From assembly GCA_900095095.1 (NCBI GenBank), contig FMBT01000516.1, positions 1 through 64,000 on the forward strand: DNA of 64,000 nt, read 5' to 3'. The notes beneath the pieces were generated by a model. That model saw only the letters and a program-made list of their open reading frames with translations, ran no database searches and was not told the origin of the DNA. Numbering within the stretch: the first letter of the stretch is position 1; each line of letters opens with the position of its first letter. A program made the position numbers and the translations under genes. This document shows positions 1 to 64,000 of this stretch, piece by piece. Source of the stretch: Fragilariopsis cylindrus CCMP1102. Lineage: Eukaryota > Bacillariophyta > Bacillariophyceae > Bacillariales > Bacillariaceae.

Positions 1-1474
1 CGGTCGACCTTGATATAAATCAATTGCTTGTGCAACTTCTCCGTATGAACCACGTCTAAAATCCTTGATAACTTGTATCGATCCCCACAGCCCATTCCGA
101 AGAATCATCTGATAGAAATGTTGTTGGTGTGGTGTTGCCGTTGTCTTCTTTGATGGTGTTGTTTGCTGCTGCTGCTGCTGCGGTTTCGGTGGAGCGGGGG
201 TTGCAGCCCCCGCATTTTGCAACAGTTGGTCGTTTGCTGCTGCTGCTGCTGCTGGACCTGTTGTTGTTGTTGTTGCTGCTGCTGCTTTTGGTTATGTCGT
301 TGCTGAAACTGTTGTTCTAGTTGGTACGCATTTTGGACAAATCCACCCGTATATGGCAAAGGTGTTGCACAACTTCCCATTGCAATTGTTGCCATCACGG
401 ACTTCGCTCCTGCGGCATGTGTGTTGTAGGTGGTGCTGGTGGAACTTCCGGAAGGTATACTCCATTGCTACCAACACTACTACTACTGGCACTACCTGGA
501 ATAGGTGACATAGAACTTTGTCGTAATGATGTTCGTGATGATGATGCAGAAGAATCTTTTTGAGCTGGTGCTAACGGTGTTTTAGGTAAGTTTTCGTAAG
601 CTTCATCGTCCGTCCAACAGCCACTAGCACCGGAAGACAACGATGATCGACGGGAGCTCATAGCCGGGGTTGCTGGTGCTGATGCTGGTGTTGTGGCTGG
701 TGTTGTGGCTGGTGCTGTTGATGCTGCTGTGGCAACATCAGCAGCGACCATCATCATTGGTGCTGGATGGGGTTTTAGTGAAGGTGTACTATTGCCTGCG
801 GCTCCGGTGGCTGGTGGACATAACGGTGGAGGTGTCGGTGGCGATAAATTCGTGGCCTCTTCATCGCCTGTGTTACTATTATTATTGGCCCCACCGCCGC
901 CGCCGCCGCCGCCACCACCACCGCCAGCAGTAGTAGAAACGTTGACATCAGTAGTAGTATTGGTAGTAGAAGTCGATTGAGATCCTGATGTTAAAGTTGT
1001 TGTTAATGTAGCTGTTTTAACTGCCACATCATCGTGTTGTAAGGAGTTATCGGCACTAGAAACCGCAGTCTTCAATCTCTTGTTGGAGGAGGAGTGTTCG
1101 GCAGTACTACTAGTACTGGTATTACGGGCTTGCAATTGGTACTGTTGCTGATGTTCTGATGATGACGAAGATGATAATGTTCGCGGTACCGAAGTGTAAA
1201 GAGGCAACGAACTGCGACGATGATGAAGAGGTCGTGTCGTCGATTCTACCTCTCGTATCATACTAGTGGTTAGGCTTATACTGGTACTGCTATGTCCGTC
1301 GTCGTCGTTACCGTTACCGTTGTTAATGTCGGCAGCTGCATCTGCATCTGCGGCTTCAACTGTGTGCTGTTGTTGCTGCTGCTGCTGCTTTTGTCCTTGC
1401 TGCTTCGCTAGTTCCTCCCCGGCGGCATCCTTCTCCTTATCTCTGTCACCACTTTCCTCGAGCGTGGATTTCAT
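1..1474 (-). CDS. Protein kinase, N-terminal part, runs off the left edge
   Basis: The ATG is at 1474. The first about 350 residues are low complexity (poly-S, poly-T, poly-Q, a Gly run, PTPPPLCPP). Near the window edge the minus strand encodes a kinase glycine loop, read as IQVIKDFRRGSYGEVAQAID (about 81-22). The first Gly of the canonical GxGxxG is Arg here, and the invariant Lys lies outside the window. The coding signal changes frame twice: near 400-430 (a frame ending QERSP is followed by one reading AAGAKSVMATIAMG) and again within the CAG/CAA tracts near 215-290 (to QLLQNAGAATPAPPKP, then the loop). Neither change has a convincing intron, and both lie near simple repeats, so repeat slippage or assembly error is as likely as true damage. 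Kinase identity is good; the subfamily cannot be told. The 5' end abuts a long (GT)n tract. Confidence 0.6.
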
Positions 1475-1483
1475 TGTGTGCGT

Positions 1484-1524
<41 letters not shown>
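1475..1524. repeat. (GT)n microsatellite
   Basis: About 50 bases of GT dinucleotides, with a few GC interruptions at the left end, directly abut the start codon of the leftmost kinase gene. On the coding strand this is a CA tract in the presumed 5' UTR. Confidence 0.95.
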
Positions 1525-1526
<2 letters not shown>

Positions 1527-2234
1527 TGTTTGCTGTAAGATTCCTTTCTTCTTTACTTGGCAAAATAAATATTACCACGACTACAATAAACTATTCAATA
1601 TATATCAAAAGAATTTCCTTTTCTTTTTCATTTCTCTTTTCAGCATTCCATCGTTCTACAGTATTGGTCAGAGTAGTTCTTCCTTTTTTATTATTCTGCA
1701 TCCACGTTAACAAGTAATTTACTGCTGTGCAGATATGATAGCTCTTGATATAAAGTTCGAAAGAGAAAGGATCTTTTGGCTGTGTGTGTCGTCTCCTCTC
1801 TTTAAAATTAGATGTCCATTACAAGATATATTCTGGTCCCAGGACGTGGGTTGTGCGTCGTGACTGACTTCAGAAAAGATTTTGTTTTTGATGGAAGTTT
1901 TTTGTGTGGTGAAACGTCGACTTGAAAAAGATCCAATGCTTTTTGGAGACGACGAGGCTTGCTCTTCCGATGCGTTGATACGCGGGTAAAGAATTTCTCA
2001 GCTTAATTCACGCAGAGGAAGAATTCTTCGCGCGGAATTTGGTGACACAGTCATCAATATATACGACTGACTAGTACTGTATTGAGCAAGTGATTGACTT
2101 GATTCAATAGGTTATGTTTGTGAAGTACTGTACTGTACGACTAGTAAGCATACGAACCTATCATACTACGGTAGAGCTACTAGTTGTTTATCTACTGTAC
2201 GGGACTAGTGAAATTTCCAAACCCTACTACTGTA
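1525..2234. other. Intergenic stretch rich in TACTGTA words
   Basis: No supported gene. It holds several copies of the heptamer TACTGTA (2075-2081, two overlapping copies at 2126-2137, 2193-2199 and 2228-2234). The last copy supplies the TA that flanks the MITE on its left. A short open frame over 2114-2341 runs into the MITE and is not credible as a gene. Confidence 0.6.
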
Positions 2235-2455
2235 CTTCCTCCGTGCATCGTTTAATTCACCCGCGCTATCGCTTGAAAATTTTGCGCGTAATTAACCCTT
2301 TTAACGACGAAATTTGCAAGGAGGATGAGGGAAACTTGTGACTTTAACCCTCTATTTTGTGAGTAGATCTAAATATTTTTACGTTTTAGCGTCCTTTAAC
2401 AAGCGTTAATTTTTCAAACGATAGCGCGGTTGAATTAAGCGTTGCACGGAGGAAG
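2235..2455. mobile_element. MITE, Stowaway-like Tc1/mariner type, copy 1
   Basis: A 221-bp element with terminal inverted repeats of about 50 bp. The left end begins CTTCCTCCGTGCA and the right end closes with TGCACGGAGGAAG. The repeats match at most positions as far as a shared CCGCGCTATCG block. Both ends are flanked by TA (2233-2234 and 2456-2457), the target duplication of Tc1/mariner elements. The terminal CTTCCTCCGT resembles the plant Stowaway consensus CTCCCTCCGT. There is no coding capacity. A diverged relative lies at 19564-19760. Confidence 0.8.
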
Positions 2456-2761
2456 TATCACGCGGCGTGATATATTGAAGTTTCCAAACCCTAACACGCC
2501 GTCGGCGGTCGGTGAGGTTTCAATTTCTTTCTTTCATTTTTCATTGCTCATTTCTTCATCCTTCATTCGAATTCTAATAGAGAGTAGAATTCGTCAATCA
2601 TCCATCGGCTCAGACCCAGCAACACAAAAAAACGCAGCCAGATAAAGTGTATATTTTTTTTAATCAGAAAACAACAAGACAAGACAAAACAAAACAAATA
2701 ATAATTTAAGCAATCGCAAGTAGGACGTAAAAAGTCAGAAGACAAAGAAGAAGGAAAGAAA
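2456..2761 (+). promoter_or_regulatory. Upstream region of the hydrolase gene
   Basis: 306 bases between the MITE and the hydrolase ATG. It is A-rich just before the start, with several AACAAAA-type words, typical of a 5' UTR here. No specific site is recognised. Insertion of the MITE this close means it could lie in the promoter. Confidence 0.35.
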
Positions 2762-4633
2762 ATGACGACTCGAATAATGTCATCGTCATTATTGTCGGAA
2801 GTAGAAACCAGCACGAAAACAACAACAACAACGACGATGACGACGACCACTAGTACTACTACTACTAAATGTAGTAATGGTACTACTACTATCATCCGTG
2901 AAGAAGCAGCAAGTGCACCACTGAAATCCTTCAATTATGTAATTTGTGATGATCCCAATAATCATTCACCATTCGTAAATCCAACAAAAATTCCTCCGAA
3001 TAAGAAGTCAAATGGCTCAACCTTATCGTCATCGTTGTCATCGTCGTCATCGTCATCGTCATCGACGTCGTCATGGCCGAAACGATCCACAACACCAGCA
3101 TGGATACTGAAAATGTTTGTACTGTTGGATGATTTATTTGTGTCGTGTTGGTTACCATATGTATTACAATTATGGAGTACAAAAATTTCACTGTCAATGA
3201 AACGATCCATAATTTTTTTTGTCTGGAACCATTATGTCTATCTCCATACACTGGTCGTTTGTAATTATTTGGGATTTTATAATTCGAAATCAAAATCAAA
3301 TCAAAATAATGATATTATAATAAGTGATGAATATAAAGCAATGTCCACACTATTATATCCTAGTCAATTTTTTCAAGTAACGATACCAAGAATGAGATTT
3401 GCATTAGGTGAATTAAATGCAATTAGTTTACAAGAAATACCGAGTGACAGTTGTATGGAACGTATTGAATATAAAATGTATGATAATTCAACTAATCATA
3501 ATCGTAATGATAATGATGACGACAAGAATGATAATAATGATAATGATAATATAATTCCTGAATCACAACGTGATCATTGTACCGTAAGAGGTTTTTACAT
3601 TCATAATCCTGAAGCAACAACAACGGTGATGAACAATAATAATAAAAAGGAAAAGAAGAAAGTCAAGAAAGTTTTATCTTGGATTTATGGTGGTGCCTAT
3701 TTAGCAGGTGATGCTGAAGGGAATACAAGTTTAGCAAATGAATTCATTCAGGATTGTCATGCGGATGCTGTTTTTATACCATCCTATAGATTAGCACCAG
3801 AATCGAATATTGATGGTGTATTATGGGATGTCTGTTTATCATTTAAATTCTTGTTACAAAAATTACAAAAAGAACAAGAAGAAGAAGCTAAACAAAAACA
3901 AAAAGAACAAGTAGAAACAATTGAAATTGTTCCTATTGGTATATCCAGTGGTGGTGCATTAGTCTTACGTTTACTACAACTTATACGGGATCGTAGTAGT
4001 TCTTCTGGGTCATCCAAAGAAAAGAAGAAACCATTAATACCATCATTTTTAGAACCACTCATTGATGATATTATTATTGGTATGCAACAAACAGCAATCG
4101 TGAAAATCGATATTGTTGGTGCTGTATTATTTGGTCCGTATATTGATTATCGTAATCCATTACCATTATCGGATCAATCATTTTATCAAAATGCACAATA
4201 TGATTATATTGTCAATGAAGCTGTTCAACATTATGGATTGCCATACCTGGATGGATTTATTCCACCAACAAATGAAAATGAAGACACTGACAATAATGAA
4301 AATAATGACAATAACAACAACAAGAAAAACAGCAGCAGCATCGATAATACTAATGGTCGTGCAGTATATTCACCAATCACACATGATATGAATGATTTAC
4401 CACCATTATGTTTAATTGTATCAGAACATGAAGTTACATATGATATGACAATTGAAATTGTGAATATGGTCCGAAGGTCACAAAAGAATAGTAATAAAGC
4501 AACTAATGCTGATGTAACAATTGGGATATGGAAACATATGTGTCATGTATTTTCAATGTTACAGGCCTTTGTACCAGAAGGTAGATCATCAATACAATTT
4601 GCCAAAGAATGGATACGTACAAAAACAAACTAA
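2762..4633 (+). CDS. Alpha/beta hydrolase, hormone-sensitive-lipase type
   Basis: A 623-residue protein, single exon. After a Thr/Ser-rich start there are two hydrophobic stretches (about 112-138 and 148-172) that could anchor it in a membrane. The hydrolase fold follows. WIYGGAYLAG (about 307-316) stands where the oxyanion HGGG motif sits in the HSL family, SYRLAPE (341-347) is the classical family block, and GISSGG (393-398) contains the nucleophile Ser. The C-terminal VSEHEVTYD probably supplies the acid and WKHMCHVF the His. The oxyanion motif begins with Tyr instead of His. Asn/Asp/Lys tracts interrupt the fold at loops. Probable ester or lipid hydrolase; the substrate is unknown. Confidence 0.8.
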   Translation: MTTRIMSSSLLSEVETSTKTTTTTTMTTTTSTTTTKCSNGTTTIIREEAASAPLKSFNYVICDDPNNHSPFVNPTKIPPNKKSNGSTLSSSLSSSSSSSSSTSSWPKRSTTPAWILKMFVLLDDLFVSCWLPYVLQLWSTKISLSMKRSIIFFVWNHYVYLHTLVVCNYLGFYNSKSKSNQNNDIIISDEYKAMSTLLYPSQFFQVTIPRMRFALGELNAISLQEIPSDSCMERIEYKMYDNSTNHNRNDNDDDKNDNNDNDNIIPESQRDHCTVRGFYIHNPEATTTVMNNNNKKEKKKVKKVLSWIYGGAYLAGDAEGNTSLANEFIQDCHADAVFIPSYRLAPESNIDGVLWDVCLSFKFLLQKLQKEQEEEAKQKQKEQVETIEIVPIGISSGGALVLRLLQLIRDRSSSSGSSKEKKKPLIPSFLEPLIDDIIIGMQQTAIVKIDIVGAVLFGPYIDYRNPLPLSDQSFYQNAQYDYIVNEAVQHYGLPYLDGFIPPTNENEDTDNNENNDNNNNKKNSSSIDNTNGRAVYSPITHDMNDLPPLCLIVSEHEVTYDMTIEIVNMVRRSQKNSNKATNADVTIGIWKHMCHVFSMLQAFVPEGRSSIQFAKEWIRTKTN

Positions 4634-5280
4634 TTAAAAAGTAATAGTAATACATAGAGTTTGATATAGGACTAGGTCCTACAGTACAATATACTAAATA
4701 GATAGGAGAAACTTTGTCCAACGGTGAAATTTCGTGAAGTTTCCATTAGGAATGTGACTCGTGACACAAATTTTTCCATTCACTAATTGAAAGTTTTTCG
4801 TCAAGTTTATATTGTTCACTTTGACTTGTGGGACTCAATTACTCGTGGTGTTTTACGACCGTTATTGGATGACATATATCTCCCCTTATCAAATTTTAAC
4901 GCGCGTATAGTTCTCGAAGGGAACCGGCGACGTACAGTTACAAAGTTTTGTGGATTTCGAATGAATGAGTCACTCAACGACTCAATCACTTTTGCTTGAT
5001 GATGAAAGGAAACCATAATAGATCTTGTTGTGTCGCATGTGTCAACAAGTGCCAATGGATGCATATGTTCTGTCATGACAACAGTTATAGTTGTGAATAG
5101 CAAAAGCATTTCGGAATAAATACAACAGATTCATCTGTTGTAGTTGTAAACATCGTAGTTGTAAACATCAACAGGTGTCATTATTATTCTACAATAACTT
5201 CCAATATACGTATCTTTAAGAAAATCTAACACCGTAATAATACTGTACTGGCCTACCAAAATAGTAGGCATATCATTATC
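4634..5280. other. Intergenic region
   Basis: 647 bases with no supported gene. Two overlapping short open frames of opposite strand (4787-4999 and 4816-5109) show no domain and no composition like the local coding sequence. TACAGTA/TACTGTA words occur near 4680 and 5240. Confidence 0.5.
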
Positions 5281-6945
5281 ATGTATCACTGGTTGACCTT
5301 CCTATCTTGGGCAGTGCTGCTCTCTCTTTGTAGCTCGTTTGTGGTCGTTCCTTGGCCAAAGCTCTCACCTCCGCCGAGCTATGGAGCAGCTGTTGGAGCA
5401 GCTGTGGACACTCGGATGCGAAGCAGCAACAGCAACCAGGAACTCCTACTAGAAGACGCTCCGGACGTAAAGGGACAGACCATCGGCCATTGGAGCGAAG
5501 AAGAGGGATCAATTCGTTGGGCGCTCGTAGAACCCGACCTTTTGGTGCTGAAAAAGGAGGAAAGGGACCTGGATGACGCGTGCGGTAGGCTAGAGCGAAG
5601 AGCGGATGCAATTGGCACGCTCCAGGCGGCAGGCTTTCAGGAGGAGACAGTCGCATTTGCCAGTGCCGATCTCGATCACTCTGGTGACCTAGATTTCGAA
5701 GAGTGGTTCTCTCAATTTGCCATGCTGTGTGCAGCAGAAGATTGTTCCGTAGATGCTCTGGATGATAAGGAAGCGATGGTAAATGCAGCGCGGGTGATAT
5801 TTGATGAAGCTGATGCCGATGGAAACGGGAAGATAAGCCTTGTAGAGTTCTTGGAGTACAAGGTACTAACGCAGCTTGTTGCACTCAAAATAAAAGTAGA
5901 AGTACTTCGGAATACTATTCAGCAATATGAACCGGACAAGCACGCTTCGGAATGCATCGCAGTGGGCGGGCAGGGGAGTATACTCGTGGGCAAAGATTTA
6001 GCGACGGGTGAAAGAGTGGCAATCAAGGTTGAGAAAGTAGGAGAAAACGGAGAAAGCAATTCACTGCTACGAGAATTCAATGTTCTTGACGCGTTGAAAG
6101 ATGATTCATGCTTTCCTAACGTTTTACATTATGGTAGACAGATGCTGAACTCTGCTCCTTCTCCAACCGATTGTAACGTGATGGTGATGCAGCTCCTGGG
6201 CGCAGATTTGTCAACTCTGTGGTGGGACACTACTCGGGGATCGAGGGGATTCAATGCTGCTACATGTCTTGTCTTGGGTGTTCGCATGCTTGAGCTCATC
6301 GAGAAGTTGCACGATAAGGGATTTATCCACCGCGATATCAAGCCCGCGAACTTCATGATGAGTGGTGATGGAGGAAAGGGAAGCGGGAAGCTCTGCTTGA
6401 TTGACTTTGGGCTTTCTGTCCCGTTCGAAGAGGAGAAGAAACGGGAGGAAGAGGAATCAACTTCGAGTAGCTCATCAATAAGGGGTAAGAAATTCTTTGG
6501 CACTATTTTGTATGCCAGTGTGAATGCCCACAATGGCGATGCGCAGTCCTACCGGGACGACCTGGAGGCTCTCATTTACGTGCTTGCCAATTTTATGAAC
6601 GGAGGGCTACCCTGGTATGAGGGACGAGAACTGGATGCAGATATAACTGCTAGGACGAAAAAAACAGTGGTTGACAACATCGTCGCGGGCGAATCATCGG
6701 AAGGATTAGCGTCACTCGTGCGATCAGATAGTGGTACTGTGATCACGGAGTTACTAACCCACTGCCGAGCTCTGTCTTTCGACGAGAGGCCAGACTATGC
6801 GTGGTGTCAAGCTGAACTCGTGAAAGCGTACACAGCGGCCACAGGGCGAGAGGAGATTATAGAGGACTGGGAGTGGAACCATCCTTCAGGGCAGCAGAAA
6901 ACCCCGGCTGTGGAGTTTACGGATGGGTTCTTGGACTTTATCTAG
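5281..6945 (+). CDS. EF-hand plus casein kinase 1-type kinase, possibly plastid-targeted
   Basis: A 554-residue protein, single exon. Residues 1-20 form a signal peptide ending LCSSF, followed by VVVPWP; a Phe at the cleavage site is the hallmark of diatom plastid presequences. Two EF-hands follow: DLDHSGDLDFEEW (about 136-148) and DADADGNGKISLVEF-type (about 177-190). From about residue 225 there is a CK1-type kinase with GQGSILVGK (loop), VAIKVEK (Lys), HRDIKPANFMM (catalytic loop), LIDFGLS (metal binding) and GTILYASVNAH, the CK1 signature that replaces APE. An ELEALIYVL-like segment reads DDLEALIYVL. Base composition is clearly GC-richer than the neighbours and it lacks homopolymer tracts. 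This suggests a Ca-responsive kinase, possibly acquired or under different codon selection. Calcium control is inferred from domain content only. Confidence 0.85.
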   Translation: MYHWLTFLSWAVLLSLCSSFVVVPWPKLSPPPSYGAAVGAAVDTRMRSSNSNQELLLEDAPDVKGQTIGHWSEEEGSIRWALVEPDLLVLKKEERDLDDACGRLERRADAIGTLQAAGFQEETVAFASADLDHSGDLDFEEWFSQFAMLCAAEDCSVDALDDKEAMVNAARVIFDEADADGNGKISLVEFLEYKVLTQLVALKIKVEVLRNTIQQYEPDKHASECIAVGGQGSILVGKDLATGERVAIKVEKVGENGESNSLLREFNVLDALKDDSCFPNVLHYGRQMLNSAPSPTDCNVMVMQLLGADLSTLWWDTTRGSRGFNAATCLVLGVRMLELIEKLHDKGFIHRDIKPANFMMSGDGGKGSGKLCLIDFGLSVPFEEEKKREEEESTSSSSSIRGKKFFGTILYASVNAHNGDAQSYRDDLEALIYVLANFMNGGLPWYEGRELDADITARTKKTVVDNIVAGESSEGLASLVRSDSGTVITELLTHCRALSFDERPDYAWCQAELVKAYTAATGREEIIEDWEWNHPSGQQKTPAVEFTDGFLDFI

Positions 6946-7220
6946 GCTTGTAATGTGTGATCATCAGTCGGGATCCAACCGCATTATTGTAACGTGATGA
7001 TCACGGGAGAACTTCTACTTCACATGGTAAGATCTGCTGATATTCAAGGATTTCGTGTTTTATTCGATGCTGGAATAGAATACTTTCCCAAAAACAAAGG
7101 AATTTATCTCATATTCCAGAAATATGAGAATAGTGATACATTCCTTCGAATGCTTGTGATAAGTACGGATACGGATACGGATACGAATACGAATAAGGTA
7201 ATATATACACTCGGGAAGAA
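6946..7220. other. Intergenic, with short GGATAC repeat
   Basis: Nothing coding is supported. A short run of GGATAC/GAATAC hexamers lies at about 7164-7195. Confidence 0.4.
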
Positions 7221-7400
7221 ATGACGAACCGCAATGGCAGCAACAACGGTGGAAGAAAAGAATATTGGGTAATCGTTGATAATTATGTACTCGATTTAAC
7301 AAACTTTTTACAATATCATCCCGCTGGTGCACAAAAAACAATACAACGTGTCGAAAAAAATCAATTGATAAATATCATGCAATTTTCTGGATCATTTTGA
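7221..7400 (+). pseudogene. Cytochrome b5-type domain scrap
   Basis: An open frame of 59 codons from ATG 7221. It contains WVIVDNYVLDLTNFLQYHPA then G, which matches the cytochrome b5 core (WVI...VYDVT.FL..HPGG), with HPAG in place of the heme-binding HPGG. The frame stops after FSGSF. In the next frame the sequence continues DHTVQTFMLVKS, plausibly the domain's second half, so the piece looks frameshifted as well as truncated. There is no second His context, no partner domain and no obvious gene around it. I read it as a remnant; a very small split gene is the less likely alternative. Confidence 0.5.
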
Positions 7401-7619
7401 TCATACTGTACAAACGTTTATGCTTGTCAAGAGCATGATCGTGTCTCGATAGGGTAGAAACGGTGGTGCTCAAATTTCCTGGAGTGGTAGTGGGAGAAGT
7501 ATTCATTACTGGAAAGATGGATATGGTAGATCATACATAAATGAGATAAAATAATATATAATTTGAGAAGAAGTCTCATCACTTAATTGTTTTTGATTAG
7601 AGCATTATCTATATTGCTA

Positions 7620-10600
7620 CTATCTACTACGACTATTGCTAGTACTACTGTTACTAGCACGACTGTTGCTAGTACTACTGTTACTAGGACGACCACCACT
7701 AGATCTGCCACCATTAGAGCGACCACGACCACCACTAGAGCGACCACCACTAGAGCCATTAATAGGCCTTTCAGTACGTACAGGAGGAGGCTTCTCACGA
7801 TCTATCCTTTGTCTTTGCCATGAGGTAGGTAATTGTTCCAATAGGGTTGTTGCATCCTCCAAATCTAATTCTACATCGTCGTCACTTGAATATCCTATCA
7901 GTGATGTCAAAAGATCTTTTGAAGCAATACCACAAAAATCTCGCACAAAATAATTGTTTACGTGTCCACTTTCACAACACATTTTAAATGTATGAGTTAT
8001 GAATTTATCTTTGGATTCTTGTTGAGACGAAGATGGTAATAGATCAGCGCATCGAATCAAATTCCCGAATGTTATATGATCTGGATCCCATGCTATATCC
8101 TCCCTTAACTTGGTAAAAACACGAAGACTTGTTTGGAAGGCCTCTTGAAGTGGTGTGTCATCGATATCAGCACTCTCTGCACATGCATTCAATACAGCAT
8201 TGTAAGTGAAAATAGTCGGTCGGCATACCTTTGAACCGCCGTCCCCTTCACTGAGACTGTGCATTCTTTTCAGAATAAGTTCCGCTTTTTTGTATAATCC
8301 CGAAACTTTACCCTTTGTAAGAGCTTTTATAAAGGAAGTAAATACTCTTTCATCTGGACTTACAGCACCAGCTTTACGACGACTTTCTAATATTTCAAAG
8401 ATTTCTTGTGATCCCTTAGCGCAATCATCTTGTCCGAGTCGTATGTAAGACTCAATAATGCGATTGTAACAAAGCGTATCCGGCTCCATATCTTGGTTAT
8501 CAATCATTAGTTTCAGATAACTCGTAGCTCGTTTAGGATTGTTCTGCAAGGTACATCCCATTAGGATAGATCGGTATATCTCTTTCCAATCTTCCACTGT
8601 CATACCATCGTTGTTGGTGTCGTCTATTAGCATATCTTCGTATTGTTTTAGAACATTTTCTGCTTTGTCTATTGCGCCTAACTTGATCCACGCATTTAAT
8701 AAGACTTTGATTGACCGCACCGATGGCTTCATGGTATCATCACCATCTAAATACATTTCATTCATTTCCTCGAGTAGTCGTTCTGCTTCCGCAACATCTT
8801 CTTCCGCTTTGGAGTATGCGTACGCGTTAAAGCACGTAACGTATGTAATAGCATCGGGCTTTACACTGATTTTGCCTAACGATGAAAGACTTTCCATTCT
8901 TCTTAAGAGATCTCCTGCTCGTTTAGAAGCTCCATTTCGTCCTTTTTTGGATAATCGCGTCCACGCAGCAATGACGATCGTCCATGTGGCAACACTAGGT
9001 TCTAAGTGCCCTTCATGTAGGTACTGTTCCAACAAATTATTGAGGATCGATTGTGCCTGGCCGACGCCATCCCAATCATTTGTTTGCGCATATGCATCAA
9101 CTAACGACGTGAAGGTCTTGGCATTGGGAGCACAACTCGACGATTCTAACCCATCCATAAATACAATTAAGTCTTGTGCTCGTTGTGGTCCATCAGTCTC
9201 TCCTCTAGCTTTCGCGTACGCAGTTACAACGGTATTGAAAACTTCAACTCCTATGGTGGTTTGTCCTGATGATGATAATGGCGGAGGAAATTCATCAACG
9301 GCCTTTCGTAGGATCGTTTCGGCTTTTCGTGCTGCACCTCTGTTACGAGCCTTCGCTACAATCTGGATGTATGGCGAGTATACCGATGGGTTGGGAGTCA
9401 ACCCGTACTTGGGAAGGAGTTTTCCTACGATTAACGAAGCTTTTCGTTCAATACCACTCTCTCCTCGACATATAGACATTGACTTCAAAATGATCTCGAT
9501 TGATTCAATATTTGGATACGTCTTGGCGGTGGCAATGGCAGCAACGGTGGTCGAAGCTGTTGTTGTTGACGATTCGTCGTCGTCCTCAAGAAACTCAATG
9601 ACATCTTGTTGTTCGGAAAAAATATTCCATATTCGTTCAGCTTTACTATCGGCTTCATTTTTCTTTTCATCATCATTCCAAATTGCATCTATTGCTCTAA
9701 AGAAATCATCAGCAACGGGTCGAAACATTTGTTCTCGTTCTTGTCGCTCCTCGAGGGAAATGGAACTATCATCCTCCTTCTCATCCTCGTCGTCGTCGTC
9801 GTCGTCGTCGTCGTCAATGTCGCTACTACTTTTATGTAGTAGGACAGCGGATGATCTCCATTCATCTACGAGACGATATAGAAGGGACTCAATGGCATAT
9901 GATGCTTTCAACGGCGTACCATCTGCACTATTCTCTTCAACTTCATGACCTGTTGGCGCAGACGCTACGGGGAAATTTTCCATAACATCACGTATGAGCG
10001 TAGCATCACCGAGCTCTAATTCACCAACGGGTGTCTCACGACAATATTCCATGAATTGAACAAGAAGTTCCATATCATTTTCTTCTTCTTCCTCCTTCTC
10101 ATCATCTTCTTCATCATCATCAATTGCATCAATAGTGTTATCAACCTCGCCATTAATCTCGTCGTCAAAGTCGAATTCTTCACCGAGAATATCTTCTAAT
10201 TCCTCGATGTCGATTGTACCTTCCTCTACGGCGGCAACCAATTTTTCATCGATATCATCGACATTATCCACAACCTCATCATTGTTATCATTTGTATCGT
10301 CATCATCGTCGTTGATGTTGTCTTCATCATCGTCAACGTCGTCGTCGTCCTCATCAAAATCGAACTCTTCACCGAGTATATCTTTCAGTTCATTAATATC
10401 GATGGTACCAGCCTCATAGGCAGCGAACAGATCATCTTCATCTAATCCAGCTAGAAAATCTCCTCCTTCTTCTTCTTCTTCTTCTTCTTCAGTGTCAGTA
10501 ACGATTTCTTCATCTTGTGTTTTTGTACTTGCTTGTAGTATCAACAGTGATGGTGATGACGGCGATGATTGCGTTTGACGATCGTTATAATTGGTAATAG

Positions 10601-10841
10601 TATCGTATATTGAGTTTGAGACAGAGAAATCCGACGACGACGACGCCGAAATTCTTGACGGCAATATCACTGTCACTGTTTGTTGGAATGATGAACACCG
10701 ATGTGGTAAAGTCGCAATAATGACGATGACGTAAAGAAAAGCAACTAGGAACATACTGCTACTTAACGAGTGACGTCGAACACTAGAAGTACTCGTACAA
10801 GTATGGCATCTTGCTGTTGTCATTTCAGTTTTGCTGTTCAT
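7620..10841 (-). CDS. Pentatricopeptide repeat (PPR) protein, likely organellar
   Basis: A 1,073-residue protein, ATG at 10841, single exon. The N-terminus has a hydrophobic core (FLVAFLYVIVIIATL) ending CSSFQQ, a signal peptide with Phe at the cleavage point as in diatom plastid presequences. Next comes an acidic region with two copies of a motif (TIDINELKDILGEEFDFD and TIDIEELEDILGEEFDFD) separated by Asp tracts. From roughly residue 440 to 960 there are PPR-like helical repeats, for example VFNTVVTAYAKARG, TFTSLVDAYAQTNDWDG, AITYVTCFNAYAYSKAEEDV and IFTYNAVLNACAESADI. The C-terminus is Gly/Ser/Arg/Asn-rich (GGRSSGGRGR), possibly RNA-contacting. PPR proteins bind organellar RNA; the target is unknown. 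It is transcribed divergently from the ubiquitin-like gene. Confidence 0.85.
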   Translation of the reverse strand: MNSKTEMTTARCHTCTSTSSVRRHSLSSSMFLVAFLYVIVIIATLPHRCSSFQQTVTVILPSRISASSSSDFSVSNSIYDTITNYNDRQTQSSPSSPSLLILQASTKTQDEEIVTDTEEEEEEEEGGDFLAGLDEDDLFAAYEAGTIDINELKDILGEEFDFDEDDDDVDDDEDNINDDDDDTNDNNDEVVDNVDDIDEKLVAAVEEGTIDIEELEDILGEEFDFDDEINGEVDNTIDAIDDDEEDDEKEEEEENDMELLVQFMEYCRETPVGELELGDATLIRDVMENFPVASAPTGHEVEENSADGTPLKASYAIESLLYRLVDEWRSSAVLLHKSSSDIDDDDDDDDDEDEKEDDSSISLEERQEREQMFRPVADDFFRAIDAIWNDDEKKNEADSKAERIWNIFSEQQDVIEFLEDDDESSTTTASTTVAAIATAKTYPNIESIEIILKSMSICRGESGIERKASLIVGKLLPKYGLTPNPSVYSPYIQIVAKARNRGAARKAETILRKAVDEFPPPLSSSGQTTIGVEVFNTVVTAYAKARGETDGPQRAQDLIVFMDGLESSSCAPNAKTFTSLVDAYAQTNDWDGVGQAQSILNNLLEQYLHEGHLEPSVATWTIVIAAWTRLSKKGRNGASKRAGDLLRRMESLSSLGKISVKPDAITYVTCFNAYAYSKAEEDVAEAERLLEEMNEMYLDGDDTMKPSVRSIKVLLNAWIKLGAIDKAENVLKQYEDMLIDDTNNDGMTVEDWKEIYRSILMGCTLQNNPKRATSYLKLMIDNQDMEPDTLCYNRIIESYIRLGQDDCAKGSQEIFEILESRRKAGAVSPDERVFTSFIKALTKGKVSGLYKKAELILKRMHSLSEGDGGSKVCRPTIFTYNAVLNACAESADIDDTPLQEAFQTSLRVFTKLREDIAWDPDHITFGNLIRCADLLPSSSQQESKDKFITHTFKMCCESGHVNNYFVRDFCGIASKDLLTSLIGYSSDDDVELDLEDATTLLEQLPTSWQRQRIDREKPPPVRTERPINGSSGGRSSGGRGRSNGGRSSGGRPSNSSTSNSRASNSSTSNSRSR

Positions 10842-11466
10842 TATCTATTCATGAAAGCTTTCTTTTCGGTTCCTCCAACTCCAATACTATGGATACCAAT
10901 GTAATCGGCAATCACAGATGCACAGATGTTTTTCTTAAATTTGCTCCGAGACTTTTGACAGCGCATTTCAAATGACGTTCCAAAGAAAAATCTGTAAAAT
11001 GAATGGCGTTGCCCTCTCTTTGTCATGTGATGTTTTGATTGATGGGTCCCGTGTATGATTCGTGATTCAAAATATAAGCCCTTATCGCGAGGGGATGATT
11101 GAGAAAATTTAAAATATGCCCCACGACACGAATATTCAATTGTGTCTTCTACTACGCAGTTTTCGAATTTTCCTTGGTATTTGTGTCTAATATTTTATTT
11201 GTATCGCAATTTGATTGCATGCATTACTATGATACACTGGAAGAATAAGTTGTGACCCTTCACTTCGGATATCGTTTGATCAACCTGGCATCGCAATCAT
11301 CAATCTTGTAATGAAAAGAATGATGATGACGAGGACAACGTTCAAATTCACAGTAAAACGAACAATACAGGAAGACAGCACCGGTAGCGTACGAACAGTA
11401 CAGTACAGTAACTGATTTGAAAATAACCGGAAAAGATAAAACTCAATCCATCGATAAAACTTGAAG
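10842..11466. promoter_or_regulatory. Divergent promoter region between PPR and ubiquitin-like genes
   Basis: 625 bases between two divergent start codons. It holds overlapping ACAGTACAGTACAGTA words near 11395-11410, close to the plus-strand gene. No TATA box or known site can be assigned with confidence. Confidence 0.4.
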
Positions 11467-14400
11467 ATGCGGGCATGGCTACGAAAGAATGAGGTTGAAA
11501 AGGATTTTTACGAAGGGTTGCATACAAATAAGACTAATCTCACCGGGACGACAAAAGGAGGATGGAAAGTGATGACAACGACGACGAAGGTGTCGTCTTC
11601 AAGCAACAACAACAACAAAAAGAAAAAGACGAGGGACGATGATGGATTGAAAGCGTCTACTGTAGAGGAAGAAAAGAAGGCGAAGAAAAACGATTGTAGC
11701 ACCAGTAGGAATAGCTTTCCATTAACGATACGAAAACAACCATCGGGAGAATATTTTTGGTTACAGTGCCAACCAACGTATCGGATTTCTACGTTGCAAC
11801 AAAAGATACATAAAATGAGAGGTATACCTTTAGGTAATATTAGATTAGTATTACCATCATCATTGTACAATGTTGACGTCAACGATAACGATACTGACAA
11901 TGACAAAGAAGCCACGGCTTTCCAGCAACGGACCTTGAAATCATTAGGTATTAACGACAACAATAATAATAAAAAGTTGCTTGAGCTTGCCAGTATCAGT
12001 TTGGTCGTACGGACACCGAAAGGAAAGACAATGTTTTTGAAAGATGTTGTTGATGCCGAGTGTAATATTGATGAAATAGAAAGATTAATATTAGAGGAAT
12101 TAGTACGTCGTAATAACACCGAAGGGTTGGTAGGAAATAATAATGATAAGCGTAAGCGGATACAGCTCTATTACGATCAATTCCCTCTGCAAAGGGGTCA
12201 TCCTATTACAAAGTACAAAATCAAACACAAGGGTATTATTGAACTAAAATTCGTTGAAGAAAAAGAGATATCGCAACCCAAGAAGATTGTTCGTCCTCCT
12301 TCGTCGACAATTACAACGGCTCCGAAGAATCAGAATACTATCAGAAAGATAAGACCAAAGACAGCAGTAGCAGCAAAGACGGCAATAATTCATCCCTCCA
12401 AGATTGAAATCAAAAGTGAGGAAAAGATATCGCCGGATGTTGTGCCCCGTAAGAATAAAAGTGTCATCCGACGAAAGACTATGGTTGTTGAAGCCAAAGA
12501 CGCTACAATGACAGCAGCAAAATTGTCTCATGATACTCCAACGGAAGCAGCAGCAACACCAAAAACAATCAAGCCAAAAATGAAACTAAAGAAGAAAAAG
12601 AATAATAACAATAACAACAACAACTTGATGTTGAGTCCATCGTCATTCGCAATTGACAACAAATCTCCAGTGGTAAAGATAGCCAAGATTGTCAGTCAGA
12701 AGGATAATGATAATAAGGATTCACCACCCACTTCCGTGATGGATACAACGGTACCCGACTGTTGGATAAATCTAAAAGGCTTAATGGAGGATAAAACTGA
12801 CGCACCAATAGCAAAGATGGAGGAGAAAAAGGAAAACGAAAGACAACACAACGTAGCTCCTCCAAAATCAACCATCACAGTGAATGCACCGAATGGTCGA
12901 ATATTTACAGTAGTCATAGACGACGACGACGATGAAGGCGGAAGTAATAATACGCGAAAAAAGATTGCCAGGGAGGCTGGTATGCTTCTACGAGATTTGC
13001 GTCTTTCTAGGGCTATTGATAATGATCACTATCACAAGGAATTGGATACAGATTTCGTTCCATCTCACGGGGATATATTGAGCATTATGCCACCCAGTAT
13101 CACAATCAAAGTTCCGACGACCATGAAAAATACTGGTGACCAAGAAGGAGGAACGTTCACGTTAGATGTTTTACCAACCGATACGGCAGAGAACGTGAGG
13201 GAAAAAATTGCTACCAGAGCTGGAATCCCAATTCAAGAGTTACGTCTCGTTAAGGGTAGTGCAAAGGAGGAACTCGACGAAATTTTTATGCCCTCGCATG
13301 GAGATGAATTACGAATCAAACCACGACGGGTTACCATCAAAACACCGTTGGATGGTGCCGTATTCCAAGTAGACATCGACCCCGATGATACAACAAAGGA
13401 CATCCGAAGAAAAGTTGCAGAAGAAACAGGTATGTCATTTGAAGATATACGACTCGTAATGGGAGACAATAGTACTGCTATAGAAGATATCTCCATACCA
13501 AAACATGGAGACATTTATACAATAGAAGGCCCCTTTTCTACTTCCGCTGCTGCTATGAAGCTACTCAACGAGACGAATTTGGATATCTGTGCGGCTGTTC
13601 CTACCCCACCAACAACCACGATAGCTGATATCAGGGAAAGTATTGAGGAAAGGATAGCCAGGACAAAATCAAAGGAAGAAGAAGCCTCCGACGCCGCTAA
13701 GTCTAATACCGAAACCAAGAAGAAAATTGATGGAAAAGCCGCCGTCGCCGCCGCTAAGTCTATACTAGCCAAAATCAAAAATAAGGCAGAGGAAGAGGGT
13801 ACCGTCACCGTTGCCAAGGATGGCACTGGAGCTAAGTCTAAAGCTGAGGCACAGGACAGGAAGAAAAAAGACGAAGAAACTGTCGCATTTGCCAAAGTCA
13901 AAATAGAGATCGAGACCAAGAAGAAAATAGAGGAGGGAGCTGCGTTCTCCAAAGCCAAGGCAGCAGCAAAAGCTAAGAAAGTAGAGGAGGAGGAAGAAAA
14001 GATGCGAATGCACGCTGAGGCGAAGGAGGAGGCACAAGAGGAAGAAATCATGCGATTGGAGGCGAAAGCCAAGAAGTATGCCGAGGAGGAAGAACAGATT
14101 CGCATGAGGGAGGCCGAGATTATTGCGACGGAATGGTTTGAAAAGGAGAGACTAGAGCTTGAAAGACTCGAGCTTGAACGTATTGAACAAGAACGACAAC
14201 AACAAGCCACGTCAGAGAAGCTAAAGTTGAACATCGAGGATGACGAGGTAGGACCAATGATTATCACAGTAAACACTCCAGATAAAACAGCGTTTGAAGT
14301 GGAGATCTTGCTACAGGATACTGCGAAGGCAGTTTGGCAAAATATTGCGACAAAAGTGAACATACCAATTGAAGATATACGCCTTTCAATCAATGGCAAA

Positions 14401-16509
14401 GAGATGGACCGATCTCTTATTCCATCTAGTGGAGATATATTGGATGTTGTCATATCTAAGGTTACAGTGATAGTAGATGGAGAAGAAGTAGAGCTCGAAG
14501 CTTTTCACGATACAGTGATTGGTGATATCAAAGACGCCTTGCAAGAAAAGACAGGAATGCACCATACAAACCAGGTACTATTTCTACTCGAAAACAACGA
14601 GATATTGGACGACGATATGCCTATCAAAAATGATGTGAAACTCAGGCTGGAAAGCTTCATCATCAGTGTGCTATGCTGGTCTGGTGATATAGTAGAATTG
14701 TGCGGCATTAGCAGCAAAACCTCCGTTGACGAAATCAAAGAAAGACTCGCACAGGAGAAATCGGTACCAAAAGAAAAACTAACACTTTCGAAAGGAGGAA
14801 GCCTATTGGCTGAAGACCAGAAAGTCCTCAGCAACTACGGTGTCAAGCACAGGGATATTCTAATGCTTGCCAACCCCGAAAAACCTGATGTTAAAAAACA
14901 GCCTGTATCCTTTTTTCGAAGAGCCAAAGGCTATTTCTCCAATACAGCATCACGAGGACATGTCGAGGTTGAGGTTAAAGCAGACGAAGGCAATACAGAG
15001 AAAGCTAAGGAAGAACAAATAGAGCTTCCCGAAGAAAATCAACACCAACCTTCGTCCCCGTCGGCATCTTCTTCTTCTGAGTGCGACAGCGACGAAAAGT
15101 ACTGCATAGTTACAGAGGAAGAGTGTATCGCTGTAGCAGACGGTGGTGTCGAGTCATTGCCACAATCGACATCGGCCATTATTCCATCTTTTTCGAACGA
15201 TTATCCTGAAGATGACAGGGACAACGACGATGACGATGACGACGACAATGACAATGACAATGGCAATGACAATGACAATGACAATGACGATGACGATGAA
15301 GATGAAGATGAAGATAACTCTTCCTTTAAATGTTCACCTAATGAGTGGTCTGAAAACTTCGACGAAAGCGACAGTGACTACAACTCCGATGACGACGACG
15401 AAGTTGAAGATAATGAAGTGAATACCATCATTGTTATTACACCGGATCTCACACCTATCACAGTGACTATCAGCCTAGATACAACGACAACAAGGGACGT
15501 GAAAATAAACATCTCACAAATAACTGATATTCCGATCAATGCACTGCGTCTTTGTATGCACGATGGTAGTATTCCAATCCCCGACGACTTCCAGCTCTCA
15601 CCTGGAGATATCTTGACGGTACAGTTACCTGCTATTATCGTAACATTGCCTGATCATTCCACATTGGAACTATCAATTCCACCAAATAATTCAACCATCG
15701 ATGATGTCAAAAACTACCTCGAGGAAAAGACTGGTACGATTAAATCTAATCAGTTACTATACTTCATGGAGGATGCGAATAAAGAGCACGAGTTAGATGA
15801 TACTATGCCTATCGAGACCGATTGCAATATTCAGATGGATATCATCATCAAAGGCGGAGACTCGGACGATGATATCTTAGTCGTAGAAGAAGAAGTGTTG
15901 GATCCTGTGGTCACAATCACACTCCCTCATGATGATGAAATAATAGAACTAGAGGCCTCACCTGGAACATTGATTGGTGATATCAAAGAAATTTTAGCTG
16001 ATGAGACTGGAATTAGTAAGTCCAACCAAAAGTTATTGTCTATGGTCGACTACAGCGGTGGGAAGGAATTGAATCAATACGATGATGATATGCCAATTAC
16101 AAAGGATATGGATCTCAAACTTTTAGATCTATCCAATAGTCGGGTACCGACCGATGACGAAGATAGCGCGCACATGGAAGACGACAGTGCAAGCATTGAC
16201 GATGAGAGTGATTGTCATGTTGATACAGATGCAAATATCGGTACTGCTAGTAGTGATGTTGACGAGAATTCGGACGGAATAGTTGTTCTTGAGAATCGTG
16301 CTCTAGAAGCACTTCGAAGAGTTACAACAGTAACAGCAAAAAATGAACGACGACGACAACAAGATAAGGCTTCGGATACGACTTCGAAAGCAACAGCAGC
16401 AGCAGCAACAACAACAGCAACAAAAGAAGAAAAAAATATCGACGATCTCATCGCAAAAATAAGAGAACGATCCGAAGCACGTAAACGTGCGAAAAGAATG
16501 AAACAGTGA
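11467..16509 (+). CDS. Giant protein with about eleven ubiquitin-like modules and a coiled coil
   Basis: A 1,680-residue single exon. I start at ATG 11467 (MRAWLRKNEV). Ubiquitin-like beta-grasp modules recur at about residues 85-125, 176-262, 467-542, 543-619, 620-688, 930-997, 998-1060, 1063-1137, 1318-1388, 1391-1462 and 1480-1555. Each has the pattern hydrophobic strand - short turn - strand - DT...DI(R/K)..IA...GI...(D/E)(I/L)RL - (L/I)PSHGDIL. Examples are REKIATRAGIPIQELRLVKG and RRKVAEETGMSFEDIRLVMG. Between modules 5 and 6 lies an Ala/Lys/Glu coiled coil (about 718-918), and before module 9 an Asp-rich tract. The C-terminus is basic and coiled. No module ends in the Gly-Gly needed for conjugation, so these are integral modules, probably a scaffold for ubiquitin-binding or AAA/Cdc48-type partners (inference). 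Module count is by eye. Confidence 0.75.
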   Translation: MRAWLRKNEVEKDFYEGLHTNKTNLTGTTKGGWKVMTTTTKVSSSSNNNNKKKKTRDDDGLKASTVEEEKKAKKNDCSTSRNSFPLTIRKQPSGEYFWLQCQPTYRISTLQQKIHKMRGIPLGNIRLVLPSSLYNVDVNDNDTDNDKEATAFQQRTLKSLGINDNNNNKKLLELASISLVVRTPKGKTMFLKDVVDAECNIDEIERLILEELVRRNNTEGLVGNNNDKRKRIQLYYDQFPLQRGHPITKYKIKHKGIIELKFVEEKEISQPKKIVRPPSSTITTAPKNQNTIRKIRPKTAVAAKTAIIHPSKIEIKSEEKISPDVVPRKNKSVIRRKTMVVEAKDATMTAAKLSHDTPTEAAATPKTIKPKMKLKKKKNNNNNNNNLMLSPSSFAIDNKSPVVKIAKIVSQKDNDNKDSPPTSVMDTTVPDCWINLKGLMEDKTDAPIAKMEEKKENERQHNVAPPKSTITVNAPNGRIFTVVIDDDDDEGGSNNTRKKIAREAGMLLRDLRLSRAIDNDHYHKELDTDFVPSHGDILSIMPPSITIKVPTTMKNTGDQEGGTFTLDVLPTDTAENVREKIATRAGIPIQELRLVKGSAKEELDEIFMPSHGDELRIKPRRVTIKTPLDGAVFQVDIDPDDTTKDIRRKVAEETGMSFEDIRLVMGDNSTAIEDISIPKHGDIYTIEGPFSTSAAAMKLLNETNLDICAAVPTPPTTTIADIRESIEERIARTKSKEEEASDAAKSNTETKKKIDGKAAVAAAKSILAKIKNKAEEEGTVTVAKDGTGAKSKAEAQDRKKKDEETVAFAKVKIEIETKKKIEEGAAFSKAKAAAKAKKVEEEEEKMRMHAEAKEEAQEEEIMRLEAKAKKYAEEEEQIRMREAEIIATEWFEKERLELERLELERIEQERQQQATSEKLKLNIEDDEVGPMIITVNTPDKTAFEVEILLQDTAKAVWQNIATKVNIPIEDIRLSINGKEMDRSLIPSSGDILDVVISKVTVIVDGEEVELEAFHDTVIGDIKDALQEKTGMHHTNQVLFLLENNEILDDDMPIKNDVKLRLESFIISVLCWSGDIVELCGISSKTSVDEIKERLAQEKSVPKEKLTLSKGGSLLAEDQKVLSNYGVKHRDILMLANPEKPDVKKQPVSFFRRAKGYFSNTASRGHVEVEVKADEGNTEKAKEEQIELPEENQHQPSSPSASSSSECDSDEKYCIVTEEECIAVADGGVESLPQSTSAIIPSFSNDYPEDDRDNDDDDDDDNDNDNGNDNDNDNDDDDEDEDEDNSSFKCSPNEWSENFDESDSDYNSDDDDEVEDNEVNTIIVITPDLTPITVTISLDTTTTRDVKINISQITDIPINALRLCMHDGSIPIPDDFQLSPGDILTVQLPAIIVTLPDHSTLELSIPPNNSTIDDVKNYLEEKTGTIKSNQLLYFMEDANKEHELDDTMPIETDCNIQMDIIIKGGDSDDDILVVEEEVLDPVVTITLPHDDEIIELEASPGTLIGDIKEILADETGISKSNQKLLSMVDYSGGKELNQYDDDMPITKDMDLKLLDLSNSRVPTDDEDSAHMEDDSASIDDESDCHVDTDANIGTASSDVDENSDGIVVLENRALEALRRVTTVTAKNERRRQQDKASDTTSKATAAAATTTATKEEKNIDDLIAKIRERSEARKRAKRMKQ

Positions 16510-16526
16510 CAAAACATTTCTACTAT

Positions 16527-16559
16527 CTATATATATATACAGAGAGAGAGAGAGAGAGA
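16527..16559. repeat. (TA)n/(AG)n microsatellite
   Basis: A short TA run (16527-16539) followed by an AG run (16541-16559), just 3' of the ubiquitin-like gene. Confidence 0.9.
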
Positions 16560-16566
16560 CGACAAA

Positions 16567-17215
16567 TTACCTGTCTCGTTTTGGACCTCGTTTCTTATTC
16601 CATATAGAATTGATATTATTCAATAATTTTATACGTTCAGACGACACAGATGACAACGGTTTATTGCCTCGGCAGTGTAGACGTTGACGTTTTCCCCCAA
16701 TAAGAAAGTGGTTGATTTTCAGGGTTATATTCAGGAATTTTCGTAGAACCACCTTTTTTTCAAATAATCAACTAGGTCTTGGTACACACCCATCCATTTT
16801 TCCTCCTTATTCCACGTAAAATTGATATCATCCAATAAGTTTATACGTTCCGGTGACAGCGGTAGTATGTCACTGGTCTTGCCTACGAAGCGTAGACGTT
16901 GACGTTTTGCCCCAATAAGAAAGTGGTTGATTTTTCAGGATAACTAAAAGGAATTTTCGTAGAACCATCATTCTTTTTCTTCGAATAATCAACTAGGTCT
17001 TGGTACATACCCATTCATGCTTCTCCCACAACCACCGTCCACATAAAATTGATAGCATTCAATATTTCAGATGACAGTGGTAGTATGTGATTGCTTGTGT
17101 ATATTTCTGAAGTGGCGACGTTGACTAGCTCCCCAAAGACCAAGTAGTAGATTTTTTCAGGGTAACTAAAAGGAACTTTCGTAGAACCCATTTTTTTTTT
17201 CTTCGAATAAATGAA
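16567..17215 (-). pseudogene. Decayed tandem helicase-associated (HA) repeats
   Basis: Three direct repeats of roughly 210-225 bp on the minus strand, recognisable by a shared block (AATCAACTAGGTCTTGGTAC on plus) and by ACGTTGACG. The best-kept unit translates as SPERIKLLDDINFTWN then KEEKWMGVYQDLVDY, matching the HA-domain pattern (L..I.F.W.......W...Y..L..Y). The neighbouring units give SSERIKLLNNINSIWNKK and ILNAINFMW with WVMGMYQDLVDY-like text, interrupted by stops and frame changes. No helicase core is present. The same domain family occurs intact in the gene at 47329-49242, and the two may share ancestry. The region is otherwise non-coding up to the HSF gene. Confidence 0.6.
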
Positions 17216-17426
17216 TAAACTATTGTAACCATCGTAGCATTTAATTTCTACTAGCTGCAGTTATGTTCTATTACTACTGTAGAAGTGACTCCTATGTATG
17301 ATATTTTTTATACTGTGACTATAGAAAAATCTTTCTTTTATTTTACCATAACGTTTCATCGGTTTTGATTACTATTTTGTATCTGTATTTGTATTTGAGC
17401 AAGTTACCTACGTATCGTATCGTACC
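17216..17426. other. 3' flank of the HSF gene
   Basis: AT-rich, with a TACTGTA-type word near 17275. No feature is supported. Confidence 0.3.
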
Positions 17427-18761
17427 TTACATATAATGAAAAGTCTTTCCTCCGAAGACACGGCATGTCTTTTCATGGTCACGGCGGAGTCGTTGCTGTT
17501 CCAGTTGCTGTTGCTGTTGTTGCTGGCGTTGGTGGTGACGATACTGAGTTTGATAAAATTGTCCCGGTTGCTGTATCTGGCGCTGTTGTTGTACCTGCTG
17601 CTGCTTTTGCGGTGGCTGCTGTATTTGGCATTGTACTGGATGCTGTTGCTGTTGGTGCTGTTGATGCTGCTGCTGTTGCGATGGCTGTACCTGTACCTGT
17701 TGCTGATCTGGTGGAGTACATCCAATAGATCGATAAAAGTGTTCTTGTTGTATCCTCAGAAGTGGATTATGTTGTCGACTAGGAACTACGCGGGCAGCAA
17801 CGACCTCGTTATTGTCCACTCTTCTTCGTACCAATGGAATAGGACTACTACTACTACTGGTAATAAATGGTATGGGATCAATAATGTCATTGTCATTATT
17901 ATCATACTTATCGTTGTTTGGTAATTCTTCAAATGAAACCATCCTTGGACCACATCCTTGAGAAGGAAAACTACTTTGTGATTGTGGATGTTGTTGCTTA
18001 TTCTGCTTTGGTTTTTTCGTCTTCGTTTTCCTGGAAGCGACAACACTACTACTACTTCTTTTGGTATTACTTTTATTGTTATTATTCTTTTTTGGTACCA
18101 TAGACAAACATAATGTTTTATTTCCTCTAATAAACATCGGATGACGATAGGAACCGAGTGTTTGTTTCCATTGTGTTGATACTGATGTAGGTTTTGATGA
18201 TGATGCTGCAACTGCTTGTTGGGATTGTACATTGACACGTTGAAAACCATAAAAGTATAATTGACGTTGAAATGATTTATATTTTGTTTGTTTGAAGTAT
18301 GTTGGTACAATATCATTCACAAATCTATCCAGATCATGTACCTTAAATGCTGTACCATTATCCACCCATGATACAATACTAGTACCCAAATCAATTTTAT
18401 TATTATGACGATGCACAGTTTCTAACATTTCATATAATTTCCATGCAAATGGTAATTTAGATGTTGGCAGTAACGAATCTTGTGCTAAACAGGATAAATT
18501 AAATGTACCAATGTTCATTTTAGTATCCTCACAAGAAGCTTCTCTTTCTTTTCCAGTATGAGTAGTAACAGTAGATTTAATTTTAGGTTTAGGTGGCATA
18601 CTACAAATTTCAATAAGAGGAATAATAGGATGATACGGTAAAGGATCATTATCATCATTATGAGAATGATGAGGAGCATCATAAATCATCGGTCGTGGCC
18701 GCTGTTGTTGCCCCACCATCGTACTACGTTGCTGATTATCTTCTTGTTTTTGTATCTGCAT
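17427..18761 (-). CDS. Heat-shock-factor-type DNA-binding protein 1
   Basis: A 444-residue protein, ATG 18761, no intron seen. The HSF DNA-binding domain lies at about residues 103-215. FAWKLYEMLETV is helix 1, SWVDNGTAFKVHDLDRFVND follows, and TKYKSFQRQLYFYGFQRV is the recognition helix, close to the canonical SFVRQLNxYGF. GSYRHPMFIRG follows where HSFs have HP.F.RG. C-terminal of it are a Lys-rich segment (possible nuclear signal), Ser-rich linkers and a long Gln/His-rich tail with no clear HR-A/B oligomerisation coil. Diatoms have a greatly expanded HSF family, and this fits it. Targets are unknown. Confidence 0.85.
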   Translation of the reverse strand: MQIQKQEDNQQRSTMVGQQQRPRPMIYDAPHHSHNDDNDPLPYHPIIPLIEICSMPPKPKIKSTVTTHTGKEREASCEDTKMNIGTFNLSCLAQDSLLPTSKLPFAWKLYEMLETVHRHNNKIDLGTSIVSWVDNGTAFKVHDLDRFVNDIVPTYFKQTKYKSFQRQLYFYGFQRVNVQSQQAVAASSSKPTSVSTQWKQTLGSYRHPMFIRGNKTLCLSMVPKKNNNNKSNTKRSSSSVVASRKTKTKKPKQNKQQHPQSQSSFPSQGCGPRMVSFEELPNNDKYDNNDNDIIDPIPFITSSSSSPIPLVRRRVDNNEVVAARVVPSRQHNPLLRIQQEHFYRSIGCTPPDQQQVQVQPSQQQQHQQHQQQQHPVQCQIQQPPQKQQQVQQQRQIQQPGQFYQTQYRHHQRQQQQQQQLEQQRLRRDHEKTCRVFGGKTFHYM

Positions 18762-19301
18762 GATAGCTACTAGTACAGTATTTTGGTATGAGACAGTACG
18801 AAAGAAATATTGATTATGATATAGGAGTAGGACATCGATCTAACCTACGCCTAATAACTACACGCAAGATTAAAAACCCGAAGTTTTAAAATCAAATCGT
18901 TTCCAACCACGATCGATTTCAACACATACATACAACATACATACAACATAGGACTGCATGCATAGGACATAAGAACTCTCAAGTAATGTATTTATGAGAC
19001 TCCGACGTATTTTATCATAAGTCATCATTTATAGTTGTTAAATAAAAGAAAGGGGCAATTGAGCTGATTCGTGGTTCCAATACATACCCTCATTATTTGT
19101 CAATTATGAGGTCCTTCACATACGATACTGTCCAGGAATTTATGATGTGTACCGTTAGTCGCAAAAACTGCATAGGATGGGAATGAATGCAAATGCAGAA
19201 AATGCAGCAAATGCACTTTAGCAGTGATTTATTTTGGATGGAGCATTCATCATACTGATAGTATCCTATCCATTTTGTATATAATAATATGTTAAGATAT
19301 A

Positions 19302-19337
<36 letters not shown>

Positions 19338-19563
19338 GGCAGGAAACGTCAGTTACTATCAGTCAATTCAATTGTATGTACTGTTGTTCTAATCCTCTGC
19401 TACAGTACACGGAAGAAGGCCCTTTTCTTGCCCCGCACGATCGGCGTGTAAAAAGCTCAGAAAATATCGGAGTGTAATGTTGTATGGATCTAATTTTTAC
19501 CTTCGCCAAAGTAATTAATGGTCGCGCGTACAAATAAGCGAATTCTAACACATTTTGTATGTA
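18762..19563. other. Intergenic with (AT)n tract
   Basis: No gene is supported. A tandem ACATACAACATACATACAAC-like run lies near 18925-18950 and an AT dinucleotide tract at 19305-19332. Confidence 0.5.
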
Positions 19564-19760
19564 CTTCCTCCGGGCAGCGTTAATTTACAACGAAGTTTTG
19601 AACGTTAACTTTTACGCTACAAAGGAAGAGTTTTGGGAAAGAACTGAAATAAATAAATTAAAATTAGAAGCGTTCACTTGAATTCACTCAATCTCCGTGC
19701 TCTTTCGCTTAAAATTTAATGCGAAGATCTCAATAGTAAATTAGCACTGCTCGGAGAAAC
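19564..19760. mobile_element. MITE, Stowaway-like, diverged copy 2
   Basis: A 197-bp element. The left end is CTTCCTCCGGGCAGCGTTAA and the right end, read inward, is GTTTCTCCGAGCAGTGCTAA. About 25 bp match with several mismatches. TA flanks both ends (19562-19563 and 19761-19762). The terminus is shared with the element at 2235-2455, but the interior is not obviously alike, so this copy is older or from a different subfamily. Confidence 0.6.
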
Positions 19761-20789
19761 TATTTCACTACTCTCCGACTAAAATTCAAACACAACCCGC
19801 GAACTAGCGAGAGTTCAACGTCGACTCTGTCTGGCGAATACATAAGTAGTAATACACTATGTACCTTTTGTTGGACCTGTGAAAATTCTGTATGATAATT
19901 AAGTACCAATCGGCGACGATTTCTATTGGCTTGCTTTTGCCGACTTAACACGAGCTTAAGTGTAAATATAATGTGTAAAGATTTCCGCTTCTGCTAGTCG
20001 TAGGCTATTCTCGGTAGAGCCACATTTTTTGATTTTCTGCACTACCGGTAGTAAGGAATAAAAGAAGAGTACAGTAACTAAATGACCGGAGCTTTTTTGC
20101 GGTTACACGTTCCCGCGTTGTTTTCTTACACGGTAGCTACTGTATGTTATTTTCACCATGTTTTTTTTTGCCCGGTTTGTACGCGTGTTTGCTATTCGGG
20201 CAGTTCTCCCTTTTTCATTCACGCTAAAAGTGCTTTTTACGGCAAACAACGACGATATTAGTAGAGACTTTCATTACATACACATCATATAAAAACTCCC
20301 ACCAACAAAATAAAAAATCATATCCTTCGCTCGTGGCTTCGTGAATACTATACTTTCGAAAGATAGTCAAGTTTTAAAATCATCGTAGTACTTCAATGAT
20401 CAGTTAGACATCCCACACAGACGAGTTATAATCTAAAGCAGAGCCGACCTTCGGTTGTCTTTTTTACTCTACTTCATTAGAAGTTGGGTCAGGGAAGAAG
20501 GCTAATTTTTATCCGGATATTATCTATTGATAGTTGTGCTTTTTTTGCGGTACTAGAATAAGATCGAAAAAGAAAAGCAAAAAGATAAGACGTTGTATTC
20601 GTATCTATCTAATTGGGTTTCAGTTCAGTTCATCTCGATTAGATTCAATTCAATTCAGTTCGATTCAATTGAGATTCATTCGGATTCATATACAGTAGAA
20701 CGAGAATAGAGAAGAGTTGTTGATCAAAAAATACAAGTATCTCCTCCATTCACAGTTCCAAGTTTTATCTTACAGTAATTACATATTTG
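19761..20789. other. Intergenic and presumed 5' UTR of the REX4-like gene
   Basis: No coding sequence is supported. Many TTCAATTCA/TTCGATTCA words lie between 20620 and 20700. TACAGTA/TACTGTA words occur near 20070, 20135 and 20690. Confidence 0.4.
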
Positions 20790-21274
20790 GTAAGTTTGAA
20801 ACGATATCATAAGAGACGAGACATCATTTACAATCATTAGATATCAGTCGTGATACTCGATACATACGACTCCTATTTGTTTTGTTTCAATTCAATTCAA
20901 AATTGAAGATCACACGTGGGAAGCAGTTGCGATCCATCCAATCTACGAATGAATCAACCGTATGCCGTGAGCGATCGTAATGTAATACTTATGCAGTAAA
21001 GAAGTTATTCAATCAATCAGTTTATTCTTCACACCGCACTGAACCTGGTCCTGGAAAAATGTATGGAGTCGAGTCGTTCACGTCGGGGGGGGATGTGGGG
21101 TTTGCTTCGTTCGAGATTAGGTTTCATTGTTTGTTTAATCTAATGAATTCTTCACAATTTCTTTGAATTCATACTCAAAGCCGCATCATATCTTTCTGAC
21201 TAATAATAACATATCCCATTTTTGATCCTCTTCTACATCCTTTTGCCTGCCTATAATATAAATTTATCTTACAG
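20790..21274 (+). other. Probable 5' UTR intron of the REX4-like gene
   Basis: The donor ATTTG|GTAAGT is at 20789/20790 and the acceptor AAATTTATCTTACAG|ATCC at 21274. The intron would be 485 bp and end 38 bases before the ATG at 21313. Inferred from the splice-site match and the pyrimidine-rich stretch only. Confidence 0.45.
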
Positions 21275-21312
21275 ATCCAGGATTCAATTCGATTCAATCA
21301 TCATCTCAAACG

Positions 21313-24300
21313 ATGACTATGTTATCAACTTCAGACGCCGCGTCGTCGTCGTCGAACGGTGGAGCGAATGAAGCTTCTTCTTGTTCATCATCCGTAGTAG
21401 CAATGAAAAGCCAGAATGGGCTTCTGGAACTACGTCAACGGGCCTCACATTCACCAACGATGCCAGTATCATCTCTTACCGTCGATGTTAATAGTCCTCC
21501 TGCATCCCCTACTGACCAATCAATGTCTTCTTCTATAGCTTCAACCACCCCAAATACAACCGTTATTATCGATAAGAACCAACAGCAGCAGCAGCAGCAG
21601 CAACAGGATAAATCGAAACGTAGCCGAAGACGTCGCAAAGCTAAGACTACTACTGCTCGAGGAAATCAAGTAGAACCAGTTCAGCATAACAATAACAATA
21701 GCAGCAACAGCGTCAGTAGCAGCAGCATTAATTCGTCGTCACCGGCGTTGAAAATGAATTCTCCCCATTCTCGGAGTCAATATAACAACAATAACAATAA
21801 CAATAATTCATACAATAATCCCAACCAGTATCAGCCTTCTCCACAGCAACAACAGAAGCAGCAACAAAAAGGATCATCATTTCGTTCACCGATCGTAACT
21901 TGGAGGAGCAACAACAAACAAAACCGTCGGAACAACAATAACAATAATAGCAATTATCATCACCAACAGCAGCAGCAGCAACAGTATCCTTCTTCCTCTC
22001 CTTACAATAACAATCGTAACTATATTCATAATAGTCATTCACCTCATCATTCTTCCAATAATAACAACAACAACAACAACAACAACAAGAATAGTAAAAA
22101 TTACACGTCACCACGAAATTTCAACAACAACAATAATAACAATAACAATGGATCCTTGGTATGTTCTGCTTCGACGGGATTTCCAACATCGAAAAAACAA
22201 CACGATGCTCCCATGAAGAAACGTGATTTATATTTTTCGTTACACGTTGAAAAGGTTGGAATTGCAAATGAAAAGAACGATAATGAACAGCAACAGCAAC
22301 ATAAAAAATCTCCAGCTAGAGTCACACTTGTCAATTGGGAAAATGAGGTCGTCCTTGATACGTTCTTGGTTGTTCCTGTTCCTGTTACCGATTTCTATGA
22401 TACACAAATCCGTCCGGAAGATTTACGACCATCGACAACAGCAACAACAACGACAACAATCACGACTGATAATGGAGGCGATAAGGGTAATAACGCTGTA
22501 GCGACATCAGAAGTAGGAGTAGTAGATGATTCGTCTTCGTCATCTAGCATTACCCGTTCCTTGGCTGATGTTCGTACTGAAGTTGAACGGATGTTACGAG
22601 GGAAGATTTTGATCGGGTACGAATTAGATGGTGCACTTCAAGGGTTGGGATTAACCCATCCCAAATCGGATATGCGAGATAGTTCAGCGTACTTTTCTTC
22701 TTCCTCCTTTTCGTCACTTGAGGAGATTGGTCAAAAAATCTTGGATCGAACGATGAATATGGCCGTACCAGCTCCAACACCTACTTGTGCCACAACCACA
22801 ACAGATGTCATGATGATGATGAATCTTGTTACTGATGATGGGATTAGTAGACGTCCTATACAAAGTTGTGTAACTACGTTGGATTTATACAAGAATAATA
22901 GAAAGGAATGGGAGGAAGCTTTAATAGCTGAAGCTCGAGAACAAGACCGTAAGCAACAAGATCATATCAACATGATTTCTCGACAACGGCAACAGGAACA
23001 ACAGCAGCAGCAGCAACAACGGCAGCAGCAGCAGCAGCAACAGCAACAACTTTATCGAGAACCATCATTATTGGCGGTATCCTTGCATTGCGATTTGGTC
23101 CAAACGGTTTTGTCGGGACGGACAAAGACGTTAGCGCGTGTAACTTTAGTCGATGGTCCAACGAGGAATGTACTAATGGATGAATTTGCTCAAATTCATG
23201 TTCCGGTGACTGACTTTTGTGGTACCGGGATTACTGCTAAGGATGTAAAGGTCGGGAACAGTAGTGGTGCCAACTGGAACAATAGTCAAAATATCTCCGC
23301 TAAGCCATTAGCGATCCTTCGAGTTCAAGTCGAACGGTTGTTGCGTGGTCGGCTGGTGGTTGGACATAAAGTTGAAGATGATTTGAAGGCACTCGGCTTG
23401 GCGTGTCCCTGGACTCACGTTCGTGATTTGGCGTACTTTCCAGCCTTTTGCGTGAAAAGGTCGTTGGCGGATCAAGAGTGGTTACCGTCCGTTCATTGGA
23501 CGAACTAAGTGACGAATTCTTGCGATACCGATTGACACCATTGGGTGATCGATCACGTTCTACAGATCTTTGCAGAACTGCACTTTGTTTGTACGAGACG
23601 TTCCGTGATCAATGGGAACGGCAACAAGAAGAGACGTATCGTCTTCAACATCAGCAACACCATCACCAGCAGCAGCATCAACAGGGTCGAATGATGCCAA
23701 CGCCTTCGCCGTCCTCTGTTTCTTCGCAACAATCGCCACACCATCAGCAATTTCATCATTATGGACAACAGCAACAGCAACAACCAGTTGTTACTCCATA
23801 CGGTCCAGCAGCATCAATGATGTCATCTCCTCTTCCTCCTCATCTTCCGCTACCACGGCAGCAACAGCAAAAAGCTTCGATGCTAGAGGAGCAGGATTCT
23901 GATTCACAGTCCAGAATAAATATCACATCTTCTTGGTTCCCGTGGGGGAAGCATCAACCACAACCCCAGACACAACAAAATCATGTTGCTGCCGTATCCC
24001 CGATGCTATCTCCACAAGCATTTCAATTCCTCCAGGAAGACCCGGCCAACCAACAAGTCTCAGCATCATCCAAGACTTCGTTCTTTCAGCAGGACAATAA
24101 TAGTTCGATCTCTTCCTTCTTTGGTAGTTCGTTGTTTCCAGAAGATGCTACGGATAGCCGTTACGAAGGGTCGATGATGAGCGGTGGCGATGATTCTCGT
24201 AGGAGCGATACACCAATAGATAAATCGGAAGATCTTGCAACAGCATCAGTTGTTTCTTCATTGCGAGACGATACTTCAAGCGTGGTTAGTAGTGACCAAG

Positions 24301-25577
24301 CCTCGAGCATTGGCGGTTCGTCTCCTGCAACGAAGAACGGTATATCGTCGTCGTCTTCTTCGTCGTCATCATGGTTTCGGTTTGGTTCGAGAAAGTCAAA
24401 GTGTTCTTCTTCATCGAACGAAAACAAGAACCATTTCGAGTCCATGGCGGCTGTTCAAGAATCAGAAGTTTTAACTGACGATTGTTTGTCGCCACCTATC
24501 GCATTGTTTTCGTCATCGCCGCAAAAAGAAACGGACGACGACGATGCTGTTGTAGCGGAGTCTCAGCAAAAGCCTAGTAACGAAGAAGAACATCAACAAG
24601 AATCCTCTCTGGTGGATCCTCCGATGTCTTCTTCTCCGTCGACGATGCATTCTCGATCGTGGTTGAGATTCCGCCGATCTTCAAATTCTTCTCCTGGACG
24701 GAAGGATCGGTCTCGTTCCCCTTCTCTAAAGCTCAAGTCGGAGGCGAATTTCGAGAATTTTTCCGTTGAAGCTCGATCAGAAGTGTCAGACGATTCGGAA
24801 GGTACAGAGGCTATCGAAATCACGCTAGCCATTCCTTCGGCTTCGTCGACCGAAGTCGAAGCTGAAGACTCGATTTCGCCCCTGGCGGAAAAATCAACCC
24901 TACCGTTTCGACCTGGCGCTTCCTGGTTCGGCTTGCGTCGATCATCGAAGTCTTCTTCTAAGTCGAAGAACGTGAATTATAACGTAGATTCGTTAACAAA
25001 GGCTTCTGCTTCCACAAAGGCTTCTACTCTCTCATCTTTGACGAAGGGATCCGTTCCATCAGGAACCTGCCATCAACCGGAATTAGAACCTTCAGCTACC
25101 TTACTCACGACTGCCTTCGATGAGGATTGGCTACAAGAAGTGATGAGCATGTCGACTACAGGAGGAGATACAGGTGAAATGAAACCTTGGTTTCCTGAGA
25201 CGGGACAGAAAGATTCTGAGGAAAACCTCGAGAAGACTTCCTTGGGTCAATCATCATGGTTTGCCTTTAAACGTTCGAAGGATGACAATGAATGGAAGAA
25301 TCTACCTTCAGGAGCTTCTTTTATGTCCTTTCCAGATTCAACGGAACAAGAAGCTGACCCAAACACAATCATTATCAATTCCAAAAACGAGCATAGCAAC
25401 ATCAATGATGTCTTCCGTAGCCGAACTCGGCTCTTGACCGAATCTACTATTCCAAGTGTAGCAACAGAAGAACCATACGAAGAGACATCGGAAGAAGAAG
25501 AATACTCCGACTCTGAAGGTTATACCAAAGAATTGGAAAATGGAGCGGCCCAGAGTTTTAGTTTCTTGAAAATTTGA
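21313..25577 (+). CDS. Double REX4-like exonuclease-fold protein, catalytic residues degenerate, one frame break
   Basis: Two overlapping open frames (21313-23508 and the frame ending 25577) make one protein of about 1,420 residues if a single T is missing from the run at 23446-23449. Across that point the sequence reads AYFPAF then LREKVVGGSRVVTVRSLDEL, as REX4 family members do. After a Gln/Asn-rich N-terminus the first domain has RVTLVNWENEVVLDTFLVVP and RTEVERMLRGKILIGYELDG, then HPKSDMRDSSAY. The second repeats this with ARVTLVDGP, VERLLRGRLVVGHKVEDDLK and HVRDLAYFPAF, then a DLCRTALCLYETF helix. The DEDDh motifs are eroded: the DxE of motif I is HVE in domain 1 and HCD in domain 2. A pseudo-exonuclease is therefore likely. 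The C-terminal 600 residues are Ser-rich, with repeated SSWFRFGSRKS / SWLRFRRSS / SWFGLRRSSKS motifs. Confidence 0.7.
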
Positions 25578-26047
25578 TGATCGTTTTACGGTTTACGCTA
25601 TTAGTTTTACTACATAAATAATAAACATATCGAGAAAAAAATTAAGTCGATGCATTGAGAAGAGGGAGAAAAGAAGTATCTATCTGCTAAGCTAAAAAAT
25701 TTCTGTACATGGCGATACTTCCCCATTATATATTTATATGTTTCATACAGATTGCCAAAAAAGTTGAATAAAAAATATTTAAATTACATAGATTACCATA
25801 AAAGTTACACTCAATTGTTTCCCCCAGCTTGTATATAGCTGAATAGTATTTTTACTCGTTATGATCCATTGGAAAGTCTTCAATTACAATTACAATTCCC
25901 GACGGCGGTGGTACTAGTGGTATGCTGATGCTGTTGACTTTTTTCTTTTACCAGGAGTACTGTTAGTAAGACTGATCATAATATTATTCATAATTCAAGA
26001 AGCCATACATAGAGCGTGCTTCTTGCTGTTAGAAAAAGCCAAGAGAG
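25578..26047. other. Intergenic region
   Basis: 470 bases with AT-rich 3' flank sequence of the REX4-like gene, then a presumed promoter of the AAR2 gene. No distinct element is supported. Confidence 0.35.
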
Positions 26048-26166
26048 GTAAGTGGGATGATTGTGATGATTATGCTCAGGTCGTATGTGCAATAATACTA
26101 ATAATTATTGCATGCTGTTAAACTTTTTGACTTGCATTTGTTCTTTGTTCTGTTTTTCTGTTACAG
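26048..26166 (+). other. Probable 5' UTR intron of the AAR2 gene
   Basis: The donor AAGAGAG|GTAAGT is at 26047/26048 and the acceptor TTTTCTGTTACAG|AAAA at 26166, 119 bp. A short upstream ATG at 26321 opens an overlapping frame (ends 26383) that could lower translation of the main frame. Confidence 0.5.
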
Positions 26167-26327
26167 AAAATATTTCACTCACAATTTGATTTTTTGTCGT
26201 CGGCGTCCGTACGTCGAAAAGAAAAAACAGCTCATCAAAGAAAACTCCATTCTTTCAACTTCATTTCACACAAACTTTTCGATTCACTGTTTTTCATTCT
26301 TTATTTATCGCTCTGAACGCATGAACC

Positions 26328-28220
26328 ATGATGGAAGATACTATGGGTGGCGAAACAAATACGCTGATGCGGAAGAATGGTAACGACAACGACAACAACG
26401 ACGACAACGACAACAATATAGGTACAAATGATGGTCTTGTTATTGCTATAATTGATTTTCCAAAAGGTGGTACATTCGGTTTAGATGGACAAAATATTAT
26501 ATTAAAAACGAATAATAATAATAATAGTAGTAGTTTTATTGGTGTGAAAGATGTTCCATCTAATAACACGTTTTTTCATTTAGTGACCTGTAATGGTAAT
26601 GGTGGAACGAATAAAAATGACAATAACAATAACAATAACAATACAGTGAATACGGCTGTTACTGTTGGATTTGTCATCTTTGGAGATGGTGGAAGACGAA
26701 GCAACAGCAACAGTCTTAATGATGATGTTGATGATCATCGTCATCATTTGATCCGACGATACGATCCACAAACTGAAGAAGTTGCCTCCAATGAAATATC
26801 ATCGGTGGATGACATAACGAAACGAAATCTAATACAACAGATACCAAGAATGAGTCTGGATCCAGCACGGAATAGTGTGCTACACTATAATCAAATAATA
26901 GCTTCTAATACTAATAAGATATGGAATGAACAAACACGATATATAAATGAATCATCTGAATTATTATTGACGACAATACGAGGATTATCATCAGGTAATA
27001 AAATTGTTCCTGGTTGTTATGATCCAGAAGATGAAATGGAAATAGAAATAGAGGAAGAAGAAGTTGATGATGACACAACAAAGAAAACAACGCAGAAGAA
27101 GAAGAAGAAGACCACCACCACAAAAATAGTAGATGGAATCAGTCTGACGTATCCACCAATTCCTGTGATTGATAGGAAACTTTCGTTAGCAGCCCATGCT
27201 ACTAAACACAACGGCACAAAACGATTCCTATCACGTTTAAATCCATCGGAACGTACACGATTATTCTTATCATTATCCTCATCATCGTCGAATAACAATA
27301 CCAATACCAATAACAATAGTACTAACTTTATTTGGTTAGAACGGATCTTATGTGACTATTACCATAATTCATGGAAGGCATTATTAGGAGATTTACAGTT
27401 AAGTTACCTATTATTTCTACATCTTGGTTGTTATTCATCATTGGATCATTGGAAGGATTTATTAGCGATGTTATCATTGGCAGTACAACAACAACATAGG
27501 CAAGTTGGTGGTAGTGGTAGTAGTAATGATAATACTAATTATAATAGCAGCAGCAGGAGCAGTAAACGGCATGACAGATTATATCATGGTTTGTTACGGT
27601 TATTACCGTATCAATTATCTAGTATGATAGATCCAGAATTTTTAGAAGATATTGATAGTATCGAAGGGGATGGTAATTTCTTATTACCAACTTTAATAAG
27701 ATTATTAAAATATTATGAAAATAATGTAAATTTTAGTTATGATGAGGATGATGAGGATGATGAGGATGATGATGAGGAAGATTATGATCTATTATCGAAA
27801 TTCCGTCATGTACTATCATCGAAATTTCCACGAACATTCTCATCGTTGATGGTGGGACCAAAAATAACAAGAATAATGGAAGATGATGCTCCTGTTGATG
27901 GAACTAATATTAATATGGATATTGATATGTCAGATTATGACGACGACGACGATGACGATGATGGTCCCGTGGTTGTATCATCCGAGGAGATTGAAGCTTC
28001 TTTTGCTCGTTCTTCTTCATCTTTCGTTACGCCCATCACTCCTACCGAAACAAAGGGAAATCTACACGTACTACGAAAGGAATATCCATTATTAGCAGCT
28101 GCCATTATGCCCAATGAGGATGTTCTGATGACATGTGCTCGAGCATTAGATGAAAAAGGGGACGTCTCTCTTGTTAGAGAGGCAGCCGCATACCTTCAGC
28201 AAGTAGAACAATACCAATAA
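26328..28220 (+). CDS. AAR2: Splicing factor AAR2 (U5 snRNP assembly)
   Basis: A 630-residue single exon with tandem start codons at 26328 and 26331. The N-terminal domain shows the AAR2 beginning: VIAIIDFPKGGTFGLDGQNI, FIGVKDVPSNNTFFHLVT, then GFVIFGDGG and HHLIRRYDPQTEEVA. The C-terminal helical domain has LLGDLQLSYLLFLHLGCYSS and LDHWKDLLAMLSLAV, which matches the AAR2 block LQ.aF..FL.....ea..hWK.Ll.lL. Asn, Asp and Glu tracts inflate it to almost twice the usual 380 residues. AAR2 holds Prp8 in the cytoplasmic U5 precursor until phosphorylation releases it in the nucleus (established for yeast). Assignment rests on the two conserved blocks and their order. Confidence 0.8.
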   Translation: MMEDTMGGETNTLMRKNGNDNDNNDDNDNNIGTNDGLVIAIIDFPKGGTFGLDGQNIILKTNNNNNSSSFIGVKDVPSNNTFFHLVTCNGNGGTNKNDNNNNNNNTVNTAVTVGFVIFGDGGRRSNSNSLNDDVDDHRHHLIRRYDPQTEEVASNEISSVDDITKRNLIQQIPRMSLDPARNSVLHYNQIIASNTNKIWNEQTRYINESSELLLTTIRGLSSGNKIVPGCYDPEDEMEIEIEEEEVDDDTTKKTTQKKKKKTTTTKIVDGISLTYPPIPVIDRKLSLAAHATKHNGTKRFLSRLNPSERTRLFLSLSSSSSNNNTNTNNNSTNFIWLERILCDYYHNSWKALLGDLQLSYLLFLHLGCYSSLDHWKDLLAMLSLAVQQQHRQVGGSGSSNDNTNYNSSSRSSKRHDRLYHGLLRLLPYQLSSMIDPEFLEDIDSIEGDGNFLLPTLIRLLKYYENNVNFSYDEDDEDDEDDDEEDYDLLSKFRHVLSSKFPRTFSSLMVGPKITRIMEDDAPVDGTNINMDIDMSDYDDDDDDDDGPVVVSSEEIEASFARSSSSFVTPITPTETKGNLHVLRKEYPLLAAAIMPNEDVLMTCARALDEKGDVSLVREAAAYLQQVEQYQ

Positions 28221-28807
28221 AAATAGAATGACTTAATCCGCTCAAATATCATAGCAGACTATAGATACACCTTTTATCGGTGATAGACTGAATGTGAAGT
28301 AATTGTGCTACTTTGTACAGAACAAAAGAATAAAATAAATGCGCCTCTTCTGAAGCATATCAAGGAAATTCTAGTTTACATAGTAGTTAGTAGTCTGCTA
28401 TTATTCATAGCCACATTTCTCTCTCTCTCTTCCTTCCATACACCGTGATGAGTTTTGTCTGTTTTTGGACGGATATTTTGTACCATGATTAGTTCTCGAA
28501 GCTAGAGAAACCGCCCGTCCTTCGAATCCAACCGCCTCTTTGATTAACGAAAGATAGTAATATCTAGCGCCGCCATGGATTCGTTCGATACCACACTACC
28601 GGGGCGTGCACGTCACACTAACGTGGGAGATATGCTTTATTTTGTGTGAGAGAACTGTAAATAACTTCGCCAGACTGTATAGTTTTAAATCAACGCAAAC
28701 ATGCAATATATTGTTATTTTGTTGCATGAATTAGATGCTTCGTCGTAAATAAACAATATCATTCAAGATATCGTTTTTTTCATGTTGGCGGGGTGGTGGA
28801 AGATATC
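28221..28807. other. Convergent intergenic region
   Basis: 587 bases between the 3' ends of the AAR2 and GSK3 genes. It holds a CT-rich tract near 28415-28430 and no supported gene. Confidence 0.4.
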
Positions 28808-30938
28808 TCACCGACTGGCTTGTTTCTGATCACCAACCCAGGGAGGTATAAGCTGAAAGCGATAGGGAATATCCGGAAAGAGCAAAAACATGTTAGGGGT
28901 AATCGATCGCATATAATTTGCTATGTTTGCCAACGCAAGCAAGCACACAGGTCAAATTAAAAACTTACCTTATCCAACCATTCTTTTGGTGATTCCAATT
29001 CATGTGGTGTCCAATCGAAAAGTGGAGGGAGCTCTCCACCGTTGTTCGGTAACACCGTTCCTTCTATCCGTAATTCGTCAAAAAACGGGTGACCGCACCC
29101 TTCTAACGGTTTCAATCTCTTGCTGGGTGTGTAGGCCAGCGTTTGTGCGATGAAATCCATCGCCTCATCGGGTGTTTTGTTCCTAAATATCTTCTTCCAT
29201 TGACAACCCTTGATTTGCGGGAACTTAAATTCGATGTAATTCGAGTTCATGCTACGGATTTCCTCCTTGGTGGGTGTACCTAATACCTTAATAATTTCAA
29301 CTAATTGATCCACTCCGGAATCACCCGGAAACAGGGGTTGACCCAAAAGCAATTCTGCTCCGACGCAACCCTCTGACCAGATATCGATGGCTGTTGTATA
29401 ATCGGTACTACCAAAGATAAGTTCCGGTGCCCGATAGTATCTACTGCAAATATAACTCACATTTGGTTCACCCCGTACCAATGCCTTCGCGGAACCGAAA
29501 TCGCATAATTTCAGCTGTTGGTTTTTTGGATTGACCAAAAGATTTTGTGGTTTGATATCCCGATGACAAATCCCCAGTGCGTGGATATGCGCCAACGCCC
29601 GTGACAGTTGATACAAGTACAATTTTACAAACATGAGAGGCAAAGGGATGCTGTGCTTGTGATGCCGTCTGCTGATTGAATACACCGTCTCCGGGACGTA
29701 TTCTAGGACAAGGTTGAGGTATAACTCATCTTGTTTTTCACCCTGATATAACATAACGAGGTAAAAAAATTACAAAGAAGAGAATGATTTATGGTCCAGC
29801 GATCGTGATCGACAATATAGATATTTGTTGAGTTGTTCCGTTACCAAAAGCACAAAAATGAAGAAAGAAGTGTGCGTGAGTGAGAGAAGGAAATAGGAGA
29901 GAAAGCTAGGCAAGGCGGTGATTTCATATGATCTACCGTCAAAAAACGAAAGAAATGCGCTAATGCGAGCAACAATAATAACCGAATCCCCTGTGCTAAG
30001 CCATGCATAATTAAGATATGTATTTCGACACGTAAAAAGTCGGAATGGTCCATCGTCATACAGGGTTTGATGTTGCTACTGAAAAGAATTCATTTCGCTT
30101 TCCTTTTGCGGAGATTGCTCGATAGAAGTATAACCAATGATGATAATGCCCCCGGTCCAAAGATTGGCATGAACAAAGCACAAGAATAATATTATGTACG
30201 CATGTTAGTACAAACGTAGCAGTAAGTAAGTAAACGTACCTGTGAATAAAAACAATGTTTCAATGCCACGATGTTCGTATGTGGATCTTTCACCAGTTGT
30301 CTCATTATTTGTAATTCACGATTTTTAAATCGTTTGTCTTGTAATACTTTTTTAATAGCCACCACCTCATTGGTTTCCACGACTTTTGCTTCAAAAACAA
30401 CACCGAAACTTCCGTTACCAATAATCCGTTCGGCGGAATAACTGATATTTTCACCACCACTACCTCCTCCTGGAGTGGAGGATGTACCATTATTAGTAGG
30501 AGACGTCGGAGATGGAACGGAGGGTCCCACTGCGGAACCAGCTGCTACTTGCGCTGCCGCAGCAGCATCGACCACTGTCCCGTCTGTTGTTGTGGATAAA
30601 TCAGCGACTTCGCTGGAGCGACGTGGACGACTAGATGTTCCCGACATGATAGTACTACTTGCGGCGACGGTGGCGGGTTTTTGAATTGAAGTTGTTGTAT
30701 CTTTTATTGCTGAAGCTATTGATGTTGATTCAGCCTCTGTGGTGGATGATAATAATGACGATGCTGATCCCGGTGGTGCAGATGGAGCAATACTACTCGT
30801 AGCTGATGTTGCTGTTAATAATGTCGATCCTTTCAAGGAAGTGTTGGTAGTAGTAGTAGTAGCTACTACTTGTGATTTGACGTTGACGGCGGGAGGAGCG
30901 CTGCTGCTTGTAGTCGGTGCCGCGGATATCGATGCCAT
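28808..30938 (-). CDS. GSK3/shaggy-type protein kinase, three exons
   Basis: I splice exons 30938-30240, 29742-28969 and 28852-28808, all in phase 0, into 505 residues. Splice sites are CAG|GTACGT to ATATCAG|GGTG, and AAG|GTAAGT to TTTCAG|CTTA. The in-frame start is ATG 30938 (MASISAAP). A Ser/Thr/Ala/Pro-rich N-terminus precedes the kinase: [12 protein letters not shown] (loop), VAIKKVLQD (Lys), NRELQIMR, then [17 protein letters not shown] and [16 protein letters not shown]. In the last, the activation-loop Tyr of the GSK3 family is kept. CMGC insert residues and the C-terminal HPFFDELR are present, and the last exon ends [14 protein letters not shown]. Intron 1 is 497 bp, intron 2 is 116 bp. 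GSK3 kinases phosphorylate primed substrates; the diatom role is unknown. Confidence 0.92.
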
Positions 30939-31934
30939 ATGGTAATGGATGAAATGAAGAGGAATGAATTTGGTTTGTTCCGGCCTTATGGTTTTTGTCA
31001 CTGCACTTCAATATTATTTAAAATCGTGTGTGTGGGTGGAAGATATAATCCGTGTATTGATTTGCTTGTTCCAATGCAACTGACGGTAAATCAACCTTAC
31101 CTATATTTTATTTAGTATATTATTAATTGGAAATAGGATACTTATACGTCCAAGCTTGCTGGACGGTAAGGATGTTGATGATGTTGTGATGGGATACTTT
31201 TTTAATTTTGAATCTTTAAGCTAGTACTTGAAGTGCGTAGGTTTCTACGTACGGAATAAAATCTACGAACAGTGAATCAAGATCAAGATATGATTTTTTT
31301 GTGCGTTTGTGATATATAATGATGCCTAAGATTCAACTATCGAATGCTGGTAACTGCGTCTATTTTAAATGTCGATCCAATCTCCTAACGATAAAGAATA
31401 CAATGTAAAGGACCAAACAAGAGAGCTATTCTTGATGATAGCCTAGCGATTTGGACTTTGACTCCTTTGTCTTATCCTTGTCTCTATCCTCGTTGACGTG
31501 ATTGTGACCGTTTCGTGGAGCTGCATGAGAATAGCTTAGTAACAAAGAGCAGAGAGAATTCCTCGGGCGAGAGAGAAGCCCCGCGCGGTTCTTGTCGTGG
31601 CAACTTACAGTAGCACGTAAGAAATAAAAGCGTCATACTGTACTAGCGGTAGTAGAGATCTTTTTATTATTATTCCTCCTACAGTATGCGTTAGTTTGGG
31701 GATGATAGTTAATTGACTGTGCGTAAACAGCCCCGAAGAACGACCTTCCCCCGAATAATACTTTTAGTCGTGCCTCATCACACTCGAACAAAAATCAAAA
31801 TCCACAATACATGCTGCATGATGTCACCAACAATAATTCTCGACACAACACGATATTTAACTTTCAAACTTGTGCCATAAAATATAAAAATAAAAACTTT
31901 TGTATCGATATCCAAACTAAAGAGAGATAGAAAG
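30939..31934. promoter_or_regulatory. Divergent promoter region between GSK3 and arrestin-like genes
   Basis: 996 bases between two divergent ATGs. TACAGTA/TACTGTA words cluster near 31610-31690. It is AT-rich before the arrestin-like ATG. No gene is supported. Confidence 0.4.
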
Positions 31935-33662
31935 ATGGGAAATTCACCAATGACAATCGGTCTTAAGGTCAACGATTCGAAAGGATCAGGAGGAAAGTGC
32001 GGAGGACATCATGTTGCCGGATCAATTCTATACGGAAAAGTATATCTATCGGTGACAGAACATGAAGAAACGGCAACTTCCATTCGACTGAAAGTTATCG
32101 GAAAGGAAAATGTTATTATCCATCATACCACCACAGAAGAGGAACAATCATCTGATAGCAATGATGGTCGTCGTAGACAAAGTTCAACAAGAACAAGAAC
32201 AAGAGATCATTACGAACATTCAACACATGATATCTGGAATGTGGATCATCCACTGACAGTATTTCCAAACGGAAAGATACCTCGAGGACAATATGAATTC
32301 CCATTTGCAGTACAATTGCCCGAATCATTACCGAGTACGATGTCTTCTGAATGGTACGTAGCAAATACAATACATATTGTTGACAACAACAATAACGATC
32401 AACGATAAACGACGATAAAGATATACTAATCTTTGATTCATACGATGTGATTATTTTCTTTCTCTTTTCTTTCGTTTAAAAAAAAATCTTGATGAAATGA
32501 ATTCTTTCAAAAAACAAAAAAACAAAATGCTACTACTAGTGGTCAATCGACTTGCGAGGTTCGATACGAAGTTATTGCTGAGGTTTTTAAGAAATCAAAT
32601 TCATTTCTGTATTCGAATCCAAATGCGAAGGAAGAAATAAATGTGGCCGCAAAGTCCCTTACTATGACTGATCATCCCGATCAAGATACATCTTTGCAAC
32701 TTCCCGTAGAGATCGTCCCGATTAATAGATGCTGTTGTTGTTCCTGTACCAAACAAGGATCCATTGCACTCGAAACTAAATTTGACAAAACAACAGTATT
32801 GTTGTGTCCCCATAATAATAGTACAACAACAACAATAGCAGCTGATACGGCGTATCGTAGGAATGAGAATAGTTCCAATCAAAATGCCGTTAAAGTCCAA
32901 TTTCGTTGTCAAAATAAAAGTACAGCTAAGGTTGGTTCTGTTCATGTTGAGCTCATTGAAACGATTGATTGGCATGTCAATGGCCATAAAGAATCAGTTA
33001 AGAAAATCTTAGCCGAATCGAAGAAGGATGCAGGATTGTATCCAGAATTAGATCCATTATGGCGTACACCAACCCGGTTCGAGCGACGACAACAACAAGA
33101 TCAAGATGATTCCGAATCTCATTTGCTTCTCCAATACAAACCTTGGCACGCTATTAGTCCACTAGTTGTTCCATCTTCTGCCAAAGATACTTACAGAGGA
33201 TCGGGTATACAAGTTCGACATGTTCTTACTGTCCAACTGAAGACGTTGGGTTGGTGTGCCACGAATCCAGATGCAAGTTCTCTGGTAGAAATTTATCGCG
33301 ACCCGATGACAACAACGACAACGGCAACAACTACTACTTCTGCATCAGCATCAGCGGCAACGGCAGTGGGAGTTAGTCATGATGATCATTTATCATGGGA
33401 ACAACAGCAACATACTACTCCTTCAGCTCCATTTGAAGATGAATTTTCTTCAACTACAATGCCGCAACAAGTTGCTACAGCTCCATTGGATGTTTATGAT
33501 TACGACAATACAGCCCACGGCTACAATAATAAGAATATCAATACTAACGACTTCACATCCATACCGACGGTGGAGGCACAAATAGTTTTACCTGAGGATT
33601 GGAATGCTCAAACAGCTGAAATTGTGAATATTCCAATGGCGGAAGCTACCGTTTTACCTTAG
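31935..33662 (+). CDS. Arrestin-fold protein, two exons
   Basis: Exon 1 spans 31935-32353 and exon 2 spans 32540-33662, joined at GAATG|GTACGT ... CTACTAG|TGGTC with a split Cys codon, giving 513 residues. The N-terminal half has the arrestin-N pattern: GGHHVAGSILYGKVYLSVTE, IRLKVIGKENV, then DHPLTVFPNGKIPRGQYEFP with FAVQLPESLPS. After the junction comes STCEVRYEVIAEV, the typical continuation. The C-terminal half has CCCCSCTKQGSIALETKFDK and VKVQFRCQNKSTAKVGSVHVEL, consistent with an arrestin-C domain. The tail is Thr/Ala-rich. Alpha-arrestins usually bring ubiquitin ligases to membrane cargo, but no PPxY motif was noticed here, so that function is only a possibility. Confidence 0.8.
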
Positions 33663-34013
33663 GTTTTCGTCGTCGACGATGACGACAGCAACAAACTAAA
33701 AAGCGCTGGCGCTGGCGCTTGATGATTGAAATAAAATGTCACCTTGACATGAATCTTTTGCTGCAGGTGAATGAACGAATCGATAATTAGTTTCCACTCA
33801 CTCCCCATCCCTTTCAATAATTCATACTCTCACTTTTCTTCTATATACTTTATTCATTAACTTTGAATAGATTCCAATGTATTATTATATGTACTAAAGA
33901 GTAGTTTTCATTAAAATTACTCGTATTTCAACCCACATTTTTCCATCTAACTTACAGTAGCTTGGTGTCTTTGTTTTAGAGTTCAGCATGCTCTTCGCTT
34001 TAGAAATCTCATA
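33663..34013. other. Intergenic
   Basis: 351 bases. It holds a GCGCTGGCGCTGGCGC mini-repeat near 33701-33718, able to fold on itself, just after the arrestin-like stop codon. A transcript-end role is speculative. Confidence 0.35.
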
Positions 34014-34409
34014 TTAGTTGATCACGCGTGAATGAATTTGAACTTCAATTTTTAATTTCTCAGATCTTTTAGGTTTCTTATTATGTTGTTGTTGTTGTTG
34101 TTGTTGACGATGATGATGTTGATGATGATCATGACGATTATGACGATTGTTATTATTACGTCGTTGTTGTTGTTGTCCCCATTGATCATATTCATTTCGT
34201 TGTTGATGCGATGATCTAGCAATAGCCTTAAGAAGAGTTAATGGTGATGGTTCATTCTTTGTGTTACTGTTACTGTTACTGTTATTTGTATCTGTATTAT
34301 TATTATTATTTTCGCCAGCATCATCCTGTTGCAAACCTGTAACTAATTCTTGTAATACTTCTACACATTTTGTACAAGATGATCGTGCTAAAGAATTGGT
34401 AATCGTCAT
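34014..34409 (-). CDS. Hypothetical small Asn/Gln/His-rich protein
   Basis: 131 codons from ATG 34409. A non-repetitive start (CTKCVEVLQELVTGLQQ) and middle (LTLLKAIARSSHQQRNEYDQ) are separated by Asn and Gln/His tracts, and it ends with a basic stretch (KKPKRSEKLKIEVQIHSRV). The non-repeat parts look coding and amphipathic, and the ATG lies in a sensible context. No domain is recognised, so it may equally be a chance frame in repeats. Confidence 0.35.
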   Translation of the reverse strand: MTITNSLARSSCTKCVEVLQELVTGLQQDDAGENNNNNTDTNNSNSNSNTKNEPSPLTLLKAIARSSHQQRNEYDQWGQQQQRRNNNNRHNRHDHHQHHHRQQQQQQQHNKKPKRSEKLKIEVQIHSRVIN

Positions 34410-35069
34410 TGTATTATTTGTATTGTATTTGTATTACTGCTATTATTACTATTATTACTTTTTGTTTTGTTTTGTTGGTTTTTCTTTTTTATGATGGTTC
34501 TTATTCAGTAGTCTTTCCTGTCCTTTCCCCTTCTAATAAGATTCATCCATTCATTCGCTCTTTCACACACTAGAAGGAATTGAAGTGCGAACTTGCGAAC
34601 TTGCTTTAAAAAACAAAATTTCATTCGTGGGTTTTTTTGGCATTTGTTTTGCTTCTTGTTTATTGTGTTATGTTTTTAATGATATGTACGTTGTTTCTTA
34701 CTTACGTGACATTTATTCGATTAGTGCCCGCTTATGTACAATATCCACGATGTGTCTTGTGTGCTTCTCAGCTACCACTGCTTCTCAGCACACATGTGTC
34801 ATCTTGTACTCATGTTCTCTTCTCGTGCGTTGTGGCACATACATCATCTGTGAACATACCATATCGTAATTAAGTAACATACCGGTAAGTTGTAACGAAA
34901 GTAGGAATTAATTATATAGCAACCTCTGCTGGAACGAAGAAACAAAATAACACTACAAGATACATCACCATCATTGTCGTCGTCGGTTACAAGTGAGGTA
35001 GGTAACATCAAAACAGAACTTTTTTCACGACTACTAGTTATTTATTACTAGCAGGACGGTAAGATAAAG
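34410..35069. other. Intergenic, presumed promoter of HSF-type gene 2
   Basis: 660 bases, T-rich on the plus strand up to 34700 and A-rich near the next start codon. Short open frames at 34585-34873 are hydrophobic by virtue of T-richness and are not supported. Confidence 0.4.
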
Positions 35070-37121
35070 ATGAAGACTATGACCGGCGAAAATAACAGCA
35101 GCAGTAGTAAGGACGTATCGCCGCAGGCCCAGTCGGGAATTGTTGGGCTTGATCATGATATCGAAGACAAGAAATCGGACATGGAAAAGAATGATAATAC
35201 TTTACATCAGAATAAAAGCAAGTCTGTAGCAAGAAGCGAAATTGCTGATACTGCTGCGGCACAAGCTGCCGCACGGATTGCAGCCAAATATGCAAAATTG
35301 ATTAATGATGCAAATAAATCCAGTAATATACTGCAACGGCGTGAATACGGTTTCAAGTTATTTGCTGCTGTAAAGGATGCAACATCTCCCTCCTCTTCAA
35401 GAACATCATCATCATCTGAAAAGAACGGCGGCAATAGTTCCATGCCAAGGACTGCTACTGTATCTAGTTCCATTACAGGCGTCGATCCGCATGATGATAC
35501 ACCTTGTACCAAGCCAAGTTCTAGCTCTACCTCTGGTCCTAATAGTGGTACATCAAGTTCCATTCCAAGTATTACAAGTTCTATCCCTAAAGATAGAACC
35601 GTTACTACTTCGACGAAATTGTCGGCGTCGGCATCGACGGCGAAGGGGTCATTTATTCGCACTCCTGGTAAAAACATGGGCGTCAAAAAATACAGACGAA
35701 AACGTCCAGCACTGCCTCTACGGCGGACAGCGATAAGCACCACTCCTCCTCCTTATCTTCCTCCATCAGCAGCAGCAACAACGAAGAAGAGACAGAAAAT
35801 GTTACCTACTTCTAACGTTCATGATAATAATGAGAATACGGACTGTCGAAAAATGAGTGGTAGTAGTAGTAGTAGCAGTAGTAGTAATACTGTTGGTGGT
35901 GAAGATGATAGTGATATCGTTATCGGCAATGAGGCGGCACCGACCGTTGTTCCAGCGAGAGTCATTTCTTCTGACATGAGCGGGGAGGCCTCTAACAGTG
36001 ATAGCGATTGTGACAGGGTAGGTGATTCGTTATCCACTCCAGGTAGAACTGAGTCTTCTTCGTCTACAGTTATCCGTCGTACTAGTCGTTCGACTGCTGG
36101 CCAACACATGAACAAGTCATGGTCTGGCGATGAAGAAAAATTATCCCATCAAGCGAAAAAGATAACTCCCCCCGAATTGTCTTCATCAGTATCAGCATCG
36201 TCATCGTCGTCGATGGCGGCATTAGTTTTGGCTGCTTCTACCCTATCAGATTGTGCTGTCGAAGAAAATGACGCAACTGAAGATGGAGATGAAAATAAAA
36301 ATTTAGAAGGCGTGAAGGAGCTCTTCCCACACAGTCAAGTAAATAATCGAATCATCAAGGACGATGGGAAGAAGGAAAATCGTATGAACGACGAGGATAG
36401 GAATGGAGGGGTCGATATGAGACGTATCGCATCTATTCCCGATAGTATGAGACGTATCCCATATAGAGCGGAGATTGAAAATAGAGCGGAGATCGAAAGC
36501 GAAATTATAGTCGCGAATAAGAAATCGTCGACCGACTATGACAACCGGGGAGTAATGGTTCATTCTAAGAAGTATACCTTCCGTGACAAGTTATACGATC
36601 TCATGATGGACGCGACGACGTCCGGTAATACCGACATCGTATCATGGTCATCTGATGGAAAACTCTTCGTCGTTCATGATCACATTCGATTCGCATCTGA
36701 GTTGTTACCGACTTATTTCGGTCACGACAAGATGAGGAGTTTCGATCGACAACTTCATTATTGGTCATTTGAACAGGTCAATTCCACGAAGATTACTAAT
36801 AAAAGTTTTGGAGGAAAGTCATGGAAACATCCCTTCTTTCAAAAGGGCAGACGTGATCTGCTCAAGCACATTGAGCGCAAGAAGAAGGGGAACAGTAAAA
36901 AGGATATAAACAGGAATGAGAAAATGAAAAAGGACGAAATAGCTAGGAATATTGCAATTTTGGAAAGTATTATAGAAGGGAAGAACCATTCTCGTGGAGG
37001 AATTGTTAGCGAATTAAGTCGTTCAGATTCATCGTCATCTATATGCCCTTCTCGAGAACTAATGATCGAGGAGGTTGCTGAAAGCTGTGAAATTGACGAT
37101 GATGGCGACATTATTATTTAA
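35070..37121 (+). CDS. Heat-shock-factor-type DNA-binding protein 2, atypical
   Basis: A 683-residue single exon. Ser/Thr-rich, disordered through about residue 500, with an Ala-rich helix (AAAQAAARIAAKYAKLI). The HSF domain is near the C-terminus (about residues 508-600): YTFRDKLYDLMMDATTSGN, DIVSWSSDGKLFVVHDHIRF, then LPTYFGHDKMRSFDRQLHYW and SFEQVN, with KSWKHPFFQKGRRDLL. The recognition helix reads SFDRQLHYWSF rather than SFVRQLNxYGF, so DNA specificity may differ. A Lys-rich helix follows (HIERKKKGNSKKD). The C-terminal placement of the domain is unusual compared with classical HSFs. Confidence 0.8.
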   Translation: MKTMTGENNSSSSKDVSPQAQSGIVGLDHDIEDKKSDMEKNDNTLHQNKSKSVARSEIADTAAAQAAARIAAKYAKLINDANKSSNILQRREYGFKLFAAVKDATSPSSSRTSSSSEKNGGNSSMPRTATVSSSITGVDPHDDTPCTKPSSSSTSGPNSGTSSSIPSITSSIPKDRTVTTSTKLSASASTAKGSFIRTPGKNMGVKKYRRKRPALPLRRTAISTTPPPYLPPSAAATTKKRQKMLPTSNVHDNNENTDCRKMSGSSSSSSSSNTVGGEDDSDIVIGNEAAPTVVPARVISSDMSGEASNSDSDCDRVGDSLSTPGRTESSSSTVIRRTSRSTAGQHMNKSWSGDEEKLSHQAKKITPPELSSSVSASSSSSMAALVLAASTLSDCAVEENDATEDGDENKNLEGVKELFPHSQVNNRIIKDDGKKENRMNDEDRNGGVDMRRIASIPDSMRRIPYRAEIENRAEIESEIIVANKKSSTDYDNRGVMVHSKKYTFRDKLYDLMMDATTSGNTDIVSWSSDGKLFVVHDHIRFASELLPTYFGHDKMRSFDRQLHYWSFEQVNSTKITNKSFGGKSWKHPFFQKGRRDLLKHIERKKKGNSKKDINRNEKMKKDEIARNIAILESIIEGKNHSRGGIVSELSRSDSSSSICPSRELMIEEVAESCEIDDDGDIII

Positions 37122-37701
37122 TTAATTATAAACGAAGAAAAGGCACCATAAAACTGTGACCACAATCAGGACAATAGCTAAGTCTTCTTCCTACTTCTCA
37201 ACCATCGCAATCTATGTACTTCATCTTTGGGAAAAAGAGAAATCTCTCCTCATCACAAAAGAATCATTACCGAAGCAAGCACCAACGGTATGTATCACCC
37301 AACAGTGAGTAGCGATGAATGCTGCTAGAAGGATTGGATGAAAGGAATTGCTGAAAATCAGGTGACTGTCAGCACTCAATAAGTTCCGAGGATAGCAGAT
37401 GTATGTGGGTGATAACATCACAAATCCGATTCGCAGGACCTGGAATAGATTGCTCGCTATCCTCGTGGACAACATGATGTGTAGGCAACGTTTTACTTAC
37501 TCCCAAAAGAGCATGTACTATATTTATAATTATGTTACTAATACAATAAACACCTACTTCACGAGTTTTACCGTACTATATTTGGTTAGAATTCTGCTTA
37601 GCGGCTCCGATCATCGTTCCAAATTACATATTTTATACTACAATTGTATCATTATTTATTTTCTTTATTTATCATTTACTTATTATATTCTTATTCACTT
37701 G
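37122..37701. other. Convergent intergenic region
   Basis: 580 bases with no recognisable gene. Strongly AT-rich from 37500 onward. Confidence 0.4.
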
Positions 37702-38642
37702 TTACCGTCCGTACTTTAGCTTTTTGTCATTTTTACTCAACTTCTTTTTCTTAGGTTTCGCATCTTTACTCTCAGCCGCAGCTTCGGTGGCTGCTGCTTT
37801 TGCTGCAGTTGTTTTTGATGATTTCTTTTTAGCAGTTTTAGCTTTCAAAACAGCGGCAACATCCACTGTTGCGTCTTCTTTTTCTTCTTTACCACCGTTA
37901 TCATCGCCATTGTTTTCATCAGTCGTTGATGCTTTTTTGTTTTTCTTCTTTTTCTTTCGTTTATTATTACTACTCGTTGTTGCATCAGCAGCAGTTTGTG
38001 TATTGTTCTTATCGTCAACATCATCTTTCTTTTCCTCCACAGCTGATGCGGTTGCATCGATACCTAATTCAGCAAAGATATCATCGAGGTTGTCTAAATC
38101 ATTTTGTTTTGATTTTTGTAATGCTACTTCGGCATGAGCTTCCTTTTTGCTTTTGCAGCCTCGCGTGCCTCCTCAAGACGACGTTGCCGTTCTAACTTTT
38201 CTTCTTCTGTTTCCACCTCTTCTTCTTCCTCTTCTTCCTCTTCGCTTTCATCCTCATCATCTCCACCGTGATGTTCATCATCGTCGACTGTCATAAGTTG
38301 TTCCGGAACATGTACGTTAAGTTCGGGTGATCGAATCGGTTTTGTAATCTAAAAAGTTAGTAGTAATAGTCAGGTGATATTCCAAAACATCGACACAATA
38401 TATATGAACAGATCGAAAGAAAGAAAATTCGTGAGAGAAAGAAAGGAATTTGTTTAATCAATCATTCACAATTGCTTTTGGCTCTTTTTGGAAAAAAAGT
38501 GTGTATCACACACAAACAAAAACGATACAAGTAGTATTATTCTCACCTGATCCGCTTCGATAGCGTGGTCAACGTAATCTTCATGTTCATCGTCATGAAG
38601 ATATTCATCTTCATCATCCGTGGAATCCGCCCAACGACTCAT
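37702..38642 (-). CDS. Small acidic/lysine-rich protein ending KLKYGR, two exons, one frame break
   Basis: Exon 1 is 38642-38547 (MSRWADSTDDEDEYLHDD...), donor CAG|GTGAGA; exon 2 starts at 38348 after TTTTTAG. Exon 2 reads ITKPIRSPELNVHVPEQLMT, an acidic EEEEEEEEVE stretch and a coiled LERQRRLEEAREAAKAKK. It then needs one more A in the run at 38144-38148 (T on plus) to continue EAHAEVALQKSKQNDLDNLD and on to the Lys-rich tail KKKLSKNDKKLKYGR. Without that base the frame stops soon after. The pattern (acidic N-terminus, coiled middle, basic tail) recalls nucleolar or ribosome-associated factors, but I do not recognise the family. Confidence 0.6.
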
Positions 38643-39820
38643 ATTTTATATAGTAGAACTTTTCTATTGAATTAATCCTAGTATGTATTGTATTCGTTGG
38701 CGTATGTTATTGCGTTAAGCTTGAGGGAGACTATGCAACGTAAGGCAAGGAACAGCGGATAGGTGTGTGTGTTTGGTTTTTGATCGGATCGGATACCTTT
38801 GGCGTTCGTGCGTTAGTTGCTTTATGTATTTCGTATTATATTTGTGGTAGTGTAAGTAATTGCGATGCTTTCGTTTTCGTTAGTGAAATGGAAGCAGCGA
38901 CAAACAGAAAGGAAATGGATAATGGCACTTTGAAGATCTTATTGTGTTGGCGTTGGTGTTTCCACGTTTTTCTTAACAGGTCTAATTCAAGTTTATACTT
39001 GGTTTTGAGGGCGAGAGCAGAAGGAACAATCGATCGATACAAAGGGTCTGATTTCGATGGGTGTACTGTATGTAGCGTCCTCACCTCACACGTTCAAACG
39101 TTGTCATGGGCCTTCACATAAAATTTTATTGAAGTCGCCTCGTCACGCACGGTATTATTCATTCGAGTATGTTTCTCGAAAATGTGTGGTACAGAAAAAC
39201 ATTCGTGACTGAATAGGTGAGTGAGTCTAGGTTCGATTCGACCGAAATAGAGGCAAATAAAACAAAATAATCGCGGCCTCCTCCTTTTACTTCGTTAATT
39301 AGAATTCATACCTACGTGTGTACTATCATACAGTATGATTATACTAATAAAATATATTGCGGCGGAAAATGCCGATGTCGAGAAGACACTTCACGATACG
39401 CGTGATTCAATTATTCAATCCCGTTATAGCTATGCATATGAAGTCGCATAAAATGGGGACGGGAATTATCGGACGTCCACTTTGAAAACCCCCGATGGTA
39501 GAAAAGGAAAAAGAGAAAAAGGACAATCATACATACTACTGCCTCGCAGTATAGTACAGCGCATTTAACTACTGGTGTGTGTGTGTACTAAGTAGAAATA
39601 CCATAGTACCTCTCCGGTGACGGCGTACGTAGGTGGTTAATATAAGTAGTGGTAACCAGAGGATGTGAGGAAATTACAGCAATGATGGACAGTATCATCG
39701 TATCGACGCGTTTTGCGATGGATTCATTCATTCTCGCTGGTACCGTAATATGTACATGCCCCTCTTGCCAATAATCAATTCGGCAATAGCATCTGAGAAA
39801 GAAAAGAACGAATCGAAATC
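38643..39820. other. Intergenic region
   Basis: 1.18 kb between divergent genes. No supported gene; a 118-codon open frame at 38765-39121 lacks domain signal. TACAGTA-type words near 39330 and a short (GT)n near 39577. Confidence 0.4.
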
Positions 39821-41280
39821 ATGAGTAACGTCAACAATGACGAAACCAAGAACGATGATGTCGGTGGTGGCTGTGTTGACATTGGCGTTGACGTTGGGTT
39901 GACATTAAAGTTGAAGTTGACGATGGTTTCAATAATCGCACCATCGGCAGTTGTTCAAATATTTCATCTCTTTTCATACCAAATCCATCCTCTATGCGTC
40001 TTATTTCTCCCGAACTTCTATGTGGTGAGGAACCTGCTTCCAACAAAAACAACTACGACGACGACAAGAAGAAGAACACGTCGGTCCTATTACCTTTCAC
40101 ATTACCCTGCCTTCCACATCTTTACCGTCGTTGACGTCATCATCATCATTATCTTCATCGTCATCATCAGATGATGATAATATTATTCCTCATCATCATC
40201 ATCAACAACATCATCATCACCAAAGTCGTCGACTCGAATTTAACTGTCGCGATCGATCTTGTGGAGTACTTTTACCAACGGAACCATCTGTTCCAGCAAT
40301 AATCTTAGATGGACGGACAGATCCCTTCTTCTTTGAACCAGGATTTAGCTTAGAGGCAATGACTGGTTTTCAAATCTGGCCTGGATCAAGATTGGTTGTG
40401 GAGGCCTTCACGTGTAGTAGCAGTAGCAACAGCAACAACAATATTATTGTCGACAGCATTGCGGTGCCACCACTGTCGTCGTCATCAATATATTACTAAA
40501 TGAATATCAAGAAACAACATCATTGATAAAACCGACAATTAACCATATAAGGGAATGAATATTTTAGAAGTTGGCGCTGGATGCGGTGCTGTTGGGACGT
40601 GTTTAGCAGCTGCTGGGGGGAATGTTTTAATCACGGATCTATCAATTTTAGTAGAACATGGGATCTGGCCTAACCTAAGAAGAAATAGTAACAACAATAA
40701 CAGCAGCAGCAGCAGCAGCAACAATAGTGATGAGGCATTACTATCACCATCATCGTCGTCACATTATTCTGAATGTCCATTCTTTCTCGAAACAGCGATC
40801 AAATACGCCCCAACAAGTAATGACAATTACAACAACCACGATCCTGTTCCGATTGGAAAAGGGTGGGCTAGTGCAGCGGTCATTGATTGGTTCCAACCTT
40901 TATCTTTGCAACTTTCTAATGACACCATATCGAATGTTGATATCATCGTTGCGTGCGATTGTTTGTTTTTAAAGAAACTAATCGATCCACTTCTGAATAT
41001 GATTTCGGATATCTTTGATGCTGCTGCTGCAAGAAATGATAATAATGACTGTAAATTGTTATTTACATACGAACGTCGTAATATGATGGGATTGTTTATT
41101 AGTTTAGAGGACTTATTAGAAAAGATAGTAAATGAGAGAGGTTGGTTGGTCGAATGTTTGTCGTGGAGAACTATATCAGTAGAAGATGATGGTGAGCACG
41201 ATCTGTATTTGTTTCAAGTAGTTTCATTACCGTTACCATCTACTACTATTACGAGTACGAGTACGAGAACAACCAAGTAA
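39821..41280 (+). pseudogene. METTL21/FAM86-type methyltransferase gene with several frame breaks
   Basis: The methyltransferase core is clear in the frame ending 41280: MNILEVGAGCGAVGTCLAAA (SAM motif I), NVLITDLS (acidic end of strand 2), NVDIIVACDCLFLKKLIDPL (motif IV region) and KLLFTYERRNMMG. Upstream pieces read in other frames: [15 protein letters not shown] (the WPGx block that precedes motif I in METTL21/FAM86 proteins), then [20 protein letters not shown], which would join the core with one more G at 40551-40553. Earlier text ([35 protein letters not shown]) sits in two further frames. That is about three or four breaks over 700 bases, in or near repeats. It is either a decaying gene or a poorly assembled one. 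These enzymes methylate lysines on chaperones or elongation factors. Confidence 0.6.
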
Positions 41281-43148
41281 ATAATGAAAACACGCACTTT
41301 GTATGAGCATACTTTATACTGAATAGTGAATCCAATCGAATATTGACTGTATATTGTATATCAAGCTACTACAATGGAGATAAAAGAAATAATAATGATA
41401 ATAACGAGGACAATAGATTCTTTAAATAACACTTATAAGAATGGTAGAGCAGCATTGCATTCACTAGTACAACTGCTAAGCATAGATGATTGATACCGAG
41501 ATGCTTTGTTTATTCGTAGTCATTCCAGCAGAAGCAGAGGAAGGGGAACTATCATTTTCGTTTTTATTTCCAATTTCAGATGGAGTTGTAGTTGAAACAA
41601 ATGATGGGAGTGGAAATAACTTTTTTCATAAGATCCCATGAAAACATGATATCATTTTAACTTGCTGGAATTACACAAGGCGTTGGTACTTGAAGGAAGT
41701 GGTACTTTCAGAAGGATTCATATTGATGCTATGTTTGGTTTACACCCAGTAGAAGAGTGCATTTGGTGTGGAGAGTATCACACACTTGAATGAATGAATG
41801 AATGGATGAATGGTAAAACATCTCATCTCTCAATTTGAGCAATGTCTTCTTACTACATTATCAATGCAGTTTGAAAAACAACTTTGAGATCATTTCTCGG
41901 GGTGCTGGATCAGGATCTCATTTGGATGCATTATTAAAGTTCGGTCTCCGCTGAATTGGTGAGCTTGCTTTGGTTGGTTGTGATTTGATGGTACCTAAAC
42001 ATTTCCTGGACACTAACTTTCCCAATGGAATTTAGATAACCTGTTAGTTAGATCATTGCTGATAGTAGTGATTTAAATGTAGATATGTTGTTGTGATGTG
42101 CACCATGGGTGGTATTGTACTAGTAGGGCGCGTTACAACCTAGCATGTGGCAGTGATATAGAATTATTGAACTTCAAGCAACAAACAATGCCCATTGATT
42201 GACATTTTACAAGTGCATCATAATCTAGAGCGTAGCAGCTTCTTTAACAGTAGTATTGTATTTTTGAAAGTTAGCTACTGCAACATGCATTATCATACTT
42301 TTATAAATAGGTACAGTGTTTGTTGGCAAGCCGCCTTGAAATATTCCGTGCCAAGGACATCATTAGCAAACTTCTAAAGTTGTGTGTGCACACTCACATG
42401 CATTGTGGAGGATGTGTACATTTGCAGCTGCTTTGCTTGTAGCGAGCTCTTTAGATTGATTCATTCTCATAGATAGATTGTTGATTTGATTCTTAGTAGT
42501 AATTTTTTGCTCAACGGAATCTTTTCCATCGCAACGGAAAAATGCAGGCGCCGCCTGTCAGCCACTAACCAAGCAAGCGAAATTCTTGTGAGGTCTGTCT
42601 TTTTTTTGGATTCATTCGGATGATGTTTTTTATTCGTGCTTGTACGCTGGAAACGCAAAATTTCTTTACGACCAGATTTAGCACGACACAACGCGATGAG
42701 TCAATTAGAAGTGTAATAGTGATTAAAAAATGCATAAAAAAAACTGATTCCACTTTTACTCATAAAACTTGTTTCACATCAAAAGCAAGTTATTTGTATC
42801 GCCTTTTAACGCCTCAATACACTAGCAACTAAAAGCACACATACATCTCTAGACACATTCAAACAGCCACGCCCAGATTCCTTCTCTCTTTGATTCATAA
42901 GTACATTTTGAAACCTACACTGGAGTTACTTGAGCAATTTTCAAAAAGCGCATGTTATTGACACGAGCGATTTCAAATCTTTCTAAAGTAAGAACCCATT
43001 GACAAAATTCAAATTTTTCAAACCCAGACCCAAACCCAAACCTGCTAAAGTAAATAACAACAGTAGCACAAACGACAAAGAGAACAGCAAATAATAAACG
43101 ATACAGTTTAAATCAACCCAGTTTAACACGTGTGCGACCTATTCAATC
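41281..43148. other. Long intergenic region
   Basis: 1.87 kb without a supported gene. A GAATGAATGAATGGATGAATGG run lies near 41789-41811. Scattered short open frames (42195-42377, 42467-42832) lack domain or composition support. Confidence 0.5.
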
Positions 43149-44642
43149 ATGACAATTCTTCATCCATCGGGATATTACAATAACAATAGGAATTCTTCGT
43201 TATCACCGATGACAACGAAACCAACGACGTTCCAAAATAACAACAAGGAACAGCAGCAACAACAACAACAATATCAAATTCAAACAGTCGGTCGTGTTTC
43301 TCAGCAACAGCAGCTGCAAACGACGAATCATCAACAACAGCAACACAATCGTCTTTTACCTACCTATGTTCCTGGTCCTGCCATCGTCAATAATAACGCT
43401 ACGATGGCTTTACAACAGCAACCTCAACAACAAGATAATGTTGACAAAGACGGTAATGTTAACGACGTTGACTACAATAATAACAATGACGAAGCTGTTA
43501 GCATAGATGCTTCATCATTACCTTCAAATGGATCAATCCGACCAGATCCGAATTATAATTCTGCACGTGATCCGATGAATCCAATCAATCAAAATAGACC
43601 ATTTATACCACCATTAGATATTACAATCAAAACTGTTCGTGGTAGACGAAGGAAATATATGAGAAGTGCGGAGCAAGAACAAAGAGGAATTGAAGAGCAG
43701 CAACAAGATCAAGATCCATCATCATCATCATCATCATCGTTGTGTCGATCACCACTACCAACAGCATCAACACCGCTACAACTGCAGCAACCCGAATGGT
43801 TGCAATTAAATAGTGGCGGGAAACAACAACGACCACAATATCATCATCAATCACCAACGTTATGTCGGTCACCACTACCACCAACACTAATGATACCCGT
43901 CATGAATGTAGGTCCATCCTATACACCCACGACTCCTACAACTAGCTGTGGTGGTGGTAATACACTGATGATAGCAGCAGTTCAACCTACACATTCATTT
44001 ACAGAAGTTTCCAAATCTAATACTACTGCAGCAACTACACGTGGTAGTAGTATCACACAATTATCACTTGAGGAATATCAATTAAACTTACATCCATCTA
44101 TATATTACGACCAAGAAGAACCTGCAACAACTGATGTGGTGAATAGTGATAAGTTCCACAGCGATAACACTACTACTACTACTGACAGCAACAACAACAT
44201 AAACGAAGATACCGTGCTTGCACAACAACAGCAAAACAGTAAACAACGTAAAGGTATGGTCCGACGAGAGCTAACACGACGAGTTTTCCAATTTAAGAAA
44301 AAGAAAACGAATAATGAAGTAATGATTGATAAAAACAGTAACAGTAACAACAACACTGATCATAATGCTATTAATGGTGATGACATTGATCGTGCTTTTG
44401 GTGTCATTGATACTAACACTGTAGTTGATAGTACAGACGCAGAAGCAGTATCAGGAGCAGCAGCAGAAGACAATGATTCGAAGAACAATAACACGCCCAC
44501 TAAAAATGTTATTTTAGTTACAAAGAAGAAGAACAAATCACCCTACAGTATATTTAGCACTATAAATATTACTGGTATGATGGCGAAACAAGGTCAGGAA
44601 AATAATAATGATAATGATAATGAATCATCGATTGTAGTATGA
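43149..44642 (+). CDS. Hypothetical Gln/Asn/Ser/Thr-rich protein
   Basis: A 497-residue single exon. Mostly poly-Q/poly-N with islands of ordinary sequence: RPFIPPLDITIKTVRGRRRK, two RSPLPT/RSPLPP motifs (LCRSPLPTAST and LCRSPLPPTLM), SLEEYQLNLHPSIYYDQ, RRELTRRVFQFKKKK and the C-terminal PYSIFSTINITGMMAKQG. The repeated SP sites and the RGRRRK basic patch would fit a nuclear, phosphorylated protein, but no known domain is visible. Islands keep one frame throughout, which supports a real gene. Confidence 0.6.
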   Translation: MTILHPSGYYNNNRNSSLSPMTTKPTTFQNNNKEQQQQQQQYQIQTVGRVSQQQQLQTTNHQQQQHNRLLPTYVPGPAIVNNNATMALQQQPQQQDNVDKDGNVNDVDYNNNNDEAVSIDASSLPSNGSIRPDPNYNSARDPMNPINQNRPFIPPLDITIKTVRGRRRKYMRSAEQEQRGIEEQQQDQDPSSSSSSSLCRSPLPTASTPLQLQQPEWLQLNSGGKQQRPQYHHQSPTLCRSPLPPTLMIPVMNVGPSYTPTTPTTSCGGGNTLMIAAVQPTHSFTEVSKSNTTAATTRGSSITQLSLEEYQLNLHPSIYYDQEEPATTDVVNSDKFHSDNTTTTTDSNNNINEDTVLAQQQQNSKQRKGMVRRELTRRVFQFKKKKTNNEVMIDKNSNSNNNTDHNAINGDDIDRAFGVIDTNTVVDSTDAEAVSGAAAEDNDSKNNNTPTKNVILVTKKKNKSPYSIFSTINITGMMAKQGQENNNDNDNESSIVV

Positions 44643-45450
44643 TCATAAATAATAGTATATTCCTATGTTGTATACACTACTTATAGGCACACATAAAGTT
44701 AACTTACTTACTAAACTTTTTTTTCCTAAATCAAGTTAAACAATACTATTAATAGCAAAGATCGTATTGCATCATTCACTATAGGCTAGCTAGTTAATCG
44801 TTCACTTAGTCCCTACCTTATAGTAACTGTCCAGTTTATGGAGAAGGACGATTAGGATTTGTGTTTCGACCATGATTGAAATATGTATATCAACTGGGTA
44901 TTTCCATTAGTAGTATTGCCACTGTAATAAATAAAATCGATGTGCATAATAGCTTCCTATAAAATGGAAAGGAGAAAACTGGTGGGATTTAAAAAGTTGG
45001 TAAAGTATGGATTGTTCTACTTTGAAGTATGGAGGTGCAAAGCAATGAAAATACAGAATCAAATTTCCTGATGTGTCATGCACGTAGTTACATTGCATCA
45101 TAAAAGAGGAGAATTAGAAAAAGTGTGAAATTTGAGCGAAACTGTTGCCAGTTTGAAAGATTCCCGGAACCCCCTTGTTGCCCTTCGTGTTTTGCTTCAA
45201 CATTCCAATTTCCAATTCTCAATTCGACTGTTTGAACGCATCGCCAAATAACAAGAAAGCAAAACACTGCCGCCAAAAGATCTTGGCGTACAACAAAGAG
45301 AAGAAATAAGAAAGTAGTGTGTCATACATCTCCCTTCACACAAAATAATACGTTATGTATGTACAGTAGTATACTTTACATGCCACTCCAATCATTGTTG
45401 ATAGAAACTACTGTAAAAAGACAAGTAAATAAAAAACCTTTAGCTTTGCC
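44643..45450. other. Intergenic region
   Basis: 808 bases; TACAGTA/TACTGTA words near 45364 and 45412, close to the next ATG. No gene is supported. Confidence 0.4.
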
Positions 45451-46620
45451 ATGTCGGGGAATCTAAAAGAGTTTCAGTATCTTGCTCCTGGATTTGTGAT
45501 TCCTGATTGGATTAAAAGAGGAGAAGACGATGAAGACGATGGAGTCGTAAATGAGAACGAGAACAACGAGAACAATGATGATACTGAAAACATGGACATA
45601 GAAGACAACGATGAAGAGGCCATAAACATTACCAGCGTCGATGGAAGTGACGTCGATAACGAAAACTTGGATTATGATAATAACGAGGACGTGGACTATG
45701 ATCTTGATGACCTTGATGATGATAGTGATGATGATGATGATGATGAAATCCCCCAGGAAAAACCACGATCACCACAAATTACTTGCTTGGATGTAAATCC
45801 ATCTTTGGAAAATTTGAAAGGGATGTACGATTTGATTTACTTTGCATGCGTAACAGACAAATATCTGATGAGCGAAAACGAACATAGATTGATAACAGGA
45901 ACTATGGAACTATCTTCGGATAGAAAGAGATCCTTGGACAGTAGTAGTGGTAGTAGTGATAATCTAGTCGGAACCATATCAATTCCAAAAGAGATCAAAG
46001 AAAAACTCGTTTTCATTAATGGTATTGAAGACGACGATATCAACATCAAGTACTATCACGATGGTCATAAAGTTTCTGTTACAAATGTTGACGGAGTTTT
46101 TTTTTGTGGTGGTGGCCCTGTTGAAAATGTTGGAAAAATGCGAATCGTTGCAAAAAACCATTTCATTCAATATTGTCCACATACATCACATGGTCCAAAG
46201 AAATTAATTGACTATGCGAACTCTGTCTGTTTACGTACAATGAACGAAGTTACGTCGTTTTATCGTAGCCATTATACCAAGGACGACACGGAAGATGATA
46301 AAGAATTACTTTGGCTGAGTCATCATATGAATATACCAACTGCAGTTTCTTGTATAGTCAACAAGTATCTTGGATATGGTAACCCATTTCAGTACAATCC
46401 TGTCCGACAAACTTTATTACGTCGTCATTTGAAACTTCCTGGTCATGTAGTATCAATAGTGAACTCATTTCTCCCACCAGTTTCACAGAAACCACCAATC
46501 TGTTTTCTCTTTGTAGAAGGTGACATTTTCATTGACATTAAATGGAAAGGTATTGAGGATGGTGCTGAATTTATAACTACCTTTGTTGCAAGACGACGAC
46601 CAATACTACAGCAAAATTAA
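45451..46620 (+). CDS. Unknown protein with acidic N-terminus and globular C-terminal half
   Basis: A 389-residue single exon. It begins SGNLKEFQYLAPGFVIPDWI, followed by about 90 Asp/Glu/Asn-rich residues. From residue 105 the sequence is ordinary and globular: ITCLDVNPSLENLKGMYDLI, IPKEIKEKLVFINGIEDD, GVFFCGGGPVENVGKMRIVA, then NIPTAVSCIVNKYLGYGNPF and LKLPGHVVSIVNSFLPP. The two xVxxIVNxxL motifs look like related helices. No known family is recognised. A second frame continues open past the stop (46583-46783) but has no clear coding signal. Confidence 0.6.
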   Translation: MSGNLKEFQYLAPGFVIPDWIKRGEDDEDDGVVNENENNENNDDTENMDIEDNDEEAINITSVDGSDVDNENLDYDNNEDVDYDLDDLDDDSDDDDDDEIPQEKPRSPQITCLDVNPSLENLKGMYDLIYFACVTDKYLMSENEHRLITGTMELSSDRKRSLDSSSGSSDNLVGTISIPKEIKEKLVFINGIEDDDINIKYYHDGHKVSVTNVDGVFFCGGGPVENVGKMRIVAKNHFIQYCPHTSHGPKKLIDYANSVCLRTMNEVTSFYRSHYTKDDTEDDKELLWLSHHMNIPTAVSCIVNKYLGYGNPFQYNPVRQTLLRRHLKLPGHVVSIVNSFLPPVSQKPPICFLFVEGDIFIDIKWKGIEDGAEFITTFVARRRPILQQN

Positions 46621-47006
46621 ATGGTACTCAGTAGGACAGGACTATGAAAAGAGTTATACGATGGATTACGTTAGTAGAAAATTACTGACAACGATGAAAA
46701 GATTATATACTACTGTACAACAAAATGAAATAACAAACTTTGATTTGTATTTCACATTCATTATCATTGTTCCTACAATATGATATTATTTTATTCTATC
46801 GAAAGTTTCTTGAGAGCTCTTTCGGTGGCTTGTTTATTTGTTCTGATAATATGTAACTAATAAGTGTCACTTGCTACAATATGTTAAACATCATAATTTA
46901 CGCTACGGAGTAAATGATTGGAATTTGAGACTCGAATTTTGCATCGTCCGACCTAGGATGGATATCATATAGTAGCTGCCCAATAGTACAACGACTGTGT
47001 TTTCCG
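46621..47006. other. Convergent intergenic region
   Basis: 386 bases, AT-rich, nothing recognised. Confidence 0.35.
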
Positions 47007-47286
47007 TCATATTTCGACACGACTGGTGGTAGTTGTTGCTTTTTGCTGTTGTAATTTTTGTTGCCGTTGTTGCCTTTTAAAGTCAGCAGGTGATATCATG
47101 TCATTCCCCAAACTCCATATCCCACGTTTTTGTTTTTGAGCGTCTGCTTCCTTCGTTCTAAGAATATCTAAGTTATTACTATATTCCGCTCCACCCCCAG
47201 TATATAATGTTGCAAGTCCACGACGGATTAATTCAATAGAAAGATCTTTTTGACCAAATAGTATGAACTTTCGTGGTGTTTGTAGG
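47007..47286 (-). pseudogene. Staphylococcal-nuclease-type gene, C-terminal part
   Basis: The frame reads FALQTPRKFILFGQKDLS, then IELIRRGLATLYTGGGAEYS, EADAQKQKRGIWSLGN and SPADFKRQQRQQK, stopping at 47007. RGLATLYTGGGAEY and AQ..KRGIWSLG are the closing blocks of eukaryotic SNase-fold proteins. The N-terminal part of the same fold is 3.2 kb upstream on the same strand (50480-50933), with a repeat-bounded segment between. The open frame runs on into the inverted repeat at 47287, giving TITNFFPPFA before FALQ. Either the gene is split by insertion or a very long intron holds the segment. Confidence 0.7.
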
Positions 47287-47330
47287 GCAAATGGCGGGAA
47301 AAAATTCGTTATAGTGTAAAAATATAGTTT
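47287..47330 (-). repeat. Terminal inverted repeat, left copy
   Basis: Contains GGCGGGAAA, the complement of TTTCCCGCC, which is the E2F/DP consensus. A degenerate (TGTTAC)n run (47335-47372) follows directly inside the element and encodes the SNSNSNS tail of the resident gene. Confidence 0.7.
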
Positions 47331-49242
47331 ATTTGTTACTGTTACTGTTACTGTTACTGTTAATGTTACTGTGTGTTTCGTCGTATCGCCTATGCCCATA
47401 ATTTCTTAAAAAATTGAAATTAATGGAATTAAGAAGCTCAGTGCGTTTATTTGCTAATTTATTCTTATTGTACCAAAATCGTTGTTTAGCAACCCATATT
47501 CCAAGAGGAGGATCTTTGGTATACCGACTTGGTACTTGTGTTGACTTATACTGTTTCTTGTACGCCACAAGTTTCTGATACATTCCCATCCAGTGCACAT
47601 CCAATGGAATCCCAACAAAAGATCTCATTGACCAAACAAAATTGATGGAATTAAGAAGCTCAGTGCGTTTACTTTCTAATTTATTCTTATTGTACAAAAA
47701 TCGTTGTTTAGCAATCCATCTCCCAAGAGGAGTATCTTTGGTATACCGACTTGGTAATTGTGTTGATTTATATTGTTTCTTGTACGCCACAAGTTTCTGA
47801 TACATTCCCATCCATTGCCCATGGGACAAACGGTTTGCACGACGTTGTTCGTACGTTAGTAATGCTAAAGACTTCTGGTATCCTAACAAACAATTTGCAC
47901 GTTTTTGTTCCTTAGTGCGTGATCCTAAACCCTTGTCGTAATTCGCCTTTTGCATTCGGTAGATCATTTTGTCTAATGCTCTTGATTGATCACTTGTTCT
48001 ATTACCAGCTAAAGTTTTGTTTTTCGCTGCCATGAACGTGGATTTTTTCTTTCTACTACTCGTAGCATGAAGCACCGGTTTGAGCGTTGATGGTTCTTCG
48101 ATGGTGATTATTAGTAAGACGAGTTTACCATTTGATCCGTCATTAATGATAGGGGTGTTCAAAATCTTATCAATACCATCTTGTGTGTTCAATCCAAGAA
48201 CACATTGAATTAACTTTATTTCACCATTCATATTGTCTCTGATCGGTGCACCAAATGCTAGATGACAACGATTATAAGCAGCCATCAAACATTCCACATT
48301 TTGCTGTACACCGTGCACCAATGGTGCTCTGTCCACTGGACCAGCCCGATCGCGACTACACATTTTGAACAACCACGTCTGTCCTATTTTGAAACAAGAA
48401 TCTTTCTTCTTAGGACCTGTACAAATAGTAATGAAAGACAAATCTGTTAGAACAATAATAAATAATTCATGAACAATACAATTGGAATACATTTAGACAA
48501 CATAAATAACAACAAAACACTTACCGTTATTATACAGTGCGTGGTTTCTCACTCTTGGGTTACTTTTTTCATTTGCCCAGGATGATAGGGAAGAAGGGTG
48601 ATGACCTTCAATTCCACTACAGCGTACAATTTCCAAAACACGACTTTCACCATCATCCTTTAGCACCCAACGTGCTAGCATACCATATTTGCATAGATGC
48701 AACACTTGTTGTTGCAGTTCTTTTTTTGTACTTGCCGACAAATCACTTTTTTCAGCAAGACGGACACTAAAACCTCGTAAAGCTACTTGCGTAGGGGTGA
48801 CTGTACCAATTTCCACCAGTCTTGTTTTTACATCACTCATTTCCATAGCAGTATCCGGTTGAAACATTAACTTTGATGGAATGTCCTTGTATTCGTCTTG
48901 GTCGTCTTCGCTGTCGACAGTCATTGATCTTTCTGTGCGCCGGTTCTCTTGAATTCGTTTCGAATAACGACGTAACGGTTGAAAGACTGTGTCGTCGTTC
49001 TCTTGAATTTGTTCCAATTGTTCCGATAGTTCTCCGTTTGATAATTTCTTCTTGGCACTCCGATGTGGTTGTTTTCTCGGGGTACTAATGCCTGTTTCGA
49101 TCTCCAGTGCTTTTCGCTTCTTTTTAGTCTGTTTGGATGGTGGTTGAAGATTAAATTCATGCAATCCAAGTTGTTTCAATCGTTCATTATTTCGTTGAAT
49201 ATTTACTAAACGACGACGTTCATAGTTAGATAATGATGGCAT
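47329..49242 (-). CDS. Two-exon protein with YERxRxxNI motif and tandem helicase-associated repeats
   Basis: Exon 1 is 49242-48525 and exon 2 is 48416-47329, spliced at AACG|GTAAGT ... TTTGTACAG|GTCC (108-bp intron), giving 601 residues. The start MPSLSNYERRRLVNIQRNNE, then RLKQLGL, is a motif I associate with WDR76-like and other chromatin proteins. Basic and Ser-rich text follows, then a globular part (RGFSVRLAEKSDLSASTKKE, GIEGHHPSSLSSWANEKSNP, FKIGQTWLFKMCSRDRAG, VDRAPLVHGVQQ) that weakly recalls an SRA/YDG fold. The C-terminus holds two HA repeats of the form WMGMYQKLVAYKKQYKSTQ - PSRYTKD.PLG.W.AKQR - LLNSINF. HA repeats are thought to bind nucleic acid. The stop codon lies within the left inverted repeat, so gene and element end together. 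Confidence 0.65.
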
Positions 49243-49721
49243 AATTAATTGACGATCGATAACAACCACAACCACAACAAACAATAATTTTTATGAGAAA
49301 AAGAGAGATAATACTCAAATAATGAACTGAATAATACCGTATAAAACTCTTGATACAGACGGTGCTGAAATTTTTGATGACTCTCATGTTGTGCGCTATT
49401 TATTTATTTATTTACTTACGTGTATGCAGTTTTTTCGCCACACTTGTGTTTATTTTTATTTAATGAATTATTACTTCATCAAGTTCGCAAAAATCTTAAA
49501 AAAAAGCCAAGATTGTTCAAAAAAAGAACAAAGTTTCGTCGGAAAAAGTAGGTTTTCTCGTTGCACCCTCCTTCCAATAATATAGGTACGAATGACAAGA
49601 AAAATGGGAAACATATCGACGTTGATGATGATGATGATGATGATGAAAATGCTTTAACAGCAAATAACATTAACACATTAATATCGCAGCAACAACAACA
49701 ACCAAAGATACCTATCAAAGA

Positions 49722-49750
49722 TATAACGAATTTTTTCCCGCCATTTGCGC
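49722..49750 (+). repeat. Internal copy of the inverted-repeat end
   Basis: TATAACGAATTTTTTCCCGC continuing CATTTGCGC, identical over about 27 bases to the right end at 50184-50210 and in the same orientation, 460 bp apart. About 480 bases upstream of the resident gene's ATG. Confidence 0.8.
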
Positions 49751-50165
49751 GTGTCATCGTAGTCAGCGTTTGAGCCATCATTAGTGTCGTCGTCGTCGTC
49801 ATTAGTGTGATGCTGATGATGAGGACGATTATGATTTGGGTCTACATCAACTATAGTTAGTACTGACGAAATTGTTGCGAAAGTAACTGTTGCTTTCGAT
49901 TTCACATTGATACATTGCAATTGCAATAATAATCAACTTGAAGAAAACAAAGGAATAATAATGATAAAGTACGACGACGATATTAGCAAGTACTAATTAG
50001 AAGTTGTTGACGAATGGCGTCGATGGTGGTGATGATGATGGTTGTGGTTTCCACTTCCAACAATCAGCTGTAATTAACCTAGTATTATCATTATTATTAT
50101 CGTTATTGGTATGTTTGTCTTCGTCGTCATCAACATCAACAATATCAACTATTTCTTCCACTATA

Positions 50166-50210
50166 CGAAATACATTTTTACATTATAACGAATTTTTTCC
50201 CGCCATTTGC
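50166..50210 (+). repeat. Terminal inverted repeat, right copy
   Basis: Complement of the left end at 47287, matching about 27 bases perfectly and extending with mismatches to about 45. Contains TTTCCCGCC. Confidence 0.75.
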
Positions 50211-50479
50211 GCCGAGGAGAATAATAATACCACCCGTCCTAACGTCATCGTAAACATCATTGTTATTATCTTCGCAGATTTCGATATTAGGAACGATGAT
50301 GATGATGACGACGACGATACTATATCATCACCATCGACAGCGGTAGCAGCAGCAGCAGCAGCAGCTCATCCCTATAATCCTTATCATCATCATTGCATCT
50401 TTGGCGGTAGCATGTCAGCAGCAAAAGCAACAATAACAATAACTAGAGATACAGATAAAGCAACAACCATCCCAGAAGG

Positions 50480-50933
50480 CAGTATCTTTGCTTAACAAAG
50501 TGACTTTTACTTTCTTTCCCAGTACTAAATTAGTAACATACTCCTTTGCCTCGTCGCCGAAAGGCTGGGACGGTGGATCATTCTTTCTTTTTTGTATTTC
50601 GGGACAATCTACACCATATAAACGAATCGATAGGGTAGAATCATAAATACGTTTTGGCGGTTCGAGACTAATACGACGACTACCCGATGTTGGAACTTTT
50701 TTCATCCTATCCTCACAATAAAAGGAGGTTCGACAATGTCTGATTCGTACAGTATCTCCATCTATTGCACGTTCGACTCTTCCATATATAACACGGTCCT
50801 CTTTAAAGTAACGGCTTGGTACATCATCAACAGTTTCGAATTTTGGCGGCAGGAAAATTGACGAATCTCCAGCAGTAATAACGGTAGCTGCCACCAAAGC
50901 AGCAGCTGAAAATTTTGAAAGTGTAACGATCAT
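50480..50933 (-). pseudogene. Staphylococcal-nuclease-type gene, N-terminal part
   Basis: ATG 50933. MIVTLSKFSAAALVAATVIT is a hydrophobic signal or anchor, followed by SSIFLPPKFETVDDVPSRYF. The SNase core then starts: VERAIDGDTVRIRH, LSIRLYGVDCPEIQKR (the Arg and Asp of the family R.yGiD.PE motif are kept), EAKEYVTNLVLGKKVKVTLL and SKD. The expected continuation (family D.YGR.VA.V) is missing; the frame instead reads TAFWDGCCFI and stops at 50415. The C-terminal blocks are at 47007-47286. Signal-anchored SNases cleave nucleic acids in secretory or membrane compartments; activity here depends on whether the pieces are ever joined. Confidence 0.75.
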
Positions 50934-52171
50934 GCTAATAATCTATATGATGAAATAGGGATGAAATGATGTATTCTCTCTGTATCGCAATCACCGCTAA
51001 AGTCCTGAAATTTTTCAAATCCATTAGACGCAGTGACGCTAAGAAAAATTACAGCCAGAGAGATGTTGGCAGTTGGCAATCCTCATAAAAATCATTTATT
51101 TCGCTTTCCGCTCCCGCAGGGCCAGTCGATATGCCGTGACTGGGAAAATCCATTCCCGGTCAGTTCCTTCGAAAAGTCTGAAGTCGCGAGATGCCATAAC
51201 CAGCTAGAGTAGAGAAGAAAGGGCAGAACTATTATTGTATTATATTGCAACAAGTTCCACGGTCTTTATCTATAGCATCTCATATACATAATAATACAAA
51301 ATTCGTTTCCAATTGAAAAGAAATTCAGATTGATCCATTTGACGCCTATTTGGACTACAATCGCAACAACGGTGTTGTTTTCTTTCTTTTCTACCCAAGA
51401 TCCCAAGCATCGCCGATACAGATTAAGCTAACGGCTGAGATTTCGACAATATGGAAAGACAACTGAGATTTCGACTCTACGGAAAGACATTTTGATGTAC
51501 TGTCCGTATGCAAGCAAAGGTGCTCCAAAAAGAAAAGTACCCTGTCTATATCACCTTAAGAAAGCTAAAGAGAATCGATGATTTCGACTCTCAGACTTTT
51601 GCGAAACAGCATTATCTTTCGATACGTCTACTGTCAGCTTTGGCAATCAAAGTGGCGGGTCGCAATTTTGGCTTGTTTTTCTTCTTGCTGCTGCTCTCAC
51701 ATTTCACACTGAAGTAATGTACGGAAGAGATGAAAACTGAACTGAAAACCAAAATTGTGGAGGAGATCGTTGGAATGATCCGTTACAAGTACGTTGTGCA
51801 AACCTATTTCTATAGAATGGATGTTTCTTATTAACTTTGTTTCCTTATTTTACCTTCTCATATAAATTATTCCTAAGTTGTACATTGTGTTATTTTCTTT
51901 TTACATTATTGTTCTTTACGAACATAATTGTGTTCTTTTCCTTATGCAATTGTTCTTCATAATGTGTGATACAGCATCACTTCTCACTTCAGTGTTCTCA
52001 TTGTGTGTTCTCATCCATATCAAGTCATGTCGTCGAAGTCCTGTCAGACGTACACATGATATTTCATTCGTGCCAACACACTACCTTAATTTTAATATGT
52101 AATACGTATCTGACTTGTCGTTAGTCTTGGTGTCTCTTATAAATGATTTTAATCCATTAATCATATCCGAA
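50934..52171. other. Intergenic, with a small hairpin, a short direct repeat and possible LTR text
   Basis: A stem-loop GACTGGGAA-loop-TTCCCGGTC lies at 51138-51161, and two copies of CTGAGATTTCGAC with GGAAAGACA at 51435-51489. The part from about 51880 to 52079, adjoining the copia remnant, may be the start of its LTR (TGTTGGCACGAAT on the minus strand at 52079). No gene is supported. Confidence 0.4.
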
Positions 52172-52345
52172 TTACTTATCACCTGGGTAATTCATAAACT
52201 TTGTTGTTTGTTTCATGTGTTGATTTAAATCAACATTCTTTGTACTAATATCCGGAGTAATCTCTGTACCGGAACCATGTAATACTCTAATAAATCCTTT
52301 TTCTTTTAACTCTCGTAGATAGTTTTGCTTAACATCCACGTGTCT
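52172..52345 (-). mobile_element. Ty1/copia remnant, end of RNase H region
   Basis: The minus strand shows text of the C-terminal RNase H segment of copia polyproteins (DVKQNYLRELKEKGFIRVL, then DISTKN, matching the family D...NYLR.L.E.G.I.V......DI.TK). A TGTTGG sequence, a common copia LTR start, lies about 90 bases downstream at 52079. Only a fragment survives; the rest of the element is gone and it is broken. Age looks older than the element at the right edge of the window, from the loss of flanking structure. Confidence 0.6.
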
Positions 52346-52418
52346 CTAACTCGATCGAATTTATATCTTCTGCTATTTAACTACTCAGTATATTGATCGA
52401 TTCCATCATTGCTGTACC

Positions 52419-54773
52419 TTATGATTTACATGCACCTTTTCCAACATCACCACATGTTGTTGGACAATAAAAGTGAATTCTCTTTTGTCCAGGAATATTC
52501 CTTTTCCTTAAGCTTGAATTATCATTATTACGAGGAATTTCAAACTTCTTACATCTTTTTTTGATCTTCTTATTTTTATTCGGTCTACCAACCCAATCAC
52601 AACCCCTTCCACTTTTACCTCTCCATAAATATTCTGGTCGATCATCACACGGATCTGTGCTGACGTCGCTAATTGGAGCCTGCGTTGGAGCCTGCGTTGG
52701 AGGCTGCGTTGGAGGCTGCGTTGGAGGCTGCGTTGGAGGCTGCGTTGGAGGCTGCGTTGGAGGCTGCGTTGGAGGCTGCGTTGGAGGCTGCGTTGGAGGC
52801 TGCGTTGGAGGCTGCGTTGGTGGTGAAGACGGAGGTGATACCAATACATTATCTAAATTTGGTTTTACTAAAAATAATCCTCCAGAGACATCACTAATAG
52901 CAACAAGTTGGGACGAAAAAAATGGGTACACCGACCATGCACCATTAAACTTTGGAGAATCATTCATTGGGAATGTATCAAAATAACCAACTTCAATAAT
53001 AGAACCGGTTGGATCATTATCATAATCGTTGTCAATATCAGGAACCTGTAATATACGTAATCCTGCTTGATAATTGGATTGATAAATTAAATCACTGGAT
53101 GCAAATTTATTATCATACCCTTGTTCTACTGCACCAACAATATATAAATTATGATCAATTGCTGTTGTGGTGCCAAAATATTCTTGAAAATTTGTTGGTT
53201 TTTCTAAATCTTCAATATTCAATATTAGTGAACGTGTTTGACCACCAAGGTAATATTCATCAGTTTCGTCACCAAAAACAATATGTTTCTTATCAGATGA
53301 TAACCAACCTTGATGTGTATACCCCGTCTTAGCGTATTGTGTTCTGGACAATAGTTTAAAATCGGTTTTATCAGTAACATCAACAATTGTTACAGAATTT
53401 GCATTGAAACAAAAACAAATTTCATTTCCCTTATAATTTATATCAACACCATCATATACTACACATTCTGCGTCATGGACGTATCCATCGCCACCGTAAC
53501 ATCCTGCAAACTTTGGATTTTCTGGATCTGATACATCAACAATATGTAATCCACCTGCACAACCGTTTGTTCCACCAACTATGTATACAAAGTCCGTATC
53601 TTCATTAGCAACAATATTATGTGAATTTGTAACAGGACGATAGGGATTTCCTCCACCAGTATAGACATTTTCTCTAGGATTGAATTCAACACAGTAATAA
53701 TCATTGTAATAATCATTTTCACATTCGACATTCAATAATTGTGTTAAATCAAATATTTGCATTCCATGTCCACCCATTTCTGATCCAATATAGGCATGAT
53801 TTTTTATAACTTTCATATCTCTCCAATTTGATTTTCCTCTGGTCGTGGATGGTAAATAACCAACAATTTTTGGTTCCTTAAAGTTCGTAGCCTCCACAAA
53901 GAACATCCCTTCCTTGGTACCCCATAGAACAAATTCTCTTCTAGAATCATTGTCATCGGTGTCGATGTACGTCCAACCCCATACATCATTCCCACCGGTC
54001 GGCGGACTTAATTCCCTCTCATTATTAGTCGTAAGAACTGCAGTCAGTGGAATGTGTAGAATCAAATCAACATTTTTACAATCATAATCACCAGCTTTAC
54101 CATTAATACACTTTTTTTGTAGATCTAAGGATCGTACAGTATCCGAATATTTTGTAGTACTTGAAATTGAGGATGGTTGTATTTGTTGTACTGCTGAAAT
54201 CGTACTACCCGTGTCGCCGTCCGTAGTAGTAGTAGTAGCGGCTGCAATTGCAATGGCGTCTTCTTTTCTTTTAGCTGCGATAGCAGCCGACAATGAAATC
54301 GATGATGATGATGATGATAATGATAATGAAGAAGAAATCGATGATACGTCTTCCAACAAAAATTCTTCAAACATCAATGATGCAGAATCATGAAGCAATC
54401 CACACATACATGCCATACTCATCTGTTTTGTAGTATTAGTAGCAGTAGTAGTAGCAGTAGCAGCAGTAGTAGACCTAGTAATCGCAGTCATACTTGTACT
54501 ACCTCGCTCACGTTCATAATCCATGATTGATGGGAAGGAATCCCATGATGATAAACAACCATATTCTTCATATAAATCTTTTGTTTCTGCAATAATTTTT
54601 TCATATTCTTTATTAATAACAACATCAGGAGATCTTAGATTGGTTGTTGTTGTTGTTGGTGGTGGTAATGGTGCAGAATCAACGACGACAATCGGGAGAT
54701 GAAGTAGTAGTAGTGGTGCCATTGATGTTAACGTGACACCAACAACTGCGGATCGTAGTAGCGACATCATCAT
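52419..54773 (-). CDS. Secreted LVIVD/choice-of-anchor-B-type protein with PPTQ stalk
   Basis: The first ATG in frame is 54773 (MMMSLLRSAVVGVTL...), giving 784 residues with a signal peptide ending near VVVDSA. The frame is open further upstream but has no earlier ATG. The central part has LVIVD-type beta-propeller repeats: GMFFVEATNFKEPKIVGYLP, GMQIFDLTQLLNV, GGLHIVDVSDPENPKFAGCY, NSVTIVDVTDKTDFKLLSRT, and SLILNIEDLEKP. A run of about eleven PPTQ tetrads follows, then a Cys-containing tail (DPCDDRPEYLWRGKSGRGCD, RIHFYCPTTCGDVGKGACKS). This domain order is familiar from diatom cell-surface proteins. Likely extracellular or cell-wall associated; ligand unknown. Confidence 0.8.
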   Translation of the reverse strand: MMMSLLRSAVVGVTLTSMAPLLLLHLPIVVVDSAPLPPPTTTTTNLRSPDVVINKEYEKIIAETKDLYEEYGCLSSWDSFPSIMDYERERGSTSMTAITRSTTAATATTTATNTTKQMSMACMCGLLHDSASLMFEEFLLEDVSSISSSLSLSSSSSSISLSAAIAAKRKEDAIAIAAATTTTTDGDTGSTISAVQQIQPSSISSTTKYSDTVRSLDLQKKCINGKAGDYDCKNVDLILHIPLTAVLTTNNERELSPPTGGNDVWGWTYIDTDDNDSRREFVLWGTKEGMFFVEATNFKEPKIVGYLPSTTRGKSNWRDMKVIKNHAYIGSEMGGHGMQIFDLTQLLNVECENDYYNDYYCVEFNPRENVYTGGGNPYRPVTNSHNIVANEDTDFVYIVGGTNGCAGGLHIVDVSDPENPKFAGCYGGDGYVHDAECVVYDGVDINYKGNEICFCFNANSVTIVDVTDKTDFKLLSRTQYAKTGYTHQGWLSSDKKHIVFGDETDEYYLGGQTRSLILNIEDLEKPTNFQEYFGTTTAIDHNLYIVGAVEQGYDNKFASSDLIYQSNYQAGLRILQVPDIDNDYDNDPTGSIIEVGYFDTFPMNDSPKFNGAWSVYPFFSSQLVAISDVSGGLFLVKPNLDNVLVSPPSSPPTQPPTQPPTQPPTQPPTQPPTQPPTQPPTQPPTQPPTQPPTQAPTQAPISDVSTDPCDDRPEYLWRGKSGRGCDWVGRPNKNKKIKKRCKKFEIPRNNDNSSLRKRNIPGQKRIHFYCPTTCGDVGKGACKS
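52676..52826. repeat. 12-bp tandem repeat encoding PPTQ
   Basis: Unit GGCTGCGTTGGA, about twelve near-perfect copies, with the first copies starting GCCTGCGTTGGA. It encodes the Pro-Pro-Thr-Gln stalk of the LVIVD protein on the minus strand. Confidence 0.95.
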
Positions 54774-56979
54774 GATAGATACAAGTCGAGAACGGGTAAT
54801 AGAAGATAACGACGACGACGATGTTGTTGACGATGGCGACGATGGCAATGTTATTGACGATGGGGATAGGTAATACTTGATATTATAAACAATTGTTGTG
54901 ACTTGTTGATTCTGTCAATAATTTGCTTGTAATGGTTTTATACAGTACTACTCTTTGGTTTGTGGCTACCTGGAACATGATAGATATGAGCGATGTTTCT
55001 CAGGAGCAATTCGGTTTCCAGTGAATCAGCAGTTGCAAGGTAGTATGAGCGACTGGTAACATTGCAGGCATAGTAGTACGTTTTTTGTCGCGGCTGAGAA
55101 TGTTAGTTCGCAAATTACTTCGATCGTTGCAAGATTAAAAATTCAAAATTCCATATGGAAGATAAAACCAACAACCATGACCCAAAGCTTCTTGGTTACT
55201 CTTTCATCACTTGCGAGCTCCAAGTTTGTACGGTACTTCAAGTACGTTAAAATTAGAAATAGTCTAATTAAATCCTTATTCACAACAACCGCGAGCATCT
55301 GCCGGGGAATTAAGTGGGTAGGGGTCGGTTAAGTAAGAGATAAAACGAACCACGATCCATTGGACCCATAAGTTTCTAATAGTCTTCTGCCAAATCCGAG
55401 AACTAAGAGTACAGTAGATATTATACCTGATAAAATTGATTCGAGCTCCAAAATATATTAGAACATATAGGAGCAAAATGACTCTTTTACTAAAGCCTTA
55501 TTTTATTCACATAATAATTAATCTACGTAGTTAATTAATACTGTAGTACAAAAAACAACAAGCAAAGTCAGAATTGTATTCTTTGTTATTTTTAATTTCC
55601 TGTTTTTCATCACGAAATGCCAGTTACCTTTCTTGTTTTACTCCCTTTTATCTAAGTTACCGTATGTTGACTATTATTTGTCTATTGTTTTGATTTGGCT
55701 TTCTTTTTGTCCATGCATTGATGGGTCTGAAGTGTTGTATTCTTGCTTGTAGAGATATTTTGCTCCTTTATCTACTCATTCATTTTCTCATTTTATGGAT
55801 TCTCTCTGACAGTCTTATTTTCTCTTCTCATAAGATACAAATAAAGATCAATCAATGACATTCCATCAGCATTGCTATTGGCATCAGAAAAATTGGGAGA
55901 TCATCAACTCAGTCCATCATCTACTATTACCACAATTACTGATATACTACTGTACTACAACTACTTGTACTACAAGGGTCATTAATTATACAACACACCA
56001 TAAAAAATAAGATACAACAGAAATCAACAACGCATTTTTTTCAATAAGACTAGACTAGACTAGACTAGACTAGACTGGCTGGCTGGCTGGCTGACTGATT
56101 GCGTTCACTTTTTTTCTTGAATTCTTCTGTCCAGTCCAGTCTGCTCTGCTTGTATTGCAGGATAGAGTTGCTAGTACTGTAGTGTACACAAGCAGTCCTT
56201 TTTTCTCTTTAGTAAAACTTAACAACAAAGTACTGTAAGCAAATCGAAAATAGCTATATATTGTTTTTATTACCATTAGGGCTAGAGTTATAATGTTTGT
56301 TTTTATCGCCGTCTTGCCCTCGCTCTTTGTTTCTTTCACATAACAATCGCCATACTAGTAACTACTGTACTGTGTATTATATTCTTCTCTACAGTAACAA
56401 CGCGCCAAGGAGCAAAACTTCCCCGCACAAACCTCGCGACACTTCCGCGCCGCGACAAACCACCGCACCCACACCACACACGGGCAAGAAGCCAGCCATG
56501 CATTTGGGTTGAAAACGCACACAAGGCAAAAACTTCATCGTGAACATCACCACGGCATTCCTCTATCTGATGAGACAGCATTTCTAATATAATAATGGAA
56601 ACAAACAACAAGAAGCGCATTCTTAGATACAGCAAGATACACTACTTGTACATACAGTACTCAGCCACTAGCTAGCTAGCCAACCAGTGAGTTCCTATAT
56701 TGTCTAGTAAGGGGCGAACGATTACGACGACCCAGAGAGCAACAACGATAGCACATTGCTTACTTATTAAATTTATTGTTGAGCGATCTTTATCTCTACA
56801 GCTAAGTAGACAATAATATATTGATACTGTGACATTGCTGCCGCTCAAACAAACAAAAAATCAGGCTTTTGATTCCTTTATCGGTGTGTCTTTTGTCTTA
56901 CCTACCTTATTATCCTATATCAATTTTGCTGTAAAGATAAAAAAATAAAAAAGGTACTACTACTACTATTACGAGCAAG
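54774..56979. other. Long intergenic region rich in TACTGTA words
   Basis: 2.2 kb with no supported gene. Copies of TACTGTA/TACAGTA occur near 54945, 55411, 55541, 55945, 56172, 56227, 56361, 56387 and 56656. A GC-rich island lies at about 56400-56500. Open frames inside are short and of opposite strands. Confidence 0.5.
56048..56095. repeat. (GACTA)n followed by (GGCT)n
   Basis: Five-base GACTA units (about five) followed by four-base GGCT units (about four). Confidence 0.9.
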
Positions 56980-59055
56980 ATGACGAAACAAATTTTGCTG
57001 AAGACTCCACGGGGAAATACCGCTGTTATTCCAGTGGATCATTTCGTGACATCCTCCTCTTCCTCACAAGCAGCAGCAGCACCACCATCACATCACGACT
57101 CAACAACATATTACAACAATAATAATAATCATCATCATCATCCTAATGTCAAAACGACGCCGACTACTATTGTGAATACTACTGTTATTTCTACTACCAA
57201 CACCGCCGCCGCCATCGCCGCGTTCGGTAATAATAATAATGTTACTACTCTCATCGATGCTACCAATATTAACTTTGATGAGGATGATGATAATGATAAT
57301 GATGATAATGATGACAATAAAAACATGATTGATCGGCAACGCAAAGAAGAATTACTCTATCAACTTATAGAGGCATCTAAGCGACGTGATATTGGACGTA
57401 AGCGCAATGTTCGATCTCTGTATAATTCGGAAGAAGAAGAAACAATAGAAGAAAATGAAAATGAACACGACGATGACAGCAATACTGGAAATGTCGATAG
57501 GATGGATATTGAGCAAGATATTGTTTGTCACGAGGATGGTATCGATAATAATGATTGCTGTTACGACTGTAAAGAAGAAAAGGTTGTAACGACAATGATT
57601 GATGGTATCAATATCAATAGTGATAATAACAAGAACAATAACAACCATGATTGTCGTCGTGTCGATGAGTATGGGAATAATACTATCAATCAGAGTAGAC
57701 GACGAAAACTGAATTCCGGTAGACGTGCTACAACAGTAGTAACATCAATAGCAACAGCAACATCCACATCAAGGACGGATACTACTACTACTACTACTAC
57801 TACTACGATGAATACTACACAGCAACGGCAACAATTACAACAACTGCCTGCTTCTCAACGGCAACAACAACAACAAAGACGAACAACAACAACAACAACA
57901 ACACGAGGAAAACCATTATCTCCATCGTTAATGGTGGCATTTTATCATCAAGGTAGACGGGTTTCCCTTGATCGGATTTGGGATTGGATTAATGGGTCGT
58001 CGTCAGCGTCGTCATCATCGGGAACGACAGCAAGTCCCACTTCTTCCTCGATGACTACTGATACGGATTCTGGTGCTGATGCTCTAAATCGTGTAACAAC
58101 TTCTTCTTCTACATCCTCATCATCATCATCATCATCATTATCATCATCGTGGATTCCACAATTTCCATTATATCTGACATTATCTACCACCGTTCGATTG
58201 TTGGGTGGAATTGATCGTCAAAATCGTGTCGGATCCAAATTTGGTGGTGGTGGTGTGAGTTCCTCTCAGAATTCCGAACGGGAACGGAAGGAACGTTTAA
58301 AACAATTAGCATTAGAATCCATTGATCTGGCCAAGGATCCCTATTTAATGAGGAATCATTTAGGAACGTATGAATGTAAACTGTGTTTGACCTTGCATAC
58401 CAATGAGGCAAATTACTTAGCTCATACACAAGGTAAGAAACATCAACAGGGATTAGCAAAACGTGCGCATATGGAAAAAATTCGTGCGGAACGTGAAGAA
58501 GAACAACAACAAAATTTAAAACGTCCACCATCATCACAGTATGGACCGTTGGGTGGTGGCTCAGCGGAACAACAACAACAACAACAACAACAACAATTGA
58601 AGAAATCGATTATCAAAATTGGTCGTCCGGCCTATCAAGTATTTAAAAGTCGAGATGTGGATACGGATCAACGTTGTTTAACATTTGAATTGACCTATAA
58701 GGATATTAATGAGGATTTACGTCCACGACATCGATTTATGTCCGCCTATGAACAAAAGGTCGATGTACCACCCGATCGACGATATCAGTATGTCTTGTTT
58801 GCTGCAGAACCCTATGAAACAATTGCCTTCAAAATTCCAAATGAACCACTGGATCGTAATCCTGGACGATTAATTACTCATTGGGATGAGGATGATAAGA
58901 AATTTACTCTGACATTGTACTTTGCTGATAATACAAAAACAACCACCGCCGATGATGATAATGATGACGAGGTAGCAGAAATGGAAACAGATGACATGCC
59001 TAGCAGTACGAAATCAACCGCTTCTCCCTTTGCTCCTGCTCTTGGTACCTCGTAA
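56980..59055 (+). CDS. SF3A2: Splicing factor 3A subunit 2 with a long N-terminal extension
   Basis: A 691-residue single exon, ATG 56980. From about residue 410 it matches SF3A2/Prp11: GSKFGGGGVSSSQNSERERK, ERLKQLALESIDLAKDPYLM, then the matrin-type zinc finger YECKLCLTLHTNEANYLAHT with QGKKHQ (C-x2-C, H-x5-H). The C-terminal PRP11 domain has KIGRPAYQVFKSRDVDTDQR, LRPRHRFMSAYEQKVDVPPD, YQYVLFAAEPYETIAFKIPN and LITHWDEDDKKFTLTLYF. SF3A2 belongs to the SF3a heterotrimer of U2 snRNP. The first about 410 residues are not seen in usual SF3A2: low complexity around MTKQILLKTPRGNTAVIPVD and FYHQGRRVSLDRIWDWING. The extension is in one frame with no intron. Confidence 0.9.
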   Translation: MTKQILLKTPRGNTAVIPVDHFVTSSSSSQAAAAPPSHHDSTTYYNNNNNHHHHPNVKTTPTTIVNTTVISTTNTAAAIAAFGNNNNVTTLIDATNINFDEDDDNDNDDNDDNKNMIDRQRKEELLYQLIEASKRRDIGRKRNVRSLYNSEEEETIEENENEHDDDSNTGNVDRMDIEQDIVCHEDGIDNNDCCYDCKEEKVVTTMIDGININSDNNKNNNNHDCRRVDEYGNNTINQSRRRKLNSGRRATTVVTSIATATSTSRTDTTTTTTTTTMNTTQQRQQLQQLPASQRQQQQQRRTTTTTTTRGKPLSPSLMVAFYHQGRRVSLDRIWDWINGSSSASSSSGTTASPTSSSMTTDTDSGADALNRVTTSSSTSSSSSSSSLSSSWIPQFPLYLTLSTTVRLLGGIDRQNRVGSKFGGGGVSSSQNSERERKERLKQLALESIDLAKDPYLMRNHLGTYECKLCLTLHTNEANYLAHTQGKKHQQGLAKRAHMEKIRAEREEEQQQNLKRPPSSQYGPLGGGSAEQQQQQQQQQLKKSIIKIGRPAYQVFKSRDVDTDQRCLTFELTYKDINEDLRPRHRFMSAYEQKVDVPPDRRYQYVLFAAEPYETIAFKIPNEPLDRNPGRLITHWDEDDKKFTLTLYFADNTKTTTADDDNDDEVAEMETDDMPSSTKSTASPFAPALGTS

Positions 59056-59747
59056 TGATCGGAATTTTCGGTTATTATTACGAAAACAATATTATGAAAA
59101 GCTCAGTTTCAGGTTATATTGCGGCATTCGTTTAACATAAAAAAACGGAACATAATTTTGTGTCCGGGTGGGTGTTTTTGAAAGAACGTATGATGGGATG
59201 GAACGGAACGGAATATATATACCGCGACTGTACGTTTATATCTAAAAAAGAACGTAGATCTTGAAATGAGAAAGAATCAGATCGACTGGTTCATTCAGCA
59301 GGCGAAAAATAAAATGGACGAAATGAAAGAAATCAAGACAGAAATAGTATCTATAAAAATGACTTGATTTCCCCCTCATGAAAAAAGCTGTATTGGATTA
59401 TTCAAGTCTTTTCAATTATAAAGTAAGACTTTTTGTTAAAAAATCATAGAAAAGGCAAAAATTTCAATAGTAGAGTCAATATTTCGTAAATTTTTATCTG
59501 AAAAATAGTAACTTATTTTTGATGATTGATTTGTAGCTGGTCCTCCTTCTATATTTCAAAACAAGTTATAGCATGTTTGCTAGGAAGATAAAAATCTCAC
59601 AATGGCACACGTAATCCAAACCAGGTCACTCTGAACAAGCCTTCAATTTGAATAGAGATAACTCGAAGGACGAAGAAACTAGTTACAAACAACTGAAAAT
59701 ATTATTAAGTAGAGGCACAGTAGCAGTAGCAAGTTGCATTTAGCGCA
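59056..59747. other. Convergent intergenic region
   Basis: 692 bases, AT-rich, no supported gene. Confidence 0.4.
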
Positions 59748-61646
59748 TTACTTGTACGTAGCAACGTCAAGGTCAGCGTTGACGTCGTTGAAAGTAGCAA
59801 TCCGGATTTGTTTTTCCCATGCATATGGTTTATCGACGTAACCTTTCAAATCGTCCACAGTGACAATCATACTTTCAGTAGCATCATCGTATACTTTATT
59901 ATCATTATTATTACTACTACTGCTGCTACTGTTATTGTTCGTAGACGTGGTAGTTTTCTTCTTCGGAAGGACAAAAATTAACTTATGACGTTCTGATACA
60001 TAAGCTTCCGGAGGAGGAGATACAACAAGAATTGTATAATCATCGTCATCATCATCATCGTCGTCGTCGTCGTCGTATGTTGTTGTTATTGCAAACGCTT
60101 TTTGAATTGTTTCAATTAAATCATTTACTTCTTTTTTGGTACCAATTACATTCACACCAATAACGATACCACCACCACCACCATCACCCTGATCACGTCC
60201 ACCACCGCCTCTATTACGACCATTAATATTCATATTTAATGCTGGTATTACCATTTCTTCCCAAAATTGTATTGTTCTCATTGATTCTGGTGGTGCTGTT
60301 CCATCTTCAGCATCAATGATCAATATATCAATCAACCTTCTATTACTACTTCTAGTAGTACCATTCTCATCCTCCTCATCATCATCATCATCCTCGATCT
60401 TTGTTGTACAAGTAGTATCGAGAATATTATCTAATAATGATTTTAGATACGATTCACCAGTATCATGGACGAGATGAAATGGTAATCGATCATGCTCATC
60501 ATCATCATTGTTGTTATTGTTGTTGGGGTCAGTAGTGTTAGTATTAGGTCCACCAAACCATAAACGTGAGGCATGTAAAATTTCAGGACATGATTCGATG
60601 GCCGTTAATAATGATGATGATGATGATGATGATGATGATGGCGACGACGTCGACGTCGACTTATTGTTATTGTTACTGCTATTGTTATTTATATTATTCA
60701 AATTGGATGCTAGAGTATGTGCTAATGAACATCCACCTGCACCGATTAAGAGACAAGAAATTGAATTTGAATTTGAATTATTGCTTTTGTTTTTGTTATT
60801 GTTCTTGTTACTGGTTTTGATTTCATTATTAGAAGTATTAGTATGGTTATTATTCTTATACCAGAATGGTACTACCATGGCTAAGCCACCTAAATGTGTT
60901 TGTGAGATTGGTGATGGAGGAGGAATTGGAATTATTGGTGTTACTGCATTAGTAGTAGAGTATGGATATGGTGCACCAACGTATGGAACTTCTATTGCAG
61001 TTTGAATTAAATTAGGACGTTCATTCAGTATCAGGTATCGAAAAACTTTAGTAATACTGTTGTTGTTATTGCCGTTGTTGATGTTGTTGTTATTATTCTC
61101 GCAATTTTCATTTCCATTTTCATTGCTTTCATCGCTTTCATTGCTGCCATTAGTAACTTGTATAACAGCATCTATCACAGAAACAATTTTTGTACCATAG
61201 ATAAACTTTTTTTGTTGTGTCGTCCATAATTCCTTTTCAAATTCATTTAATAATTCCATTGGTACTAATTGTATGGAATCCCAAGCAGAATCAAAGTTAC
61301 CAACAAATTCATTATCATTCTCATACTCATCAGCATCATCATCATCATCGTCCACGTCTAATTCGGATTCTTCTTCTGATGCTAATATTGATGTTGGTGT
61401 GAGAGAGTGTAAACCTGCAATATATCCACATGCTATATGATGATGATGATGATGATTATCATCGTTATTGTTATCGTTCATGTTATCGGCAGTATCGTAT
61501 TTTTCTGTTTCTCTATTCGATTTTGTTGTTGTTGAACTCGTCATCACCGTTGTTGTTGTTGCTGCTGTTGCTGTTACTGATGTGTGTATTGCCCGCCGTC
61601 CTATTACTTGTGCGCCTACCAGCATCCGACGATATCTAACGAACAT
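59748..61646 (-). CDS. METTL13/spermidine-synthase-like methyltransferase
   Basis: A 632-residue single exon, ATG 61646. The N-terminus (MFVRYRRMLVGAQVIGRRAI HTS) looks like a mitochondrial transit peptide. A conserved segment reads FRYLILNERPNLIQTAIEVP, then HLGGLAMVVPFWYK. The SAM-binding strand is ISCLLIGAGGCSLAHTLASN, followed by IESCPEILHASRLWFGG (position of the E.DP loop, with CPE here), FHLVHDTGESYLKSLL and LIDILIIDAEDGTAPPESM. The C-terminus has YTILVVSPPPEAYVSERHKLIFVLP. This order resembles the C-terminal spermidine-synthase-fold half of METTL13. Asn, Asp and Ser tracts interrupt loops. Substrate unknown; in animals METTL13 methylates eEF1A. Confidence 0.7.
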   Translation of the reverse strand: MFVRYRRMLVGAQVIGRRAIHTSVTATAATTTTVMTSSTTTKSNRETEKYDTADNMNDNNNDDNHHHHHHIACGYIAGLHSLTPTSILASEEESELDVDDDDDDADEYENDNEFVGNFDSAWDSIQLVPMELLNEFEKELWTTQQKKFIYGTKIVSVIDAVIQVTNGSNESDESNENGNENCENNNNNINNGNNNNSITKVFRYLILNERPNLIQTAIEVPYVGAPYPYSTTNAVTPIIPIPPPSPISQTHLGGLAMVVPFWYKNNNHTNTSNNEIKTSNKNNNKNKSNNSNSNSISCLLIGAGGCSLAHTLASNLNNINNNSSNNNNKSTSTSSPSSSSSSSSSLLTAIESCPEILHASRLWFGGPNTNTTDPNNNNNNDDDEHDRLPFHLVHDTGESYLKSLLDNILDTTCTTKIEDDDDDEEDENGTTRSSNRRLIDILIIDAEDGTAPPESMRTIQFWEEMVIPALNMNINGRNRGGGGRDQGDGGGGGIVIGVNVIGTKKEVNDLIETIQKAFAITTTYDDDDDDDDDDDDYTILVVSPPPEAYVSERHKLIFVLPKKKTTTSTNNNSSSSSSNNNDNKVYDDATESMIVTVDDLKGYVDKPYAWEKQIRIATFNDVNADLDVATYK

Positions 61647-61838
61647 AATGGACCCAAATCAACTACGGTAATAACAACAAGCGATGATATAAAACTAACT
61701 ACTGTACCTCGTGATTGTATTATTATCATAAGAGAGTATCTGGGGTAGGTAACAAATACCTGTGAGTGATGATACTGTACCTATTTTGCTCAGTTCTACT
61801 CCTAGTATTGCTGCTATTCTCCTTGTGTTTTTCCCTCT
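61647..61838. other. Spacer before the tandem repeats
   Basis: 192 bases; TACTGTA words near 61697 and 61770. No gene. Confidence 0.35.
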
Positions 61839-62366
61839 CTGCTTGATAGATTCCTTCTTCGTTGCATCGCTTGCTTTGATGGATGCATGTTTATTTGTTA
61901 AAATGTAGTACACTGCAGTTCGCAGTTGGTTGTTATCATTATTTCATCTTGTGATATTATATAGACTATAAATTTTGGAAAAGGGAGAGAACGACCATAC
62001 CAACATGACAGCACCTGCTTGATAGATTCCTTCTTCGTTGCATCGCTTGCTTTGATGGATGCATGTTTATTTGTTAAAATGTAGTACACTGCAGTTCGCA
62101 GTTGGTTGTTATCATTATTTCATCTTGTGATATTATATAGACTATAAATTTTGGAAAAGGGAGAGAACGACCATACCAACATGACAGCACCTGCTTGATA
62201 GATTCCTTCTTCGTTGCATCGCTTGCTTTGATGGATGCATGTTTATTTGTTAAAATGTAGTACACTGCAGTTCGCAGTTGGTTGTTATCATTATTTCATC
62301 TTGTGATATTATATAGACTATAAATTTTGGAAAAGGGAGAGAACGACCATACCAACATGACAGCAC
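61839..62366 (+). repeat. 176-bp unit repeated three times, each ending in the 5S rRNA start
   Basis: Copies begin CTGCTTGATAGATTCC at 61839, 62015 and 62191 and look identical by eye. Each carries a TATA-like ACTATAAATTTT about 20-25 bases before ACGACCATACCAACATGACA, the first bases of 5S rRNA. Only the last copy continues into more 5S sequence. The unit therefore looks like a duplicated 5S promoter plus the first about 28 bases of the gene. Confidence 0.85.
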
Positions 62367-62413
62367 CGCTTCCCGTCTGCTCAGCGAAGTTAAGCATGTT
62401 CGGGCCTGGTTAG
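62339..62413 (+). rRNA. 5S rRNA gene, 3' part missing
   Basis: Reads CGACCATACCAACATGACAG, then CGCTTCCCGTCTGCTCAGCG, AAGTTAAGCATGTTCGGGCC and TGGTTAG. It aligns with eukaryotic 5S from its 5' end through box A (AGTTAAGC) and box C (GGGCCTGGTTAGTA). The remaining about 40 bases (GGATGGGTGACC region) are absent and the sequence turns into the copia-type LTR instead. A nonfunctional copy unless other intact 5S genes are elsewhere. Start position is estimated from the distance to CCATACC. Confidence 0.85.
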
Positions 62414-64000
62414 TAATAGAGCGTTACAAGCAGTAAGTAGTCAAATAGGTTTAGACTAAAGTAGAAATTATGAGTACTAGCTATTGTAATGAGTCGGGTC
62501 TGTATCGTATCGTATATCGCAAGTGAATGCGATATCGTATATGAAAGTCAGTCCTGAGTGATTCTTGAGTCACTAGTATTCGGAGTCGTAGTCGATATCA
62601 TGCGTGCAAGCGCGTGATATAATAACTTATATGAGATAATCAGAAGCCGGTACGCTATCGCCAGCTACCGTCTGTTACTCCCCTTTATTTCACATAAGGT
62701 ATTATTTGTATCGTATACAAGGATTCTCTTAAAAAACCTTTTTAGGAAAAAGAGAAAACTTTACTTTATCTTTTATCCAAAAGATATTTGATAATTTGTT
62801 TGTTTGCTTGTTGTTTTCGTAGGCAGGTGGTATTCGCACATGGTGGGTTGTAAAATGTGTGAACAAAACTTATAATATAATTTTGCAATCCTTTATATTT
62901 CTTCATTAACAATACAATCTTCATCATTGTATCATCCTTCAAAATATGTCGATTCTGGCAAAATTTATTTATCGTAATGGAGTATCACGATATGTTGTAT
63001 AATTTCTTTCTTCATTGTAATAAATTTTACAATGTTCAGATCTTCATTCACCGTAACACGATTTACGATGGTTCAAGATTCTTGTTTGTTTTCGAATGAG
63101 GGTTTCTTGTCTTCGAAGTAGGTGGTGTATAATGCCGATATGGTATTGGTGCATTTAGAATATCCACCGATTTGTCGTCTTTATGGGTATTCAGTTGACG
63201 GAACAGATATGGATGCGCTAAACGATGAAAAACACTTGGTCCTAGTGGTTTTGTTAGGATATCTGCGATGTTTTGTTCTGATCGGACATGTCCAAATCGA
63301 ACAAAACCAGCAGCAATTGCTTCGCGTATCCGCATGATTTGACAAGATAGATGTTTCTTCTTGATCTTTGATGATGGTAGTGTTGTATTTACAACCACTG
63401 ATAAATTATCTCCAAGTAATTCACTTCTCTTTTCAACTCTTATACCAAGACATCTTAATTTGTATCTCATTTCAATGATTAGATCAATTGCCATTCGAGC
63501 TGCAATCATTTCAGATCCAAATGTAGATGTTTCGACTGTACGTTGACGTTTTGAAACCCAAATAATTGGTGTGTTGTTAATTAGTAACAATATACCTGTA
63601 ACTGATCGACGTGTTACATTGTTTCTTGCATGATCAGCATCAACATACACAGTAAGTTTTACAGGATCACCATAAGGGTCTGGGGATTTTTCAGGTATAT
63701 CTTCAATGGCATCCGGAAAGAATTCACTCCAATCACAATCACGATGAAATGTTGCAAGTTTTCTTCCTGGTGGATCAGAAGAATCGATTGTTAGCATGGC
63801 TCTGGGATGTTGTTTTAAGTAGCCGAATATACGTTGTAGTGCTAGAAGATGACCTTCTCGTGGTGCTACTGTATATTGAGCCAAAGTATTGACAGCAAAA
63901 TGAATATCAAATCTTCCTAGTGTAACCATCCAATTTGCACTTCCAAGTAGTGAACGGTATTTTGATTGTTCTTTGGCAGAGATCAGTTTTGAATTATCTA
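62414..64000 (-). mobile_element. Ty1/copia-type retroelement, 3' end, inserted in the 5S gene
   Basis: Minus strand. Parts seen: the end of the reverse transcriptase region and the RNase H region of pol (63063 to beyond 64000, one uninterrupted frame with YVDADHARNNVTRRSVTG and SEQNIADILTKPL), about 385 bases of untranslated sequence, a purine tract complementary to CTCCCCTTTATTT, and a 3' LTR at about 62414-62677. The LTR edges TAATAGA and TCTGTTA are near inverted copies. GTTAG of 5S rRNA at 62409-62413 may be the target repeat. The visible part looks whole, so the element is probably fairly young; the other end is outside the window. Confidence 0.75.

Follow-up and report, generated by a model that had tools for sequence, protein, structure and literature searches.

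An HA-repeat gene between conserved inverted ends in two unrelated genes of Fragilariopsis cylindrus: a probable low-copy, fragment-capturing element

In a window of 64,000 nucleotides from Fragilariopsis cylindrus CCMP1102 (positions 1 to 64,000 of contig FMBT01000516.1, assembly GCA_900095095.1), a staphylococcal-nuclease-type (SNase) gene is interrupted by a segment that is probably a low-copy, gene-carrying and fragment-capturing element with terminal inverted repeats (TIRs), mobilized by an enzyme that a gene elsewhere encodes. Two units that share their ends and the HA gene occur in two unrelated genes, their edges adjoin coding sequence, fragments of other genes lie between ends, and the core of the HA gene is constrained. 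Transposition itself, the enzyme that would carry it out and the order of events are put forward here as a proposal only.

The segment is bounded by inverted arms (47287-47313 and 50184-50210) that are identical at 27 of 27 bp, as the preliminary description of this DNA had reported, and the likeness stretches to 43 nt at 93% identity (47287-47329 versus 50168-50210); both outer ends give GCAAAT when read inward. The window holds three matches to the 27-mer at up to three mismatches, and 100 shuffles gave none. The third match is an identical 27-bp end inside the segment, at 49722-49748 and in the same orientation as the right arm, and because of this end and the gene fragments inside we rejected the idea that the segment as first delimited is the whole story. 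Ends on the 3′ side of the HA gene are here named L, and those on its 5′ side R; the order of ends in the window is L (47287), R (49748) and L′ (50210). The features of the segment and its host gene are:

47007..47286, minus strand: C block of the SNase gene, adjoining the L end
47287..47329, plus strand: L end, at the 3′ side of the HA gene (perfect part 47287-47313)
47329..48416, minus strand: exon 2 of the HA gene, with two HA domains in tandem copies (47417-47600 and 47639-47822) and the stop codon (47329-47331)
48417..48524, minus strand: intron of the HA gene, with GTAAGT...CAG borders, both splice sites being found also in C596 and C44
48525..49242, minus strand: exon 1 of the HA gene, holding the first part of the conserved core
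49722..49748, minus strand: R end, the inner third 27-bp copy, at the 5′ side of the HA gene
49749..49766, no strand assigned: 18 bp beyond the R end, common to all three R ends (one in the window, two on C596)
49905..49989, no strand assigned: fragment with 84% identity to the coding sequence for the N terminus of a C462 gene, a gene without a Pfam match
49994..50172, minus strand: fragment 82% identical to coding sequence of a TLDc gene on C307
50168..50210, minus strand: L′ end, the right arm (perfect part 50184-50210)
50211..50245, minus strand: short SNase coding piece adjoining the L′ end, in frame with the C block if the segment is omitted
50481..50933, minus strand: N block of the SNase gene, with a Pfam match

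Within each of the 27-bp ends (47287-47313, 49722-49748 and 50184-50210), GGCGGGAAA is a putative E2F-type binding site by its resemblance to the consensus. The 18 bp beyond the three R ends show, by eye only, a likeness to a further part of the C462 gene.

The HA gene lies on the minus strand and has the two exons (49242-48525 and 48416-47329) that had been described, with a GT-AG intron, a product of 601 aa and two HA domains recognized by Pfam. Its stop codon had been placed in the left repeat; it starts 16 bp beyond the perfect repeat, and the placement holds only at the last base of the 43-nt arm. Sequence on the 5′ side of the gene (49241-49584) shows about 70% similarity to the 5′ region of two counterpart MYND-finger genes, one on C303 and one on C517. 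These two contigs appear to be allelic: their gene order is the same, and in both an HSF-type frame precedes an HA-repeat frame with DUF6824 (L042-L045).

The SNase blocks match PF00565 at positions 2-48 and 61-106. Both had been said to lie just outside the segment: both are indeed outside and the C block adjoins the L end, but the N block stands away from the right arm, from which it is separated by the coding piece 50211-50245 and then by a stretch largely similar to C108 and C339. The similar part (50285-50487) shows 88% identity with C108:388493-388702 and, over some of its length, 79% with C339:10497-10607, and may be a short dispersed repeat or a transposon-derived intron within the SNase gene. 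The two blocks alone score 65.3 bits in Pfam, rising to 72.7 when the 12 abutting residues are added in frame and to 66.6 when the same 12 are reversed, a modest gain over the reversed control of only 6.1 bits. The piece abutting the right arm contains GRVV, an SNase-type motif. When the flanks are joined exactly at the repeat edges the SNase frame is kept, which suggests that the border is exact at those edges; the joined site reads GTAGG/GCCGAGG. At the borders no target-site duplication was found beyond 1-2 bp (the longest is 1 bp, or 2 bp with both ends trimmed by two bases), and a duplication of either length, if real, would leave the restored SNase gene out of frame. As a query against the assembly, the joined blocks returned themselves and three weak partial matches of 40% identity, so that there is no close second SNase copy in the assembly. 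Nor was an empty allele of the window site found in the assembly: the only allele-like contig found, C627, starts at window position 51597, and the left flank has short, repeat-like matches only. Two further repeats lie in this part of the window, at 51769-52080, which has many similar copies across the assembly and is probably a dispersed repeat, and at 52673-52828, a 12-bp tandem repeat that codes for a PPTQ-type repeat at the end of a minus-strand frame for an LVIVD-repeat protein.

The preliminary description had proposed a genome search for other segments with these ends, and had held that its reading would be refuted if every related diatom had this HA gene at one and the same site in an SNase intron and copies elsewhere were lacking. 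We searched the assembly (67.9 Mb in 818 contigs) for the 22-bp end at up to three mismatches, with the reversed sequence as a control, and found nine matches on five contigs (three in the window, three on C596 and one each on C260, C693 and C632) and none for the control. Copies therefore do exist elsewhere, and contig C596 carries a second unit, with the same ends and the same HA gene, whose frames are open after splicing and which stands with both end types. The order on C596 is L (51496), R1 (48027) and R2 (47561). Between the two units the L end is identical at 61 of 61 bases over 47287-47347 and the R end agrees at 100 of 101 bases over 49666-49766; in a global alignment of the units in 100-bp bins, the first bin is at 94%, the last at 100% and all others at 42-95%. 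That the ends are better kept than the gene fits recognition by an enzyme, with recent exchange between ends as an alternative.

The unit on C596 also sits in a gene. The outer edge of its L end adjoins a carnitine-acyltransferase exon, in which AQFRALFGASRVP, following a GT-AG intron read by eye, reaches the outer base of the end and raises the acyltransferase score from 77.9 to 98.6 bits. Later parts of the acyltransferase (profile positions 173-573) follow on the same strand at 44.3-41.8 kb of C596. The interruption measures 7.2 kb and includes a second gene besides the HA gene and the two R ends. At its far border we found no end, and no empty allele turned up in the assembly for the right flank, which has two short matches there besides itself. 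The second gene (44592-46217, L051) has a weak, below-cut-off match to HhH-GPD.

The gene fragments carried in the window both sit between the inner R end and the right end (L′). Other parts of the TLDc gene are found on C596, twice, at 46394-46818 (80%) and 47642-47918 (71%).

Among the remaining contigs, an L end on C260 is accompanied by part of an HA domain, and C62 has an HA domain and the sequence next to an L end, but the end itself is absent. The HA-domain fragment on C62 (219468-219766, L009) has a long open frame on either side, the two perhaps belonging to a single host gene; when the fragment was tried as an intron, one of 22 GT/AG pairs in the stretch used kept the frame open, at a cost of about 20 upstream residues. 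The match on C632 has three mismatches, and we rejected chance as its explanation since a 112-bp stretch in common with C693 (93%) lies 124 and 115 bp from the ends; we keep the C632 end as a probable relative. No HA gene was seen on the stretches of C693 (by tblastn) or C632 (in open frames only) that were examined. We considered a 402-aa protein on C693 as a transposon protein and dropped it; it occurs at two places in the genome and has only a below-cut-off Pfam match. C70 and C44 carry relatives of the HA gene without such ends. On C70 the gene sits, with no ends, between HSP70 profile positions 370-460 and 506-598, and the interrupted copy may be dispensable, since the genome has further HSP70 genes, among them an open frame of 709 residues on C651.

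Selection on the HA gene was compared among these copies. For the core, the window and C596 give dS of 0.355 and dN/dS of 0.228 over 229 codons, and the remaining informative core pairs give dN/dS of 0.18-0.34; C70 enters these comparisons with exon 2 only and C44 with exon 1 only, and the C70-C44 pair, at 3 codons, is uninformative. Over all 553 aligned codons dN/dS for the window versus C596 is 0.45, and after the core it is 0.52 for this pair and 0.70 and 0.46 for the pairs with C70, although these post-core ratios are likely too high because the window is without a stretch present in C596 and C70, making that part of the alignment partly unsound. The higher values over all codons and after the core indicate that constraint is concentrated in the core. 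In both the window and C596 the frames of the gene are open.

How might such an arrangement have come about? The basic unit would extend from an L end to an R end, that is, over 47287-49748 in the window and 48027-51496 on C596, and in the window the extra L end (50210) would close a larger unit that holds the fragments of two other genes. An enzyme encoded elsewhere may recognize the conserved ends and move the unit alone or whatever lies between any two ends that are compatible, with fragments of neighboring genes being carried along when the second end belongs to a neighboring copy. Movement between ends of neighboring copies would account for the succession of L, R, fragments and L′ in the window. 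The HA gene would ride along and stay under selection. A gene-carrying, non-autonomous element had been suggested in the preliminary description, and the second unit, which repeats the ends and the gene in a different host gene, supports it. As had also been noted, no transposase is visible: Pfam found none in the frames scanned in either unit, nor in those tested near ends on C610, C596, C693 and C632, in an assembly that may be incomplete, and the frames on C260 were read by eye.

To which known kind of element does this one belong? The TIRs are common to copies at different sites, as in non-autonomous TIR DNA transposons, and the element fits this general kind, as a gene-carrying member, save that neither a duplication nor an autonomous partner was found. 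Most TIR transposons make target-site duplications, those of Mutator-like elements (MULEs) being about 8-11 bp and those of Ac/Ds 8 bp. The element has host gene fragments inside it, as do Pack-MULEs, but its duplication is at most 1-2 bp, and in the scanned frames there was no sign of a MULE transposase. Helitrons make no duplication, have no terminal inverted repeats and end in TC...CTRR; the element has inverted ends that read GCAAAT inward and not TC...CTRR. Pack-MULEs and Mutator-like elements are described as TIR elements whose insertions lie in or near genes and which take up fragments of host genes (PMC6446971), and Helitrons as capturing gene fragments (PMC4778049), a likeness to the element, as is the lack of a duplication. 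Maize Ds elements are non-autonomous, with varied contents between common short ends, and are moved by another element's enzyme (PMC3260210); the element would share the varied contents, the common short ends and a mover from another element, but no Ac-like partner is known here and the 8-bp duplication is absent. Spy transposons, of the PHIS superfamily, are described as moving by cut-and-paste without target-site duplications and inserting within AAATTT (PMC4482050). By that description the element resembles Spy in having no duplication, with the reservation of 1-2 bp, and differs in that the joined SNase site is GTAGG/GCCGAGG, not AAATTT, and in that no DDE transposase was seen. Pack-MULEs, Spy and Helitrons each fail at least one of the defining features tested. 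The suggestion that this is a new kind of element is not borne out: TIR elements are already known to carry genes and to capture fragments, and insertion that leaves no duplication is known as well; what is unusual is their combination, without a fit to a superfamily, and a family name for the element may already exist.

The HA protein itself had been suggested to act in the mobility of the segment, and a stronger form of this is that the HA-core protein is a recombinase or a needed DNA-binding subunit, the element being autonomous or half of a two-protein system. The HA gene is the only long gene common to both units, its core is constrained with frames open in both, and nucleic-acid binding is ascribed to HA repeats. 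A parallel would be the NuwaI transposons, in which a Myb/SANT DNA-binding ORF, separate from the transposase, lies next to it (PMC4482050). However, Pfam recognized no catalytic domain in the HA protein, two single-sequence structure models are too poor for use (mean pLDDT of 49.3 and 40.4), the gene occurs without ends on C70 and C44, and HA domains are very common away from the ends: among the 150 matches listed, which were scored out of 583 candidates and do not include the window's own HA domains, only C596 adjoins one of the nine ends. We consider this role quite unlikely, and give just as little credence to the broader proposition that the HA-core protein is an unrecognized transposition or recombination protein and that the element founds a class of exon-inserting TIR elements that carry gene fragments and leave no target-site duplication. 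A viral origin of the HA protein was also tried and rejected, six peptide patterns having matched nothing in viral contigs, and searches of the open-licence literature for the HA domain or PF03457, also with diatoms, gave no relevant paper.

Could the segment instead be no transposon at all? Double-strand-break repair that copied pieces of several genes might have produced patchwork insertions, with the inverted ends spread within such pieces. This would suit the lack of a clear target-site duplication, the mosaic of gene fragments, the failure to find an enzyme, the presence on C596 of R ends in tandem and of TLDc pieces more than once, and the interruption of HSP70 on C70 without ends. Against it, coding edges in two unrelated genes are met by one and the same L end, the gene recurs in company with both end types, and conservation is far higher in the ends than in the sequence between them; we hold it to be unlikely. 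A functional SNase gene with the segment as a large spliced intron, in which a gene is nested by chance, would be compatible with a C-block frame that is open through the left repeat and with the absence of a second close SNase gene from the assembly, but is in our view very improbable given that the repeat edges are not GT-AG borders, that coding sequence reaches them on both sides and that these ends and this gene are found again in a different host gene. The reading of the segment as a TIR element moved by an enzyme from elsewhere has its own points to answer, namely that no empty allele, no duplication beyond 1-2 bp and no transposase were found, that the C596 insertion is 7.2 kb long, includes a second gene and has a far border at which no end was found, that C70 and C44 have relatives without ends, that the SNase gain is small and that constraint is weaker outside the core.

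What we describe is one small clade of HA genes, with a constrained core, that is found within unrelated genes, flanked by conserved inverted ends and accompanied by pieces of other genes. The element, if confirmed, would offer a tangible means by which a gene is spread and exons are shuffled, and would provide a defined pair of ends with which to look for the enzyme.
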